DNA from: Cellulomonas sp. Leaf334
GTDB taxonomy: Bacteria; Actinomycetota; Actinomycetes; Actinomycetales; Cellulomonadaceae
NCBI RefSeq assembly: GCF_001424195.1
Contig: NZ_LMOO01000001.1
Location: forward strand, 1,656,812-1,720,811
Length of the DNA stretch: 64,000 nucleotides
Direction: 5' to 3'
The position numbers and the translations under genes were made by a program. Below are positions 1 through 64,000 of this stretch, piece by piece. Position 1 is the first letter of the stretch. Each line of letters starts with the position of its first letter. A model generated the notes under the pieces. It worked only from the letters and a program-made list of their open reading frames with translations, had not been told where the DNA came from and made no database searches.

Positions 1-326
1 TGCTCGCCCGACCACACAACGCCTGATGGATCGCCGTCCCGGTCGACGCCGTCACGGTCGCACCACCGGCACCACCGGTCGTGCCACCGTTCTGCGTCGC
101 AAAACCGGTCACCCCACCGGTCGCCGCCTGCGCGCGTCCCGGTCGACGCCGTCACGGTCGCACCACCGGCACCACCGGTCGTGCCACCGTTCTGCGTCGC
201 AAAACCGGTCACCCCACCGGTCGCCGCCTGCGCCGTGGACATCGAGATCGCGGTGACGCCGATCGTGGCCGCCATGGCCAACGTGGCCACCGCCGCCAGG
301 GGGCGTCGTGCTAGTGCTCGTCTCAT
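1..326 (-). pseudogene. Pectate-lyase-like secreted protein, N-terminal part, frameshifted and cut by the window edge
   Basis: Reading leftward from an ATG at 326, the product begins with a Sec signal peptide (about residues 1-34, ending TAQA). A Gly/Thr-rich stretch starting TGFATQNGGTTGGAGG follows, as at the mature N-terminus of PL1-type pectate lyases. Positions 35-133 are repeated exactly at 135-233 (period 100). Because 100 is not a multiple of three, the frame shifts inside the second copy. If one copy is removed, the frame continues as TVTASTGTAIHQALCGRAS to the window edge, which is the expected PL1 continuation. The gene is therefore broken as written, either truly or by an assembly artefact. 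A LacI-type operator-like palindrome lies about 130 bp upstream. Family assignment rests on the N-terminus only; the catalytic part lies outside the window. Confidence 0.6.
35..233. repeat. Exact tandem duplication, 99 identical bases at period 100
   Basis: Positions 35-133 and 135-233 are identical; the first differences are at 34/134 and 134/234. The duplication lies within the pectate-lyase-like gene and breaks its frame. Confidence 0.95.
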
Positions 327-450
327 CGTTGCCTCGTCTTCGTCATTGGAGTAGGCCGCTGCCTCGACTCACGGAGTCAGGCGTCCGGTTCGTCGGAGCG
401 TGAGCAACCGGTTTCTCGATGCTAGGAGATCGCTTTCCGTCCACCGAGTG

Positions 451-464
451 CCTAAACGATTCGG
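451..464. promoter_or_regulatory. LacI-family operator-like palindrome upstream of the pectate-lyase-like gene
   Basis: CCTAAACGATTCGG is an imperfect palindrome around a central CG. It is centred about 131 bp upstream of the ATG at 326. Near-identical elements precede the beta-helix gene (2620) and the GH9 cellulase (21303). The central-CG layout is typical of LacI-family operators. No LacI-type regulator gene is visible in the window. Confidence 0.5.
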
Positions 465-575
465 CACCCTGTTTCTCATTCGGGCGCCACGTACGGTCCA
501 GGCAGCCAGGTCCTCACCGACCTCGGGCGATGTCCAGTCATATCGCCGGAGCCCACGAGTCACACGGTGGGGCCG

Positions 576-1178
576 TCAGCCCGCCTCCGTCACAGGCTGG
601 CGCAGGATCGTGCGCTGCTTCTCGGGCGCGACCCGGCGGCGGTCGCTCAGGTAGACCTCGTGGTGCGTGCCCACCATGCGCAGGCCGTTGCCCGGGATGA
701 ACTCGTCGTGCAGCCGCGCCAGGACGCCGGACTCGTCGTCGAACGAGCCGACGTGCAACGTCTGCACGCACAGCCCTTCGGACAAGGTCTCCAGCCGCAC
801 GTCCGCTGCGCCGACCTTCTCGACCGCCGCAGCGACCATCCCGGCGTCCAGCCAGTCCGGGACCAGGATCATCAGCGTCCAGTCCCACCGGGACTTGTCC
901 CGTGCCGCCGTGAACGCCTCCATGTCCTCGGCCCACCACAGGCCCTCGAGCGGCGGCACGACGTAGTCCCGGCCGAGCTCACTCCTGCTGGCGAACTTGA
1001 GCGTGTACGCCACCGGGTACAGCACCTCGACCGCACGGGCGAAGTCGGGCGACGAGTTCGGGTCCCCGTGGCCGTCGACCATCAGGTACTGCAGGTCGGG
1101 CACGTCGAGGAGCCGGAACTGCCCCTGCCGCGCCTGGTAGATGTCGAGCGACTTCTTGACGTCGACCTTCTCCGTCAC
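576..1178 (-). CDS. GyrI-like small-molecule-binding domain protein
   Basis: This 200-residue cytoplasmic protein resembles the stand-alone GyrI-like (SoxS/Rob effector-binding type) family. Recognisable elements are the early phrase VPDLQYLMVDGHGDPN, the central PPLEGLWWAEDM and the C-terminal HHEVYLSD region. Such domains bind small hydrophobic ligands, but no ligand can be named here. The GTG start at 1178 overlaps the stop of the upstream zinc-ribbon gene (GTGA), which suggests translational coupling in a three-gene operon with the lipoprotein gene. A longer ORF extends upstream in frame, but that part is the shadow of the zinc-ribbon gene. Confidence 0.75.
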   Translation of the reverse strand: MTEKVDVKKSLDIYQARQGQFRLLDVPDLQYLMVDGHGDPNSSPDFARAVEVLYPVAYTLKFASRSELGRDYVVPPLEGLWWAEDMEAFTAARDKSRWDWTLMILVPDWLDAGMVAAAVEKVGAADVRLETLSEGLCVQTLHVGSFDDESGVLARLHDEFIPGNGLRMVGTHHEVYLSDRRRVAPEKQRTILRQPVTEAG

Positions 1179-1492
1179 AGTGCTCTCGCGACGACCGTCG
1201 CGGTCCCGCACGCTGCGCAGACCACCGCGTCCTGGACCAGGTGGAAGCTCGCGCACTCGGGGTTGGTGCACGTGCGGGTCTCGGTGCCGGCCGGACGTGG
1301 GTGCGGCTCCGGGTGACCCTTGAGCGGCATCGGCGTCGAGTAGATCGGAGCGATCGGGCCCCCGCCCGGTGGCGGTACGCGCAGGACCGTCCAGACCGTC
1401 GGCCTCCCGCACACGGGACACGTCGTCGCCGTCTGCACCTTCCCGTTCGCGGCGCACCCCTCGGTGGTGCACCTGCGGGCCACGTTGGACAT
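1175..1492 (-). CDS. Small protein with two C4 zinc ribbons
   Basis: This 105-residue protein has two cysteine clusters: C8, C13, C25, C28 and C75, C80, C92, C95. Each is a CX4C-X11-CX2C zinc-ribbon-like arrangement, joined by a Pro/Gly-rich linker. No other domain is seen. It starts at ATG 1492, 17 nt after the stop of the lipoprotein gene, and overlaps the start of the GyrI-like gene. The role is unknown; zinc binding is inferred from the cysteine spacing, and a protein- or RNA-binding adaptor is possible. I know of no named family for it. Confidence 0.7.
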   Translation of the reverse strand: MSNVARRCTTEGCAANGKVQTATTCPVCGRPTVWTVLRVPPPGGGPIAPIYSTPMPLKGHPEPHPRPAGTETRTCTNPECASFHLVQDAVVCAACGTATVVARAL

Positions 1493-1509
1493 GGCAGCTC
1501 CCTTCGCGG

Positions 1510-2079
1510 TCAGGCGGTCCGTCGACGCGCCCGGACGATCAGCGGGATCCCGACGCCGAGACCGGCGACGAGGAGAGCGACCAGCCACCACACCCACGCC
1601 GGGGTGCCGTCGGCCGACTCGGCCGGCTCGTCGGTCGACGCGGACGGTGACGGTGCGGGGTCCTCGGTCGGCGTCGGGGTCGGGGTCGGGGTCGGCTCCG
1701 GGGCCACCGCGGTCTCGGTCGCGGGCGGCTCCGGTGCGACCGTCGGCTCCGGTGCGACCGTCGGCTCGGGTGCGGCCGTCGGCTCCGGCGCCGGTTCCGG
1801 TGTGGGGGTCGGCTCGGGTGCCGTCTCGGTGGCCGGCGGCTCCGGAACCACCGCGGTCTCGGTCGGGGTGGGAAGGACGGGCAGCGTCGGCACCGGGATC
1901 GTCGGGAGCGTCACCGTCGGCGTCGGCAGCGTCGGGAGCGTGATCGTCGGCGTCGGCAGCGTGAAGGTCGGGGTGGGAAGGCTCACCCCGCCGTCGCCGC
2001 ACGACGCCAGCAGGACCATCGCCACGAGCGCGCCGGCGACTCCCGACGTCCGACGGACGAACTTCCGTGGTGCGTCCAC
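1510..2079 (-). CDS. Proline/threonine-repeat lipoprotein with a C-terminal membrane helix
   Basis: The protein is 189 residues from GTG 2079, which has a good GAGAGGGG ribosome site just upstream. The N-terminus is a lipoprotein signal ending LLASC, with lipidation expected on C27. It is followed by about 130 residues of Pro/Thr repeats (LPTPT-type units, then PEPT-type units). Near the C-terminus is a hydrophobic segment beginning WVWWLVALL, followed by RARRR. The chain would be held at both ends, by lipid and by helix, with an extended extracytoplasmic spacer between them. No LPXTG sortase signal is present. It is the first gene of the operon with the zinc-ribbon and GyrI-like genes. Function is unknown. 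Confidence 0.75.
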   Translation of the reverse strand: MDAPRKFVRRTSGVAGALVAMVLLASCGDGGVSLPTPTFTLPTPTITLPTLPTPTVTLPTIPVPTLPVLPTPTETAVVPEPPATETAPEPTPTPEPAPEPTAAPEPTVAPEPTVAPEPPATETAVAPEPTPTPTPTPTEDPAPSPSASTDEPAESADGTPAWVWWLVALLVAGLGVGIPLIVRARRRTA

Positions 2080-2284
2080 CCCAGGCCCCTCTCGGAAGCT
2101 GCTCGACCGCGCACGACGATGCGGACATCTGACCACACTCCGCCGCTCGGCAGGGGCCGGAGGGCAGAGGAGCACAGGTCGAGGCCGAGTCCCACGATGA
2201 CGCGGTCGAGGCCCGTCGGGTGCCGCGCCGGGCGGTCACGACGGGGGCGTGCAGGAGCGCGACGTCGAGGATCCGGTTCGCGAG

Positions 2285-2485
2285 TCAGCGTCGTCGCTGC
2301 ACCCGTGCGGATGCCAGGAAGACGAGGCCGATCACGACAAAGGCCACGCCGCCGTCCCCGGGCCCGAGGAACAGCCCGGTCCCGACCACGAGGAAGAGGA
2401 TGCCGATCGCCAGCAACGCGCGGTTGCTCGTCGCCGGCTCGCCTCCCTCCGCGGCTTCGGTCACCGGTCGTTCCTGCTCGTCCAC
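2285..2485 (-). CDS. Small two-helix membrane protein
   Basis: This 66-residue protein has a hydrophilic acidic N-terminus, two hydrophobic segments (about residues 23-40 and 46-62) separated by GPGDGG, and a basic RRR tail. I chose the GTG at 2485 because GGAGGG sits five bases upstream; a GTG at 2506 is also possible. No family is recognised. It stands alone between the lipoprotein operon and the beta-helix gene. Confidence 0.5.
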   Translation of the reverse strand: MDEQERPVTEAAEGGEPATSNRALLAIGILFLVVGTGLFLGPGDGGVAFVVIGLVFLASARVQRRR

Positions 2486-2619
2486 GCGACCCTCCGTCCG
2501 AGGCACCCCACAGCGCCGCGGACGACCCTAGCGAAAGTCCAGGCACCCTGCGGACAACCCGGACATCCCGGTCACGCGAGACCCTCGACGCGAGTGCGCG
2601 CCGCGGTGGAATGCGCTCT

Positions 2620-2635
2620 CCGAAACGATTCAAGG
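2620..2635. promoter_or_regulatory. LacI-family operator-like element upstream of the beta-helix gene
   Basis: CCGAAACGATTCAAGG shares its left half exactly with the element before the GH9 cellulase. It is centred about 119 bp upstream of the ATG at 2745. The right half is degenerate. Confidence 0.4.
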
Positions 2636-2744
2636 TCCTGCGGTCACGCAAGCTGCGCCCCTAGCGTGCGAGAGCCGACCGGCCGGAAGCGTCCAACGGA
2701 GGGCGCCCGCACCGACGCCGGTGGCGCCTCTGAAAGGTGCCCGC

Positions 2745-3920
2745 ATGACCACCGAACCCCTCGCACCCCGAACCCGGCGCACCCGGGCCCGCGCCGCGTT
2801 CGCCGGGCTGGCAGCCGCCGCGGTCGCCGTGACGTCCCTCGTCCTCGCTCCACCCAGCCATGCCGCACCAGGCACGAGCTGTACGGGCTCGACCGTCCAC
2901 GGCTCCGCGGTGCAGGACGGCAGCACCTGGCGCGCGTACCGCGGCAGCACCCAGGTGTGGAGCGGCTCGGACATGCTCACCGCGATCAACACCGCGATCG
3001 GCGCGCTCGACGCCGGACGCACCAGCAAGCAGCGCGTCGTCGTCAACGGCTCGGGCACGATGAGCGCCAACGCCCGCATCACCCTGCCCAGCTACACGAC
3101 GCTCGAGTCGTGCGGCACCATCCACGTCAGCGGCAGCGGGTCCGGCAACGTCGCCGGTGTCTACGCCCGCGGCGCCACGGACGTCGAGGTCGCACGCCTC
3201 GCGCTGACCGGCACACCCGTCTACGGGATCTTCCTGCGCAACGTCGACAACGTGCGGCTGCGGGACATCGACATGAGGCTGTCCGGCGGCGGGATCGGCA
3301 TCCGCGTCGACAACCACGGCGACACCAGCCGCTACGTCCGCAACATCACCATCAACAACGCGTACGTGTCCGGTGCCGGATCCCACGCCGTCGAGACGTA
3401 CGGCGTCGACGGCCTCACCGTCGGCACCATCACCGCCCGCAACGTCGGCGAGTCCGGGCTCCTGCTGAACGCGACCATCAACGCGACCATCAGCCTCGTC
3501 GACGCCCAGAACGCCGGCAGCGGCACCGGTTACGCCGCGTTCCGCATCGCCAACCGTGCGGGGCGCATCGGCTCGTCGTACCCCACGAACATCGAGGTCG
3601 GCACCGTCAAGGCGAGCGGCGGCGGGCGTGGCGTGTTCTGCGTGTCCGAGAGCGGCGGCCTGCGCATCAACAAGGTCGAGCTCTACCGGACAGGCAACAA
3701 CCCGGTCCTCATCGAGAACTGCACCAACGTCAGTCTCGCCACCTCGGGCGGCACCATCCAGGGCGGCGACGTCCGGCTCGCCGCCCGCTCCGACATGTCC
3801 GCCACCCGGGACATCACGCTGCGCAACCTCAAGCTCACCGACGGGGCCCGCATCGTCGAGAAGCCCTGCGTCTCGAACCTCGTCATCTCGAACGTCAGCG
3901 GCACGGTCGTCCGCTGCTGA
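2745..3920 (+). CDS. Secreted right-handed parallel beta-helix protein (polysaccharide-lyase-like)
   Basis: This 391-residue protein has a long Arg-rich signal peptide (about 1-40, cleavage after PSHA). The rest consists of short repeated rungs typical of the pectin-lyase-fold beta-helix, such as GVYARGATDVEVARL, YGIFLRNVDNVRLRDI and VSNLVISNVSG. Two cysteines near each end could cap the helix. Such secreted proteins usually act on or bind acidic polysaccharides, but I cannot identify catalytic residues, so lyase activity is not claimed. The start at 2745, behind AAAGG, is preferred over an in-frame ATG at 2721. The upstream operator-like element suggests co-regulation with the pectate-lyase-like gene and the GH9 gene. 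Confidence 0.7.
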   Translation: MTTEPLAPRTRRTRARAAFAGLAAAAVAVTSLVLAPPSHAAPGTSCTGSTVHGSAVQDGSTWRAYRGSTQVWSGSDMLTAINTAIGALDAGRTSKQRVVVNGSGTMSANARITLPSYTTLESCGTIHVSGSGSGNVAGVYARGATDVEVARLALTGTPVYGIFLRNVDNVRLRDIDMRLSGGGIGIRVDNHGDTSRYVRNITINNAYVSGAGSHAVETYGVDGLTVGTITARNVGESGLLLNATINATISLVDAQNAGSGTGYAAFRIANRAGRIGSSYPTNIEVGTVKASGGGRGVFCVSESGGLRINKVELYRTGNNPVLIENCTNVSLATSGGTIQGGDVRLAARSDMSATRDITLRNLKLTDGARIVEKPCVSNLVISNVSGTVVRC

Positions 3921-3930
3921 GCCCGGTCGG

Positions 3931-3957
3931 CCCGCACCGCACTCAGTGCGGTGCGGG
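3931..3957. terminator. Bidirectional hairpin terminator between the beta-helix and MFS genes
   Basis: Perfect 12-bp arms (3931-3942 and 3946-3957) flank a three-base loop. The loop is also the stop codon of the leftward MFS gene, so the hairpin serves both convergent genes. There is no U-tract, as is usual in high-GC actinobacteria. Confidence 0.75.
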
Positions 3958-5235
3958 CGGCGCGCTCCCGCGACCCAGCAGCGCGGGCGCACCGACGAGC
4001 GCCGCCGCGAGGAACGCGCCTGCGAGCACCAGGTACGCCGCACGGATGCCCCACGTGTCCGCGACCGCGCCGAGGGCGACTGCCGTCACGAGCCCGCTGC
4101 CGGGCAGCGCCGCCGTCCACGCCCCCATCACCCGGCCGCGCAGGTGCGGCGGCGACGTCAGCTGCACCAGCGTGTTCGCTGCTGCGACGAACCAGATCGA
4201 CACGAACCCCAGCAAGGCCGCGGCGACCGCCGCCACCACGAACCCGGGGGCCAACGCGAGAGGCACGATCGCGAGACCGGTGCCGAACGCGAGGACAAGC
4301 ACGATCCGCCCCGTCGGTGCGGCCCGGCCACCCGCCGCCGCGATCGCCCCCGGCAGCGCGCCCAACCCGAACGCGGCCATGAGCGCTCCGAAGCCCTGCG
4401 GGGGCAGGTCGAGTGCCTCGGTCGCGAGGACGGGCACCAGGATCCCCTGATTGAAGATCATGGTGCTGGCCGCCGCGAGCAGCAGGCACGCCCGGATGAC
4501 GGGGTGCCGGAACGCGAAGGCCAGGCCGTCGCGGAACGACACGGCGGGTGCGTCGGAGGGCGACGCGGGGGTCGCCGGCCGGACGCGCAAGGTGATCAGC
4601 ACCCCGAGCGGCAGCAGGTAGGTGCACGCGTTGAAGGCGAAGCACGCGGCAGGCCCGACGAGCGCGAGCAGCAGCCCGCCGACTGACGGCCCGACGACAC
4701 GCGCCGCGTTCATCACGACCTCGTACAGGCCGACGGCGCTGGCCAGCCGCTGGCGGCCGACGAGGTCCAGCACGAACACCTGCCGGGCGGGCCCGTCGAC
4801 GGCGGCGACGACCCCCGACACGAACGCGATCACGAGCACCATCCACAGGGTGATCGCACCGGTGGCCGTGAGGGCGGCGAGCAGGAGGCCGATCGACAGC
4901 AGGAGGACCTGCGTGACGAGCAGCAGCCTGCGGCGGTCGAACCTGTCGACGAGCATCCCGGCCGGCGCCGAGCCGAGGAGGATCGGCAGCATCGCCGCCG
5001 TCGTCACCAGCGCGAGGTCGACCGCCCGCCCGGTCATGCTCAGCACGAGCCACGCCAGCCCCGCCGCCTGCGTCACGTGCCCGGACGACGAGAGCACCTG
5101 ACCGAGGAACCACCACCGGTAGCGCGGGTCGCGCAGCGACGAGAACGCCGCCCTCGTCCGGTCGACCCCGGCGCGGAACCCACTGGTGCTCGCCGTCGCG
5201 AGGTCGTCGGGTGCCTGGGTCGGGGTCTGCGTCAC
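3943..5235 (-). CDS. MFS transporter, EntS/MFS_3-like exporter
   Basis: This 430-residue integral membrane protein has about 11-12 hydrophobic segments. It has the typical entry RDPRYRWWFLGQVLSSSG, and the loop after the second helix reads LVDRFDRRRLL, the MFS cytoplasmic loop motif. The overall pattern fits the enterobactin-exporter-like (MFS_3/DUF894) group, which exports small molecules using the proton gradient; the substrate is unknown. The GTG at 5235 has AGGA at a suitable distance; a GTG at 5256 is in frame. It lies downstream of the thermonuclease gene on the same strand and may share its transcript. Confidence 0.85.
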   Translation of the reverse strand: MTQTPTQAPDDLATASTSGFRAGVDRTRAAFSSLRDPRYRWWFLGQVLSSSGHVTQAAGLAWLVLSMTGRAVDLALVTTAAMLPILLGSAPAGMLVDRFDRRRLLLVTQVLLLSIGLLLAALTATGAITLWMVLVIAFVSGVVAAVDGPARQVFVLDLVGRQRLASAVGLYEVVMNAARVVGPSVGGLLLALVGPAACFAFNACTYLLPLGVLITLRVRPATPASPSDAPAVSFRDGLAFAFRHPVIRACLLLAAASTMIFNQGILVPVLATEALDLPPQGFGALMAAFGLGALPGAIAAAGGRAAPTGRIVLVLAFGTGLAIVPLALAPGFVVAAVAAALLGFVSIWFVAAANTLVQLTSPPHLRGRVMGAWTAALPGSGLVTAVALGAVADTWGIRAAYLVLAGAFLAAALVGAPALLGRGSAPPAPH

Positions 5236-5378
5236 ACCGGCGGATCCTGCCAGCACGTACGCCCGGGGCCGACCGATTAGTCGCTCGTGCAGCCCGGGCA
5301 GCCGCGCTTCAGGTCGATCTCCGTGTCGACCGTTGCCGACGCGTCGTCGAACCCGGTGCTGACGAACTCACCGGTCGC

Positions 5379-6455
5379 TCAGCCCAGCGGAGCCTTCGTC
5401 GTGCAGTCGATCTTGGTGTAGCGCCGACCCTTGTCGTCGAGGGAGGTCCCGCCCGACCCGTACGCACGGCACCCCGTGTAGCTGTCGACCGGAGGAGCGG
5501 CGGGTGCGACCGGAGCCGCGGGGGCGGGGGCAGGTGCTGCCGGCGTCCGCTTCCGCGCCGCGGCCTTCACGGCCCGTGCCGCCTCCGCCTGTGCCGCCGC
5601 AGCCACCCGCTCCGCCTCGGCCTGGGCAGCAGCAGCCTGCTCCGCCGCGACGCGCGCAGCCTCCGTCGCCCGCCACGTGGTCGTCTCGCCGACGCGCACG
5701 GTGACCGCGGCCTGCGCTGCAGCCGTGCGGGTGCTCAGCGTCCGGATCCGGCCCACGTTCAGACCGAGAAGTCGGTGGTCACGCGGGTCGGCAGCGAGGA
5801 CCGCGCTCACGGCCGCACCGGTAGCAGCAGCCACCGTGAGCTGGGCGGCGTAGGCGTCGAACGCCTCGACCCCGGCTCCGGCGGCCGGCGGCTGACCCGC
5901 GAGCGTCGCCGCGGACTGCTCGAACGCCGCGACCTGACCGGGAACCGTGCAGGGCACCGACTCGGCGTAGAGGCCCAGCTTCGCCGCCCGGGCCGACCTC
6001 TGCGCCGCGAGGACGTCGTCGTAGAACCTGTCGTTGCCGCCGATGACGAGCGCGTCCGCCAGCCCGGCGCGGGCGATCTCACCGTTCACGAACGCACCGC
6101 CGACGTACACCGCGGCCAGCTCACGGCCGTAGCGGTCGTGCTTGATCCGGTCGTGCACCAGCTTCACCGTCGTGCCTGCGGGGAGCCGGGTGCTCAGGAA
6201 CGTCGACGCCTCCGGGCCGAGGCACTCGACAGGGCTCGCGGGGTCGACCGACTCGGGCGTGTCGATGTTGAGCAGCCGGACACGGTGCTCGCCGGTGGAG
6301 TCCCGGACGACGACCGTGTCCCCGTCGACGACCCGGACCACCCGGGCCGTCCGGTCGACCAGCTCAGCAGCGCGGGCGCGGTCGGAGGCGGTGGCAGGCA
6401 CGGCACCGGCGACGACGAGGACGCCGGACACGACGAGGGCAGCAATGACCTTCAT
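5379..6455 (-). CDS. Secreted thermonuclease (SNase) family protein
   Basis: This 358-residue protein starts at ATG 6455 behind TAGGAG. A signal peptide (1-24, ending ATAS) precedes a staphylococcal-nuclease domain (about 30-155). Motifs VVRVVDGDTVVV, VRLLNIDTPE and HDRYGRELA carry the expected acidic and arginine residues. A long Ala-rich region (about 225-310) looks like a coiled coil, followed by an Ala/Pro linker and a short Cys-containing tail (CRAYGSGGTS to YTKIDC). It probably degrades extracellular nucleic acid. Oddity: after the TGA stop the same frame stays open for 33 strongly GC3-biased codons to a TAA at 5278, ending in a CPGC motif. Confidence 0.85.
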   Translation of the reverse strand: MKVIAALVVSGVLVVAGAVPATASDRARAAELVDRTARVVRVVDGDTVVVRDSTGEHRVRLLNIDTPESVDPASPVECLGPEASTFLSTRLPAGTTVKLVHDRIKHDRYGRELAAVYVGGAFVNGEIARAGLADALVIGGNDRFYDDVLAAQRSARAAKLGLYAESVPCTVPGQVAAFEQSAATLAGQPPAAGAGVEAFDAYAAQLTVAAATGAAVSAVLAADPRDHRLLGLNVGRIRTLSTRTAAAQAAVTVRVGETTTWRATEAARVAAEQAAAAQAEAERVAAAAQAEAARAVKAAARKRTPAAPAPAPAAPVAPAAPPVDSYTGCRAYGSGGTSLDDKGRRYTKIDCTTKAPLG

Positions 6456-6543
6456 GACGAGAACTCCTACGACGGTGACCACACACCGGCAGGAGTGGGA
6501 CGACACGGGCTGGAACGGGTGGATCGGACATGGTCCGGACATG

Positions 6544-6579
6544 GAACGAGCCGGAGACCTTGAGGTCTCCGGCTCGTTC
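6544..6579. terminator. Long near-perfect hairpin between tRNA-Leu and the thermonuclease gene
   Basis: Arms 6544-6560 and 6563-6579 pair over 17 bp. On the minus strand the hairpin directly follows the tRNA-Leu, and it lies upstream of the thermonuclease start. It is most likely the tRNA terminator. Confidence 0.65.
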
Positions 6580-6584
6580 ACCTG

Positions 6585-6667
6585 TGCGCGAGGGGGGATT
6601 TGAACCCCCACGCCCTTTCGGACACTGGCACCTGAAGCCAGCGCGTCTGCCGTTCCGCCACTCGCGC
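6585..6667 (-). tRNA. tRNA-Leu (CAG anticodon)
   Basis: The minus strand folds as an 83-nt class II tRNA. The 7-bp acceptor stem pairs GCGCGAG with CTCGCGC and is followed by discriminator A. The anticodon arm CTGGC-TTCAGGT-GCCAG gives anticodon CAG. A variable arm and a GGGTTCAAATCCCC T-arm are present. CCA is not encoded. Confidence 0.95.
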
Positions 6668-6848
6668 GCGCCGCAGAACACTAGCACGATGCCAGGGCTG
6701 GTCCTGAACCGTCAGGGAGGCCCGAAGGGACGCCGCGCGCACATCACCCTGCTTCCGACCCCGTACCGGCGCGTCACAGATACGATCAAGGCGGATTGCG
6801 GGTAGGGCAGCTGCACGCAGACGCGCACGAGGGACTGGGGAGGTGGGC

Positions 6849-7559
6849 GTGGGCATCCTCGACAGGTTCGAGAACGGCGTGGAGCGGGTGGTCAACAACG
6901 CCATCGCCAAGGCCTTCAAGAGCGAGCTCAAACCGCTCGATCTCTCCAGCGCGCTGCGCCGCGAGGTGGACGACCGGGCCGCCGTCGTGGGGCGGGATCG
7001 CACGGTCGTGCCCAACGAGTTCACGATCGAGCTCGCGACTGCCGACTACGACCAGGTGGAGTCGTGGGGTGCGGAGGCGTTGGCGGACGAGTTCGCCAAC
7101 AACGTCACCGACTACGCGGCCACGCAGCGCTACGCGTTCGTGGGGCCGGTGACGGTGTCGTTCAGCGAGGACAGCGAGCTGGAGGCTGCGCGGTTCCGGG
7201 TGCACAGTGCGACGGTGCGCGGTGCGGTCGCGCCCGCGTCGGCGTCGTCGGCGCCCAGCGCGCGGCACCCGTTGGTGGACATCGACGGTCAGCGTTACAT
7301 CCTCACCGGCCCGGTCACGGTCATCGGGCGCGGCTCGGAGGCGGACATCATCGTCGACGACCCGGGCGTCTCGCGGCGGCACCTGGAGATCCGGGTGACG
7401 GGTGACGGGGTCGTCGCGACGGACATGGGATCGACCAACGGACTCTTCGTCGAGGGCCACCAGGTTCCGGCCGCGACCCTGCTGGACGGCAACACGCTGA
7501 CCATCGGGCGCACCCGGATCCTGTTCTGGACAGGCGGCGAGCCGGACCTGGACGAGTGA
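6849..7559 (+). CDS. fhaA: FhaA: DUF3662 and FHA domain protein
   Basis: This 236-residue cytoplasmic protein has an N-terminal DUF3662 domain (about 1-115, starting GILDRFENGVERVVNNA). A short Ala/Ser linker and a C-terminal FHA phosphothreonine-binding domain (about 145-230) follow, with GRGSEADI, SRRH and GSTNG motifs. In mycobacteria FhaA binds phosphorylated partners of the peptidoglycan machinery, including MurJ's pseudokinase domain, and is linked to PknB signalling. The GTG at 6849 is used because GGGGAGG is correctly spaced; GTG 6843 is in frame. It is first in the operon fhaA-fhaB-pstP-rodA-pbpA-pknA-pknB. Confidence 0.92.
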   Translation: MGILDRFENGVERVVNNAIAKAFKSELKPLDLSSALRREVDDRAAVVGRDRTVVPNEFTIELATADYDQVESWGAEALADEFANNVTDYAATQRYAFVGPVTVSFSEDSELEAARFRVHSATVRGAVAPASASSAPSARHPLVDIDGQRYILTGPVTVIGRGSEADIIVDDPGVSRRHLEIRVTGDGVVATDMGSTNGLFVEGHQVPAATLLDGNTLTIGRTRILFWTGGEPDLDE

Positions 7560-7568
7560 CGCCGGCAC

Positions 7569-8093
7569 ATGAGTGAACTGACGATCACCCTGCTGCGGCT
7601 GGGGTACCTGGCCCTGCTGTGGGTGCTCGTGCTCTTCGCCATCGGTGTGCTGCGGCGGGACCTGTACGGGACGCGGATCACGGACCGGCGTCGCCGCAAG
7701 GCGGCCGTGCCCGCTGGGTCGGCCGCTGCGGCGGTCGCGACGGAGCCGACGAAGCCGGAGACGGCCCCGACCCGCATCCCGCGCTCGGCGCGCAGCGGGA
7801 GCGGCCCGGGTCGGCTCGTCGTGACCGAGGGCCCGCTGCGCGGCACGATCGTCCCGCTGGGCACGTCGTCGGTCCTGATCGGCCGCGCGCCCGGCTGCAC
7901 GCTCGTCCTGGACGACGACTACTCGTCGTCGCGGCACGCCCGGATCTTCCCGCAAGGCGGCCAGTGGTTCGTCGAGGACCTCGGCTCGACGAACGGGACG
8001 TACGTGGCGGACCAGCGCGTCGAGGCTCCGACTCCCGTCCCGACGGGTACACCCGTCCGCGTGGGCCAGAGCGTTCTCGAGCTGCAGAGGTAA
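7569..8093 (+). CDS. fhaB: FhaB (FipA): membrane-anchored FHA protein
   Basis: This 174-residue protein has an N-terminal membrane helix (about 6-27, LRLGYLALLWVLVLFAIGVL), a basic linker, and an FHA domain (about 85-172) with LIGRAPGCTLVLDDDYSSSRHA and GSTNGTYV. In mycobacteria FhaB/FipA binds phosphorylated cell-division and wall-synthesis partners of PknA/PknB. It starts 9 nt after fhaA and ends 4 nt before pstP, a tight operon. Confidence 0.92.
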   Translation: MSELTITLLRLGYLALLWVLVLFAIGVLRRDLYGTRITDRRRRKAAVPAGSAAAAVATEPTKPETAPTRIPRSARSGSGPGRLVVTEGPLRGTIVPLGTSSVLIGRAPGCTLVLDDDYSSSRHARIFPQGGQWFVEDLGSTNGTYVADQRVEAPTPVPTGTPVRVGQSVLELQR

Positions 8094-8097
8094 CCCG

Positions 8098-9429
8098 GTG
8101 TCCGTCGCACTCAGATATGCGGCGCGGTCCGATGTCGGACTCGTGCGCTCCAACAACCAGGACTCGGCCTACGCCGGTCCGCACCTGCTGATGGTCGCGG
8201 ACGGCATGGGCGGGCACGCGGGCGGTGACGTCGCGTCGTCGGTGGCGGTCGCCGCGTTCGCGCCGTTGGACGGGGAGTCGCACGGTCCCGACGACGCGCT
8301 GGACCAGCTGGAGACGGCCCTGGCCGACGCGCGCGACGAGATCATCGCGCGCAGCGACGCCGACCCGGAGCTGAGCGGGATGGGCACGACGGTGCTCGCC
8401 ATCCTGCGCGCCGGCAACAAGCTCGCGATGGTGCACCTGGGCGACTCGCGCGGGTACCTGATGCGCGACGGCATCCTCACGCAGGTCACCACCGACCACA
8501 CGTTCGTGCAGCACCTCGTGGACATCGGCCGGATCACGCCGGAGGAGGCCGAGCACCACCCGCAGCGGTCGGTCGTGATGCGGGTGCTGGGCGACTTCGA
8601 CCCGGAGGTGACGCCGGACCTGTCGGTCCGGGAGGCACGCAAGGGCGACCGTTGGCTGCTGTGCTCGGACGGCCTGTCGGGCTTCGTGAGCGCGGAGACC
8701 ATCGAGGAGACGATGGCGACGATCGCCGACGTCGACGCGTGCGCGGACCGGCTGGTCCAGCTCGCGCTGCGGGCGGGCGGCGGGGACAACATCACGGTCG
8801 TGCTCGCGGACGTGGTCGAGCTCGACGACGTGGCCGACGGGCAGGGGCCGACGACGAACGCCACCGTCGTCGGCGCCGCTGCGCTGAGCCGCAACGACCC
8901 GACGTCGGCCGCCGACGGGCCGGCGGCGCGGGCCGCAGGTCTGGCCCGGGCTGCGCAGGTGGTGGACGAGGACGCGCCCGAGACGGCTCCGGCCGAGGGC
9001 GCGACGGACGAGGACGACGAGCCCGCTCCGGCACCACGCCGCTGGCGGACTGTCGTCACGTGGCTGGGTATCGCCGCCCTGGTCGTCGGGGCGGCCGTGA
9101 TCGCGTACGGCTGGACGCAGACGCAGTACTACGTGGGGGTCGACGACGAGGAGGTCGTGATCTTCCGCGGGCTGCCGCAGACCCTGGGCCCCGTCGCGCT
9201 GTCGTCCGTCGTCGAGCGGACCGGCACGTCGCTGGACGAGCTCGGCTCGCGCTACCTGCGGGAGCGCGTCGAGCAGACCATCCACGCGGACTCCCTCGAC
9301 GACGCCCGCGGCCTGGTCGCCATGCTCGAGGAGGACACGGTCACGCCCCCGCGGCCGACGCCGACCGCGACGCCCAGCGCCACGCCCAGCGCCTCGCCGT
9401 CCGTCCCCTCCGGGACGGCCACACCGTGA
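8098..9429 (+). CDS. pstP: PstP: membrane PP2C-type Ser/Thr protein phosphatase
   Basis: This 443-residue protein has a cytoplasmic PP2C domain (about 1-240) with the metal-binding motifs NQDS, ADGMGGH, GDSRGYL and GGGDNITVV. An acidic linker, one membrane helix (about 320-340) and an extracytoplasmic tail ending in Thr/Pro/Ser repeats follow. It reverses phosphorylation by the PknA/PknB kinases encoded downstream. GTG start at 8098. Confidence 0.95.
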   Translation: MSVALRYAARSDVGLVRSNNQDSAYAGPHLLMVADGMGGHAGGDVASSVAVAAFAPLDGESHGPDDALDQLETALADARDEIIARSDADPELSGMGTTVLAILRAGNKLAMVHLGDSRGYLMRDGILTQVTTDHTFVQHLVDIGRITPEEAEHHPQRSVVMRVLGDFDPEVTPDLSVREARKGDRWLLCSDGLSGFVSAETIEETMATIADVDACADRLVQLALRAGGGDNITVVLADVVELDDVADGQGPTTNATVVGAAALSRNDPTSAADGPAARAAGLARAAQVVDEDAPETAPAEGATDEDDEPAPAPRRWRTVVTWLGIAALVVGAAVIAYGWTQTQYYVGVDDEEVVIFRGLPQTLGPVALSSVVERTGTSLDELGSRYLRERVEQTIHADSLDDARGLVAMLEEDTVTPPRPTPTATPSATPSASPSVPSGTATP

Positions 9430-9436
9430 GCCGCGC

Positions 9437-10876
9437 GTGATGGCTACCGTCCAGCCGCACCGGGTGCGGGCGGGCCGGGGTGTCGAGCTCGGCCTGCTGC
9501 TGCTCGCCCTCGCCATCGGCGTCGCGTCGTACGCGCTCGCCGGCATCGGCACCACCGACGAGGTCCCACCCGACGTGATCGGCTACGGGCTCGGCATGGC
9601 AGCCCTCGCGATCGGCATCCACCTCGTGCTGCGGTGGCGTGCACCGTTCGCGGACCCGGTGATCCTGCCGATCACCGTGGCGCTGAACGGCATCGGGCTC
9701 GCGATGATCTACCGGATCGACTTCGCGTACGCGGCACGGGGCCGGGAGGACGGGTTCGCGCAGCGCCAGCTGGTGTGGACGGCGGTCTCGGTGATCCTCG
9801 CGGCGGCGGTCATCATCCTGCTGCGCGACCACCGCACCCTGCGCCGCTACACGTACACCGCGATGATCACCGGTCTCGTCCTGGTGCTGCTGCCGCTGGT
9901 GCCCGGGCTGGGCCGGACCATCAACGGCGCCAGCATCTGGGTGCGCGTCGGCGGGGTCGGCTTCCAGCCGGCCGAGTTCGCCAAGATCGCGTTCGCCGTC
10001 TTCTTCGCGGGCTATCTGGTCACCCATCGCGACACGTTGGCGCTCGCCGGACCGAAGGTGCTGGGCCTGCAGCTTCCCCGTCCGCGGGACCTGGGGCCGA
10101 TCCTCATCGTGTGGGGGGCGTCGGTCGCCGTCCTCGTCCTGGAGCGCGACCTGGGCACGTCGCTGCTGTTCTTCGGTCTGTTCGTCGCGATGCTCTACCT
10201 GGCCACGGAACGCCTCAGCTGGGTCGTGATCGGCCTGCTGCTCTTCGTCGCCGGCGCAGTCGTCGCGGCCGGTGCGTTCTCGCACGTGGGCGCGCGGTTC
10301 GACGCCTGGCTCAACGCCTTCGACCCGGCCGTCTTCGACCAGAGCCCGGGCGGTTCCGGGCAGCTGGTCCGAGGGCTGTTCGGCATGGCCAGCGGCGGCC
10401 TGTTCGGCACCGGCTGGGGGCAGGGGCGGCCGGACCTGGTGCCGTTCGCCGAGTCGGACTTCATCGTCGCGTCCCTCGGTGAGGAGCTGGGCCTGACCGG
10501 TCTGCTCGCGATCCTGCTCTTCTTCGCGATCCTCACCGAGCGCGGCATGCGCACCGCGATCGGGGTCCGCGACGGCTTCGGCAAGCTGCTCGCGGGCGGC
10601 CTCGCGTTCATCGTGGCGCTGCAGACGTTCGTCGTGGTCGGCGGCGTCACCCGGATCATCCCGCTCACGGGCCTGACCACACCGTTCATCGCGTACGGAG
10701 GCTCGTCGCTCGTCGCCAACTGGGTCATCGTCGCGCTGCTGCTGCGGATCTCCGACGAGGCCCGCCGCCCGGCACCGTCGATGAAGCCGTCCCTGACGCC
10801 CATCGCGGGGACTCCGGTCGTCGGCGGCAGCAACGAGGATGACCAGCCGACCGAGATCATGCGGGGGGTGCGATGA
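9437..10876 (+). CDS. rodA: RodA: SEDS-family peptidoglycan glycosyltransferase
   Basis: This 479-residue polytopic membrane protein of the FtsW/RodA/SpoVE family polymerises lipid II glycan strands and partners with the class B PBP encoded next. Family features include FQPAEFAKIAF, the block around SGGLFGTGWGQGRPDLVPFAESDFI and GGSSLVANW near the C-terminus. The start is GTG 9437 or the adjacent ATG 9440. Its stop overlaps the pbpA start (ATGA), which fits a co-translated SEDS-PBP pair. Confidence 0.95.
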   Translation: MMATVQPHRVRAGRGVELGLLLLALAIGVASYALAGIGTTDEVPPDVIGYGLGMAALAIGIHLVLRWRAPFADPVILPITVALNGIGLAMIYRIDFAYAARGREDGFAQRQLVWTAVSVILAAAVIILLRDHRTLRRYTYTAMITGLVLVLLPLVPGLGRTINGASIWVRVGGVGFQPAEFAKIAFAVFFAGYLVTHRDTLALAGPKVLGLQLPRPRDLGPILIVWGASVAVLVLERDLGTSLLFFGLFVAMLYLATERLSWVVIGLLLFVAGAVVAAGAFSHVGARFDAWLNAFDPAVFDQSPGGSGQLVRGLFGMASGGLFGTGWGQGRPDLVPFAESDFIVASLGEELGLTGLLAILLFFAILTERGMRTAIGVRDGFGKLLAGGLAFIVALQTFVVVGGVTRIIPLTGLTTPFIAYGGSSLVANWVIVALLLRISDEARRPAPSMKPSLTPIAGTPVVGGSNEDDQPTEIMRGVR

Positions 10877-12324
10877 ACACCCCGCTCCGCCGGCTCGCCA
10901 CCGTCGTCCTCGTGATGTTCGTCGGCCTGATGGCCAGCGCCACCTGGGTGCAGTACGTCCAGGCGGACCGCCTGAACAACGACAGCCGCAACGTCCGCAC
11001 CCTGTACCGCGAGTTCGGCAACGCGCGCGGGCCCATCGTCGTCGCCGGCGAGGCCATCGCGCTGTCCACGAAGGTCGAGGACCCCTACGGCTACCAGCGG
11101 TCGTACACGAACGGCGACCTGTACTCCGCCGTGACGGGCTTCTACTCGGTGGTGAACGGCCGCTCCCAGCTCGAGCGGGCCGCGAACGAGGAGCTGACCG
11201 GGCGCGGGGACCGCCTGTTCTTCTCCCGCATCCGTGACCTGATCACCGGGAGCCAGCCGGAGGGCGCTGCAGTCGAGACGACGATCAACCCGGCGGCGCA
11301 GCAGGCGGCGTTCGACGGCCTGGCCGGCCAGCAGGGTGCGGTCGTCGCGATCGAGCCGTCGACGGGCAGGATCCTCGCGCTCGTCTCGACGCCGGGCTTC
11401 GACCCGAACGCCCTCGCGACGCACGACATCACGGCCGCGAGCGCCGCCTACCAGGCGCTGGACGTCGCCCCCGGCAACCCGCTGCGCAGCAACGCGACGG
11501 AGGAGCGCTACCCGCCGGGGTCGACGTTCAAGCTGGTCACGGCCGCGGCTGCGCTCGAGAGCGGCCAGTTCACGCCCGAGAGCACCCTGCCCGCCCCGGT
11601 CCGGCTCACGCTGCCGCAGACGTCGTCGACGATCGGCAACTTCGGCGGAGGGGGCTGCGGCGCCGACCCGATCTCGCTGGCCGACGCGTTGCGCATCTCC
11701 TGCAACACGTCGTTCGCGCAGCTGGGCATGGACGTGGGCTCCGACGCGCTGCTCACGCAGGCGGAGCGGTTCGGGTTCAACGACCCCGACCTGACGATCC
11801 CCATGCTGGTCGCCGAGAGCGTGTTCCCCGAGGAGATGGACGCGCCCGTCACGGCGCAGTCGGCCATCGGGCAGCGCGACGTGCAGGCGACCCCGATACA
11901 GATGGCGATGGTGTCCGCCGCGATCGCGAACGGCGGTCAGCTGATGACGCCGTACCTCGTGCAGACCGTCCGCTCGGCCGACCTGCACCGCGTCTACGAG
12001 ACGGAGCCCGAGCTGTACTCGACGGCCACCTCGCCGGGGACCGCCGCGTCGCTGCGGGACATGATGGTCGGTGTCGTGGAGAGCGGGTCGGGCACCTCCG
12101 CGCAGATCCCCGGGGTCCAGGTCGCGGGCAAGACCGGCACCGCGCAGACGGCCGACGGGCAGGCGCCGCACGCGTGGTTCACGGCGTTCGCGCCGGCCGA
12201 CGCCCCGCGCGTCGCGGTCGCGGTGATCGTGGAGCACGGCGGGAACGCCGGGAACGAGGCGACCGGCGGACGGATCGCCGCGCCCATCGCGAAGGCCGTC
12301 ATCGAGGCGGTGCTGGGCTCATGA
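10873..12324 (+). CDS. pbpA: PbpA: class B penicillin-binding protein (transpeptidase)
   Basis: This 483-residue protein has an N-terminal membrane anchor (about 5-27) and a transpeptidase domain. The active-site motif is STFK (serine near residue 217), followed by SCN near 276 and KTGT near 420. It crosslinks peptidoglycan stem peptides outside the membrane, working with RodA. It lacks PASTA domains. It overlaps rodA at the start and pknA at the end, both by ATGA. Confidence 0.95.
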   Translation: MNTPLRRLATVVLVMFVGLMASATWVQYVQADRLNNDSRNVRTLYREFGNARGPIVVAGEAIALSTKVEDPYGYQRSYTNGDLYSAVTGFYSVVNGRSQLERAANEELTGRGDRLFFSRIRDLITGSQPEGAAVETTINPAAQQAAFDGLAGQQGAVVAIEPSTGRILALVSTPGFDPNALATHDITAASAAYQALDVAPGNPLRSNATEERYPPGSTFKLVTAAAALESGQFTPESTLPAPVRLTLPQTSSTIGNFGGGGCGADPISLADALRISCNTSFAQLGMDVGSDALLTQAERFGFNDPDLTIPMLVAESVFPEEMDAPVTAQSAIGQRDVQATPIQMAMVSAAIANGGQLMTPYLVQTVRSADLHRVYETEPELYSTATSPGTAASLRDMMVGVVESGSGTSAQIPGVQVAGKTGTAQTADGQAPHAWFTAFAPADAPRVAVAVIVEHGGNAGNEATGGRIAAPIAKAVIEAVLGS

Positions 12325-13571
12325 AGACGACATCGGGTCTCCTGCTCGGCGAGCGCTACCGTCTGGTCCGGCAGATCGCCGTCGGCGGCATGGGCGAGGT
12401 GTGGGAGGGGTACGACGACGCCCTCGCCCGCCCGGTCGCCGTCAAGGTGCTGCGCTCGGAGTTCGCCGGCGACCGCGGCTTCCTCGAGCGCTTCCGCACC
12501 GAGGCGCGCAACTCCGCGTCCCTGTCGCACCCGAACATCGCGCAGCTGTTCGACTACGGCGAGCAGGAGGGCTCCGGCTTCCTGATCATGGAGCTCGTCG
12601 TCGGCGAGCCGCTGTCCGACCTGCTCGAACGTGAGCCCGTGCTGCCCACGCGTCGCCTGCTGCCGATCCTCGCGCAGACGGCCCGTGCCCTGCACGCGGC
12701 GCACCTGGCGGGTGTGGTGCACCGGGACGTCAAGCCGGGCAACATCCTGCTCGGACGCGGCGGGCGCGTGAAGATCACCGACTTCGGCGTCTCGCTGGCC
12801 CGCAACCAGGTCACGATGACGGCGACGGGCATGGTGATGGGCACCGCCCAGTACCTGTCCCCGGAGCAGGCCGTCGGCAAGCCCGCGACGCCCCTGTCGG
12901 ACCTGTACTCGCTGGGGATCATCGCGTACGAGGCCCTCGTCGGGCACCGGCCCTTCACGGGTCCGACGGCGGTCGACATCGCCGTCGCCCACGTCAACAA
13001 CGCCGTCCCGCCCCTGCCGGCCAGCGTCGACAAGCCGCTGGCCGCCCTCGTGCTGCGGCTGCTGTCCAAGGAGCCGACCGCGCGGCCCGCATCGGGCGAG
13101 GAGCTGGCGCAGCTGCTGGACAAGCTGGTCCCGCGCACGCCGCCCTCGGGCATCCCCGTGCTGATCAGCAAGCTGCAGCGCACGCCGGACACGTTCGCGA
13201 CCGCGTCCACGTCGGTCGAGCCGCCGGCCGGTCCTCCGCCGTCGTACCCCCCGCGCCGGACGCGCCGGTCCGAGGAGCCGACGGGTCGCGCGGCCGCGCG
13301 GCGCGCGTCGACGAGCACCGGACAGCGGGTCGGCCCGTCCGGCCGCCTGACGTGGCCCTTCATCGCTCTCGCCCTGCTGCTCATCGGCCTGCTCGGGGCG
13401 GCGCTTGCGACCAGGATCACCAACGCCGACGGACCTCCGGTGGACGGAACCCGGCTCACGGCCTCGGAGGCCCACTACCCTCGTGCCGATGCCCCGGATG
13501 GGATGATCACGGACAACGGGTCCGCGGCGTTCGCCGCAGACCCCGCATCGACGGAAGCAAAGGACGCCTAG
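12321..13571 (+). CDS. pknA: PknA: membrane Ser/Thr protein kinase
   Basis: This 416-residue protein has a Hanks-type kinase domain (about 10-270) with Gly loop AVGGMGEVWEG, ATP-binding lysine in VAVKVL, catalytic loop HRDVKPGN, metal loop DFGVS and activation loop MGTAQYLSPEQ. A Pro/Arg-rich juxtamembrane region leads to one membrane helix (about 344-366) and a short extracytoplasmic tail of about 50 residues with no PASTA repeats. The start at 12321 overlaps the pbpA stop; its TAG overlaps the GTG of pknB by one base. Confidence 0.93.
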   Translation: MKTTSGLLLGERYRLVRQIAVGGMGEVWEGYDDALARPVAVKVLRSEFAGDRGFLERFRTEARNSASLSHPNIAQLFDYGEQEGSGFLIMELVVGEPLSDLLEREPVLPTRRLLPILAQTARALHAAHLAGVVHRDVKPGNILLGRGGRVKITDFGVSLARNQVTMTATGMVMGTAQYLSPEQAVGKPATPLSDLYSLGIIAYEALVGHRPFTGPTAVDIAVAHVNNAVPPLPASVDKPLAALVLRLLSKEPTARPASGEELAQLLDKLVPRTPPSGIPVLISKLQRTPDTFATASTSVEPPAGPPPSYPPRRTRRSEEPTGRAAARRASTSTGQRVGPSGRLTWPFIALALLLIGLLGAALATRITNADGPPVDGTRLTASEAHYPRADAPDGMITDNGSAAFAADPASTEAKDA

Positions 13572-15565
13572 TGGTGGACGACGGATCCCGCACCCTCGCC
13601 GGAAGGTACGAGGTCGGCGAGCTCATCGGCCGTGGTGGCATGGCCGAGGTGCACATCGGCCACGACACCCGGCTCGGCCGCACGGTTGCCATCAAGATCC
13701 TGCGCTCCGACCTGGCCCGGGACCCCTCGTTCCAGAACCGGTTCCGACGCGAGGCGCAGTCCGCCGCCGCGCTGAACCACCCCGCGATCGTCTCGGTCTA
13801 CGACACCGGTGAGGACGTCTTCACGGAGCCGACGGGCGTCGTCGCCCACGTCCCGTTCATCGTCATGGAGTACGTCGAGGGCCACACCGTCCGCGACATC
13901 CTGCGGGACGGTCACGCGGTGCCCATCGAGGAGGCCGTGGAGATCACCTCCGGCGTCCTGTCCGCGCTCGAGTACTCGCACCACGCGGGCATCGTGCACC
14001 GCGACATCAAGCCTGCGAACGTCATGCTCACCCCGACGGGCGCGGTCAAGGTCATGGACTTCGGCATCGCCCGCGCGATGGCCGACTCCGCCGCGACCAT
14101 GACCCAGACGCAGGCCGTGATCGGCACAGCGCAGTACCTGTCGCCGGAGCAGGCGCGCGGAGAGACCGTGGACGCCCGCTCCGACCTGTACTCCACCGGC
14201 TGCCTGCTGTTCGAGCTGCTCACCGGCCGCCCGCCGTTCACCGGCGACTCGCCCGTGGCCGTCGCCTACCAGCACGTCCGCGAGGCCGCGCCGATCCCGT
14301 CGACCTTCGCGTCCGACGTGCCCGACTCGCTCGACCGCATCACGCTCAAGGCCCTGGCCAAGGAGCGGGACTCCCGGTACTCCAGCGCCGCCGAGTTCCG
14401 GTCCGACCTCGAGGCCGCCGTGCGCGGCGGTGCCGTGGGCGCGCCGGCGGTCGGGGCGCTCGCCGCCGCGGCGCTGGTCGCGACTCCCGCGACCGAGGCC
14501 ACGCAGCTCATGGCTCCGCCCGTCGCGACCACGCAGGCGATGCCGCCGGCCACGTCGCCGTGGGCGTCCACCGGCGCCGCGGTGGCGACCACGCCCGGTC
14601 TCGACGACGAGGAGGAGAACAAGCGGCCGTGGCTGCTGCCCCTGCTCATCGGGATCGCCGTGCTCGCCGTGGCGGGGATCGTGGCGCTGCTCATCTCGGT
14701 GCTCGGGCAGGACCCACCGGCGACGACCGTGCAGGTGCCGGCGGTCGTCGGCCTCACCGAGGCGGAGGCCAAGGAGCAGATCACCGCGGCGAACCTGCTG
14801 TACGAACGCGGCGAGGAAGCGAACGACACCGTCCCGTCGGGGTCCGTGATCAAGACCGAACCGGTGGAGGGCACCGAGGTCGAGCCCGAGTCGGTGGTGA
14901 AGGCCATCATCTCGACCGGACCGTCGACCCTGGCCGTGCCCGACGTCGCCGGCATGACCGAGCAGGAGGCGACCGACGCGCTCACGAACGAGGGCCTCGT
15001 CGTCTCGGCGAACCGCGAGGACGAGGACAACCCGAACTTCCCCCAGGGCCAGGTCACCAAGACCGAGCCGGCCTCGGGCACGTCGGTCAGCGCCGGATCC
15101 ACCGTCACGCTGTTCGTCTCCACCGGCAACGTGCTGGTGCCGAACGTGGTGGGCATGACGACGGCCGACGCGACGGCTGCCCTCAACGCGGCCAAGCTGC
15201 AGGTCAACAGGTCGCCGGTCGAGTCCACCAACACCCCCGACACGGTGGTCACCCAGGACGTCCCGGCGGACACCCCCGTCAAGCAGGGTCGCGTCATCAA
15301 CCTGACGATCGCCCAGGCACCGACCACCGCGACCATCCCGAACGACCTCGTCGGCAAGACGTACGACCAGGCCGTCGAGCAGCTGCGGGCGCTCGGACTG
15401 ACCAATGTCAGGAGGGTCGACGACCCCTCCGAGGAGCCGGTCGGCAACGTGCTGCGGACGGACCCCAACGCGGGCGACGAGGTCCCGATGGACCAGCAGA
15501 TCGACATCCACGTGTCGAAGGGTCCGGGTGGGGCGACGACCGCCCCGCCGGGCAACGACGACTGA
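13571..15565 (+). CDS. pknB: PknB: Ser/Thr protein kinase with PASTA repeats
   Basis: This 664-residue protein has a kinase domain (about 10-280) with IGRGGMAEV, VAIKIL, HRDIKPANV, DFGIA and GTAQYLSPEQARG. A membrane helix lies at about 355-378. The outside part is four PASTA repeats (about 390-655), which sense muropeptides or lipid II, and a short Pro/Gly tail. It is the central regulator of wall growth and division in actinobacteria. Last gene of the operon; a strong hairpin follows at once. GTG 13571 and GTG 13574 are both possible starts. Confidence 0.95.
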   Translation: MVDDGSRTLAGRYEVGELIGRGGMAEVHIGHDTRLGRTVAIKILRSDLARDPSFQNRFRREAQSAAALNHPAIVSVYDTGEDVFTEPTGVVAHVPFIVMEYVEGHTVRDILRDGHAVPIEEAVEITSGVLSALEYSHHAGIVHRDIKPANVMLTPTGAVKVMDFGIARAMADSAATMTQTQAVIGTAQYLSPEQARGETVDARSDLYSTGCLLFELLTGRPPFTGDSPVAVAYQHVREAAPIPSTFASDVPDSLDRITLKALAKERDSRYSSAAEFRSDLEAAVRGGAVGAPAVGALAAAALVATPATEATQLMAPPVATTQAMPPATSPWASTGAAVATTPGLDDEEENKRPWLLPLLIGIAVLAVAGIVALLISVLGQDPPATTVQVPAVVGLTEAEAKEQITAANLLYERGEEANDTVPSGSVIKTEPVEGTEVEPESVVKAIISTGPSTLAVPDVAGMTEQEATDALTNEGLVVSANREDEDNPNFPQGQVTKTEPASGTSVSAGSTVTLFVSTGNVLVPNVVGMTTADATAALNAAKLQVNRSPVESTNTPDTVVTQDVPADTPVKQGRVINLTIAQAPTTATIPNDLVGKTYDQAVEQLRALGLTNVRRVDDPSEEPVGNVLRTDPNAGDEVPMDQQIDIHVSKGPGGATTAPPGNDD

Positions 15566-15575
15566 CGCGGACATG

Positions 15576-15610
15576 CGAGAGGGGCGCTCCCGGTGGGAGC
15601 GCCCCTCTCG
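15576..15610. terminator. Bidirectional hairpin terminator between pknB and pabA/trpG
   Basis: Perfect 15-bp arms (15576-15590 and 15596-15610) surround a five-base loop between the two convergent genes. Confidence 0.85.
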
Positions 15611-15615
15611 TGCTC

Positions 15616-16248
15616 TCAGAGGCGGACGAGCGGGTGCAGCCCCTCGGACCGCGCCACGGCCTGGTCGTCGCCGCAGAGCTCGAGCCAGTTGGCCAGCAGG
15701 CGGTGGCCGCCCTCGGTCAGCACCGACTCGGGGTGGAACTGCACACCGTGCAGGGGGAGCGACACGTGCTGGAGCCCCATGATGATGCCGTGGGCGGTCG
15801 CGGTGACCTCCAGCTCGTCGGACACGGTGTCGTTGACCACCGCGAGCGAGTGGTAGCGCGTCGCCGTGAACGGGTCGGGCAGCCCTGCCAGCACGCCCTC
15901 GCCCTTGTGCTCCACCTGGCTGGTCTTGCCGTGCATGAGCTCCGGGGCGTGCGTGACCGTGCCGCCGAACACCTCGCCGAGCGCCTGGTGGCCCAGGCAG
16001 ACCCCGAGCATCGGCAGCCCGGCGTCGGCGCAGTCGCGGATGACCTGCATGCTCTCGCCCGCGTCGGCGGGGGTGCCCGGTCCGGGGCTCACCAGGACGC
16101 CGTCGAATCCGGACCGCTCCGCGACGGGCGGCACGGCGTCGTTGCGGGCCACGACCGTCTCGGCGCCGAGCTGGTTGAGGTAGCCGACGATCGTGTAGAC
16201 GAACGAGTCGTAGTTGTCGATCACCAGGATTCGCGTCACGTCACTCAC
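15616..16248 (-). CDS. pabA: Glutamine amidotransferase, aminodeoxychorismate/anthranilate synthase component II
   Basis: This 210-residue class I glutamine amidotransferase starts RILVIDNYDSFVYTIVGYL, as in TrpG/PabA. The catalytic cysteine is in LGVCLGHQALGE, and the His-Glu pair is in VQFHPES. It supplies ammonia to the chorismate-using partner PabB or TrpE, neither of which is in the window. This position next to pknB is where actinobacteria usually keep the folate/PABA-type subunit, hence the pabA symbol; trpG cannot be excluded. The GTG start overlaps the end of the small membrane-protein gene. Confidence 0.88.
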   Translation of the reverse strand: MSDVTRILVIDNYDSFVYTIVGYLNQLGAETVVARNDAVPPVAERSGFDGVLVSPGPGTPADAGESMQVIRDCADAGLPMLGVCLGHQALGEVFGGTVTHAPELMHGKTSQVEHKGEGVLAGLPDPFTATRYHSLAVVNDTVSDELEVTATAHGIIMGLQHVSLPLHGVQFHPESVLTEGGHRLLANWLELCGDDQAVARSEGLHPLVRL

Positions 16249-16399
16249 CCACCGTGGTCTCGTTGAACGGCATGAACGGGGCGATCGCCGGGAACAGCCA
16301 CAGGAAGCAGGCCGTCAGGACGGCCAGCGCGGCGAGCGTGAGGATCAGCGCCCGCACGGCAGCGGGTCCGGGCAGCCGGTGCCACAACCATCCGTACAT
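16241..16399 (-). CDS. Small single-helix membrane protein
   Basis: The protein is 52 residues from ATG 16399, behind a good GGAGGA site. It has a basic, Trp-rich N-terminus (MYGWLWHRLPG) and one hydrophobic segment (about residues 15-37). It lies between the sortase gene and pabA and overlaps pabA by 8 nt. An in-frame upstream ATG would give 66 residues but lacks a ribosome site. Function is unknown. Confidence 0.6.
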   Translation of the reverse strand: MYGWLWHRLPGPAAVRALILTLAALAVLTACFLWLFPAIAPFMPFNETTVGE

Positions 16400-16430
16400 C
16401 AGCGTCCTCCGTCCCGCGTGCAAGTGACCA

Positions 16431-17237
16431 TCATGCGCCACCGACCAGCTCGGCCGGGATCCCGTCCGACGTGGGTGCCCAGTAGTCCAGGACGCCGTGC
16501 ACGATGAACCGCTCCCGGGCGGAGAACATCGGGTGGCAGGTGGTCAGGGTGATGAAGCGTTCCGTGGGCACGGCGCCGGGGTCGTCGGGCACAGGCGCGA
16601 TGACGTCGATCGCGGACGGAAGCACGACCTGCGTCGACGTGACGCGGTAGACGTACCAGATGTTGTCCGTCGTCCGGACGACCAGCGGGTCGCCGACCTG
16701 GAGCTCCTCGACCCGGTTGAACGGCTTGGCGTACGTCGTCCGGTGTCCGGCGACCGCGAAGTTGCCGATGTCGCCCGGCATCGCCGTGCCCTCGTAGTGT
16801 CCCGCGCCGAGCACGTCGAGCACGGTCGCCCGGTCGGTCCCCTGGCTGATGGGGCGTTCGGGCTCACCCACCCAGCGCGGAACCTGGATCGTCGCGAACG
16901 TCGTGCCGTGCGCCGGCTCCGCCATCACGGGTGGTGGCTCGTCGCGCCGCGGCTCGGCGATGACCGGTCCGGCGGGCACCCCCGCGCTGGGCGTCGCCGT
17001 CGGCACCGGCTCGAACGGGAGCTCCGCCACGATCTCGGCCTGCACCCGGTTGCCGACGACGTCCGTCCACCACAGCTGCCACAGCAGGAACGCGAAGAGC
17101 AGGACGCCGAGCGTGATGAGCAGCTCACCGATGACGCCGACGATGGTGTAGACCACCTCACGGGCGTGGCTGCGCCCGGCCCTGCGCCGCTCCCGGCGGG
17201 TGAGGGGAGCCGGCTCGGTCGTCGTCTCGCTGCTCAC
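16431..17237 (-). CDS. Class E sortase
   Basis: This 268-residue protein has a basic N-terminus, a membrane helix (about 33-56), a Pro-rich linker and a sortase domain (about 110-255). The catalytic set is visible: histidine in VAGHRTTY, cysteine in TLTTCHP and arginine in SARERF. Class E sortases attach proteins with LAXTG-type signals to peptidoglycan in high-GC Gram-positives. No obvious sortase substrate is encoded in the window. The gene overlaps the stop of the DUF881 gene upstream (ATGA). Confidence 0.92.
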   Translation of the reverse strand: MSSETTTEPAPLTRRERRRAGRSHAREVVYTIVGVIGELLITLGVLLFAFLLWQLWWTDVVGNRVQAEIVAELPFEPVPTATPSAGVPAGPVIAEPRRDEPPPVMAEPAHGTTFATIQVPRWVGEPERPISQGTDRATVLDVLGAGHYEGTAMPGDIGNFAVAGHRTTYAKPFNRVEELQVGDPLVVRTTDNIWYVYRVTSTQVVLPSAIDVIAPVPDDPGAVPTERFITLTTCHPMFSARERFIVHGVLDYWAPTSDGIPAELVGGA

Positions 17238-18061
17238 TGCTTGTCCTCGGGTCCGACCGTCGTGGCGGGCCCGGTGCTGGCCCGCTGCGCCTCCTCGGCA
17301 GCCTCGAGACCCGGCAGGATCTCGACGCCGTCGGGCACCGTCGCGGCCGTCAGCTCGGTGGCACCGGAGTACGCGGCGAGCTCGAGCGGCTGGTCCGCAT
17401 CCGTCACGGACCAGCCGAGCCCGACCTCCGCCGCGTCACGCACGTACAGCTGGACGGCCGGGGACGCGTTCAGGCCCCTGCGCAGCTCGTCGGGGTTGCC
17501 GATCGCCCGGACCACGTACGGCGGCGAGTACACCCGGCCGTGCAGCTTCAGGACGTTGCCGACGCACTGGAACGCGCTCGTCGAGATCACCCGCTGGTCC
17601 ATCAGCGACATCGCCTCGGCGCCCCCCGCCCACAGGGCGTTGATCACGGCCTGCAGATCCTGCTGGTGCACGAGGAGCGAGTCGAGGTCGGCGTCCTCGC
17701 GTCGCGGCGAGTCGGTCGGTGCGTCCTCGAGCCGGACGGTCACCCCCGGACCCGCGACGGGCAGGATCCCGCCCTCGATCTGGTACGCGGTGCTGGGCTC
17801 ACCCACGGGCGACCCGGCGTTCTCCGCGGCGGTCAGGTCGTCGACGACCGCCCGCAGGGAGTCGACCTCGGTGGACAGCCGCGCCACCCGGTCCGTCTCG
17901 GCCTGGGTCAGCTCGCGCAGGTCCTGCGGGTGGCGGTCGCCCGATGCCCGCGCGAACTTGGCGTTGGCCGCGAAGAGTGCACCCGAGAGAGCCAGGACGA
18001 GCGCGACCGACAGCGTCCCGCGCGCGACGACACGACGCGCGCGGTGCGGGTGGTCGGTCAC
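17234..18061 (-). CDS. DUF881 family membrane protein
   Basis: This 275-residue protein has an Arg-rich N-terminus, one membrane helix (about 17-34), a coiled-coil-like stretch (about 45-80) and a DUF881 domain (about 90-255). Typical family phrases are NALWAGGAEAMSLMDQRV and PPYVVRAIG. In firmicutes and actinobacteria this family sits beside division genes; its biochemical role is unknown. It is transcribed with the sortase gene and diverges from crgA. Confidence 0.9.
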   Translation of the reverse strand: MTDHPHRARRVVARGTLSVALVLALSGALFAANAKFARASGDRHPQDLRELTQAETDRVARLSTEVDSLRAVVDDLTAAENAGSPVGEPSTAYQIEGGILPVAGPGVTVRLEDAPTDSPRREDADLDSLLVHQQDLQAVINALWAGGAEAMSLMDQRVISTSAFQCVGNVLKLHGRVYSPPYVVRAIGNPDELRRGLNASPAVQLYVRDAAEVGLGWSVTDADQPLELAAYSGATELTAATVPDGVEILPGLEAAEEAQRASTGPATTVGPEDKQ

Positions 18062-18257
18062 AGGACAGCTCCTCGGGCGTGGTGGACGGGTGCGGTGACG
18101 GGCGTGCTACACGCGGGCACTACGCTAGGTCACGAAGCGAGGGGTCCGTGACGAAGCGGCCTCGTCGCGACAACATCGACCGCCCGCCGACCACGACATC
18201 ACCCGCGTGGTCCCCCGAGGCCCGAGGGCCGCATCGCCGCAGGACAGGAGCACGGAC

Positions 18258-18506
18258 GTGCCTGAGTCGAAGTCGCGCAAGAAGGCGACGTACACACCGC
18301 CGCCCGCCAAGTCGACGGGACCCAAGGTCAACGCGCCCTGGTTCCTTCCCGTGATGCTCGGGCTGATGATCCTCGGACTGATCTGGATCGTCGTCACGTA
18401 CCTCACGCAGTCGCAGTACCCGATCCCGGGCATCAACCAGTGGAACCTGCTCATCGGGTTCGGCTTCATCATCGCCGGGTTCGGCATGACGACGCGCTGG
18501 CGCTGA
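18258..18506 (+). CDS. crgA: CrgA: cell-division inhibitor / divisome scaffold protein
   Basis: This 82-residue protein has a basic N-terminus (PESKSRKKATYTPPP), two membrane helices (about 30-50 and 62-78) and a connecting loop QSQYPIPGINQWN, a conserved CrgA feature. In Streptomyces it coordinates septation, and in mycobacteria it recruits divisome proteins to FtsZ. The GTG at 18258 matches the usual length (about 80-95 residues); a longer in-frame ORF from 18207 is unlikely. A hairpin follows the gene. Confidence 0.93.
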   Translation: MPESKSRKKATYTPPPAKSTGPKVNAPWFLPVMLGLMILGLIWIVVTYLTQSQYPIPGINQWNLLIGFGFIIAGFGMTTRWR

Positions 18507-18526
18507 CGCCGGTCGCAGTCCCGTCC

Positions 18527-18560
18527 GAAGGCGCCGTCCGCACTCGCGGGCGGCGCCTTC
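18527..18560 (+). terminator. Hairpin terminator after crgA
   Basis: Arms 18527-18540 and 18547-18560 pair over 14 bp with one G-T pair, starting about 20 nt after the crgA stop. Confidence 0.75.
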
Positions 18561-18619
18561 GTCGACCCCGGTACCCCGGCCGTGGCCGGGCGGTTCGTCC
18601 CCATGTCCACCCACGGGCG

Positions 18620-18724
18620 CCATCCACAGGCGAGCGTGTTGACCTGCACGAACATCGGCTCTGTCAACAGTGGTGCACAAGTCTGTGGATAACTACACGG
18701 TTGTAGTTCCACAGGTGTGAACAA
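18620..18724. promoter_or_regulatory. DnaA-box cluster in the crgA-rhomboid convergent spacer
   Basis: One perfect box, TGTGGATAA (18684-18692), lies with TGTGAACAA (18716-18724, one mismatch to TGTGGACAA) and CCATCCACA (18620-18628, 7/9). A 7-bp hairpin (18691-18697 with 18702-18708) overlaps the end of the perfect box. Both flanking genes point inward, so no promoter is expected here. The tract is visibly less GC-rich than its surroundings. Confidence 0.5.
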
Positions 18725-18801
18725 CGATGGGGACGGCGCCGGGGTCGTCGAAACCGGCTCTCCACACGATCGTGAGCGGCGCGGGACGCGCCGGACGAGC
18801 G

Positions 18802-19599
18802 TCAGGCGGAGAAGGCGCCGATCGAGGCGTACGTCAGCAGCGTCGCGCCGAGCAGCAGGGCGCCGAGCGTCACCGGCGCGAGGACCGCGACGAGCTGGCG
18901 TCGCGCGGGCGGGGCGTAGGCGTACGCCGCGGCGAGGAGCCCCCCGGTGACCAGTCCGCCGACGTGCGCCTGCCAGGCGATGTTCGCCATGACGAACCCG
19001 AACGCCAGGTTGATGCCGATGAGCACGAGGATGCCGCGGACGTCACCGCCCAGGCGCCGGCTGACCACGAGGATCGCGCCGAACAGGCCGAACACTGCGC
19101 CGGACGCACCGACGCTGCTGGTCGCCCAGGTGTCCGTCGCGGTGGCCAGCAGCACCGAGCCGACGGAACCGCCGATCGCGGACATCAGGTAGAGGGTGAT
19201 GTAGCGGGCGCGGCCGAGCGTGTTCTCGAGCGTGGGCCCGATCCACCACAGGGCGAGCATGTTGAACACGATGTGCAGGTACTGGCCAGGGGAGTGCAGG
19301 AACGCGGCGGTGAGGAAGCGCCACGGCTCGTAGAAGGCGACGACCGGGTGGAAGAGCCACCGGGTGGTCCAGTCCGGCAGGACGAGCTGCAGGACGAAGC
19401 TGACGACGCACAGGCCGATCAGCGTGAGCGTGACGATCGGCCGACCTTCGTGCCGGACCCCGCCGAGGGCGGTCCTGGTGGTCGGCAGCGCCCGGGCGGC
19501 CTCGGCGACGCAGTCGACGCAGTGGATGCCCACGGCGGCCTGGCGCTGGCACTCGGGACAGGTCGGCCGGCCGCACCGCTGGCACCGCACGTACGACAC
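18802..19599 (-). CDS. Rhomboid-family intramembrane serine protease with N-terminal zinc-finger-like segment
   Basis: This protein of 265 residues or slightly more has an N-terminal Cys cluster (CQRCGRPTCPEC to CVDC), six or so membrane helices, the catalytic serine in GASGAVFG and the catalytic histidine in WQAHVGGLVTGG. Rhomboids cleave membrane-protein helices within the bilayer; the substrate is unknown. The GTG at 19599 is the first standard start. The coding-like frame, including a CPRHPDR segment that homologues carry, continues upstream to an ATC at 19665, so the true start is uncertain. Confidence 0.88.
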   Translation of the reverse strand: MSYVRCQRCGRPTCPECQRQAAVGIHCVDCVAEAARALPTTRTALGGVRHEGRPIVTLTLIGLCVVSFVLQLVLPDWTTRWLFHPVVAFYEPWRFLTAAFLHSPGQYLHIVFNMLALWWIGPTLENTLGRARYITLYLMSAIGGSVGSVLLATATDTWATSSVGASGAVFGLFGAILVVSRRLGGDVRGILVLIGINLAFGFVMANIAWQAHVGGLVTGGLLAAAYAYAPPARRQLVAVLAPVTLGALLLGATLLTYASIGAFSA

Positions 19600-19672
19600 C
19601 CGGTCCGGGTGACGAGGGCAGACCGGCGGCGCGACCGGCGCGCCCGGGTCAGGACTCGTGCTGATGGTGGTC

Positions 19673-20212
19673 TCAGTCCTCGATGGTGATCGAGTTGATG
19701 ACGATGTCCTCGACGGGACGGTCCCCGGGACGGACGCGGGTCTTCTCGATGGCGTCGACCACGGCGCGGCTCTCGTCGTCGGCGACCTTGCCGAAGATCG
19801 TGTGCTTGCCGTTGAGCCACTCGGTGGCCGCCACGGAGATGAAGAACTGCGAGCCGTTGGTGCCGCCGACCTTGCCCGTCGTGGGGTCGAGACGCTTGCC
19901 GGCGTTGGCCATGGCGAGCAGGTAGGGCTCGTTGAACGACAGCTCCGGGTGGATCTCGTCGTCGAACGTGTAGCCCGGGCCGCCGCGGCCGGTGCCCAGC
20001 GGGTCCCCGCCCTGGATCATGAACCCGGAGATCACCCGGTGGAACACGACGCCGTCGTACAGCGGGTCGGTCCGCTCCTCGCCCGTGGTCGGGTCCGTCC
20101 ACGGGGTCGATCCTGTGGCCAGCCCGGTGAAGTTCTGCACCGTGCGGGGCGCGTGGTTCGGGTAGAGCTCGATCCGGATGTCTCCGGCGGTCGTGTGGAG
20201 GGTCGCAAACAT
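19673..20212 (-). CDS. ppiA: Peptidyl-prolyl cis-trans isomerase, cyclophilin type
   Basis: This 179-residue cytoplasmic cyclophilin has no signal peptide. Typical segments are FATLHTTAGDIRIELYPNHAPRTVQNF, the active-site region YDGVVFHRVISGFMIQGGDP, and GSQFFI. It catalyses proline isomerisation during protein folding. ATG 20212 is chosen over an in-frame start at 20245, which would add residues atypical for the family. It lies a few bases upstream of the rhomboid gene. Confidence 0.93.
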   Translation of the reverse strand: MFATLHTTAGDIRIELYPNHAPRTVQNFTGLATGSTPWTDPTTGEERTDPLYDGVVFHRVISGFMIQGGDPLGTGRGGPGYTFDDEIHPELSFNEPYLLAMANAGKRLDPTTGKVGGTNGSQFFISVAATEWLNGKHTIFGKVADDESRAVVDAIEKTRVRPGDRPVEDIVINSITIED

Positions 20213-20343
20213 GCGAGAAGTCTCGCACGCGACCCTGAAGAGCACCTCAGATCACACGGTTGCCCAGGCCACAGCCTCTGCACTAGCCCGCGCACGGTGG
20301 CAGAGTGGGTGGTCAAGTGCAGCCGAGCAGCCGGGAGCCGAGA

Positions 20344-24595
<4,252 letters not shown>

Positions 24596-24606
24596 CCGAC
24601 GGGACG

Positions 24607-24649
24607 CCGAAGGGCGCTCACCCCGCTGACCGGGGTGGGCGCCCTTCGG
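24607..24649. terminator. Bidirectional hairpin terminator between GH9 and hisF-like genes
   Basis: Perfect 19-bp arms (24607-24625 and 24631-24649) around a five-base loop between convergent genes. Confidence 0.9.
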
Positions 24650-24663
24650 CGTACGTGCCGGAG

Positions 24664-25461
24664 TCAGTCGGCGCTGTGCACCGGGCGCACGCGCTCGCCC
24701 AGCTCGGCCAGCTGCGCCTTCATCTCCCCGACCGTGAGGGTGTGCTCGACGCGCGGCGAGTAGAGCATCGAGCTCGTGATCGCGCCCGTGGCGCCGATCC
24801 GGAACGCGTCCGCCACGTGGCTGACCAGCCCCGCTCCGCCCGAGGCGATGACCGGCAGCGAGACCGCCTCGGTGATCTGCTGCGTGATGTCGAGGTCGTA
24901 GCCGGAGCCTGTCCCATCGCGGTCGATGCTGTTCACGACGATCTCGCCCGCGCCGAGGTCCTGCCCTCGCTTCGCCCACTCGACCGCGTCCATGCCGGTG
25001 TAGGTGCGCGCACCGTCGATCGCGATCTCGTACCCGCTGGGGATCTTCGCGGTCTTCTCCACGCGCTTGACCTGCATGCTCAGCACGATGCACTGCCGGC
25101 CGAACTCGACCGACCCCTGCGTGATGATCTGCGGGTTGCGCACGGCCATGGAGTCGATGCTGATCTTCTCCGCACCCGCGCGCAGGACCTCGTGCATGTC
25201 CTCGAGGTGACGGATGCCGCCCCCGACCGTCAGAGGCACGAACGTGCGGTGCGCCGCCCTGCGGATCATGGCGAGGTCGATCTGGCGCTTCTGGGCGCTG
25301 GCCATGATGTCGTAGATGACGATCTCGTCGACGTCCTCGTGGTAGAGCCGGTCCGCCAGCTCGGCCGGGTCCCCCACGTCGATGTTGTCCTGGAACTGCT
25401 GTGCCTTGGTGACCCGGCCGTCCTTGACGTCGAAGCACGCGATCAGCCGGTTAGCGAGCAT
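24664..25461 (-). CDS. Divergent HisF-like (beta/alpha)8 barrel, catalytic Asp130 replaced
   Basis: This 265-residue protein aligns end to end with HisF, the cyclase subunit of imidazole glycerol phosphate synthase. The first catalytic aspartate (CFDVKDGRV, Asp11 by Thermotoga numbering) is kept, as are the phosphate loops VGGGI, DRDGTGSGYD and ASGGAG. The second catalytic aspartate is not: the family's VAIDAKR segment reads LSMQVKR here, so Asp130 is Gln. The nearby NTAA segment is DSMA. With no other his genes nearby, a role other than histidine synthesis is likely. HisF2-like proteins in surface-sugar amidino modification are a precedent, but no WbpG-type partner is in the window. The gene overlaps the upstream hisH-like stop by 11 nt. 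Confidence 0.8.
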   Translation of the reverse strand: MLANRLIACFDVKDGRVTKAQQFQDNIDVGDPAELADRLYHEDVDEIVIYDIMASAQKRQIDLAMIRRAAHRTFVPLTVGGGIRHLEDMHEVLRAGAEKISIDSMAVRNPQIITQGSVEFGRQCIVLSMQVKRVEKTAKIPSGYEIAIDGARTYTGMDAVEWAKRGQDLGAGEIVVNSIDRDGTGSGYDLDITQQITEAVSLPVIASGGAGLVSHVADAFRIGATGAITSSMLYSPRVEHTLTVGEMKAQLAELGERVRPVHSAD

Positions 25462-26080
25462 CGTTCACGTCCTTGATGTCGAGGTCGCAGAACGCCTTCA
25501 GCACCTGGAGCCCGGCGCGCGCGCTCTTCTCGGTGTGGAACTGCGTCGCCATGATGTTCTTGTGCGCCACGGCGGCGGCGAACTCCTGGCCGTACGTCGT
25601 CACGCCGACCAGCGCGGAATCGTCGGTCGGCTTTGCGTAGAAGGAATTCACGAAGTAATAGAATCCTCCCGGCGTGAATGACCGGGAGAACGGGTGGTCG
25701 CCACGCACCTCGACATTGTTCCAGCCCATGTGCGGCACGCGGACCTGGGAGTTGTCGAACTCGTGGACGCTGCCCTTGATCCAGCCGAGGCACTCGACGT
25801 CGCCCTCGGCCGAGTGCTCGAACAGCACCTGCAGCCCGACGCACACTCCGAGAAAGCCCTGGCCATCGCCGATGACCTTCTCGTTCAGGTGCTCGATCCA
25901 GCCCTCCTGGGCCAGTGACTCCATCGTCACTCCCGCGGCGCCGACCCCCGGCAGGATGTACTTGTCGACCTCGTCGCACTCACCCGGCTTGGCCACGAGC
26001 GCGTGCGGGACACCGAGGTGTTCGAGCGCATAGGAAATGCTCTGCGAATTACCGGTGCGGTAGTCGATGATCCCGATCAC
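25451..26080 (-). CDS. HisH-like glutamine amidotransferase partnering the divergent HisF
   Basis: This 209-residue class I glutaminase has the nucleophile in GVCVGLQVLFE and the His-Glu pair in ATQFHTEKSA. The PGVGAAG oxyanion region and MGWN are present, so glutaminase activity should be intact. It would pass ammonia to the HisF-like barrel encoded next. Parts of the gene are less GC-rich and use more A/T-ending codons than neighbours (around 25630-25680 and 26020-26060), a possible sign of transfer. The canonical his operon is absent around it. Confidence 0.82.
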   Translation of the reverse strand: MIGIIDYRTGNSQSISYALEHLGVPHALVAKPGECDEVDKYILPGVGAAGVTMESLAQEGWIEHLNEKVIGDGQGFLGVCVGLQVLFEHSAEGDVECLGWIKGSVHEFDNSQVRVPHMGWNNVEVRGDHPFSRSFTPGGFYYFVNSFYAKPTDDSALVGVTTYGQEFAAAVAHKNIMATQFHTEKSARAGLQVLKAFCDLDIKDVNDAR

Positions 26081-26122
26081 TTGCCCAATCCTACACGGAG
26101 CACATGTCTCAAATGCCGGACG

Positions 26123-26941
26123 TCAGTCGAGGAACAGTGCCCGCAGCCGCACGGTCGTGAACGCCAGGCCGAGGCCGATCATGACGACGAAGTAGGCCAC
26201 GTGCGTGAGCATCGAGCCGTCGAGCACCCCGAGCGTCAGGCCACGGACCAGCTCCACCGCGTGCCACAGCGGCAGCGCCTTGATCAGACCCTGGATCCAG
26301 CCCGGGTACACCGTGATCGGGTAGAACGTGGCCGAGAAGAGGAACATCGGCAGCATCACGAAGTTGATCCAGTCCATCTGCTGGAAGGTCTTCATGTAGC
26401 TGGTCACCGCCATCCCGACGCTGGCGAACCCGAACGCCACGAGCAGCACCGCGGGGATGGCGAGCGCAGCGGTCCACGCCAGGTTGAGGCCCATGACCTG
26501 CATGACGGTGAGGAAGCCGATGGCGTAGACGCCGCCGCGCAGCAGCGCGTACGTGATCTCGCCGAACGCCACGTCCAGCGGGCCGAGCGACGTGGCGAGC
26601 ATCCCGTCGTACAGCTTGCCGAAGTGCATCTTGAAGAACACGTTCCACGTCGAGTCGTACACCGCGCCGTTCATCGCCGAGACCGCGAGGAGCGCCGGCG
26701 CGATGAAGGCCGCGTAGGAGACGGACGTGCCGTTCGGCAGCTCGACGTCGCCGATGAACGTGCCCAGCCCGAGGCCCATCGCGAGCAGGAAGAACACCGG
26801 CTCGAAGAAGCCGGACAGCACGATGACCCAGTTGGTGCTCTTCGTCGCCTTGAGGCCGCGCGCGACGACCGACCTCGCGTTGCGCGCGTACAGCGAGCTG
26901 ATCGTGGCCTTGTGGGTGGCTTCCGTCGTGGTCGTGGTCAT
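26123..26941 (-). CDS. ABC-2 type exporter permease (second permease)
   Basis: This 272-residue permease has about six membrane helices and ABC-2 features, such as FFEPVFFLLAMGLGLG near the N-terminus and PMFLFSATFYPI in the conserved late segment. It starts at ATG 26941, overlapping the stop of the upstream permease (ATGA). It probably pairs with that permease as a heterodimer driven by the ATPase at 27771, as in daunorubicin/NodIJ-type exporters. The substrate is unknown. Longer in-frame ORFs upstream are shadows. Confidence 0.9.
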   Translation of the reverse strand: MTTTTTEATHKATISSLYARNARSVVARGLKATKSTNWVIVLSGFFEPVFFLLAMGLGLGTFIGDVELPNGTSVSYAAFIAPALLAVSAMNGAVYDSTWNVFFKMHFGKLYDGMLATSLGPLDVAFGEITYALLRGGVYAIGFLTVMQVMGLNLAWTAALAIPAVLLVAFGFASVGMAVTSYMKTFQQMDWINFVMLPMFLFSATFYPITVYPGWIQGLIKALPLWHAVELVRGLTLGVLDGSMLTHVAYFVVMIGLGLAFTTVRLRALFLD

Positions 26942-27774
26942 CCCGCCCTCAGCCTCCGCACGAACGCGCGCCGCGCCAGGACCCAGCCGACCACGGCGAG
27001 GACGACGAGGATCGCCAGGTGCCAGCCGACCGGCCACGCCCCGGGCGGCGAGCCGTAGGAGAGCGTCCGGCCGATCTCGCTGGCGTGCCAGATGGGCGAG
27101 ATCCAGCCGATCCACTGCAGCCAGGTGGGCAGGGTCGCGAGCGGGAAGAACGTGCCGGAGAACAGGAACAGCGGCGTGAAGATGAACCGGTTGACCAGCG
27201 CGAACTGCCCCTTGTCCTCGGTCAGCCGCGCCGAGAACGCCATGAGCGGCAGCCCGAACGCCAACCCGCCGAGCACCCCGACCAGGGGCATGAGCGCCCC
27301 GGTCAGCGGGTCACCCACCGCACCGAACGCCAGGATCAGCAGGTAGTAGACCGTGCAGGTGAACAGCATCCGCAGCACGACCGAGATCACCAGCCCGGCG
27401 GCGACCTGCGGCGGTGCGATCGGGGAGGCGTTCATGCCCCAGAAGATCCGACGCCACTTGAACCCCGCCATGATGACGAACGTGAACTCGTCCATCGCCA
27501 CCGTCACCGCGGCCGTGGCCAGGAGCGCGGGCGCCACGAACCACACGTAGTCCACGAGCCCGTCGGCACCCGACGCGATGGGCTGGTCGAGGAACGCCGC
27601 CAGGCCCAGCCCGATGCCGAGCAGGTACAGCAGCGGGTTGCCGACGCTGCCGACCACGATGGTCCAGCCGTACGCCTTCATGCCGCGCAGCTGGTGCTCG
27701 GCGATGTACCACGCGCCGAAGCGTCGAGGCCTGGCAGCCGCTGCGGTGGCGACCTCCGGGAGCGTCGTCGTCAT
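26938..27774 (-). CDS. ABC-2 type exporter permease (first permease)
   Basis: This 278-residue permease has about six membrane helices. It shows IVVGSVGNPLLYLLGIGLGL near the start and FTPLFLFSGTFFPLATLP in the ABC-2 signature region. It resembles the downstream permease in layout, which suggests an old duplication. It overlaps the ATPase stop (ATGA) and the downstream permease start, so the three genes are translationally coupled. Confidence 0.92.
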   Translation of the reverse strand: MTTTLPEVATAAAARPRRFGAWYIAEHQLRGMKAYGWTIVVGSVGNPLLYLLGIGLGLAAFLDQPIASGADGLVDYVWFVAPALLATAAVTVAMDEFTFVIMAGFKWRRIFWGMNASPIAPPQVAAGLVISVVLRMLFTCTVYYLLILAFGAVGDPLTGALMPLVGVLGGLAFGLPLMAFSARLTEDKGQFALVNRFIFTPLFLFSGTFFPLATLPTWLQWIGWISPIWHASEIGRTLSYGSPPGAWPVGWHLAILVVLAVVGWVLARRAFVRRLRAG

Positions 27775-28697
27775 TCGATCAGGCTCCGCCCCGTGAGCCG
27801 CAGGAACACGTCCTCCAGGCTGGACCGTCGCACCAGCGACGTCGTCGGGTGCAGACCCAGGTGGGTGACCCGCTCCAGCACCGCCTCGCCGTCCTGCGCG
27901 TAGAGCAGCACCCGGTCGGGGAGGACCTCGATGCGCTCCACCAGACCCGCCATCTGCGCTGCGGCGTCCGCGTTGCGCTCCGACCCGAACCGCAGCTCGA
28001 CCACCTCGCGCGTCGAGTACTGCCGGATCAGGGCCGACGGGCTGCCCTCGGCCATGATCTTGCCCTTGTCGACGACGACGAGCCGGTCGCACAGCTGCTC
28101 GGCCTCGTCCATGTAGTGCGTGGTGAGCACCAGGGTGGTGCCGCGCTCCTTCAGCCGGAACAGCCGGTCCCACAGCACGTGCCGCGCCTGCGGGTCGAGG
28201 CCCGTCGTCGGCTCGTCGAGCATGAGGATGCGCGGCTCGTTGATCAGCGCGCGGGCGATGGTCAGCCGGCGCTTCATGCCACCCGACAGGTCGTCGACCT
28301 TCGCGTTGCGCTTCTCCTCCAGCTGCGCGAAGCCCAGGAGCTCGTCGGCCCTCGTCGCGCACACCGAGCGCGGGATGCCGAAGTAGCGGCCGTAGACGAT
28401 GAGGTTGTCCCGCACGCGCAGCTCGGTGTCGAGGTTGTCCTCCTGCGGCACCACCCCGAGCAGCGATCGGATCTCCGGGCCGTGCGAGTCCGGGTCGAGG
28501 CCCAGCACCGTCAGGTCCCCGGCGGTGCGCTGCGACACCGCGCCGACCATCCGCATCGTCGTGGACTTGCCCGCGCCGTTGGGTCCGAGCAGCCCGAACG
28601 ACTCGCCCGGCGGGACCTCGAAGTCGATGCCGTCGACGGCGGTGAAGTCGCCGAAGCGCTTGGTGAGGCCGTGGGCGGCGATGACGGGAGCGGTCAC
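27771..28697 (-). CDS. ABC transporter ATP-binding protein (DrrA/NodI type)
   Basis: This 308-residue ATPase has Walker A GPNGAGKST, the Q-loop VVPQEDNLD, signature LSGGMKRR, Walker B ILMLDEPTTGLDP and the H-loop histidine in LTTHYMDEAEQ. The C-terminal extension (about 230-308) is typical of drug- and lipid-export ATPases. The GTG start at 28697 matches the family start; longer ORFs reach into the divergent promoter region shared with the acetyltransferase gene. First gene of the exporter operon. Confidence 0.93.
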   Translation of the reverse strand: MTAPVIAAHGLTKRFGDFTAVDGIDFEVPPGESFGLLGPNGAGKSTTMRMVGAVSQRTAGDLTVLGLDPDSHGPEIRSLLGVVPQEDNLDTELRVRDNLIVYGRYFGIPRSVCATRADELLGFAQLEEKRNAKVDDLSGGMKRRLTIARALINEPRILMLDEPTTGLDPQARHVLWDRLFRLKERGTTLVLTTHYMDEAEQLCDRLVVVDKGKIMAEGSPSALIRQYSTREVVELRFGSERNADAAAQMAGLVERIEVLPDRVLLYAQDGEAVLERVTHLGLHPTTSLVRRSSLEDVFLRLTGRSLIE

Positions 28698-28780
28698 AGC
28701 GGACCAACCTAGACGAGAGGACCGACAGCACCCAGCGCATTCGGGTTGACCAGGGCAGCGGGTGCAGGCAGCCTGCACCG

Positions 28781-29428
28781 ATGGACGACCTCTGGCCCCT
28801 CGCCGGCCTGCGCGTGCGCAGCGGAGACCTCGAGCTGCGGTACATGGACGACGCCGACGTCCACGCGCTCGCCCGGCTCGCGGCCGACGGCGTGCACGCG
28901 CCCGAGGCGATGCCGTTCACCGTCCCGTGGACGCGCGGTGCACCGACCGAGGTGGCTCGCCGCGTGCTGACCTACCAGTGGGGTGCGCGGGTGTCCGTCT
29001 CACGGGACGCGTGGAACCTCGAGCTCGCGGTCGTGCGCGACGGGGAGGTGCTCGGCACGCAGTCGCTCACGGCGAGCGGCTTCCCGGTCACGCGCACCGC
29101 CGAGACGGGTTCGTGGCTCGGGCTGCGGCACCACGGGCAGGGCCTCGGCACCCGGATGCGGCTGATGATCCTGCACCTGCTCTTCGAGGGTTTCGACGGG
29201 CTCCGGGCCACCACGAGCGCGTTCGACGACAACGCACCGTCGAACGGGGTCACCCGGCGGATCGGCTACGCGGAGAACGGCGTCGACGTGCTGGACCGGG
29301 AGGGTTCACCGGTGGCGAGCCGTCGGTACGTGCTGGACCGCGTCGCGTGGGACGCCCGGCCGCCGGAGCTGCGGCCCGTGGTCGAGCTCGACGGGATCCC
29401 GGGCGCCCGGGTGCAGCTCGGCATCTAG
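28781..29428 (+). CDS. GNAT family N-acetyltransferase
   Basis: This 215-residue protein of the Acetyltransf_3 (RimJ/RimL-like) type has beta-strand entry LRVRSGDLELRYMDDADV and acetyl-CoA loop LRHHGQGLGTRMR, with late-domain residues NGVTRRIGYAENG. It transfers an acetyl group to an unknown amine. It diverges from the ABC exporter and its stop overlaps the end of the response-regulator gene on the other strand. Confidence 0.88.
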   Translation: MDDLWPLAGLRVRSGDLELRYMDDADVHALARLAADGVHAPEAMPFTVPWTRGAPTEVARRVLTYQWGARVSVSRDAWNLELAVVRDGEVLGTQSLTASGFPVTRTAETGSWLGLRHHGQGLGTRMRLMILHLLFEGFDGLRATTSAFDDNAPSNGVTRRIGYAENGVDVLDREGSPVASRRYVLDRVAWDARPPELRPVVELDGIPGARVQLGI

Positions 29429-30084
29429 CGTTCGTCGGCCGCATCGTGCACGTACCGCGCCACCTGCACGCGGTTGGTCACCTCCAGCTTGGTGAACACG
29501 CTGCCCACGTGCGTCTTCACCGTCGCCACCCCCAGGTGCAGCGACCTGGCGATCTCGGTGTTCGTCATCCCGTCGGACACCGCGTCGGCCACCTCCCGCT
29601 CGCGCTCCGTCAGACGCGCCAGCAGGATGCGTGCCTTGCGTCGACGCCCGTCGTCGGCCGGCCGGGTCACCGCGGCGATCAGCTGGGTGGTCACGCTCGG
29701 CGACAGCATCGGCTCGCCGAGAGCGACCCGACGCACCGCGACGACGAGGTCCGCCGGGGCGGTGTCCTTGAGCAGGAACCCCGCGGCGCCCAGCTGCAGG
29801 GCTGTGAGGACCATCTCGTCGGTGTCGAACGTGGTCAGGACGATGATCCGAGCGGTCGTGCCACGCTCCTTGAGCCGTCGGGTCGCCGCGAGCCCGTCCA
29901 TCCGCGGCATGCGGATGTCCATGAGCACCACGTCCGGCAGCTCCCGGGCGACGACGTCGAGCGCGTCCTGGCCGTCGACCGCCTCGCCCACGACCTCCAC
30001 GTCGGGTGCACCGCCCAGGATCATCCGCAGCCCGGCCCGCACCAGCGGGTCGTCGTCGACGACGACCACCCTCACGCCGGCCAC
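29425..30084 (-). CDS. NarL/LuxR-type response regulator
   Basis: This 219-residue protein has a receiver domain (1-120) with acidic pocket VVVDDD, phospho-acceptor aspartate in VVLMDIRMP and lysine in FLLKDTAP. A C-terminal LuxR helix-turn-helix (about 150-215) contains TEREREVADAVSDGMTNTEI and VKTHVGSV. It is activated by the histidine kinase encoded upstream, whose stop overlaps its start by about 13 nt. The target is not visible; the nearby ABC exporter is a candidate from typical arrangements. Confidence 0.93.
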   Translation of the reverse strand: MAGVRVVVVDDDPLVRAGLRMILGGAPDVEVVGEAVDGQDALDVVARELPDVVLMDIRMPRMDGLAATRRLKERGTTARIIVLTTFDTDEMVLTALQLGAAGFLLKDTAPADLVVAVRRVALGEPMLSPSVTTQLIAAVTRPADDGRRRKARILLARLTEREREVADAVSDGMTNTEIARSLHLGVATVKTHVGSVFTKLEVTNRVQVARYVHDAADER

Positions 30085-31277
30085 GGCAGCCTCGCCTCCA
30101 CGACGAACGACCCGTCGCTGGTCACACCGTGGTCCAGCTCGCCGCCGGCCAGCTCGGCGCGCTCGGTCAGGCCGGCCAGGCCGACCCCGCCCGGCCGCTC
30201 GTCGGTAGGTGTGCGCAGACTGTTGCGCACCTCGATCTCGAGCTGGCTGCCAGGGCTCCCGGCGAGGCGGACGCTCACCGACTCACCGGGTGCGTGCTTG
30301 CGGGCATTGGTCAGGGCCTCCTGGACGATCCGGAACGAGGTGCGGGACAGGGTCTGCGGCTTGGGCTCCTCCGCCAGCCCGGTCGTGTCGAGAACGACGG
30401 CCGAGCCGGCCTCCCGGGCGTCCGCGAGCAGTGCCGGCAGCTCGGCCAGGGTGGGCTGCGGAGGCTCGACGCCCGCAGCGCCGGCACCGGCACGCAGCAC
30501 CCCGAGCACCTGCCGCAGCTCGCTGAGGGCGAGCTGTGCGTTGGACTGGATGGTCTGTGCGGTCTCACGCGTCTCCGCGCGGGTGAGGTCGTCGCGGTAC
30601 GCCAGGGCGCCCGCGTGCAGGGCGACCAGCGAGATCCGGTGCGCCAGGACGTCGTGCATCTCCCGCGCGATCCGGGTCCGCTCGGCGTCGCGCGCCCGCT
30701 CGGTGGCGAGCTCTCTCTCCCGGTCGGCCGTAGCCACCTGCTCGTGCAGCGACGCGAGCAGCTCGCGGCGCGTGCCGATGTAGTAGCCCGTGGCCATCGT
30801 GGCGACGAAGTACGTGACCCCGATGACGCCGGCGGCGATCAGCCACGGGACGTCGGCGTCGTCCGGGCCGGGGAACGCGGCTCGGGCGTACACCTCCGAC
30901 GCGACACCGACGACGAGCGAGAGCGCGCCGACGATGACGACCCAGGAGCGGCGTCGCCACGTGGCCATCGACACCAAGGCGATCGTCGCTGGACCGGCGC
31001 TGAACGTGGAGACCATCGTCGCGGTCATCGTCAGGCACGCGACCGCCAGCGGGTACCGCCGACGCAGCGGGAGCAGGCAGAGCGTCGCCAGCCCCAGGAC
31101 CAGGTCGAGGAGCATCAGCACGGCGACGACGTCGTCCGGCTCGGGCGTGAAGCTCGTCCGCTCGGCCACCGTGACCGACCAGGCACCCAGCCCGACGGCG
31201 AACGCGACCAGGTACCGCCACACCCGTGACCAGCGCGACAGCGCGGCCTGCGGCGGGGTGGGGGTCGTGAAGAGCAT
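30072..31277 (-). CDS. Sensor histidine kinase, HisKA_3 (DesK/LiaS-like) type
   Basis: This 401-residue kinase has several N-terminal membrane helices in the first 180 residues, then a coiled coil. A HisKA_3 dimerisation region follows, with the phospho-acceptor histidine in RIAREMHDVLAHRISL. The HATPase domain has FRIVQEALTNARKHAPGE and a GVGLAGLTERAE G-box. It probably senses a membrane or envelope signal and phosphorylates the response regulator encoded downstream. Confidence 0.92.
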   Translation of the reverse strand: MLFTTPTPPQAALSRWSRVWRYLVAFAVGLGAWSVTVAERTSFTPEPDDVVAVLMLLDLVLGLATLCLLPLRRRYPLAVACLTMTATMVSTFSAGPATIALVSMATWRRRSWVVIVGALSLVVGVASEVYARAAFPGPDDADVPWLIAAGVIGVTYFVATMATGYYIGTRRELLASLHEQVATADRERELATERARDAERTRIAREMHDVLAHRISLVALHAGALAYRDDLTRAETRETAQTIQSNAQLALSELRQVLGVLRAGAGAAGVEPPQPTLAELPALLADAREAGSAVVLDTTGLAEEPKPQTLSRTSFRIVQEALTNARKHAPGESVSVRLAGSPGSQLEIEVRNSLRTPTDERPGGVGLAGLTERAELAGGELDHGVTSDGSFVVEARLPWPA

Positions 31278-31441
31278 GACGGCAGCCTAGGCAGTGCGTC
31301 GGCGCCCCTCGCCCACCTTCCGGCCGCTCCGCCTCCACCATCCGGTGGAGCCAGGGCTGACCTCATCGCCGATGTCTCGACGAGCACGGCACCGGGACTG
31401 TTGGCCTGCCATCGACCACCACCGACCCTGGAGCAGCTCCC

Positions 31442-32128
31442 ATGACCCGACCACTCACGCTCGCGCGCACCGCGGGCGCCCTCTACCTCCTGCTCGCGGT
31501 GCTCGGCGCCTGGGCGCAGCTCGTCGCGCGGGGCAGCATCTACGTCCCGGGTGACGCGGCCGCCACAGCCGCCGGGATCGTCGAGCACGAGACGCTGTTC
31601 CGGCTCAGTCTGGCGGCGGACATCCTCATGGCGGTCGTCTTCGTGCTCCTGGGCCTGACCCTCTTCCGCCTCCTCGACGACGTCGAGCGCAGGGCGGGGA
31701 CTGCGCTGCTGGTCTTCGTCGCCGTGGGCGCAGGCTCGATCCTGATCAACCTCACGTTCCAGGTCGGCGCCCTGCTCACGGCGACCAGCTCTGCGTTCGA
31801 CGCGGGCACCACGCTGCTGCTCCTCGACCTGCACTCCTACGGCTATGCGCTCGGCGGTGTCTTCTTCGGTCTGTGGTTGTTGCCGATGGGGTGGGCCGCC
31901 GTCCGGACGAGCCTGTTCCCGACGTGGCTCGGTGTCCTGCTCATCACCGGCGCCGCTGCCTGGGTGGCCGATCCGGTGATCCTGTTCGCCCTGCCCGACG
32001 CCGAGGGAGCCCTGCGCGGTGTCACCGCCGCCGTCACCACCGTCGCGGAGCTCACACTCGTCGTGTACCTGCTGGTCCGGGGCGTGAGCCGGGAGGCACC
32101 GGTCCCGCAGCCGGCCCTCAGCCGCTGA
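31442..32128 (+). CDS. DUF4386 family membrane protein
   Basis: This 228-residue protein has six predicted membrane helices. Features matching DUF4386 are the opening LARTAGALYLLLAVLGAWAQ, the middle DLHSYGYALGGVFFGLWLLP, and a final helix before a short Pro-rich tail. Function is unknown. The gene diverges from the histidine-kinase gene and converges on the WYL regulator. Confidence 0.82.
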   Translation: MTRPLTLARTAGALYLLLAVLGAWAQLVARGSIYVPGDAAATAAGIVEHETLFRLSLAADILMAVVFVLLGLTLFRLLDDVERRAGTALLVFVAVGAGSILINLTFQVGALLTATSSAFDAGTTLLLLDLHSYGYALGGVFFGLWLLPMGWAAVRTSLFPTWLGVLLITGAAAWVADPVILFALPDAEGALRGVTAAVTTVAELTLVVYLLVRGVSREAPVPQPALSR

Positions 32129-32152
32129 CGAGGTACGCGGTCGGGGCGACGC

Positions 32153-33151
32153 TCACCCCGCCGACGATCGCGCGCTCGTCGTCGTCGGCAGCGCTGGCGG
32201 GCCGAGGTGGGTGGCGAGCCGCCCGACGGCGTCGGCGAGCTCGGCCGGTTCGAGGACGACCACCCGGGTGGTCAGGGCGATCCGGGCGACCGTCATCGCG
32301 AGCCGGCCGAGATCCTCGCCGCGGACCTCGACGACGCACGAGTCCGCTTCGCGCGTGACCAGGGTGTGGTCGATCCACCGGAACACTCCCTCGAGCTCGT
32401 CGAACGCCGCGCCCACGGCGAGCCTCGCCGCAGAGGCACGGGGTACCGAACCGATCGAGCCGGCGACGAAGCTCGCGGCGTCGCCACCCGGGATCTCGCG
32501 GGGTGCGAACCGGCCGCCGGCGGGCGAGGGCCCCCGTAGCCGGTCCAGCCGGAACGTGCGCCAGTCGTCGCGACCCTGGTCCCACGCCACGAGGTACCAG
32601 CGACGGCCGGCGGTGACGAGCCGGTGCGGTTGGACGAGCCGTCGGCTGCTCTCGCCGTCACCGCGCCGGTAGTCGAACCGCACGTTCTCACAGTCTCGGC
32701 ACGCCGCGGCGAGCACGCTGAGCGCCTCGGGGTCGACGATGTCGTCGGTCGGCCAGCGCATCGACGTGACGCTCGAGTGCAACGCCGACACCCGTCGACG
32801 CAGCCGGTGCGGCAGGAGCTGCTCGATCTTCGTGAGGGCGCGCAGCGACGTGTCCTCCATGCCGCTGATGGCCGCCTCCGCGGCATAGCGCAGCCCGACG
32901 GCGACCGCGACGGCCTCGTCGTCGTCGAGGACCAAGGGCGGCACGTGCGCGCCCGCGGCGAGCCGGTAGCCGCCGTACTTTCCCGACGCGGCATCGACCG
33001 GATAGCCGAGGTCACGCAGCCGGTCGACGTCACGACGCACCGTCCGCTCCGTGACTTCGAGGCGCGCGGCGAGCTCGTCACCACGCCACGACCGGTGCGT
33101 CTGCAGGAGCGAGAGCAGCTGCAGCGCCCGACCGGTGGGGTCCTTCCGCAT
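32153..33151 (-). CDS. YafY-type transcriptional regulator (HTH_11 and WYL domains)
   Basis: This 332-residue protein has an N-terminal helix-turn-helix (about 5-60, RALQLLSLLQTHRSWRGDELAARL). A WYL domain (about 140-215) has the motif RRWYLVAWDQGRDDWRTFRLDRL, followed by a WCX-like C-terminal extension (about 230-320). WYL regulators bind nucleic-acid or metabolite ligands. It is transcribed away from the epoxide-hydrolase-like gene with only 86 bp between starts, so local control of that gene is plausible. Confidence 0.92.
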   Translation of the reverse strand: MRKDPTGRALQLLSLLQTHRSWRGDELAARLEVTERTVRRDVDRLRDLGYPVDAASGKYGGYRLAAGAHVPPLVLDDDEAVAVAVGLRYAAEAAISGMEDTSLRALTKIEQLLPHRLRRRVSALHSSVTSMRWPTDDIVDPEALSVLAAACRDCENVRFDYRRGDGESSRRLVQPHRLVTAGRRWYLVAWDQGRDDWRTFRLDRLRGPSPAGGRFAPREIPGGDAASFVAGSIGSVPRASAARLAVGAAFDELEGVFRWIDHTLVTREADSCVVEVRGEDLGRLAMTVARIALTTRVVVLEPAELADAVGRLATHLGPPALPTTTSARSSAG

Positions 33152-33237
33152 CGTCCGAGTCTGTCATCGGTTGCGGACCGAACCTGTCCGCAGTGCGCTC
33201 TACGGTTCCGGCACCCGACGAGATTGCGAGAACGCAC

Positions 33238-34182
33238 ATGTCTGATGTCACGAACTTCCCGGAACCCACCAACATCTCCGTCAATGGCGTGACGCTCGAA
33301 GTCTTCGAGGCCGGTCGAGAGAATGCCGGCAAACCCGTCGTGCTCTGCCACGGATGGCCCGAGCACGCCTTCACCTGGCGCCACCAGATGTCCGCCCTCG
33401 CCGCCGCGGGCTACCACGTGATCGTCCCGAACCAGCGTGGCTACGGGAACTCGTCCCGCCCGACCGAGGTGACGGACTACGACATCGCGCACCTGTCCGG
33501 TGACCTCGTCGCGCTCCTCGATCACTACGGGTACGCCGACGCCACCTTCGTCGGGCACGACTGGGGCGCCATGGTCGTCTGGGGCCTGGCTCTGCTGCAC
33601 CCGGACCGCGTGAACAAGGTGATCAACCTGAGCCTGCCCTACCAGGAACGCGGTGAGGTGCCCTGGGTCGAGCTCATGGAGATCGTGCTCGGCGGCGACT
33701 TCTACTTCGTCCACTTCACCCGGCAGCCCGGCGTCGCCGACGCGGTGCTCGACGAGAACACGTCCCAGTTCCTGCGCAACCTGTTCCGCAAGAACGAGCC
33801 CCCCGCAGAGCCCGCGCCGGGCATGGCGATGATCAACCTCGCCCGAGCGCAGACACCGCGCGGGGAGCCCGTGATGAGCGACGACGAGCTGGCCGTGTTC
33901 GTGTCCGCCTTCGAGTCGTCAGGCTTCACCGGCAGCATCAACTGGTACCGGAACCTCGACCGCAACTGGCACCTGCTGGCGGACGTGGACCCGATCATCC
34001 GCCAGCCCACCCTCATGATCTACGGCGACCGGGACCCGGTCATGAGGTCGGAGAACCTGTCGGAGTGTGTGCCGAACGTGGAGGTGGTCAGCCTCGACTG
34101 CGGTCACTGGATCCAGGAGGAGAAGCCGGACGAGGTCAACCGACTGATCCTGACCTGGCTGGGACAGCAGGACGCCGCCTGA
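33238..34182 (+). CDS. Alpha/beta hydrolase, epoxide-hydrolase-like
   Basis: This 314-residue protein has oxyanion motif CHGWPE, nucleophile elbow GHDWGAM (aspartate nucleophile), a cap region with NWYRNLDRNW, an acid region YGDRDPVM and the catalytic histidine in LDCGHWIQEEKP. The Asp nucleophile and Tyr-containing cap point to an epoxide hydrolase, although haloalkane dehalogenases share the fold. The ATG at 33238 is preferred; the longer in-frame ORF begins inside the divergent promoter region. Confidence 0.88.
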   Translation: MSDVTNFPEPTNISVNGVTLEVFEAGRENAGKPVVLCHGWPEHAFTWRHQMSALAAAGYHVIVPNQRGYGNSSRPTEVTDYDIAHLSGDLVALLDHYGYADATFVGHDWGAMVVWGLALLHPDRVNKVINLSLPYQERGEVPWVELMEIVLGGDFYFVHFTRQPGVADAVLDENTSQFLRNLFRKNEPPAEPAPGMAMINLARAQTPRGEPVMSDDELAVFVSAFESSGFTGSINWYRNLDRNWHLLADVDPIIRQPTLMIYGDRDPVMRSENLSECVPNVEVVSLDCGHWIQEEKPDEVNRLILTWLGQQDAA

Positions 34183-34190
34183 GTCCCGCA

Positions 34191-34242
34191 CCCTGAGGTC
34201 TCCCGACGGTCGTGACGATCGACGACGACGGAGACCTCAGGG
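34191..34242 (+). terminator. Inverted repeat after the hydrolase gene
   Basis: Arms 34191-34203 and 34230-34242 pair over 13 bp with a 26-base insert that may fold further. The repeat starts 9 nt after the stop codon. Confidence 0.6.
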
Positions 34243-34329
34243 AGGGGGCAGGTCGCCGCGAACATGACGATGCCCCCGCCCGGCTCGGACGAGGGCATGC
34301 ACACCACCGGTTCGCACCATGGTGCGGGT

Positions 34330-34405
34330 TGGTGGAGCCAAGGGGACTCGAACCCCTAACCCCCTGCTTGCAAAGCAGGTGCGCTACCAATTGCGCCATG
34401 GCCCC
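34330..34405 (-). tRNA. tRNA-Ala (TGC anticodon)
   Basis: The 76-nt minus-strand sequence includes an encoded CCA end. The acceptor stem pairs GGGGCCA with TGGCTCC and contains the G3-U70 wobble that identifies alanine tRNAs. The anticodon loop TTTGCAA gives TGC. A 14-bp perfect palindrome (34313-34326) just downstream may end transcription. Confidence 0.97.
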
Positions 34406-34422
34406 GTGAGAGACCGACCCGT

Positions 34423-34542
34423 CTACTCGAACGTGTCGGTGACCTCTGCCCACAGGTCTCGCTCGTCACGATCCTGCGCGTACTTCTGCCACACGACGAA
34501 TCCGATGGCGGCAACGGCCGCCAGGAGCAGGAGCTTCTTCAT
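34423..34542 (-). CDS. DLW-39 family protein
   Basis: This 39-residue protein begins MKKLLLLAAVAAIGFVVW, has one membrane segment, and carries the family's DLW motif (RDERDLWAEV). Length and position between tRNA-Ala and tRNA-Ile near gyrA fit the actinobacterial DLW-39 family exactly. Function is unknown. Start ATG 34542, stop TAG 34425-34423. Confidence 0.9.
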   Translation of the reverse strand: MKKLLLLAAVAAIGFVVWQKYAQDRDERDLWAEVTDTFE

Positions 34543-34564
34543 CGGTTCCCCCACGGGTCGGGAG

Positions 34565-34638
34565 TGGGCCTAACAGGACTTGAACCTGTGACCTCTTCCT
34601 TATCAGGGAAGCGCTCTAACCGTCTGAGCTATAGGCCC
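34565..34638 (-). tRNA. tRNA-Ile (GAT anticodon)
   Basis: The 74-nt minus-strand tRNA has acceptor GGGCCTA paired with TAGGCCC, discriminator A and anticodon loop CTGATAA (GAT). The D-arm AGCTCAGACGGTTAGAGC and T-arm ACAGGTTCAAGTCCTGT are clear. CCA is not encoded. Confidence 0.97.
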
Positions 34639-34708
34639 GTGCACTGCGCGCGCCTTAGTGGCGCCGGATGAGACTACCCCAGGGCGGGGGCGCTGCCCAA
34701 ACCGGCAA

Positions 34709-35634
34709 TCACTCGTCCGTCATGGTCACGTGCACGCCGCCGACGAGCGCCGCCACGATGTTGTAGAGGAACGCGCCGATGGTCGCGAGAGCCGTGAGAA
34801 GGAAGACGTCGATGACCGCGATGAGCGTCGCGCCGGAGATGATCCGCTGGAACTCGACGTACTGCAGGATGTCGATCCCGCTCTCGGTACCGGTGATCTG
34901 CGTGACCAGATCGTCCGCCTTGGTGAACACCTGGAGCCCGTTGAGCGTGAACCAGACGACGGCCGCCGCGACGACGATCATCACGCCGATGGCGACCGAC
35001 AGCAGGAACGACAGCTTCATCACGGACCACGGGTCGACGCGCGAGATGGCGAGCCGGACCCGACGCGGTGCACCGTGCGACCCGACCGTCGGGATGCGCC
35101 CCGTGCTCGGCCGTGCACCCGTGAGGTTGTCGGACGAGGTCGCTGTCCGAGGGGCCGCCGGGGTGGTGGTCATGGACGGCTCCTTGGGACGGGGTCGGGT
35201 GGCCGCGGCGATCGCGGCAGACGTGGCGACTCCGGCTCTCTTGAGCCAGACGGTGGCGGTATCCACCGCAACCATCATCGGGGACGGAGGGTCGTGCTCG
35301 TCGCCAGAGGCGGAGACGGTCGTGTCACGATCCTGTGGAGATGTCGCGGTGGCCGTCCTGGTATCGGAGGGTTCCGGACGTATCGGCGCCGCCGTCCTTG
35401 CCGCCGACGTGGAGGTGCGCGTCGGCGTCACCGTCGGGGGCATCACGCTCGCGGGCACGGTGAAGGCGGTCGACCCGTTGGACCCGTTCAGGTTGGGCAC
35501 GTGCGTCGCGGGGTCCTCCGTGTCGGTCCACGTCGGTCCGGTTCCCGTCCGGGGCGCGGACGTCGTCTGACGGCCGGCGGTCGTCGGAGTCGTCGGGCGC
35601 TTGCGCGGCGGGATCGAAGGGGGCGTGGAATCGG

Positions 35635-35638
<4 letters not shown>
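34709..35638 (-). CDS. DUF3566 domain membrane protein
   Basis: The 309-residue protein has a long Thr/Pro/Ser-rich disordered N-terminus (about 1-185). The C-terminal DUF3566 domain (about 190-305) begins [27 protein letters not shown], with two membrane helices and the closing [18 protein letters not shown]. The family nearly always follows gyrA in actinobacteria; its function is unknown. The start overlaps the gyrA stop (ATGA). Confidence 0.93.
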
Positions 35639-38241
<2,603 letters not shown>

Positions 38242-38284
38242 CGTGGTTCCTTACTTCGGTGCGGACGGGTGGGACGGTCGGGCC

Positions 38285-40324
38285 TCAGATGTCGAGGAAC
38301 CTGACGTCCTTCGCGTTGCGCTGGATGAACGAGCGGCGGGACTCGACGTCCTCGCCCATGAGGATCGAGAAGATCTCGTCGGCCGCCGCGGCCTCGTCGA
38401 GGGTGACCTGCAGGAGCGTGCGGTGCTCGGGCGACATCGTCGTCTCCCACAGCTCCTGGTAGTCCATCTCGCCCAGACCCTTGTAGCGCTGGATCGAGTT
38501 GTCCTTCGGCAGCCGCTTGCCGTTGGCCTGCCCGTCGGCGACGACGGCGTCGCGCTCCCGGTCGGTGTAGACGTAGTCGTGGTCGGCGTTGGCCCACTTG
38601 ACCCGGTACAGCGGCGGCTGCGCGATGTACACGTGACCGTGGGTGATCAGGTTCGGCATGTAGCGGAACAGCAGGGTGAGCAGCAGGGTCCGGATGTGCT
38701 GACCGTCGACGTCGGCGTCGGCCATGATCACGATCTTGTGGTACCTCAGCTTGGACAGGTCGAAGTCCTCGCCGATGCCCGTGCCGAACGCGGTGATCAG
38801 CGCCTGGACCTCCTGGTTGCCCAGCGCCCGGTCCAGCCGCGCACGCTCGACGTTGAGGATCTTGCCGCGGATCGGGAGGATCGCCTGCGTGCGCGGGTTG
38901 CGCCCGCGCACCGCGGAGCCGCCGGCCGAGTCACCCTCGACGATGAAGACCTCGCACTCCTCGGCGCGGCTCGACTGGCAGTCGCGGAGCTTGCCCGGCA
39001 TACCACCCGACTCGAGCAGACCCTTGCGGCGCGTGGCCTCCCGGGCCTTGCGAGCGGCCATGCGCGCGGCCGCGGCCTGGATCGACTTGCGGATGACGTC
39101 CCGCGCCTCGTTCGGGTGCGAGTCCAGCCAGTCGCCCAGCTGCTCGTTCACCACGCGCTGCACGAACGTCTTCGCCTCGGTGTTCCCGAGCTTCGTCTTC
39201 GTCTGGCCCTCGAACTGCGGCTCGCCCAGCTTGATCGAGATGACCGCGGTGAGCCCTTCGCGGATGTCGTCGCCCGTGAGGTTCTCGTCCTTCTCCTTGA
39301 GGATGCCCTTGTCGCGCGCGTAGCGGTTGATCAGGGACGTCATCGCGGCGCGGAAGCCCTCTTCGTGCGTGCCGCCCTCGGTCGTGGAGATCGTGTTCGC
39401 GTACGTGTGCACCGACTCGGAGTACGCGTTGGTCCACTGCATCGCGATCTCGACGGCGATCCGGCGCTCGGTGTCCTCGGACTCGAAGTCGATGATCTCC
39501 GGGTGGACGACCTCGACCTTCTTCGCGCTGTTCAGGTGCTTGACGTAGTCGACCAGGCCGTCGTCGTACTTGTACGTGACGTTCCGGAACGCCGGCGTGC
39601 CCGTGTCGGCCTCCTCGCCCTCGCCCGCGACCTCGTCATCCGTACCGAGGTGCTCGGGGCGCTCGTCGGTCAGCGAGATCTCGAGGCCCTTGTTGAGGAA
39701 CGCGTACTGCTGGAACCGCGCCCGCAGCGTCTCGAAGTCGTACTCGGTGGTCTCGAAGATCGCCGGGTCCGCCCAGAACGTCTGCGACGTACCGCGCTGG
39801 TCGGTCGGTTCGCCCTTGCTCAGCTCACCCAGCGGCTTGCCGCCGTCGGAGAAGTTCTGCTGCCACACGAAGCCGTCGCGCTTGACCACCGTCTCGACGC
39901 GCGTGGACAGCGCGTTGACGACGGAGATGCCGACGCCGTGCAGACCGCCCGACACGGCGTAGCCCGCGCCGCCGAACTTCCCGCCCGCGTGCAGGATCGT
40001 CATGACGACCTCGACCGTGGGGCGCCCCTCGGTCGGGTGGATGGCGACCGGGATGCCACGGCCGTTGTCGACGACGCGCACACCACCGTCGGGGAGCAGC
40101 GTGATCTCGATGCGGTCGCAGTAGCCGGCGAGAGCCTCGTCGACCGAGTTGTCGACGACCTCGGTGACGAGGTGGTGCAGACCGCGCTCACCGGTGGAGC
40201 CGATGTACATGCCGGGGCGCTTGCGCACCGCCTCGAGTCCCTCGAGAACCGTGATCGCGCTGGCGTCGTACCCGCCGTCGCCAGTCTTCAGGGTGCTGGG
40301 CGGGGGGGTGCTCTGCTCGGCCAC
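38285..40324 (-). CDS. gyrB: DNA gyrase subunit B
   Basis: This 679-residue GHKL ATPase subunit has the ATP-binding motifs [21 protein letters not shown] and [12 protein letters not shown]. The TOPRIM domain has EGDSAGGSA and the metal-binding [11 protein letters not shown]. The C-terminus contains RYKGLGEMD. It is transcribed with gyrA and DUF3566. About 180 bp without a gene separate its start from dciA. Confidence 0.98.
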
Positions 40325-40506
40325 GGGCGGTGGTGCTCCTCAAGCTCTCACACGCGACGGAGGGCGCCGACCGAACTTCACCGGATCGGATCACTCCATG
40401 ACGCTGGAGTTCCAGGCACAGGCGCGCCAGGAATGACCTTCACAGTCTACCTGGTGGACGGGCCTGGACCCTCTTTTCCCACAGGCGTCGGTGGGGTGTT
40501 CCTCGG

Positions 40507-41067
40507 TCAGCGGAACGTATCGCGCTCCCCGCGCCCGGCAACCCTCTTCGGACCGGTCTTGAACCGGGGACCTCCGGGGTTCAGGACAGTGATCTCCAGG
40601 ACGATCCCGTCGCCGAGGTCCGCCGCGAGCCGCCCGAGCATCGCCGGTGCCAGGAACCGCAGCTGCGTCGCCCACGACGTCGAGTGCGCCCGCAGCGTCA
40701 GCGCCCCGCCCTCGAACGACACGTACTCGCAGTGCTCGGCCACCTGCGCGCCGACGAGATCCGACCACCGGTGCTTGAGCACGCCCGCGACCTGGTCCGA
40801 CGGCCCGCCCAGCTGGTCGAGCAGACCGCTGACGGTCGATCCGATCAGCTGAGGGTCGCGCGCCCCCGGACCGGCGGTCCCCACCTGCACCGGGACCAGC
40901 GGTCGACGCCGCGCCGGGTCGCCCGGCCGGTAGCCGCGCTGCGCCGCCGCGGCCTTCGCACGGCCCAGCGCGCCGAGCGCCACCTGTCGGGGCGGCGTCA
41001 GCTCGACGAGGTCCCGCAACGGGGTGTCCAGCGCTCTGGGCTGCGGAAAGAGCTCCTCAGAGGACAC
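40507..41067 (-). CDS. dciA: DUF721 family protein (DciA-like helicase loader)
   Basis: This 186-residue protein has a DUF721/DciA domain in its C-terminal half (about 75-175). It includes [45 protein letters not shown] across the conserved strand-helix block, with positions given in place of a full motif. DciA proteins interact with the replicative helicase in bacteria lacking DnaC. The GTG at 41067 overlaps the recF stop by 11 nt. Placement after recF is the usual actinobacterial arrangement. Confidence 0.9.
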
Positions 41068-42241
41068 GAGCCACCTCGCCCCCCATGACATCCACCCGGG
41101 CACCGGCCAGCGGAGCCGGGACGTCGTCGGCGACGGCCGCCGTGATCAGGACCTGCCGCGCGGGCGCGACGAGCTCGGCCAGCCGGTCGCGGCGGCGTGC
41201 GTCGAGCTCCGCGAACACGTCGTCGAGGATCAGCACCGGCTCACCGTCCGGTCCCCAGTCGCCCCCGACGCCCTCGTCGTCGCCACGCGTCAGCAGCTCG
41301 TACGAGGCGAGCCGCAGCGCCAGCGCGAACGACCACGACTCCCCGTGGCTCGCGTAGCCCTTGGCCGGCAGGCCGCCGAGAGTGAGGACCAGGTCGTCGC
41401 GGTGCGGACCGACGAGGCTGACCCCGCGCTCGATCTCCTTGCTGCGCAGCCGGCCCATCGCCTCGAGCAGCTGCGCCTCCACCAGGTCGACGCCGGCCGC
41501 GTCGTCCTCGATCTCCAGCACGGCGTCCAGCGACGCCTTGTACGTCACGATCGCGTCACCCTGACCGGCGCTGACCTGCGCATATGCCTTCTCGACGTGC
41601 GGAGCGATCGCCCGGACCAGACTCCGCCGGGCGACGATGATCTGCGCGCCGGTCTGCGCGAGCTTGGCATCCCAGACGTCGAGCGTGCGCAGGTCCGCAC
41701 CTGCACCCCGGCGTGCCACGGCAGCCGACTTCAGCAACGCCGACCGCTGGCGCAGCACCCGGTCGTAGTCGGCGACCGTCCCCGCGACGCGCGGCGTCAG
41801 CTGCACCAGGAGGTCGTCGAGGAACCGTCGTCGGCCGTCCGGGTCACCCTTGACCAGCGACAGGTCCTCCGGCGCGAACAGCACCGTGCGCAGGATGCCC
41901 AGCACGTCGCGCGCCCTCGTCGGGGATCCCCCGTTGACGCGAGCGCGGTTCGCCTTGCCGGGCGTGACCTCGATCTCGACGAGGGTCGACCGGGGTCGAC
42001 CGGGCTCCAGCTCGCGCACGACCTTGGCCCGGACCACCGCCCTGGTCGTACCAGCACGCACCAGTGCGGCATCCGTCGGTACCCGGTGGCTGCCGAGCGT
42101 CGCGACGTAGCCCATCGCCTCGACCAGGTTCGTCTTGCCCTGCCCGTTGGGGCCGACGAGCGCGGTGATCCCCGGCTCCAGCGGGAGCTCGACCTGCGCG
42201 TACGAGCGGAAGTCCGTCAGGGAGAGATGGGCGACGTACAT
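41057..42241 (-). CDS. recF: DNA replication/repair protein RecF
   Basis: This 394-residue SMC-like ATPase has Walker [15 protein letters not shown], signature region [15 protein letters not shown] and Walker [16 protein letters not shown]. It loads RecA at gapped DNA with RecO and RecR. It lies between gnd and dciA on the minus strand and ends overlapping dciA. Confidence 0.97.
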
Positions 42242-42250
42242 CTCTTCCGG

Positions 42251-43180
42251 CTACAGCGACTGCGACGGCGGCGTGCCGGTGACCGGACCGGTGGTGCCGG
42301 CCGGCTTGACCGCGTGTCCCCCGAACTGCTGACGCAGCGCGGCGACGGCCTTCATCGCCGGGGACTCCTCCTGGCGCGACTGGAACCGCGCGAACAGTGC
42401 CGCCGAGATCACCGGTGCCGGCACGGCCAGGTCGATCGCCTCGTCGACGGTCCACCGGCCCTCGCCGGAGTCCTCGACCCAGTCGTCGATCTCGCCCAGG
42501 CCCGGATCCTGCCCGAGCGCCTTGACCAGCAGCTCCAGCAGCCAGGACCGCACGACCGTGCCTCGCTGCCATGCGCGCATCGTGCCGTGCACGTCCGTGA
42601 CCAGGTCCTTCGCGGCCAGGAGCTCGTAGCCCTCGGCGTAGGACTGCATCAGCCCGTACTCGATGCCGTTGTGCACCATCTTGGCGAAGTGCCCGGCGCC
42701 GACCGTCCCGGCGTGCACGAACCCCTCCTCGCGCGGGCCCTCCGGACGTAGGGCGTCGAACACCGGCATGACCTTCGCGACGACGTCTGCGTCGCCGCCG
42801 ACCATGAGCCCGTACCCGTTCTCGAGCCCCCAGACACCGCCGGACACCCCGGCGTCCAGGAAGTCGACACCCGTCCGCGCCAGCACGTCGGCGTGCTTCT
42901 GGTCGTCCTGGTAGTACGAGTTCCCGCCGTCGATCAGGATGTCGCCGCTGGTCAGCAGCCCGGCCAGCTCGGTGACGACCCCGTCGGTGATGACCCCGGA
43001 CGGCACCATCACCCAGACGACCCGCTCACCGGCGGGCAGCGCCTCGACCAGCGCCTCGAGGGAGGGCACGTCGGTCACGTCGGGGTTCCGGTCGTACCCC
43101 GTGACCTCGATGCCCGCAGCACGAATGCGGGTGCGCATGTTCGCACCCATCTTGCCCAGACCCACCAGACCGATGTGCAT
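42251..43180 (-). CDS. gnd: 6-phosphogluconate dehydrogenase, short (GndA-like) type
   Basis: This 309-residue enzyme decarboxylates 6-phosphogluconate to ribulose 5-phosphate. It has the dinucleotide motif IGLVGLGKMG at the start, the conserved GGVWGLENGYGLMVGG loop and the catalytic-lysine segment GHFAKMVHNGIEYG. The length fits the short decarboxylating type. ATG 43180 matches the family start. Location between dnaN and recF is common in actinobacteria. Confidence 0.93.
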   Translation of the reverse strand: MHIGLVGLGKMGANMRTRIRAAGIEVTGYDRNPDVTDVPSLEALVEALPAGERVVWVMVPSGVITDGVVTELAGLLTSGDILIDGGNSYYQDDQKHADVLARTGVDFLDAGVSGGVWGLENGYGLMVGGDADVVAKVMPVFDALRPEGPREEGFVHAGTVGAGHFAKMVHNGIEYGLMQSYAEGYELLAAKDLVTDVHGTMRAWQRGTVVRSWLLELLVKALGQDPGLGEIDDWVEDSGEGRWTVDEAIDLAVPAPVISAALFARFQSRQEESPAMKAVAALRQQFGGHAVKPAGTTGPVTGTPPSQSL

Positions 43181-43246
43181 GACTGTGCCTCTCTCGGATC
43201 CGCGCTCGCGCGTCCCACTGTGCCGCACGGGGCGGCGGTGCGCCGG

Positions 43247-44377
43247 TCAGCTGGCGAAGCGGATGGGGACCAGCAGGTACCGGTACTGCGGGTTGTCCTC
43301 ACCGTCGAGCGACTCCTGGCCGGTGAACTCCACAGGCTTGTTCGGGTGGGTGAACGACAGCCGCACGAACGTCGTGCTCAGCGCGCCGAGACCGTCCAGG
43401 AGGAACTGCGGGTTGAACGCCACGGAGATGTCGTCGCCGACGAGCGTCGCCTCGAGCGCCTCGGACGCCTGTGCGTCGTCGCCCTGGCCGGCGTCGAGGA
43501 CGACCTGGCCCTCGCTGAACGACAGCCGGATCGGGGTGTTGCGCTCGGCGACGAGACTCACGCGCTTGGCGGCATCCGCCAGGGCGTGCGTGCTGACGAT
43601 GGCGTGGATCGGCGTCTCGTCCGGGAACAGCCGACGGACGGCGGGGTAGTCCCCGTCGACCAGCAGGCTGGTGGTCTGCCGGCCGGCGGCCTCGAACCCG
43701 ATCATGTCCACGCCGGAGCCGGTGGACAGGGCGACGGTCACGGACCCGGCGCTGCCGAGCGACTTCGCGGCGTCGGACAGCGTCCGGGCACGCACGAGCG
43801 CGACGGTCGAGATGTCCGGCGACGACGGCTTCCAGGTGAGCTCACGCAGGGCGAGCCGGTAGCGGTCCGTCGCCAGGAGCGTGACCTTCTCGCCCTCGAT
43901 CTCGACCCGCACGCCGGTGAGCAGCGGCAACGTGTCGTCCCGGCTGGCGGCGACGGACACCTGGGCGACCGCGTGGGTGAGCTCGTCGCCGTCGACGGTC
44001 CCCGTGGTCGGCGGCATGACCGGGAGGTTCGGGTAGTCCTCGACCGGCATCGTCAGGAGCGTGAACCGGCTCGCGCCGCACGTCACCACGACCTTGGTGC
44101 CGTCGAGCACGACGTCGACCGGCTTGTCCGGCAGCGCACGGGAGATCTCGGCGAGCAGACGGCCCGAGACCAGGACGGTGCCGGCCTCGCTCACGTCGGC
44201 GGGGATCTGCGACCGCGCAGAGACCTCGTAGTCGAAGCTCGAGAGCTGGACCGTGCCCGTGGTGTCGGCCTCGAGGCGAACACCTGCCAGGACAGGGACC
44301 GGCGGCCGAGTGGGCAGGCTGCGCGCCGTCCACGTGACGGCGTCCGCGAGAACGTCACGGTCGACCCGGAACCTCAT
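43247..44377 (-). CDS. dnaN: DNA polymerase III beta subunit (sliding clamp)
   Basis: This 376-residue clamp starts MRFRVDRDVLADAVTWTARS and ends RYLLVPIRFAS, as in actinobacterial DnaN. The three repeated clamp domains cover about 1-125, 126-250 and 251-376. It tethers the polymerase to DNA. It follows dnaA on the leftward replication arm, with the probable origin between them. Confidence 0.98.
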   Translation of the reverse strand: MRFRVDRDVLADAVTWTARSLPTRPPVPVLAGVRLEADTTGTVQLSSFDYEVSARSQIPADVSEAGTVLVSGRLLAEISRALPDKPVDVVLDGTKVVVTCGASRFTLLTMPVEDYPNLPVMPPTTGTVDGDELTHAVAQVSVAASRDDTLPLLTGVRVEIEGEKVTLLATDRYRLALRELTWKPSSPDISTVALVRARTLSDAAKSLGSAGSVTVALSTGSGVDMIGFEAAGRQTTSLLVDGDYPAVRRLFPDETPIHAIVSTHALADAAKRVSLVAERNTPIRLSFSEGQVVLDAGQGDDAQASEALEATLVGDDISVAFNPQFLLDGLGALSTTFVRLSFTHPNKPVEFTGQESLDGEDNPQYRYLLVPIRFAS

Positions 44378-44403
44378 ACCTCACCTCTCGTCGAGCTGGC
44401 CTG

Positions 44404-45087
44404 ACCGGTGTGCCGGCACGGGTTGTGCGGGGTCCGGGGTGGGCAGGCGTCAGGCGAACACTACGCGAGTGGTCCGACGCTCGGTACGGAGCATGGGGAT
44501 GACAACGACAGCCGTGTCGTTCGACGCGGTGCGCCGGTCGCTCGAGCTCCTCTGGCGGTGTGTGGATCCCCCACCTAGAGAAGTGTCATCGTCGTCATCG
44601 GTCCTGTGCACTGTGTGGATCGTCGACGTCCGCGCAGGTCAGGACGCAATCTGCCTGTGCACCCGGGGTGTGGGTCGATTCGGACGTCTGGTGGACGACG
44701 GTGGACGACGGTGGTGACCCACTTCTGCGTCCACTGGTCAGGGGTGTGCCGTCCACACCCCCACCGCGTGTCATCCACCGTCGTCCACAGGTGAGTGCAC
44801 AGGTGTGGAGATTCGTCCCATGCATGTCTCATCCGGAGGGTGAAGGTTCGAGTCAAGAGGCTCGTATCGTTTCGACGGTGAGAGTTGTCTCATGCCCGGA
44901 AGCCCGCAATGCCGGTTTGTGAACACAGAGGTTGGTCCCGGGATGTCCGGTTCCTGGTGTTTCTGCAGGTCAGAGCAGTGCGGTGACGCCCCTGCAGACG
45001 CCGTGCGCCGAATGGGTGAACCGCGTCACAAGTGTCCCCAGGTCCCTGTGGACGGCTGTGGATAACTCAGGCTCCGATGAGCCCGTA
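44404..45087. other. oriC: Probable chromosomal origin oriC (dnaA-dnaN spacer with DnaA boxes)
   Basis: The 0.68-kb gene-free spacer holds many DnaA-box-like 9-mers. One is perfect: TGTGGATAA at 45057-45065. One mismatch: TCGTCCACA at 44781-44789. Two mismatches: TGTGGATCC 44561-44569, TGTGGATCG 44614-44622, CCGTCCACA 44749-44757 and TGTGGACGG 45047-45055. The dnaA-dnaN spacer is the usual actinobacterial origin. No strong AT-rich unwinding element stands out. Small ORFs in it look like chance. Confidence 0.75.
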
Positions 45088-46632
45088 TCAGCCTCGGTTC
45101 TGCTGCTTGATCCGGTTCGTCAGCTCGGTGACCTGGTTGTAGATCGACCGGCGCTCGGCCATCAGCTCGCGGATCTTGCGGTTCGCGTGCATGACCGTGG
45201 TGTGGTCACGGCCACCGAACGCCTGCCCGATCTTGGGCAGCGAGAGGTCGGTCAGCTCACGGCACAGGTACATCGCGATCTGACGGGCCGTGACGAGCAC
45301 GCGGGAGCGGCTCGACCCGCACAGGTCGTCGATGCTGAGCCCGAAGTACGCCGCGGTCTGGCCGATCACCTGCGTCGCGGTGATCTCCGTCGTCTGGTCG
45401 TCGGTGATCAGGTCCTTGAGGACGATCTCGGCGAGTGACAGGTCGACCTGCTGGCGGTTCAGGTTCGCGAAAGCCGTGACCCGGATCAACGCGCCCTCGA
45501 GCTCGCGGATGTTCGTCGAGATCTTGCTGGCGATGTACTCCAGCACGTCCGGCGGTGCCTGCAGCCGCTCGCTGCCGGCCTTCTTGCGCAGGATCGCGAT
45601 GCGCGTCTCGAGGTCGGGCGGCTGGACGTCGGTGATCAGACCCCACTCGAAGCGCGACCGCATCCGGTCCTCGAAGCCGTTCAGCTGCTTGGGTGGCAGG
45701 TCGGACGTGATCACGACCTGCTTGTTCGCGTTGTGCAGCGTGTTGAACGTGTGGAAGAACTCCTCCATCGTCTGTTCCTTGCCCTGCAGGAACTGGATGT
45801 CGTCGATGAGGAGCACGTCGACCTCGCGGTAGCGACGCTGGAACGCGCCGGCCTTGCCCTCGCTGATCGAGTTGATGAAGTCGTTGGTGAACTCCTCGGA
45901 GTTCACGTACCGCACGCGCACGCTCGGGTAGAGGTTCTGGGCGTAGTGCCCGATCGCGTGCAGCAGGTGCGTCTTGCCCAGCCCCGAGTCGCCGTAGATG
46001 AACAGAGGGTTGTACGCCTTGGCCGGCGCCTCGGCGACCGCGACCGCCGCCGCGTGCGCGAAGCGGTTCGAGCTGCCGATGACGAACGTCTCGAAGAGGT
46101 ACTTCGGGTTCAGCCGCGCGGGCTCCGCGGGCATGCGCCGGTTCGCCGGGGGCGGACGGTCGTCGTTGCGGCCGCCGTACCGGCGCTCGCGCACCTGGTC
46201 GTCGCGGTCGTCCTGCCCGTCGTCCGGCACCAGGGAGAGATCGGGTCGGGCTTCCCGACGTGCGTCCGCCTCGTCGGCCTCGCGCTCGTCACGCGACTGG
46301 CTGTAGGGCTCGTGCCGCTGGTCCGACCCCGAACCGACCACACGGAGAGCCGGAGGTGCGTCCTCGGCCAGCTCCGGGTCGACGGTGATGGCGAACCGGG
46401 CCTCCCGGTCGAGTGCCGTGCTCAGTGCAGCGGTCACCTCACCCCGGACGCGCGACTCGAGGTAGTCCTTGGTGAGGTCGTTGCCGACCGCCAGCAGGAG
46501 GGTGCCGTCGAGGAGGCCCAGAGGCCGGGCCAGCCGGACGAAGGCGATCTGGCGCGGGGTGATGTCCGGACTCGACTCGAGGGTCGACACCACGTGACCC
46601 CAGACCCGGGAAAGCTCTTCGTCCTGTGACAC
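45088..46632 (-). CDS. dnaA: Chromosomal replication initiator DnaA
   Basis: This 514-residue protein has four domains: an N-terminal interaction domain (about 1-90), a variable charged linker (about 95-180), the AAA+ domain with [27 protein letters not shown] and sensor motifs (about 185-395), and the DNA-binding domain with [12 protein letters not shown] (about 400-514). It opens oriC and controls its own gene. The GTG start at 46632 gives [11 protein letters not shown]. Two perfect DnaA boxes sit about 55-75 bp upstream. Confidence 0.98.
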
Positions 46633-46686
46633 GTGCTACCTCAGCTGTTCGATCGCGTGGGTGGTCGAGTCTCGCACGACCGTACG

Positions 46687-46707
46687 TTGTCCACACAGTT
46701 GTCCACA
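46687..46707. promoter_or_regulatory. Twin perfect DnaA boxes upstream of dnaA
   Basis: TTGTCCACA occurs at 46687-46695 and again at 46699-46707, same orientation, start-to-start spacing 12 bp. Position suggests DnaA autoregulation of dnaA, with a possible share in origin function. Confidence 0.85.
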
Positions 46708-46950
46708 CCTGTGAGCAGTGGGTCTCGCCGGTGTCACTGGTGCTCAGACACGATGAGGACGGCCTGACGAGCGCCGTTCTGTCGTCGGTGGTCGTCGCAC
46801 CTGGCGGCCATCCACCACGTCGTGATCCACAGGCCGCGCCCCCCGGGCGACGATGACCGATGGTAGTGGCCCGTGGCTGGTCCGGGGAGTGCTCGGTGGG
46901 GTGACGTCCGGACACCCTGTGGGACGATCGCTCCGGCGCGTCGCGCGCAT

Positions 46951-46980
46951 TTGACCGGCCACTACGGCGGGAAGTACGGT
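46951..46980 (+). promoter_or_regulatory. Probable rpmH promoter
   Basis: TTGACC (46951-46956) and TACGGT (46975-46980) are separated by 18 bp, a good match to a housekeeping sigma-factor promoter, about 145 bp upstream of rpmH. Confidence 0.45.
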
Positions 46981-47123
46981 ATTGCAGCCTTCTCGATGGC
47001 CCCTGCTGGCGCGCCCTGACGCCGCACGCACGCGATGCGTGTCCTGGGAGCAGTTCGAACTCGGCAGCCTGAACCTGGTCGCGCGGCACATGCGAGACCC
47101 ACTCGATGTACTTGGAGACTCTC

Positions 47124-47261
47124 GTGAGCAAGCGCACCTTCCAGCCGAACAACCGGCGCCGGGCCAAGACCCACGGCTTCCGTCTGCGTATGCGTACCCG
47201 CGCCGGCCGCGCGATCCTGGCGGCACGTCGTCGCAAGGGCCGCGCGGAGCTCTCGGCCTGA
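47124..47261 (+). CDS. rpmH: 50S ribosomal protein L34
   Basis: This 45-residue, highly basic protein starts [20 protein letters not shown] and includes [19 protein letters not shown], the universal L34 pattern. GTG start behind TTGGAG. It begins the rightward operon with rnpA, yidD, yidC and jag, transcribed away from dnaA, as in most bacteria. Confidence 0.98.
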
Positions 47262-47272
47262 CACCACCGTCG

Positions 47273-47638
47273 GTGCTGTCCGCTGCGCACCGCATGCGCC
47301 GCGCTGCCGACTTCGAGCAGGCGGTGCGCCGAGGCGCGCGCGGCGGACGGGACACCCTCGTGGTGCACATGACGACCAGGACCGATCACTCGCCCTCCGG
47401 GCCGGTGATCGGTCTTGTCGTGTCCAAGGCAGTGGGGACCGCCGTGACGCGGAACCTGGTTAAGCGTCGGCTGCGCGAGCTCGTCCGGGTCCGGCTGGCA
47501 GCGATGCCCGTCGACGCCGGCATCGTCGTCAGGGCACTGCCGCCTGCGGCATCGCGCCCGTTCGCCCTGCTGGGAGACGACCTCGACGCCGCGCTCGAGA
47601 CAGCCGCTCGTCGTGCTCGACGCCGGACCGAGGCCTAG
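47273..47638 (+). CDS. rnpA: Ribonuclease P protein component
   Basis: This 121-residue protein starts at GTG 47273 (VLSAAHRMRRAADFEQAVRRG). The RNA-binding motif is KAVGTAVTRNLVKRRLRELVR. It assists the RNase P RNA in maturing tRNA 5' ends. The longer frame reaching back to 46982 overlaps rpmH and is not coding. It starts 11 nt after rpmH. Confidence 0.96.
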   Translation: MLSAAHRMRRAADFEQAVRRGARGGRDTLVVHMTTRTDHSPSGPVIGLVVSKAVGTAVTRNLVKRRLRELVRVRLAAMPVDAGIVVRALPPAASRPFALLGDDLDAALETAARRARRRTEA

Positions 47639-47645
47639 TCATCCC

Positions 47646-47942
47646 ATGACTATTCGGTCCATCGTCCGCGGGATCGTGCGTGCTCCCGGTCGGCTGCTCC
47701 TTCTCCTCCTCACGGGGTATCAACGGTTCATCTCGCCGATGACACCCCCGACCTGCAAGTTCTACCCGTCCTGCTCGCAGTACGCCGTCATCGCGGTCCA
47801 GCGCCACGGCGCGATACGCGGGACGGGCCTCGCCATCTGGCGAGTGCTCCGCTGCAACCCCTGGAACCTGGGTGGCGTGGACGACGTTCCACCAGCACGA
47901 TCCGTCCACCACCATCACGACGTGGCTCCGTCCACGCACTGA
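47646..47942 (+). CDS. yidD: Membrane protein insertion efficiency factor YidD
   Basis: This 98-residue protein has an amphipathic N-terminus and the YidD signature: YQRFISPMTPPTCKFYPSCS followed by AVQRHGAIRG and RVLRCNPWN. The C-terminus has an unusual HHHH run. It helps YidC and Sec insert membrane proteins. ATG 47646 fits the family; a longer in-frame start at 47613 lies inside rnpA. Confidence 0.95.
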   Translation: MTIRSIVRGIVRAPGRLLLLLLTGYQRFISPMTPPTCKFYPSCSQYAVIAVQRHGAIRGTGLAIWRVLRCNPWNLGGVDDVPPARSVHHHHDVAPSTH

Positions 47943-47963
47943 CCCCCCGAGGAGTTCTGCCCG

Positions 47964-49022
47964 ATGGACTGGTTCGACGGTCTGCTCAAACCGATCATGG
48001 TCGTCGTGGCCTGGATCATGGTCCAGTTCCACTCGCTGTTCGAGGCGATCGGCCTCGACCCCGCAGGCGGTGCCGCCTGGGCGCTGTCGATCGTCGGCCT
48101 CGTCATCGTGATCCGGATCCTGCTGATCCCGCTCTTCTTCCGGCAGATCAAGGCGTCGCGCGGCATGCAGCTGCTCGCACCCGAGATGCAGGCCATCCAG
48201 AAGAAGTACAAGGGCAAGACGGACCCCGCCTCCCGTGAGGCGATGAGCCGCGAGACGATGGCGCTGTACCGCGAGCACGGCACGAACCCGTTCGCGTCGT
48301 GCCTGCCGATCCTGCTCCAGTCCCCCATCTTCTTCGCCCTGTTCCGCGTGCTCATCGAGCTCCCGAACGTCGCGTCCGGCAAGTACCCGCCGATCGGTCC
48401 CATGTCGCCCGAGCTCGCGGCGCAGGCCGAGGCAGCGACGATCTTCGGTGCCCCGCTGTCGGGCACCTTCATGCAGGCCGGCTCCGGTCCGGACGCGATG
48501 TCCATCCGCATCGTGACCGTGGTCCTGATCATCGCTATGTCCGCCACCACGTTCCTGACACAGCGCCAGCTGACGATGAAGAACATGCCGCCCGCGGCGC
48601 TCCAGGGCCCCATGGCGCAGCAGCAGAAGGTGCTGCTCTACGTGCTGCCGCTGATCTTCGCGTTCTCCGGCGTGAACTTCCCCATCGGTGTCCTCATCTA
48701 CTGGACCACCACCAACCTCTGGTCGATGGGCCAGCAGTTCTACACGATCCGCCGGATGCCGGCGCCCGGTTCCCAGGCAGAGATCGCCATGAAGGAGCGC
48801 AAGGCCAAGAAGGCCAAGTCGCACGGCACGATCGAAGAGTCCGCAGCACCGGCGGTCATCATCGAGGAGAAGCCACGCGGACAGCGGGAACAGCCCAAGC
48901 GCAAGGACCGCAACAAGCCTCGTCCTGTGATCGACGACGTCAAGGACAAGCCAGTCCCGCCCAAGGACGGCGACGGCCCCAGCACGCCGACGCCCGGCGC
49001 ACCCACCAAGCCTAAGAAGTAG
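47964..49022 (+). CDS. yidC: Membrane protein insertase YidC
   Basis: This 352-residue protein of the Gram-positive/actinobacterial type has no large periplasmic domain and no lipobox. Five membrane helices are visible; the positively charged groove arginine is near IVIRILLIPLFF, and the cytoplasmic hairpin MQAIQKKYKGK follows. The C-terminal tail (about 270-352) is basic and Pro/Lys rich, suited to ribosome contact. It starts 21 nt after yidD. Confidence 0.96.
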   Translation: MDWFDGLLKPIMVVVAWIMVQFHSLFEAIGLDPAGGAAWALSIVGLVIVIRILLIPLFFRQIKASRGMQLLAPEMQAIQKKYKGKTDPASREAMSRETMALYREHGTNPFASCLPILLQSPIFFALFRVLIELPNVASGKYPPIGPMSPELAAQAEAATIFGAPLSGTFMQAGSGPDAMSIRIVTVVLIIAMSATTFLTQRQLTMKNMPPAALQGPMAQQQKVLLYVLPLIFAFSGVNFPIGVLIYWTTTNLWSMGQQFYTIRRMPAPGSQAEIAMKERKAKKAKSHGTIEESAAPAVIIEEKPRGQREQPKRKDRNKPRPVIDDVKDKPVPPKDGDGPSTPTPGAPTKPKK

Positions 49023-49057
49023 CGCACTCGCGCGACGATGATCGGAGAGAGAACTCC

Positions 49058-49573
49058 ATGACTTCGACCCAGCCCGACGCCGTCCCCGTCGAGACCACCA
49101 GCACGAAGCGTCTCGAGGAGGAAGGCGAGATCGCCGCCGACTACCTCGAGGAGCTGCTGGACATCGCTGACCTCGACGGCGACATCGACATCGACATCGA
49201 CCACGGCAGGGCCGCCGTGGAGATCGTGTCCGAAGACCCTGCCGACCGGTCGCTCTCACGGCTTGCCGGTCACGACGGCGAGGTTCTCGACGCTCTCCAG
49301 GAGCTGACCCGTCTGGCCGTCCAGGCCAAGACCGGGGAGCGCAGCCGCCTCATGCTCGACGTCGCCGGCTACCGGTCCGCTCGGCGTGCGGAGCTGGTGA
49401 CCGTTGCCGAAGAGGCCATCGCGCGCGTGAAGGAGTCCGGTGCCGCCGTGGCACTCGACTCCATGAACCCGTTCGAGCGCAAGGTCGTGCACGACGCCGT
49501 CGCCGCGGCAGGGATGTCGAGCGACTCCGACGGTGTGGAGCCCAACCGGCGCGTGGTGATCCGGCCGGCGTAG
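49058..49573 (+). CDS. jag: Jag/KhpB RNA-binding protein (KH and R3H domains)
   Basis: This 171-residue protein has an acidic N-terminus, a KH-type domain (about 50-105) with IVSEDPADRSLSRLAGHDGEVLDAL, and an R3H domain (about 110-168) with MNPFERKVVHDAVAAAG. It lacks the Jag_N domain of firmicutes, which is normal for actinobacteria. It is a sequence-nonspecific RNA binder linked to growth and division. Last gene before the parS-rich tract; a terminator follows. Confidence 0.95.
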   Translation: MTSTQPDAVPVETTSTKRLEEEGEIAADYLEELLDIADLDGDIDIDIDHGRAAVEIVSEDPADRSLSRLAGHDGEVLDALQELTRLAVQAKTGERSRLMLDVAGYRSARRAELVTVAEEAIARVKESGAAVALDSMNPFERKVVHDAVAAAGMSSDSDGVEPNRRVVIRPA

Positions 49574-49587
49574 TTTGCGATCGAACT

Positions 49588-49617
49588 GAAGGGGTGGGCC
49601 TGCGGGCCCACCCCTTC
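49588..49617 (+). terminator. Hairpin terminator after jag
   Basis: Arms 49588-49600 and 49605-49617 pair over 13 bp with a TGCG loop, 14 nt after the stop. Confidence 0.85.
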
Positions 49618-49630
49618 GTCGTTGTCGGCA

Positions 49631-49646
49631 TGTTTCACGTGAAACT
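49631..49646. promoter_or_regulatory. parS: parS site 1
   Basis: TGTTTCACGTGAAACT; 15 of 16 bases match the palindromic ParB site. Confidence 0.92.
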
Positions 49647-49936
49647 CCTGAAGAGATCGCTCGTCTGCCGCCGGAGTCACTCTCCAGGGTGCCAGGGGCG
49701 ATCCGAGACTGGCACGCGGACTCTCGTCCACGGTGGCGCGAGAGTTGTCCCCTGCTACCAGCTGCTTGAGCAGATGCCCCAGCAGCCGTGCGCCGATCAT
49801 GAGCTCCACGAGCCGTGCGCCGATCGTGCGGGTGCGTTGGCGGAGTGGATCCGGCCGTCAGCCAGGATTGATTCATCGCAGGTGGTCCTACATACCGACA
49901 CGTGTTTCCAGAGAGCGAGGGACTGGTGACCGGTCC

Positions 49937-49952
49937 CGTTTCACGTGGAACA
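49937..49952. promoter_or_regulatory. parS: parS site 2
   Basis: CGTTTCACGTGGAACA; a common natural variant of the ParB palindrome. Confidence 0.88.
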
Positions 49953-50330
49953 AGGATGCCGGATCTGACCAATAGCGGATGTGGCTTGATCACCATGCCG
50001 CCTGGTCTCACGGGCTGTTGCAGCGCCTACCGACCGATCGCCCGTCCTCAGAAGCTCGGGATGGGGGGCGATCGCCGTCCTGGATTGGCGTCGGCATGCA
50101 ATGTGGGCGTCCGCGGACTGCGTGGGCAGACTGCCGCAGCCAACGTCGTGCGTCAGGCCATGCCGAGGAGCGCGTGATGAGAGCCCTCTCCCACCAGACT
50201 GGGACGCAGCTGCCGGCACGCGGTCGGCTACAGCTGCTTCACACTGATTCGCATTCGAGGGGTATCTGCGCGGTGAGGTCGTGCGGCCTGTACGGCGGCA
50301 ATGGACATTCGGTCGACCGATCCAACGCGG

Positions 50331-50390
50331 CGCAGGGTGCCGACGGTGACTGTCGCAATCGGGCGCAGGGTGCCGACGGTGACTGTTGCA
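50331..50390. repeat. Imperfect tandem duplication, period 33 bp
   Basis: The segment starting CGCAGGGTGCCGACGGTGAC occurs at 50331 and again at 50364, 27 bases long with one difference. Confidence 0.85.
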
Positions 50391-50414
50391 CTCCGCAGCG
50401 GAACTCTGTGTCGT

Positions 50415-50430
50415 TGTTCCACGTGAAACG
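50415..50430. promoter_or_regulatory. parS: parS site 3
   Basis: TGTTCCACGTGAAACG; the same variant in the other orientation. Confidence 0.88.
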
Positions 50431-50657
50431 ACGGATGGGGATGTCGTCGTCATCGGACAGGTCTCGACGTCCACTCTCCCCAGGGTGTTGCGCGGGACCT
50501 GGCGGTCTGGACCCGCGGCGCCGTGGATGGCGAGACGCTCGAAGACGTCGCACTGAGCCCATCCATAGGTGCTGGTGAGGTCTTTGCCGACTCGTCACCA
50601 CCACGGGCGCGGTGGCGCGCGGGGCGTCCTGCTCGTGACCGCCGAAGTCCACGAGGC

Positions 50658-50673
50658 GGTTTCACGTGAAACA
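50658..50673. promoter_or_regulatory. parS: parS site 4
   Basis: GGTTTCACGTGAAACA; perfect 14-bp core. Confidence 0.92.
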
Positions 50674-50784
50674 GCGGGGATGCGGCCGATGCGCTAGTGC
50701 CTCCGGCTGCTCGGGGCGTGCCCTGGGAGTGCGCATCTGCGCGGACGGCGAGTCTGTCCCACAGGCCAGCGAATGAGACCATCT

Positions 50785-50875
50785 CGACGGGCGACGGGCG
50801 ACGGGCGACGGGCGACGGGCGACGGGCGACGGGCGACGGGCGACGGGCGACGGGCGACGGGCGACGGGCGACGGG
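50785..50875. repeat. Heptanucleotide tandem repeat, CGACGGG x 13
   Basis: Thirteen perfect copies of CGACGGG run from 50785 to 50875, followed by a broken unit CGAACGGG. ORFs through it give only artefactual heptapeptide repeats. It sits between parS sites 4 and 5. Confidence 0.95.
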
Positions 50876-50951
50876 CGAACGGGTACGCGCTATGGGGTAC
50901 GCGCCGGGTAGGGGGCCGATCCTCACCATCGGCGGCGTGGCGGGGGACAGC

Positions 50952-50967
50952 TGTTTCACGTGAAACG
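50952..50967. promoter_or_regulatory. parS: parS site 5
   Basis: TGTTTCACGTGAAACG; perfect 14-bp core. Confidence 0.92.
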
Positions 50968-51839
50968 ACGCCGCGACCTCGCGGCAGCAGGGGGATAGTG
51001 CAGGCGGGTCACCACGCGTGCCTGTAGCCCGTCGCAGATGCCGTCGGTCAGGTCGTGAAGCCTCTCCGAGGAGCAGCTACCCGCACCCGCAGAACGTGCT
51101 GCACGCCGTTGGCGGTGCGCGCGTGGGTTGAGTGAGCACCCGCTCGTGGGAGTAGATGCGTGCGAGCGTGTGCGTAGGTGCGCGAAGGTGAGGTCTCTGA
51201 CAGGCGCGTGCGATGGCTGGAGGTGCGGTGCCCGAGCTTGAGCGTGAGGACCCGTGCGTCCGAGCGGGACATCTCGACGTCGGCCGCTCGCACGTCAGCT
51301 GTCAGGGGCGATAGACCCACTCGTCCACGGTGACGGGCGACCCCTCGTGGACTCTGTCGGCACCGAGTAGGCGAACGACTCTCCGCTGTTCCCGGTCCCT
51401 GCTCGTGCATCTGCTCAGAGCGCGGGGCGGCCGTGGGCGGCCCCCGACGTGACGTGTTCGGTTGCGCCCGGACGAGTCGCCCTTCTCGCGGGGCAACCTC
51501 GCCCTCCTGTGCAACCGAAGACCCGCCTCAGCGATCCTCCGGATCGTCCGATCAGATTGGCCACTGCAAAGGTGTGGTCAGTCAGGCGGGGAGCCTCCGG
51601 TCTTCTCCCCGGACGACCACCGCGCACAGGACCTCGCCGAACGCTGCTTTGCGCCACCACATGGCGGCCGCACTAGTCACTCGCTACGACAAGCTCGCAG
51701 TCGTCAACCGCACGGCGCGGTCGTCCTGCAGATGAGGGTGCAGTGGTTCATCCACCTTCAATGACGGACCTTCGACTACGCGACCTTCGACGAGACGGCG
51801 AATGGGAGAGCTAGCACGAGCGCGGTTCGTCATCGCTTC

Positions 51840-51971
51840 ATGGAGATCGTTGGAAGTAGTCGTCGGCTCCACGACGGCGGCGTGGTGATGCCCGTCGACA
51901 TCATCGGGCCGCGCAACGACCTGTGGTTCGGCTTGGGCAAGGCAGATGTGCAGCTCGAGCAGGTGAGAGGC
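51840..51971 (+). pseudogene. Possible gene remnant of unknown origin
   Basis: In this frame a short stretch has protein-like composition and coding-like third positions (VVMPVDIIGPRNDLWFGLGK), unlike the DNA on either side. No ribosome site or family is recognised, and the frame soon becomes low-quality. It may be the remnant of a decayed small gene. Confidence is low. Confidence 0.2.
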
Positions 51972-52160
51972 CCAGCGCCAGATCGTCGACAGGAGGTGGC
52001 TGCTCCGTCGCCGTTCTCTGGACGTGCGGGCCCGCCGACGAGATCGCCTCGTCCTCGTGGGGCGCTGGAGTCGAGGTCAGCGACCTACTCGACAGCGCAC
52101 CCGCACGGGGCGAGGTAGGTGCACCTGGTGCTGCCGTTCGCGCGCCTAGGTGCCCGCCCG

Positions 52161-52176
52161 TGTTCCACGTGAAACA
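52161..52176. promoter_or_regulatory. parS: parS site 6
   Basis: TGTTCCACGTGAAACA; full-length site with one core variant. Confidence 0.92.
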
Positions 52177-52820
52177 TCGACGACCGAACGTCCCTCGAGC
52201 CGACCACTCACGCCAACGGCGCCGAGCGACATCACAGAGGTCGATTCCCTGCGGACTTCATCAATCCTGTGAAGCGCCCGAGCGCAAGGTCCTAGATGGT
52301 GCGAGGTGGAGGTCGAGGGGCACACCGACGTGGCGCCGGCTCCCGGACCGACACACGTGGGCAGAGTGACTGAAGTCCTCCGAGACGCCGGTGGTTCGAC
52401 CGTGTGTCGGTATCGCCCGAGTACAGGGTATGCAGGGGAGGCGGACTTCCAGGGTGGTGCCTGTTGGTGGTGACGTCGTGAATGGTCCGCGCTAAGGCTG
52501 GCCAGAGGTCGTCAGCCCTGGGTGGGGGACGGAATGGGCCGAATCACTCGTGCGGCGACGCCGGCGAGAGTGTTGAGGCGAGGGTTGGTCGGCCACGGGC
52601 CTGGAGTCGACACGCGGCGTTCGATGAACCCGCGCGTCGGAGCATCACGAACTCTTACGGGTGGCACCAACCTGACCTGCGGGTTCGGGCTTCTGTGGCG
52701 GAAAGGTGATGCCAGTGCGGTGGACGGCCACGCTCGCCACCTCGGATGCTCGATGCCCGGTGCGGTCCGCCTCGGGCGTGTCCCACACCGCTCGCGTGAG
52801 GCCTGCGGGAGTATCCCCGT

Positions 52821-53111
52821 GTGACGACCCGGTACTACCAGCGCGTCCGATGGCTCCATGACGATCCTGACGATCCCGTACTGCTCTGGGCCGAGGTCGT
52901 AGACGGGTGGGAGGTGCGAAAGGTCGACGAATTCGTTGACGGTCACTTGGTCTGGGCTGACGGCGAGAAGGAGTCGGAATCCACCGTGCTGGGGACAGCG
53001 CCCGTTCCCGCTCCTGAAGAGATCGCGCAGAAGCCCCAGTTCCTGATCAAGCTCGTCGATCGAGAGACGTTCGAGCGGGTGTGGCAGCGAGCTCTCGCTA
53101 GCGGGAAGTAG
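52821..53111 (+). CDS. DUF6881 domain protein
   Basis: This 96-residue protein contains YQRVRWLHDDPDDPVLLWAE, WEVRKVDEFVDGHLVWAD and EEIAQKPQF, followed by TFERVWQRA, matching my memory of the DUF6881 family. GTG start with GGGAG upstream. Such small proteins often occur singly and resemble immunity-type proteins; the role is unknown, and no toxin partner is visible nearby. It is the only credible gene in the 4.6-kb parS tract. Confidence 0.75.
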   Translation: MTTRYYQRVRWLHDDPDDPVLLWAEVVDGWEVRKVDEFVDGHLVWADGEKESESTVLGTAPVPAPEEIAQKPQFLIKLVDRETFERVWQRALASGK

Positions 53112-53326
53112 GTCGGGCCATCTCGCCGGCGTGCGGAGCAGGCACAGGATGGTGGCAGGGCCAGTGCGCCCAGGCAGATGACTGGTAGGAGCCCAGGTTG
53201 GGCGTTCCACGACGCGAGCCTGCTCGATGGCCGTCCGGGCTGGCCGGCCCGGGGTCGAAGCAAGCGCACTTCGGGTGATCCTGCTGCCGAGCCCGGGGCG
53301 AGGAGCAGACTGCCAGAACTGAACCG

Positions 53327-53342
53327 TGTTTCACGTGGAACA
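53327..53342. promoter_or_regulatory. parS: parS site 7
   Basis: TGTTTCACGTGGAACA; full-length site with one core variant. Confidence 0.92.
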
Positions 53343-53438
53343 GACTGGCAAGAGTGCGCGCACCTCTGGAGCGACTCCCATGAGAAGCCCAGCAGGGCGG
53401 GGCCGGCGCGGGAGAGTGGTTCGCCCGAGACCCGCCTG

Positions 53439-53454
53439 GGTTTCACGTGGAACA
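53439..53454. promoter_or_regulatory. parS: parS site 8
   Basis: GGTTTCACGTGGAACA; 112 bp from site 7, the closest pair. Confidence 0.88.
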
Positions 53455-54148
53455 TGGAAGTGCCTGAGTGACGAGGCGGACAGTGCGCTGAGGACCGGGC
53501 GTCTCGCCACGACCCACCCGGCGGGAGGGCGTTGGCCGAGGAGGCGAACCGAAGATGTAGAAGCGTGGTGGGGCTCTGCGCTGGCGAATCGCGCAGTCGC
53601 GGAACGGTGATTGCCTCGAGCCTCACGTGCCACCGTTGCGCGGCGTGGACCAGATGGGCACGGTCAGGACAGTGGCCAGAGGTTTCCCTGTTCGACCGAT
53701 GAGGAGAACGCCCCACGAACGTACCGGGGGCGATCACCTCGCCGAGACCCGGGCTCACGGGGGCATCGAGCACACGGTGCGCAGGCGAGTTGAGTGACGC
53801 GAGACGAATGGCGCGAGAGACGCAGGAAGTCACCTCCCATCCGGTTGGACGGCGGAGACTCAACTCGGGTGTGTGGGACCGACAGGTGCGTGACCTGCAC
53901 CGTTGCTCACGACTGAGGCGGTCCTCGGGACCCATGAGCCCTCCGGACGGATCGACGCCTGGGCTGCGGTACCCCGCACTCGTGTACAGCGTGGGACAGC
54001 GGCCGAGCACTGCACTGAGGATCCCGACGTCTGCCCCTGTGGACCGGGGTGCCCTCGGAGCGCGGCACGGTACGGTAGGGCCCGCGACGAGCCGAGAGCG
54101 TGCGAGCGCGTAGCTCGGAGCGATGGCTCGTTGGACCGGAATGCATCG

Positions 54149-54164
54149 CGTTTCACGTGAAACC
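54149..54164. promoter_or_regulatory. parS: parS site 9, just upstream of rsmG
   Basis: CGTTTCACGTGAAACC; perfect 14-bp core, 18 bp before the rsmG start, where it could also affect transcription of rsmG-parA-parB. Confidence 0.9.
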
Positions 54165-54182
54165 TGGGGGACCCTGACGGTG

Positions 54183-54857
54183 ATGGAAGCTCAGTCGGCG
54201 AGGACCGACGGAGCGGACCCTCTTGACGGGGACGACCGGCTCGAGCCGTTCTTCGGATCCGCGTGGCGAGCGGTCAAAGGGTTCCATGACCTGCTGGTTG
54301 ACCAGGGAGAGCTCCGCGGTCTCGTCGGGCCTCGGGAGTTCTCTCGTCTGTGGGAGCGGCACCTCCTGAACTCCGCTGCTGTCGTGCCGTTCCTCCCGAC
54401 AGAGGGTCGGATCATCGACCTGGGGAGTGGTGCTGGTCTTCCCGGGATCGTCGTGGCGGCGATGGTGCCTTCGGCTGAGGTTGTTCTGCTCGAGCCGATG
54501 GAACGCCGCACGGACTGGCTGAGCGAGGTCGCCGAGACCCTGGCGCTCGACAACGTCGTCGTTCGGAGGGGTCGGGCACAGGATGAGCACGGCACTCTGG
54601 TCGGGGACGCCGTCACGGTGCGTGCTGTCGCAGCTCTGGACAAGCTCTACCGATGGTCCATCCCGCTGCTGAGGCGTGGCGGAACGCTGGTTGCGCTCAA
54701 GGGAAGCAGGGCGGAAGAGGAGATCGAAGCGGCCAAGCATGTCGGCCGCAAGCTCGGTGCTGGGGTGGCGTCCGTCGTGGATGCGCCCACGATCGAGGGA
54801 GTCGAGGTGACGAGGGTGGTCCGCGTCGTACGGGAGGCAGTGCCTGGTGTTCGGTAG
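54183..54857 (+). CDS. rsmG: 16S rRNA (guanine-N7)-methyltransferase RsmG (GidB)
   Basis: This 224-residue SAM-dependent methyltransferase modifies G527 (E. coli numbering) of 16S rRNA. It has FSRLWERHLLNSAAVVPFLP, SAM motif IIDLGSGAGLPGIVVA, LLEPMERRTDWLSEV and RAVAALDKLYRWSIPLL. ATG 54183 is used; an in-frame ATG at 54123 would translate through parS site 9 (giving VSRET) and is less likely. Its end overlaps the parA start. Confidence 0.95.
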   Translation: MEAQSARTDGADPLDGDDRLEPFFGSAWRAVKGFHDLLVDQGELRGLVGPREFSRLWERHLLNSAAVVPFLPTEGRIIDLGSGAGLPGIVVAAMVPSAEVVLLEPMERRTDWLSEVAETLALDNVVVRRGRAQDEHGTLVGDAVTVRAVAALDKLYRWSIPLLRRGGTLVALKGSRAEEEIEAAKHVGRKLGAGVASVVDAPTIEGVEVTRVVRVVREAVPGVR

Positions 54858-57030
54858 GAAGAAGCGTCGACAAGAAGAGGCAGCGGCCGCACAGGCCTCC
54901 GAGGCAGCAGCGAACCAGGTCACAGGGTCCGTCCCGCCTCCGACTTCTGCAGAGTGGACGCCGCAGGCTGCGGTCACTTCGCCGCCCTCAGCGCCTGCCC
55001 TTGCGGCTCCGGGACCCCGTGCAGGGGCGTCTTCTGCGGCCCAGCCGCAGCCGCAGACCGGGCAGCCTCCGGCCCAGGCCGCTGGACCGCGACCGGCGTC
55101 CGCGCAGCCTCAGCAGGCTGCTCCGCCGGCCGCACCCAGTCAGACACAGCCGATCTCAGCCCCGGCGCCGTCAGTCCCCCTCCAGGCACCCAGTCAGCCG
55201 CAGGCGATCTCCGCTCCGCTGCAGCCGGTCGTCGCCGCGCCCGCCCCTGGTCCGTCGCAGGCTGCCACGGCAGCGGCGGTAGCCAGCCAGCCACAGGCAG
55301 CCTTGGCTACCACCCAGCCGCAGCCAGCGTCCGCCCAGCCGCAGTCAACGTCCGCCACTCCGGCGGCGGGTCAGCCACAGTCGCCTCCTGCCCCGGCGAC
55401 GGGCCAGCCCCAGTCGTCTCCGGGTACGCCGCCAGGCAGCCAATCGCGTCCGGCGTCCGCCCAGCCGGTGCCTGTGGCACCCGCATCGGCCCTCCTGGGT
55501 GGTGCCGCGGAGAGTCAGCCGGAGGCGCCGGTGGGGAAAGGTGCTGTGAGCACTGGCAGCATCGTGAGCACCCCCGCGGGAGACTCGATGCCGGCGGGCG
55601 ATGGCGGACCTGGTGACGATCGAGCAACTGCCGACGGGGGCGGGTCGAGCGCCAAGCTGCGCACCGCTGACCGCAAGCCCGTCAGTGCGGGAGAGCCCTA
55701 CATCCCGATGATGAGCGCACCCGCGACGGAGACCGCGGACGATTCGGTTTCACGTGGAACATCCACGGGAGGCGATGCGGTCCCGTCACTGGCGGAGCTG
55801 GCTAGGTCATGGGATGACACCGGTGTGGCTGCAGGTCAGCGGCGCACCGAGGGCGGGCCGTCGACGAGTGCTTCGACGGACGCAGCGTCGAGCGACAACG
55901 TCACACCCGACGCGCTCGACCCCGACGGACGTGGCGCCGCGGATGTCGATGGTGAGCGTGACACCATCTCGCCCATGACGCCCCGACATGACCTCGATCC
56001 TGAGGAGACGCGTCGTGCGGCGCTGGTGGAGAGCCTTCCGGTGGTCACGGACGAGACCCCGCTGATGGCCGAGCTGAAGCAGGATGCTCGCCGTCGGATC
56101 GAGCTGCAGGGGCGTCGGTTCCCGCGCCCGGCGCAGACGCGGGTGATCACGGTCGCGAACCAGAAGGGTGGCGTCGGCAAGACGACGACCACCGTCAACA
56201 TCGCGGCCGCGCTGGCGCAGGCCGGACTGAACGTGCTCGTGCTCGACAACGACCCGCAGGGCAATGCGTCGACGGCGCTCGGCGTGGAACACCGGGCGGG
56301 CACCCCGTCGATCTACGAGGTCCTGGTCGACGGAGCTCCGCTCGCCGAGGCGGTGCAGGAGAGCCCGGACGTCCCGAACCTCTGGTGCCTCCCCGCGACG
56401 ATCGATCTGTCGGGCGCCGAGATCGAGCTCGTCTCGATGGTCGCCAGGGAGACGCGGTTGCGGAACGCGCTCGACACGTACCTGGAGTGGAGGGTGGCGA
56501 ACGGGCACGAGCGCATCGACTACGTCTTCGTCGACTGCCCGCCAAGTCTGGGTCTGCTGACCGTGAACGCGTTCGTCGTGGCGCGTGAGGTTCTCATCCC
56601 GATCCAGTGCGAGTACTACGCACTGGAAGGGCTGAGCCAGCTGCTGAAGACGATCCAGCTGATCCAGGCGCACCTGAACCCTCGCCTGCACGTCTCGACG
56701 ATCCTGCTGACGATGTACGACGCACGAACCAACCTTGCGCAGCAAGTGGCGACCGAGGTGCGGACGCACTTCCCGGAGCGGACCCTCCGCACGACGGTTC
56801 CACGCTCGGTCCGGATCTCCGAGGCGCCGAGCTACGGCCAGACGGTGATGACCTACGACGCGGGGTCGTCGGGCGCTCTGGCGTACCTCGAGGCTGCCCG
56901 CGAGGTGGCCGAGCGGGGAGCGATGGAGTTCGCGGACGACCACGTCGAGGGGCAGTCGCCGAACGGCGACACCCATCAAGCAGAGCACGAGTACCAGGCG
57001 GCCTCGGCCGTCTCTCAGGAGGAACAGTGA
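54847..57030 (+). CDS. parA: ParA chromosome-partition ATPase with very long disordered N-terminus
   Basis: This 727-residue protein is more than twice the usual ParA length. Residues 1-420 begin [16 protein letters not shown] and are low-complexity, rich in Gln, Pro, Ala, Ser and Thr. The ParA domain (about 425-700) has deviant Walker [13 protein letters not shown] (about 439-450), Walker A' [11 protein letters not shown] and Walker [11 protein letters not shown]. ParA moves ParB-parS complexes on the nucleoid. The start is GTG 54847, overlapping rsmG by 11 nt; a shorter product from an internal start (for example ATG 55976) cannot be excluded. parS site 10 is embedded at 55746. It ends overlapping parB (GTGA). 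Confidence 0.92.
55746..55761. promoter_or_regulatory. parS: parS site 10, inside the parA coding sequence
   Basis: GGTTTCACGTGGAACA; encodes VSRGT within the disordered part of ParA. Confidence 0.88.
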
Positions 57031-58205
57031 GCGAGAAGCGACGCGGTCTGGGCCGGGGCCTCGGGGCCCTCATCCCGACGGGCCTGGACGGCCAGCGACC
57101 CACCGGAGCCGAGCGCCCCGCGGACGTCTTCTTCGGCGACCCGAAGCGGGAGAACAACGAGGTCGCCGCACCTGCCGGCGCGGTCGCCACGGAGACCGTG
57201 ACCGAGGCGCCGCCTGCTGAGGTGGAGACTGCCACCGCAACTCCGGCTGCCGGTAGCAACGGCACGCCGTCCGCCGACGTGCTGTCGACCGAGGCCGCGT
57301 CACCCGTCGAGCAGGCTCCTGCTGCACCGGCACCGACCGCACCGACGCCTGCGGAGGTGAACGGCAGCGAGACCGGTCTCGTCCCCGTACCGGGCGCTCG
57401 TTTCGCCGAGCTTCCCGTGGGGGAGATCCGGCCGAACCCGAAGCAGCCGCGCACCGTCTTCGACGAGGACGCCCTGGAGGAGCTCGTCGGCTCGATCCGT
57501 GAGGTCGGCGTGCTCCAGCCGATCGTGGTGCGTGACGCGGGCGACGGCTACGAGCTGATCATGGGCGAGCGACGCTGGCGGGCGACGCAGGCTGCCGGGT
57601 TGGCGACGATCCCGGCGATCATCCGGGACACCGACGACTCCGACCTGCTGCGCGACGCTCTCCTGGAGAACCTGCACCGGTCCGAGCTGAACCCGTTGGA
57701 GGAGGCTGCGGCCTACCAGCAGCTCCTCGACGACTTCGGGTGCACGCACGAGCAGCTGGCGACGCGGATCCAGCGCTCGCGCCCGCAGATCTCGAACACG
57801 CTCCGTCTGCTGAAGCTGCCACCGTTGGTGCAGCGGCGGGTCGCAGCGGGGGTGCTGTCCGCCGGACACGCTCGCGCGCTGCTCGGGCTGAGCGACGGTG
57901 CTGCGATCGAGCGTCTGGCACAGCGGATCGTCGCCGAGGGTCTGTCGGTGCGTGCGGTCGAGGAGATCGTCTCGCTCGGAGGCGACGCGGAGCCGACCGC
58001 TCGTCGTGCGGCCCCGCGGGCGGGCGTCAAGAACGAGGCGCTCGACCACCTCGCGGCGCGCTTGTCCGACCGGTTCGAGACCCGAGTGAAGGTGAGTCTC
58101 GGGAAGTCGCGGGGACGCCTCACGGTCGAGTTCGCCTCGGTCCAGGACCTGAACCGCATCCTCGCCAGCCTCGCTCCTGAGGATCCGGGCCTGCTGAAGG
58201 GTTGA
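57027..58205 (+). CDS. parB: ParB chromosome-partition protein (CTPase, parS-binding)
   Basis: This 392-residue protein starts [17 protein letters not shown], followed by an Ala/Thr/Pro linker to about 115. The ParB N-domain has [21 protein letters not shown], the CTP-binding GERRWRAT and [14 protein letters not shown]. The helix-turn-helix is [23 protein letters not shown], and the dimerisation domain closes the protein. It binds and spreads from the ten parS sites listed. GTG 57027 overlaps the parA stop; the longer in-frame ORF from 56607 is a parA shadow. Confidence 0.97.
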
Positions 58206-58255
58206 TCTGTACGGTTCACGGTCGACATATCGTACGAAATGGGCGATCCTGCAGG

Positions 58256-59206
58256 TCAGCGGCGCAGTGACGCCTCGACGAGAGCCCGGTAGAGGTCGCC
58301 GAGCGTCAGCCCGGCGGCCTCTGCAGCTTGCGGCAGGAGCGATGTCTCGGTCATCCCGGGGGCCACGTTGACCTCGAGGAACCACGGGGTGCCGTCGGCG
58401 TCGACGATCAGATCGGTGCGCGAGATTCGGTCGAGCCCGAAGGCGCCGTGCGCGGCGACGGCAAGCTCCGCGACCGCCGCCGCCACGTCAGGGGACAGGC
58501 GGGCGGGCGTGAAGTACTCCGTGCGTCCGGGGTTGTAGCGGGCGTCGAAGTCGTAGGGCCCGTCGGTGACGATCTCGACGGGGGGCAGCGCGAACGGGCC
58601 GGCACCGGTGTCGACGACGCTCACCGCGACCTCGGTCCCGACGACCGCGCGCTCGACGAGCGCGGTGTCGCTGTACGCGAAGCAGTCCACCATGGCCTGC
58701 GGGAGCGCGTCGGCGCTGGTCACGAGGGTGACTCCCAGCGCAGAGCCACCGCGGGAGGGCTTCACGACGACGGGGAGCCCGAGCGTGCCGACGATCGCGT
58801 CGAGGACGTGACGCGCACCGAGCTCTCGGAACAGCGACTGCGGGAGTGTCACGAAGTCGGGCGTCGCGAAGCCGGCACGCGCGGCCACCGTCTTGGCGCT
58901 CGGTTTGCTCCAGGCGATCCGGCTCTCGCGCGGACCAGTCCCCAGGAGGCGCAGCCCGAGCAGCTGGACGACGTCGCGCACCGAACCGTCCTCCCCGCTG
59001 GTCCCGTGCAGGAGCGGCCAGACCAGGTCGGGCTGGAGCTGGACGAGCGCCGGCACCAGGTCGGCATCGACGTCGTGGATCGAGACGTCCACCCCGACGG
59101 ACCGCAGGGCGTCGGCGACGCGTCGACCGGACCGTAGGGAGACGTCGCGCTCGTGCGACAGGCCCCCGGCGAGGACGACGACCCGGGGTGACGGTGAGGT
59201 GCTCAC
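58256..59206 (-). CDS. ddl: D-alanine--D-alanine ligase family protein
   Basis: This 316-residue ATP-grasp enzyme has VVVLAGGLSHERDVSLRSG at the N-terminus, ATP-binding VVKPSRGGSALGVTLV, and metal/ATP residues in ISRTDLIVDADGTPWFLEVNVAPGMTETS. It joins D-Ala residues for peptidoglycan, although related ATP-grasp ligases exist and another Ddl may be encoded elsewhere. It converges on parB with 50 bp between and no clear terminator. Confidence 0.85.
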   Translation of the reverse strand: MSTSPSPRVVVLAGGLSHERDVSLRSGRRVADALRSVGVDVSIHDVDADLVPALVQLQPDLVWPLLHGTSGEDGSVRDVVQLLGLRLLGTGPRESRIAWSKPSAKTVAARAGFATPDFVTLPQSLFRELGARHVLDAIVGTLGLPVVVKPSRGGSALGVTLVTSADALPQAMVDCFAYSDTALVERAVVGTEVAVSVVDTGAGPFALPPVEIVTDGPYDFDARYNPGRTEYFTPARLSPDVAAAVAELAVAAHGAFGLDRISRTDLIVDADGTPWFLEVNVAPGMTETSLLPQAAEAAGLTLGDLYRALVEASLRR

Positions 59207-59320
59207 AGCAACAGGACTCCGATGGAGGAACGAGCTACGGCGGGAACGGGACGTGCAACGACGAGAGGTGAACGGGGTACAGCGCGGACGAGACCGGAGA
59301 AGGGCGGGCGATACCGCAGG

Positions 59321-60667
59321 TCAGGCGACATCCGGGCCGGGCTGCTGCACGTCCGTGTGACCGATCGACCCGGTGGTGCCGAACAGCTCCACGAGCTCAC
59401 GTTCCCCGGCGACGACCCCGGCCAGCCGACGCACACCCTCCCGGATGCGCTCGGGGGTTGGGTAGCAGAACGAGAGACGCATGTGGTCGGCGCCGGAGCC
59501 GTCGAAGTAGAAGGCGGTCCCGGGGACGTAGGCGACCCGGGCGGTGACGGCGCGCGGCAGCATGTCCTTGGCGTCGAGACCGTCGGGCAGCCGGACCCAG
59601 GTGTAGAAGCCGCCGTCGGGAACGTTCCACGACGCCTCGGGCAGGTGCTCGGTCAGCGCGGAGACCATGGCGTCGCGTCGTTCGCGGTACTGCTCGCGGT
59701 ACGACTTGATCTGACCACGCCAGTCGCACGTGGACAGGTAGGTGGAGATCGCGATCTGCGAGGCGTTCGACGGGCAGAGGATCGCGGACTCGCTGGCGAG
59801 GACGAGCTTCTCGCGGACGGCGTGCGGTGCGACGACCCAGCCGACGCGGTAGCCGGGGGCGAACGTCTTGGAGAACGAGCCGAGGTAGAGGACTCCCTCG
59901 TCGTCGAGCGACCGCAGCGCGGGGAGCGGCTCGGAGGAGAAGCCGAGGAGCCCGTACGGGTTGTCCTCGAGCACCAGCACGCCGTAGCGACGCGCGATCT
60001 CCAGGATCTGCGGGCGACGCTCGACGGACAGCGAGACGCCTGCGGGGTTGTGGAAGTTCGGCACGGTGTAGAGGAACTTGACGCGGCGGCCCTCGCGGGA
60101 CAGCGAGGCGAGGGTCGTCTCGAGCGCTGCGGGGATCAGCCCGTCGGCGTCGATGGGGGCGTGCACGACGTCGGCCTGGTAGGCCCGGAACACGCCGAGC
60201 GCACCGACGTATGAAGGGGCCTCCGCGACGACGACGTCGCCCGGGTCGATGAAGATGCGGGTGACCAGGTCGAGCGCCTGCTGGGAGCCGGTGGTCACGA
60301 CGACGTCGTCCGGGTGCGCGTCGATCCCTTCGAGCGCCATGACCTCGAGGATCTGCTCGCGCAGGGTCTCGTCGCCCTGGCCGGACCCGTACTGGAGCGC
60401 CTGGAGGCCACGGGTGGCGACGACACGTTGGGCCAGGTCACCGAGGATGTCGAGGGGCAAGCCTTCGAGGAACGGCATGCCGCCGGCGAGCGAGACGACC
60501 TCGGGCCGGTTGGCGACCGCGAACAGGGCGCGGATCTCGCTGGACCGCATCCCGTGGGTGCGTTCGGCGTACGAGCCGAGCCAGCGGTCGAGGCGCGTTC
60601 CGGTGCCGGCGGCGGAGGACGTGGGGGGGCCCGACGTCTCGCCGTCGGGAACCGGGTGCGTGGTCAT
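59321..60667 (-). CDS. PLP-dependent aminotransferase, class I/II (LysN/2-aminoadipate-type)
   Basis: This 448-residue fold-type I PLP enzyme has LQYGSGQGDETLREQI, substrate-side VTTGSQQALDLVTRIF, the PLP-contact region VPNFHNPAGVSLS, DNPYGLL, and the PLP lysine in YLGSFSKTFAPGYRVGWV. Closest in style to 2-aminoadipate or aromatic transaminases; it lacks the GntR domain of MocR regulators. The ATG at 60667 is used; an upstream GTG is possible. The amino donor and acceptor are not known. Confidence 0.9.
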   Translation of the reverse strand: MTTHPVPDGETSGPPTSSAAGTGTRLDRWLGSYAERTHGMRSSEIRALFAVANRPEVVSLAGGMPFLEGLPLDILGDLAQRVVATRGLQALQYGSGQGDETLREQILEVMALEGIDAHPDDVVVTTGSQQALDLVTRIFIDPGDVVVAEAPSYVGALGVFRAYQADVVHAPIDADGLIPAALETTLASLSREGRRVKFLYTVPNFHNPAGVSLSVERRPQILEIARRYGVLVLEDNPYGLLGFSSEPLPALRSLDDEGVLYLGSFSKTFAPGYRVGWVVAPHAVREKLVLASESAILCPSNASQIAISTYLSTCDWRGQIKSYREQYRERRDAMVSALTEHLPEASWNVPDGGFYTWVRLPDGLDAKDMLPRAVTARVAYVPGTAFYFDGSGADHMRLSFCYPTPERIREGVRRLAGVVAGERELVELFGTTGSIGHTDVQQPGPDVA

Positions 60668-60720
60668 GCACCCGAGTTTCGCACGCTGACGACGGTGGCC
60701 CGTGCACCGTCCCAGCGACA

Positions 60721-60754
60721 CGAGAGCCCCCGGCCGCGTGGCAGGGGGCTCTCG
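60721..60754 (-). terminator. Hairpin terminator after trxA
   Basis: Arms 60721-60731 and 60744-60754 pair over 11 bp, just beyond the trxA stop on the minus strand. Confidence 0.8.
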
Positions 60755-60764
60755 GGACGAGCGA

Positions 60765-61097
60765 TCAGACGGTGGTGAGCACCGTCTCGATGTCCTCGGC
60801 GATCATCGACTTCGGCCGCGCGCCGATGACGGACTTCACCAGCTCACCGCCGGAGTAGAAGTTGAGCGTCGGGATGGACACGATGCCGTAGTCGCCGGTG
60901 ACCTTGGGGTTCTCGTCGGAGTTGAGCTTGACGATCTTCACGCGGCCCTCGTACTGCTTCGCGAGCTCTTCGAGGACCGGTGCGACCATCCGGCACGGTC
61001 CGCACCAGGGCGCCCAGAAGTCGACGATGACGGGGACCTCCGACTCGAGGACCTCGACCTGGAACGTGTCGTCGGTGACGGCGGTGGTGGTGCTCAT
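60765..61097 (-). CDS. trxA: Thioredoxin
   Basis: This 110-residue thioredoxin has active site [19 protein letters not shown] and the cis-proline segment [14 protein letters not shown]. It reduces cytoplasmic disulfides with electrons from TrxB, encoded immediately upstream and overlapping by ATGA. Confidence 0.97.
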
Positions 61098-62089
61098 GAG
61101 ATCTCCTCGCCGTACGTCTCGATCGGCGGGATCGGGTGCACGAGGTCACCGAGGGAGGCCAGGAAGTGCTGGGCGTCCAGCGCGGCTGCGCAGCCGGAGC
61201 CGGCGGCGGTGATGGCCTGCCGGTAGGTGTGGTCGACGAGGTCGCCGCAGGCGAACACGCCGGAGAGGTTGGTGGCGGTCGACCGGCCGACGACCTGCAC
61301 GTAGCCCTCGTCGTCGAGGTCGACCTGCCCGACGAGCAGCTCGGAGCGTGGCACGTGGCCGATCGCGACGAACACGCCGGTCGCGGGGTGCTCGCGCGTC
61401 TCGCCGGTGACGGTGTCCCGCAGGGTGACGCCGGTGACCTTGTTCTCCCCGTGGATGGCGACGACCTCGCTGTTCCACGCGAACTCGATCTTCGGGTCGT
61501 TCGCGGCGCGGTCGGCCATGATCTTGGAGGCGCGCAGGTGGTCGCGACGGTGCACGAGGGTGACGCGCTTGCCGAACCGGGTCAGGAAGGTCGCCTCCTC
61601 GACGGCGGAGTCGCCGCCGCCGACCACGATGATCTCCTGGTCGCGGAAGAAGAACCCGTCACAGGTGGCACACCAGGAGACACCGCGTCCCGACATCCGC
61701 TTCTCGTCGTCCAGGCCGAGCTCGCGGTACGCGGAGCCGGTGGCCAGGATGACGGCGCGGGCCTGGAACGTCTCGCCGCCGAGCGTCTGGATGGTCTTGA
61801 TGTCACCGTCCAGGTCGAGCACGGACGCGTCGTCCCACAGCACCTCGGCACCGAACTTCTCGGCCTGCTTCTGCAGACCTTCCATCAGCTCGGGGCCCTG
61901 GACTCCGTCGGGGAAACCGGGGAAGTTCTCGACCTCGGTGGTGTTCATCAACGCACCGCCGGCGGTCACCGACCCTGCGATGACCAGGGGCGTCAGGCCG
62001 GCGCGGGCCGCATAGATCGCGGCGGTGTAGCCGGCAGGACCCGATCCGACGATGACGAGATCGCGGACGGTGGTGGACTGGTCGGTCAC
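61094..62089 (-). CDS. trxB: Thioredoxin reductase (NADPH)
   Basis: This 331-residue flavoprotein has FAD-binding [19 protein letters not shown], redox-active [14 protein letters not shown]-binding [15 protein letters not shown], and C-terminal [14 protein letters not shown]. It starts GTG at 62089 and is coupled to trxA. Confidence 0.97.
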
Positions 62090-62182
62090 GTGAGGTCCTT
62101 GCGTGTTCGGCGTGCCGGAGACGGTCCGGCGGGGGCTGACGGGATCAACCGATCCTAGGCGGGTTCTGTTCCGGGACCCGCG

Positions 62183-64000
62183 TCAGGACAGGGCGATCTC
62201 GGTGACCTCCACCCGGAAGCCACCGTCCGGGGCGGGTGGCAGCTGGGTGATCCACAGGACGAGCGACTGGGTCTCGGTGGCCGGGTCGAGCGTGAGGACG
62301 GTCTCCGGACCGAACGGACCCGATGCGAGCACGGGGCCGCCGGTCGGGTTCGACGCGTCGGTGGCCCTGACCTCGACGTTCCCACCGGTGCTGTTGGTCC
62401 GCAGGGTGACCGTGCTGACGGTGGTCTTCTGGGTCAGGGTGATGGCGTAGCCGACGGCGTCCTTGAACCCGGCGAAGTCGTCCCGCTTGTACGTCTGGGT
62501 GTACCAGTACGTCGACGGGTCGCCGTCGTACGCCTTGGCGACGTCCTCCTGGTGCTCGCCGTCGGCGTCGGACGGGTCGATCGAGGTGGTCGAGGCGATC
62601 ACCGGCGGGCCGCCGGCCGGGGCGACCGGCGTCTCTGCTGCGGTCGGCTCGGCAGACGGCTCGGCGACGACGGCCGGGGCCGACGCGCTCGGTGACGGGT
62701 CCGGGTCCGCTGAGGAGTCCCCGGGGTCGAGCGACGAGAAGAGGGCCCGGAAGGCGAAGATGACCCCGATGACCACGGCGACGACGACGAGGATGAGGAT
62801 CAGCGCGGTCGGGTCGAACCGGCGGGTGGTGGGCGGAGTGGTGTCCGCTCCGATCACGTCGCTGAAGCCGAACGTCCCCAGGGTCTCTTCCGGTGGGGCG
62901 GGAGGGGCGGTCGCCTGCGCGACCGGCCGGCGCACGACGGGCGGCGGGGGCGCTGCCTGCGCGTAGGCGGGAGGCGTGATGAGGGGGAGCCCGGTCGGCG
63001 GCGTCTCGGTGTCGGACGGGACCGGGCCGAGGCCCGTCGCCCGGGAGGGTGTGGCCGGCGGGGGCGTGCCGGGCCGGTTGGCGCCCGGCGGGTCCTGCTG
63101 CGCGAACGCGGTCCGCACGGACTGGCGCTGCACCGTCACCGGCGCGGTGTCCTGGTCGTCGTGATCGGCCGGGACCGGGATCCCGCCACCGGGTGCGGCG
63201 GCGCCCGTCGGGGGGAACTGCGCGGTCATGGGTGCTCCTAGGGTGGCGGTCTCGGCGACGGACGCCCGGATCTCGCCCCACGGCTCGAGCTCGCGGACCA
63301 GCTCTCCTGGGCTGTGGGGGCCGTCGTCGTTGGGGCCGAGCGTCACGACGCAGAGCGTGTCGAGGTCGTTCGGCACACCGGGGACCAGGTCGGCGGGTGC
63401 GACGGGTGAGCCGTTGACGATGGGTGCGGGTGGCAGCGTCTCGCCGCCCGGCGTCTGCGGTGCGCGCGGGTCGGCCGGCCACAGTCCGGTGAGGGCGGCG
63501 TACAGGAGCCGGACGAGGCCGACGGCGTCGGCACGCGTGGTGGAGCGGGCGTCGCCGCCGGAGTCGCCGAGCAGGGCGGCGTCGAGCGCGAGGCCGCCGA
63601 GGAGCACGCGGCCGTCGGGGCTCACGTGCAGGACGGACGGGCGCAGGGCGAGGTGGTGCACGCCGCGACGCCGGGCGATCTCCAGCGCGGACGCGGCCTC
63701 GCCGACGACGGCGCGGGCCTGGTCGGCGGTCAGGGGCCCCTGCGCGACCAGTCGCGCGAGGGACTGTCCGACGAGCTGCTCGGACACGACGTAGCCGTAG
63801 CCCTCGTGCGTGCCGACGTCGAGCACCCGCACCAGCCGGGCGTCGGTGACGAGGGCGGCGCGACGGGCGGCGTCGAGCGCCGGCGCGACGGCACCGTGCT
63901 CGAGGATGCGCACCCGGACGGGGCGGTCGAGGATCTGGTCCGTGGCCTGCCAGGCGCTGGCACCCGCGAGATCGGAGACGACTGGGGACAGCACGCGGTA
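62183..64000 (-). CDS. Membrane pseudokinase with discoidin-like C-terminus (MurJ-associated type), 5' end beyond the window
   Basis: The visible 605 residues start in a kinase-like domain (about 1-230). The catalytic loop reads HHLALRPSVLH instead of HRDxKPxN, and the DFG position reads GGLAL, so catalysis should be lost. A Pro/Ala-rich linker follows, then a membrane helix (about 395-420) and an extracytoplasmic C-terminus (about 465-603) with a discoidin/carbohydrate-binding-like pattern. Mycobacterial MviN/MurJ carries a similar pseudokinase plus outer domain that binds FhaA when phosphorylated. FhaA is encoded at 6849, which supports such a circuit. A GTG at 63994 is in frame, but the reading frame continues past the edge. 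Confidence 0.82.
   Translation of the reverse strand, partial: YRVLSPVVSDLAGASAWQATDQILDRPVRVRILEHGAVAPALDAARRAALVTDARLVRVLDVGTHEGYGYVVSEQLVGQSLARLVAQGPLTADQARAVVGEAASALEIARRRGVHHLALRPSVLHVSPDGRVLLGGLALDAALLGDSGGDARSTTRADAVGLVRLLYAALTGLWPADPRAPQTPGGETLPPAPIVNGSPVAPADLVPGVPNDLDTLCVVTLGPNDDGPHSPGELVRELEPWGEIRASVAETATLGAPMTAQFPPTGAAAPGGGIPVPADHDDQDTAPVTVQRQSVRTAFAQQDPPGANRPGTPPPATPSRATGLGPVPSDTETPPTGLPLITPPAYAQAAPPPPVVRRPVAQATAPPAPPEETLGTFGFSDVIGADTTPPTTRRFDPTALILILVVVAVVIGVIFAFRALFSSLDPGDSSADPDPSPSASAPAVVAEPSAEPTAAETPVAPAGGPPVIASTTSIDPSDADGEHQEDVAKAYDGDPSTYWYTQTYKRDDFAGFKDAVGYAITLTQKTTVSTVTLRTNSTGGNVEVRATDASNPTGGPVLASGPFGPETVLTLDPATETQSLVLWITQLPPAPDGGFRVEVTEIALS

Follow-up and report, generated by a model that had tools for sequence, protein, structure and literature searches.

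The window, a stretch of 64,000 nucleotides from Cellulomonas sp. Leaf334, carries two overlapping genes on its minus strand. The first, hisF (24664..25461; ATG start, 265 aa), encodes a predicted cyclase subunit of imidazole glycerol phosphate (IGP) synthase (IGPS) of a divergent Asp103/Gln130 class, and the second, hisH (25451..26080; GTG start, 209 aa), encodes the predicted glutaminase subunit; the overlap is 11 nt. Reading the residues of HisH bore out the original prediction that its Cys, His and Glu are kept, with HTE replacing the usual HPE. Parts of hisH had also been described as compositionally foreign. Its third-position G+C does deviate from that of the nine other window genes measured, though mildly (0.886 vs 0.944–0.978). 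As had been stated, no other histidine gene is nearby: none of the other his genes that we located in this genome falls in the window.

A phmmer alignment of the window HisF to HisF-LUCA (4evz) is ungapped from residue 1 to beyond residue 130, and T. maritima numbering is therefore valid for the window protein. In this numbering, Asp11 (25429..25431) and Lys19 are kept, Asn103 is changed to Asp (25153..25155) and Asp130 to Gln (25072..25074), all three codons lying on the minus strand and being counted from the ATG at 25461; the earlier assignments of Asp to position 11 and Gln to position 130 are thereby upheld. An acid/amide pair on adjacent barrel strands is swapped, Asn103/Asp130 having become Asp103/Gln130. 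The altered DSMA segment had been seen before; the Asn103 to Asp change inside it had been overlooked. An Asp130 present at a shifted position had been named as a finding that would overturn the earlier reading; the HisF-LUCA alignment revealed no displaced Asp130 within strand 5. The acid stands instead at the former amide neighbor, residue 103, which AF2 secondary structure places immediately after strand 4, with residue 130 within strand 5.

Two papers name Asp11 and Asp130 as catalytic residues in T. maritima HisF (PMC5919458, PMC11350729), one of them describing Asp11 as the general acid and Asp130 as the general base; by this assignment, replacing Asp130 with Gln should abolish activity in the absence of some compensating change. 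With Asp11 present and Gln at position 130, the window HisF departs from the catalytic pair by which an IGP synthase is recognized, and its residues mark it as an apparent variant of this enzyme, not a canonical member. In profile searches, TIGR00735 (hisF) is the best-scoring NCBIfam model for the window HisF, at 277 bits against a curated cut-off of 294.55, followed by the models for WbuZ (TIGR03572; 229 bits, cut-off 299.7) and HisF2 (NF038364; 202 bits, cut-off 310). Because the TIGR00735 cut-off was set on known sequences, a score below it lowers the standing of the protein as a curated equivalog member, not the case for its working as an IGPS. The window HisH, at 200 bits against TIGR01855, lies above the cut-off of 105.4. 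An AF2 model of the window HisF (pLDDT 93.3) returned HisF chains and HisF-derived designs as its top VIA structure matches, from Z 37.3 downwards, among them HisF-LUCA (Z 37.3, rmsd 1.6 over 248) and T. maritima HisF 1THF (Z 34.5). The ProFAR isomerase HisA/PriA has a barrel superfamily in common with HisF; the window's genome possesses a separate PriA in its his operon (hisA-trpF, 361 bits).

Relatives were retrieved by scanning genome_contigs with motifs from HisF residues 3–11 and 18–26, neither of which includes position 103 or 130, and 53 related loci were found. Asp11, Asp103, Ser104 and Gln130 are present in 51/51 loci readable at both positions, the partial L093 and L096 being left out, and this invariance places the Asp103/Gln130 combination far from chance. 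All 55 swap rows of our alignment (one a duplicate) possess Asp103 and Gln130, whereas Asn103/Asp130 occurs in all 61 canonical HisF rows, a narrow sample comprising 59 rows from Actinomycetota and two from MAGs of other groups, with two duplicates. Six rows fall outside both groups, namely two WbuZ-type (L138, L139), three divergent (L140, L141, L143) and one partial sequence (L162); Asp130 is present in each of the six, whereas residue 103 is Asn, Ser or Gly. The swap class shares with canonical IGPS the HisF fold, Asp11, Lys19, Asp51, a HisH partner with Cys/His/Glu and, judged by gene content, the same pathway step. Beyond positions 103 and 130, the two differ in loop 1, where Thr18, Ala20 and Asn26 of the swap class face Val, Gly and Leu of canonical HisF, and in C-terminal residues; the identity between one swap copy (L045) and canonical HisFs is about 40–50%.

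The HisH partners of the swap class retain Cys/His/Glu in 53 of 54 loci, the remaining one being partial. Between the catalytic His and Glu, all 54 carry Ala, Thr, Ile, Val, Leu, Cys or Met (Thr in the window) and never Pro, unlike canonical HisH; the non-Pro residue appears to be a second signature of the class. Could the pair be a pseudogene, or an artefact of sequencing or alignment? The third-position G+C of hisH, below that of its neighbors, would be in keeping with this, but conservation has already refuted it and we accord it practically no probability: the frames are open, identity is 89–100% in nine Cellulomonas records and 58–70% in other loci, the active-site residues are invariant across related loci, and no gap falls at 103 or 130.

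By record title, the hosts of the swap pair belong to four phyla: Actinomycetota (Cellulomonas, Streptomyces, Streptoalloteichus, Acidimicrobiia and others), Bacillota, Planctomycetota and Spirochaetota, with the proviso that many are MAGs whose taxonomic labels may be wrong and whose completeness is unknown. A record titled as a Bifidobacterium breve MAG (L061) carries a HisF that groups tightly with Acidimicrobiia HisF in the tree, and is probably misbinned. The class is rare in the phylum sampled: two of 396 genomes of the phylum scored at the swap level (456.7 and 472.1 bits) and the next at 299.3. A scan of viral_contigs detected no relative of the pair.

A tree was computed without columns 103 and 130 from 73 rows kept after hand thinning (43 of the 55 swap rows, 24 of the 61 canonical rows and the six set-apart rows). 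The 43 swap rows lie on one side of a branch with SH-aLRT 95, and the suggestion that the Gln130 form might make a clade is thereby supported. One branch further down (SH-aLRT 100), the swap clade is joined by L162, a HisF of the genome G562 that has the unswapped Asn103/Asp130 and is a possible pre-swap relative; L162 is a long, partial row, and its position in the tree is therefore unsure. The L162 HisF adjoins hisH between carA-like and carB-like frames, which were recognized by eye, in a stretch with masked bases and low G+C (0.40).

Given that the pair had been called an orphan, with canonical hisH and hisF to be sought elsewhere, the gene content of the host bears directly on its role. 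The window's genome is 99.99% complete in 12 contigs. TIGR00735 matched only the window HisF and a HisA in this genome, and the window HisH is the only TIGR01855 match above cut-off. The his genes looked for besides these are present: hisI at C1:39505, hisG at C1:354006 with hisE, recognized by eye from its translation, just upstream, and hisB, hisA, hisC and hisD, the last detected by tblastn, on C6. The pair is thus the sole HisH/HisF found in a genome that has hisG, E, I, A, B, C and D, and the label of orphan is not supported. The original prediction had conceded that it would be wrong if this were the only HisH/HisF of a histidine prototroph; the sole pair is what we observed, and the host, by its his gene content, may be such a prototroph. 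The named Cellulomonas records with the pair likewise possess no other HisF (9/9). Across the sample of the family, canonical HisF above cut-off is present in 114 of 121 genomes. Of the remaining seven, two (the window's genome and G020) carry the swap form; in the other five, HisF is fragmentary or missing. Four of the latter are 77–89% complete, and the fifth, G067, is 99% complete with a split gene. In G067, the canonical hisF lies in two overlapping pieces (G067:C1:812649-813409), from a frameshift or a sequencing error. One genome, G180 (89% complete), gave no HisH match.

The same question was put to the hosts of the clade, counted as 50 genomes after three of the 53 loci were left out. 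A second HisF is absent in 37 and present in 13, and the swap HisF is the only IGPS-type HisF in 39 (the 37 together with G130 and G154, whose second copy is WbuZ-type), counts to be read with the caution that many hosts are MAGs of unknown completeness from which a second hisF could be missing. IGP dehydratase consumes IGP, the IGPS product; it is encoded in 38 of the 39 sole-copy hosts, the exception being G133, and also in the one-contig genome G218, which has the swap form. Judged from this gene content, histidine synthesis, should it take place, would rely on the swap HisF in 39 of the 50 clade hosts. In a Bacillota MAG (L128), hisZ-hisG-hisD-hisB-hisA-hisIE are consecutive, and neither hisH nor hisF is part of the series. 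Another HisF above the hisF cut-off is present in 11/50 hosts; five of these were read, and all have Asp11 and Asp130.

The Cellulomonas genomes appear to show a displacement in progress. At the canonical hisF site of three congeners, flanking blastn blocks lie 827, 830 and 903 bp apart, and the matching blocks of the window's genome (about 74–75% identical) lie 53, 49 and 47 bp apart; tblastn found no significant hisF remnant at the old site in the window's genome. The native hisF is deleted from its ancestral site in this genome, the one Cellulomonas with the pair in which the site was compared. The native hisH, by contrast, persists in the window's genome as an open, hisH-like frame that lacks the Cys codon; it lies in the his operon, flanked by hisB and hisA (L008, 10309-11022 on C6, outside the window). 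In the six Cellulomonas with the pair for which this his-operon HisH was read (L008 and L151-L155), Gly or Asp replaces the catalytic Cys in all and Arg replaces the His in four. These proteins score 37–76 bits against about 190–207 for intact HisH in the same genus sample, and in all six are still about 49–55% identical to intact HisH; perhaps they are decaying, or have been reused.

A model for the pair emerges in which it constitutes an imidazole glycerol phosphate synthase of divergent type that took the place of the native enzyme, an explanation that we hold with considerable confidence. That the pair makes IGP in vivo is highly probable. HisH would release ammonia from glutamine, and HisF would use this ammonia to turn PRFAR into IGP and AICAR, the IGP feeding HisB. 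Historically, a distinct HisF/HisH class would have displaced the native genes, the canonical hisF being deleted and the his-operon hisH losing its glutaminase residues. At the active site, Asp103 would most likely do the acid/base work of Asp130 together with the kept Asp11; the carboxylate would have shifted to the neighboring strand in exchange for the amide, and the pairing of Asp11 with a second acid would be kept in a new geometry. We lean, on the residue pattern, towards Asp103 having taken over from Asp130. For the fuller proposition, that of a second natural IGPS class in which a carboxylate named as essential migrated from strand 5 to strand 4 while the amide was exchanged to match, hisHF spread between phyla and displaced the canonical enzyme, and other copies were recruited into a histidine-like specialised pathway equipped with HisA-like and phosphoribosyltransferase proteins of its own, the chances seem to us evenly balanced.

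Two other accounts need to be weighed. The pair may be an IGPS in which Asp103 is no substitute, Gln130 sufficing while water or some other kept residue, for example Asp11 or Asp51, carries the proton step, and Asp103 doing no more than keeping up a hydrogen-bond pair with position 130. The swap keeps one acid and one amide, as expected of a paired contact, and in the divergent HisFs L141 and L143 residue 103 is Ser or Gly although Asp130 is retained, which demonstrates that position 103 can vary; against this, the invariance of Asp103 in 51/51 readable loci from distant species suggests more than a contact role. We regard this account as a minority possibility, albeit a serious one, and it bears on the part assigned to Asp103 alone, not on the confidence placed in an IGPS arising by displacement. 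Far less probable, in our view, is the proposal made originally, an ammonia-channelling module for a non-histidine acceptor akin to HisH2/HisF2 with WbpG, in an organism that would be an IGPS-less histidine auxotroph. The proposal draws on the missing Asp130, named as essential, on the coexistence of another HisF above cut-off in 11 of the 50 hosts, and on pairs on a Streptomyces plasmid and in a Lachnospiraceae MAG that sit among phosphoribosyltransferase, HisA-like, DegT aminotransferase and HAD genes. It is opposed by IGP dehydratase, which would otherwise be substrateless and yet is kept in 38 of the 39 hosts with the swap HisF as only IGPS-type HisF, and by the pair being the sole HisH/HisF found in the window's genome. 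No common acceptor gene emerges either: conserved neighbors had been envisaged for the clade, but besides the HisF and HisH clusters no neighbor cluster occurs in more than 13 of the 53 loci, and a conserved acceptor beside the pair was rejected as a candidate. The neighbor gene finder makes false calls at high G+C, and weight is given only to frames that a family search bore out and to residues that tblastn verified.

The acetamidino-sugar family HisF2/WbuZ/AglZ (TIGR03572, NF038364), which works with HisH2 and WbpG/WbuX, likewise presents a HisF/HisH pair outside the his operon. The statement that a WbpG partner is lacking held good, as TIGR03573 (WbpG/WbuX) gave 0 matches in the window's genome at E 0.001, a result that itself speaks against the ammonia module. 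The active sites do not bear the analogy out. In the two WbuZ-type HisFs encountered in this analysis (L138 and L139, the second copies in G130 and G154), Asp11 is replaced by Leu and Asp130 is retained, the reverse of the window HisF; this pattern may hold for the WbuZ family as a whole. These two copies also miss the WbuZ and AglZ/HisF2 cut-offs, by less than the window HisF does. Membership of the window HisF in the HisF2/WbuZ family was rejected on its scores below both cut-offs, the absence of a WbuX match and the opposite residue change. We judge the pair to be a genuine, widely distributed variant of a known enzyme rather than an ammonia module serving some new acceptor.

Among TIM-barrel enzymes, HisF is a reference case. 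What is surprising in our analysis is that a residue exchange is conserved in lineages where we see no alternative IGPS; bacteria relying on a HisF that lacks Asp130 and has a new Asp one strand away would offer a natural case of active-site residue migration. Our searches of the open-licence PMC literature turned up no report of a Gln130 or Asp103 HisF. There is a consequence for annotation as well. The TIGR00735 cut-off is reached, barely, by one of the 50 swap-type rows (G151, 294.9 bits); the other 49 fall below it, and tools based on this model could mistake prototrophs for auxotrophs. GapMind, for one, defines hisF by TIGR00735 or a curated term (PMC7311316).

In the 11 hosts with another HisF above cut-off, comprising four Streptomyces, Streptoalloteichus, a Desulfosporosinus and one MAG each from Lachnospiraceae, Spirochaetes, planctomycetes, Eggerthellales and Actinobacteria, the swap pair may serve a non-histidine role. 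On a plasmid of Streptomyces sp. NBC_01462 (L040, 19342-29910), the pair adjoins a HisA-like protein, a HAD hydrolase, a methyltransferase and a DegT aminotransferase, along with two phosphoribosyltransferase-like proteins, one of them a weak match below the Pfam cut-off. In a Lachnospiraceae MAG (L060, 5278-18991), the pair is preceded by genes for an AMP-ligase, a carrier protein and a dehydrogenase and followed by genes for HisA-like, DegT, HAD and phosphoribosyltransferase proteins. Such neighborhoods could, from their gene content, represent a specialised pathway patterned after the first reactions of histidine synthesis. Six loci from Oscillospiraceae, Eggerthellales and planctomycete MAGs (L064, L067, L070, L072, L080 and L088) have a member of a GuaA-like cluster close to the pair; visual inspection identified it as GuaA in just two of them, L067 and L088, and the called frame is only 319–378 aa long in four of the six.
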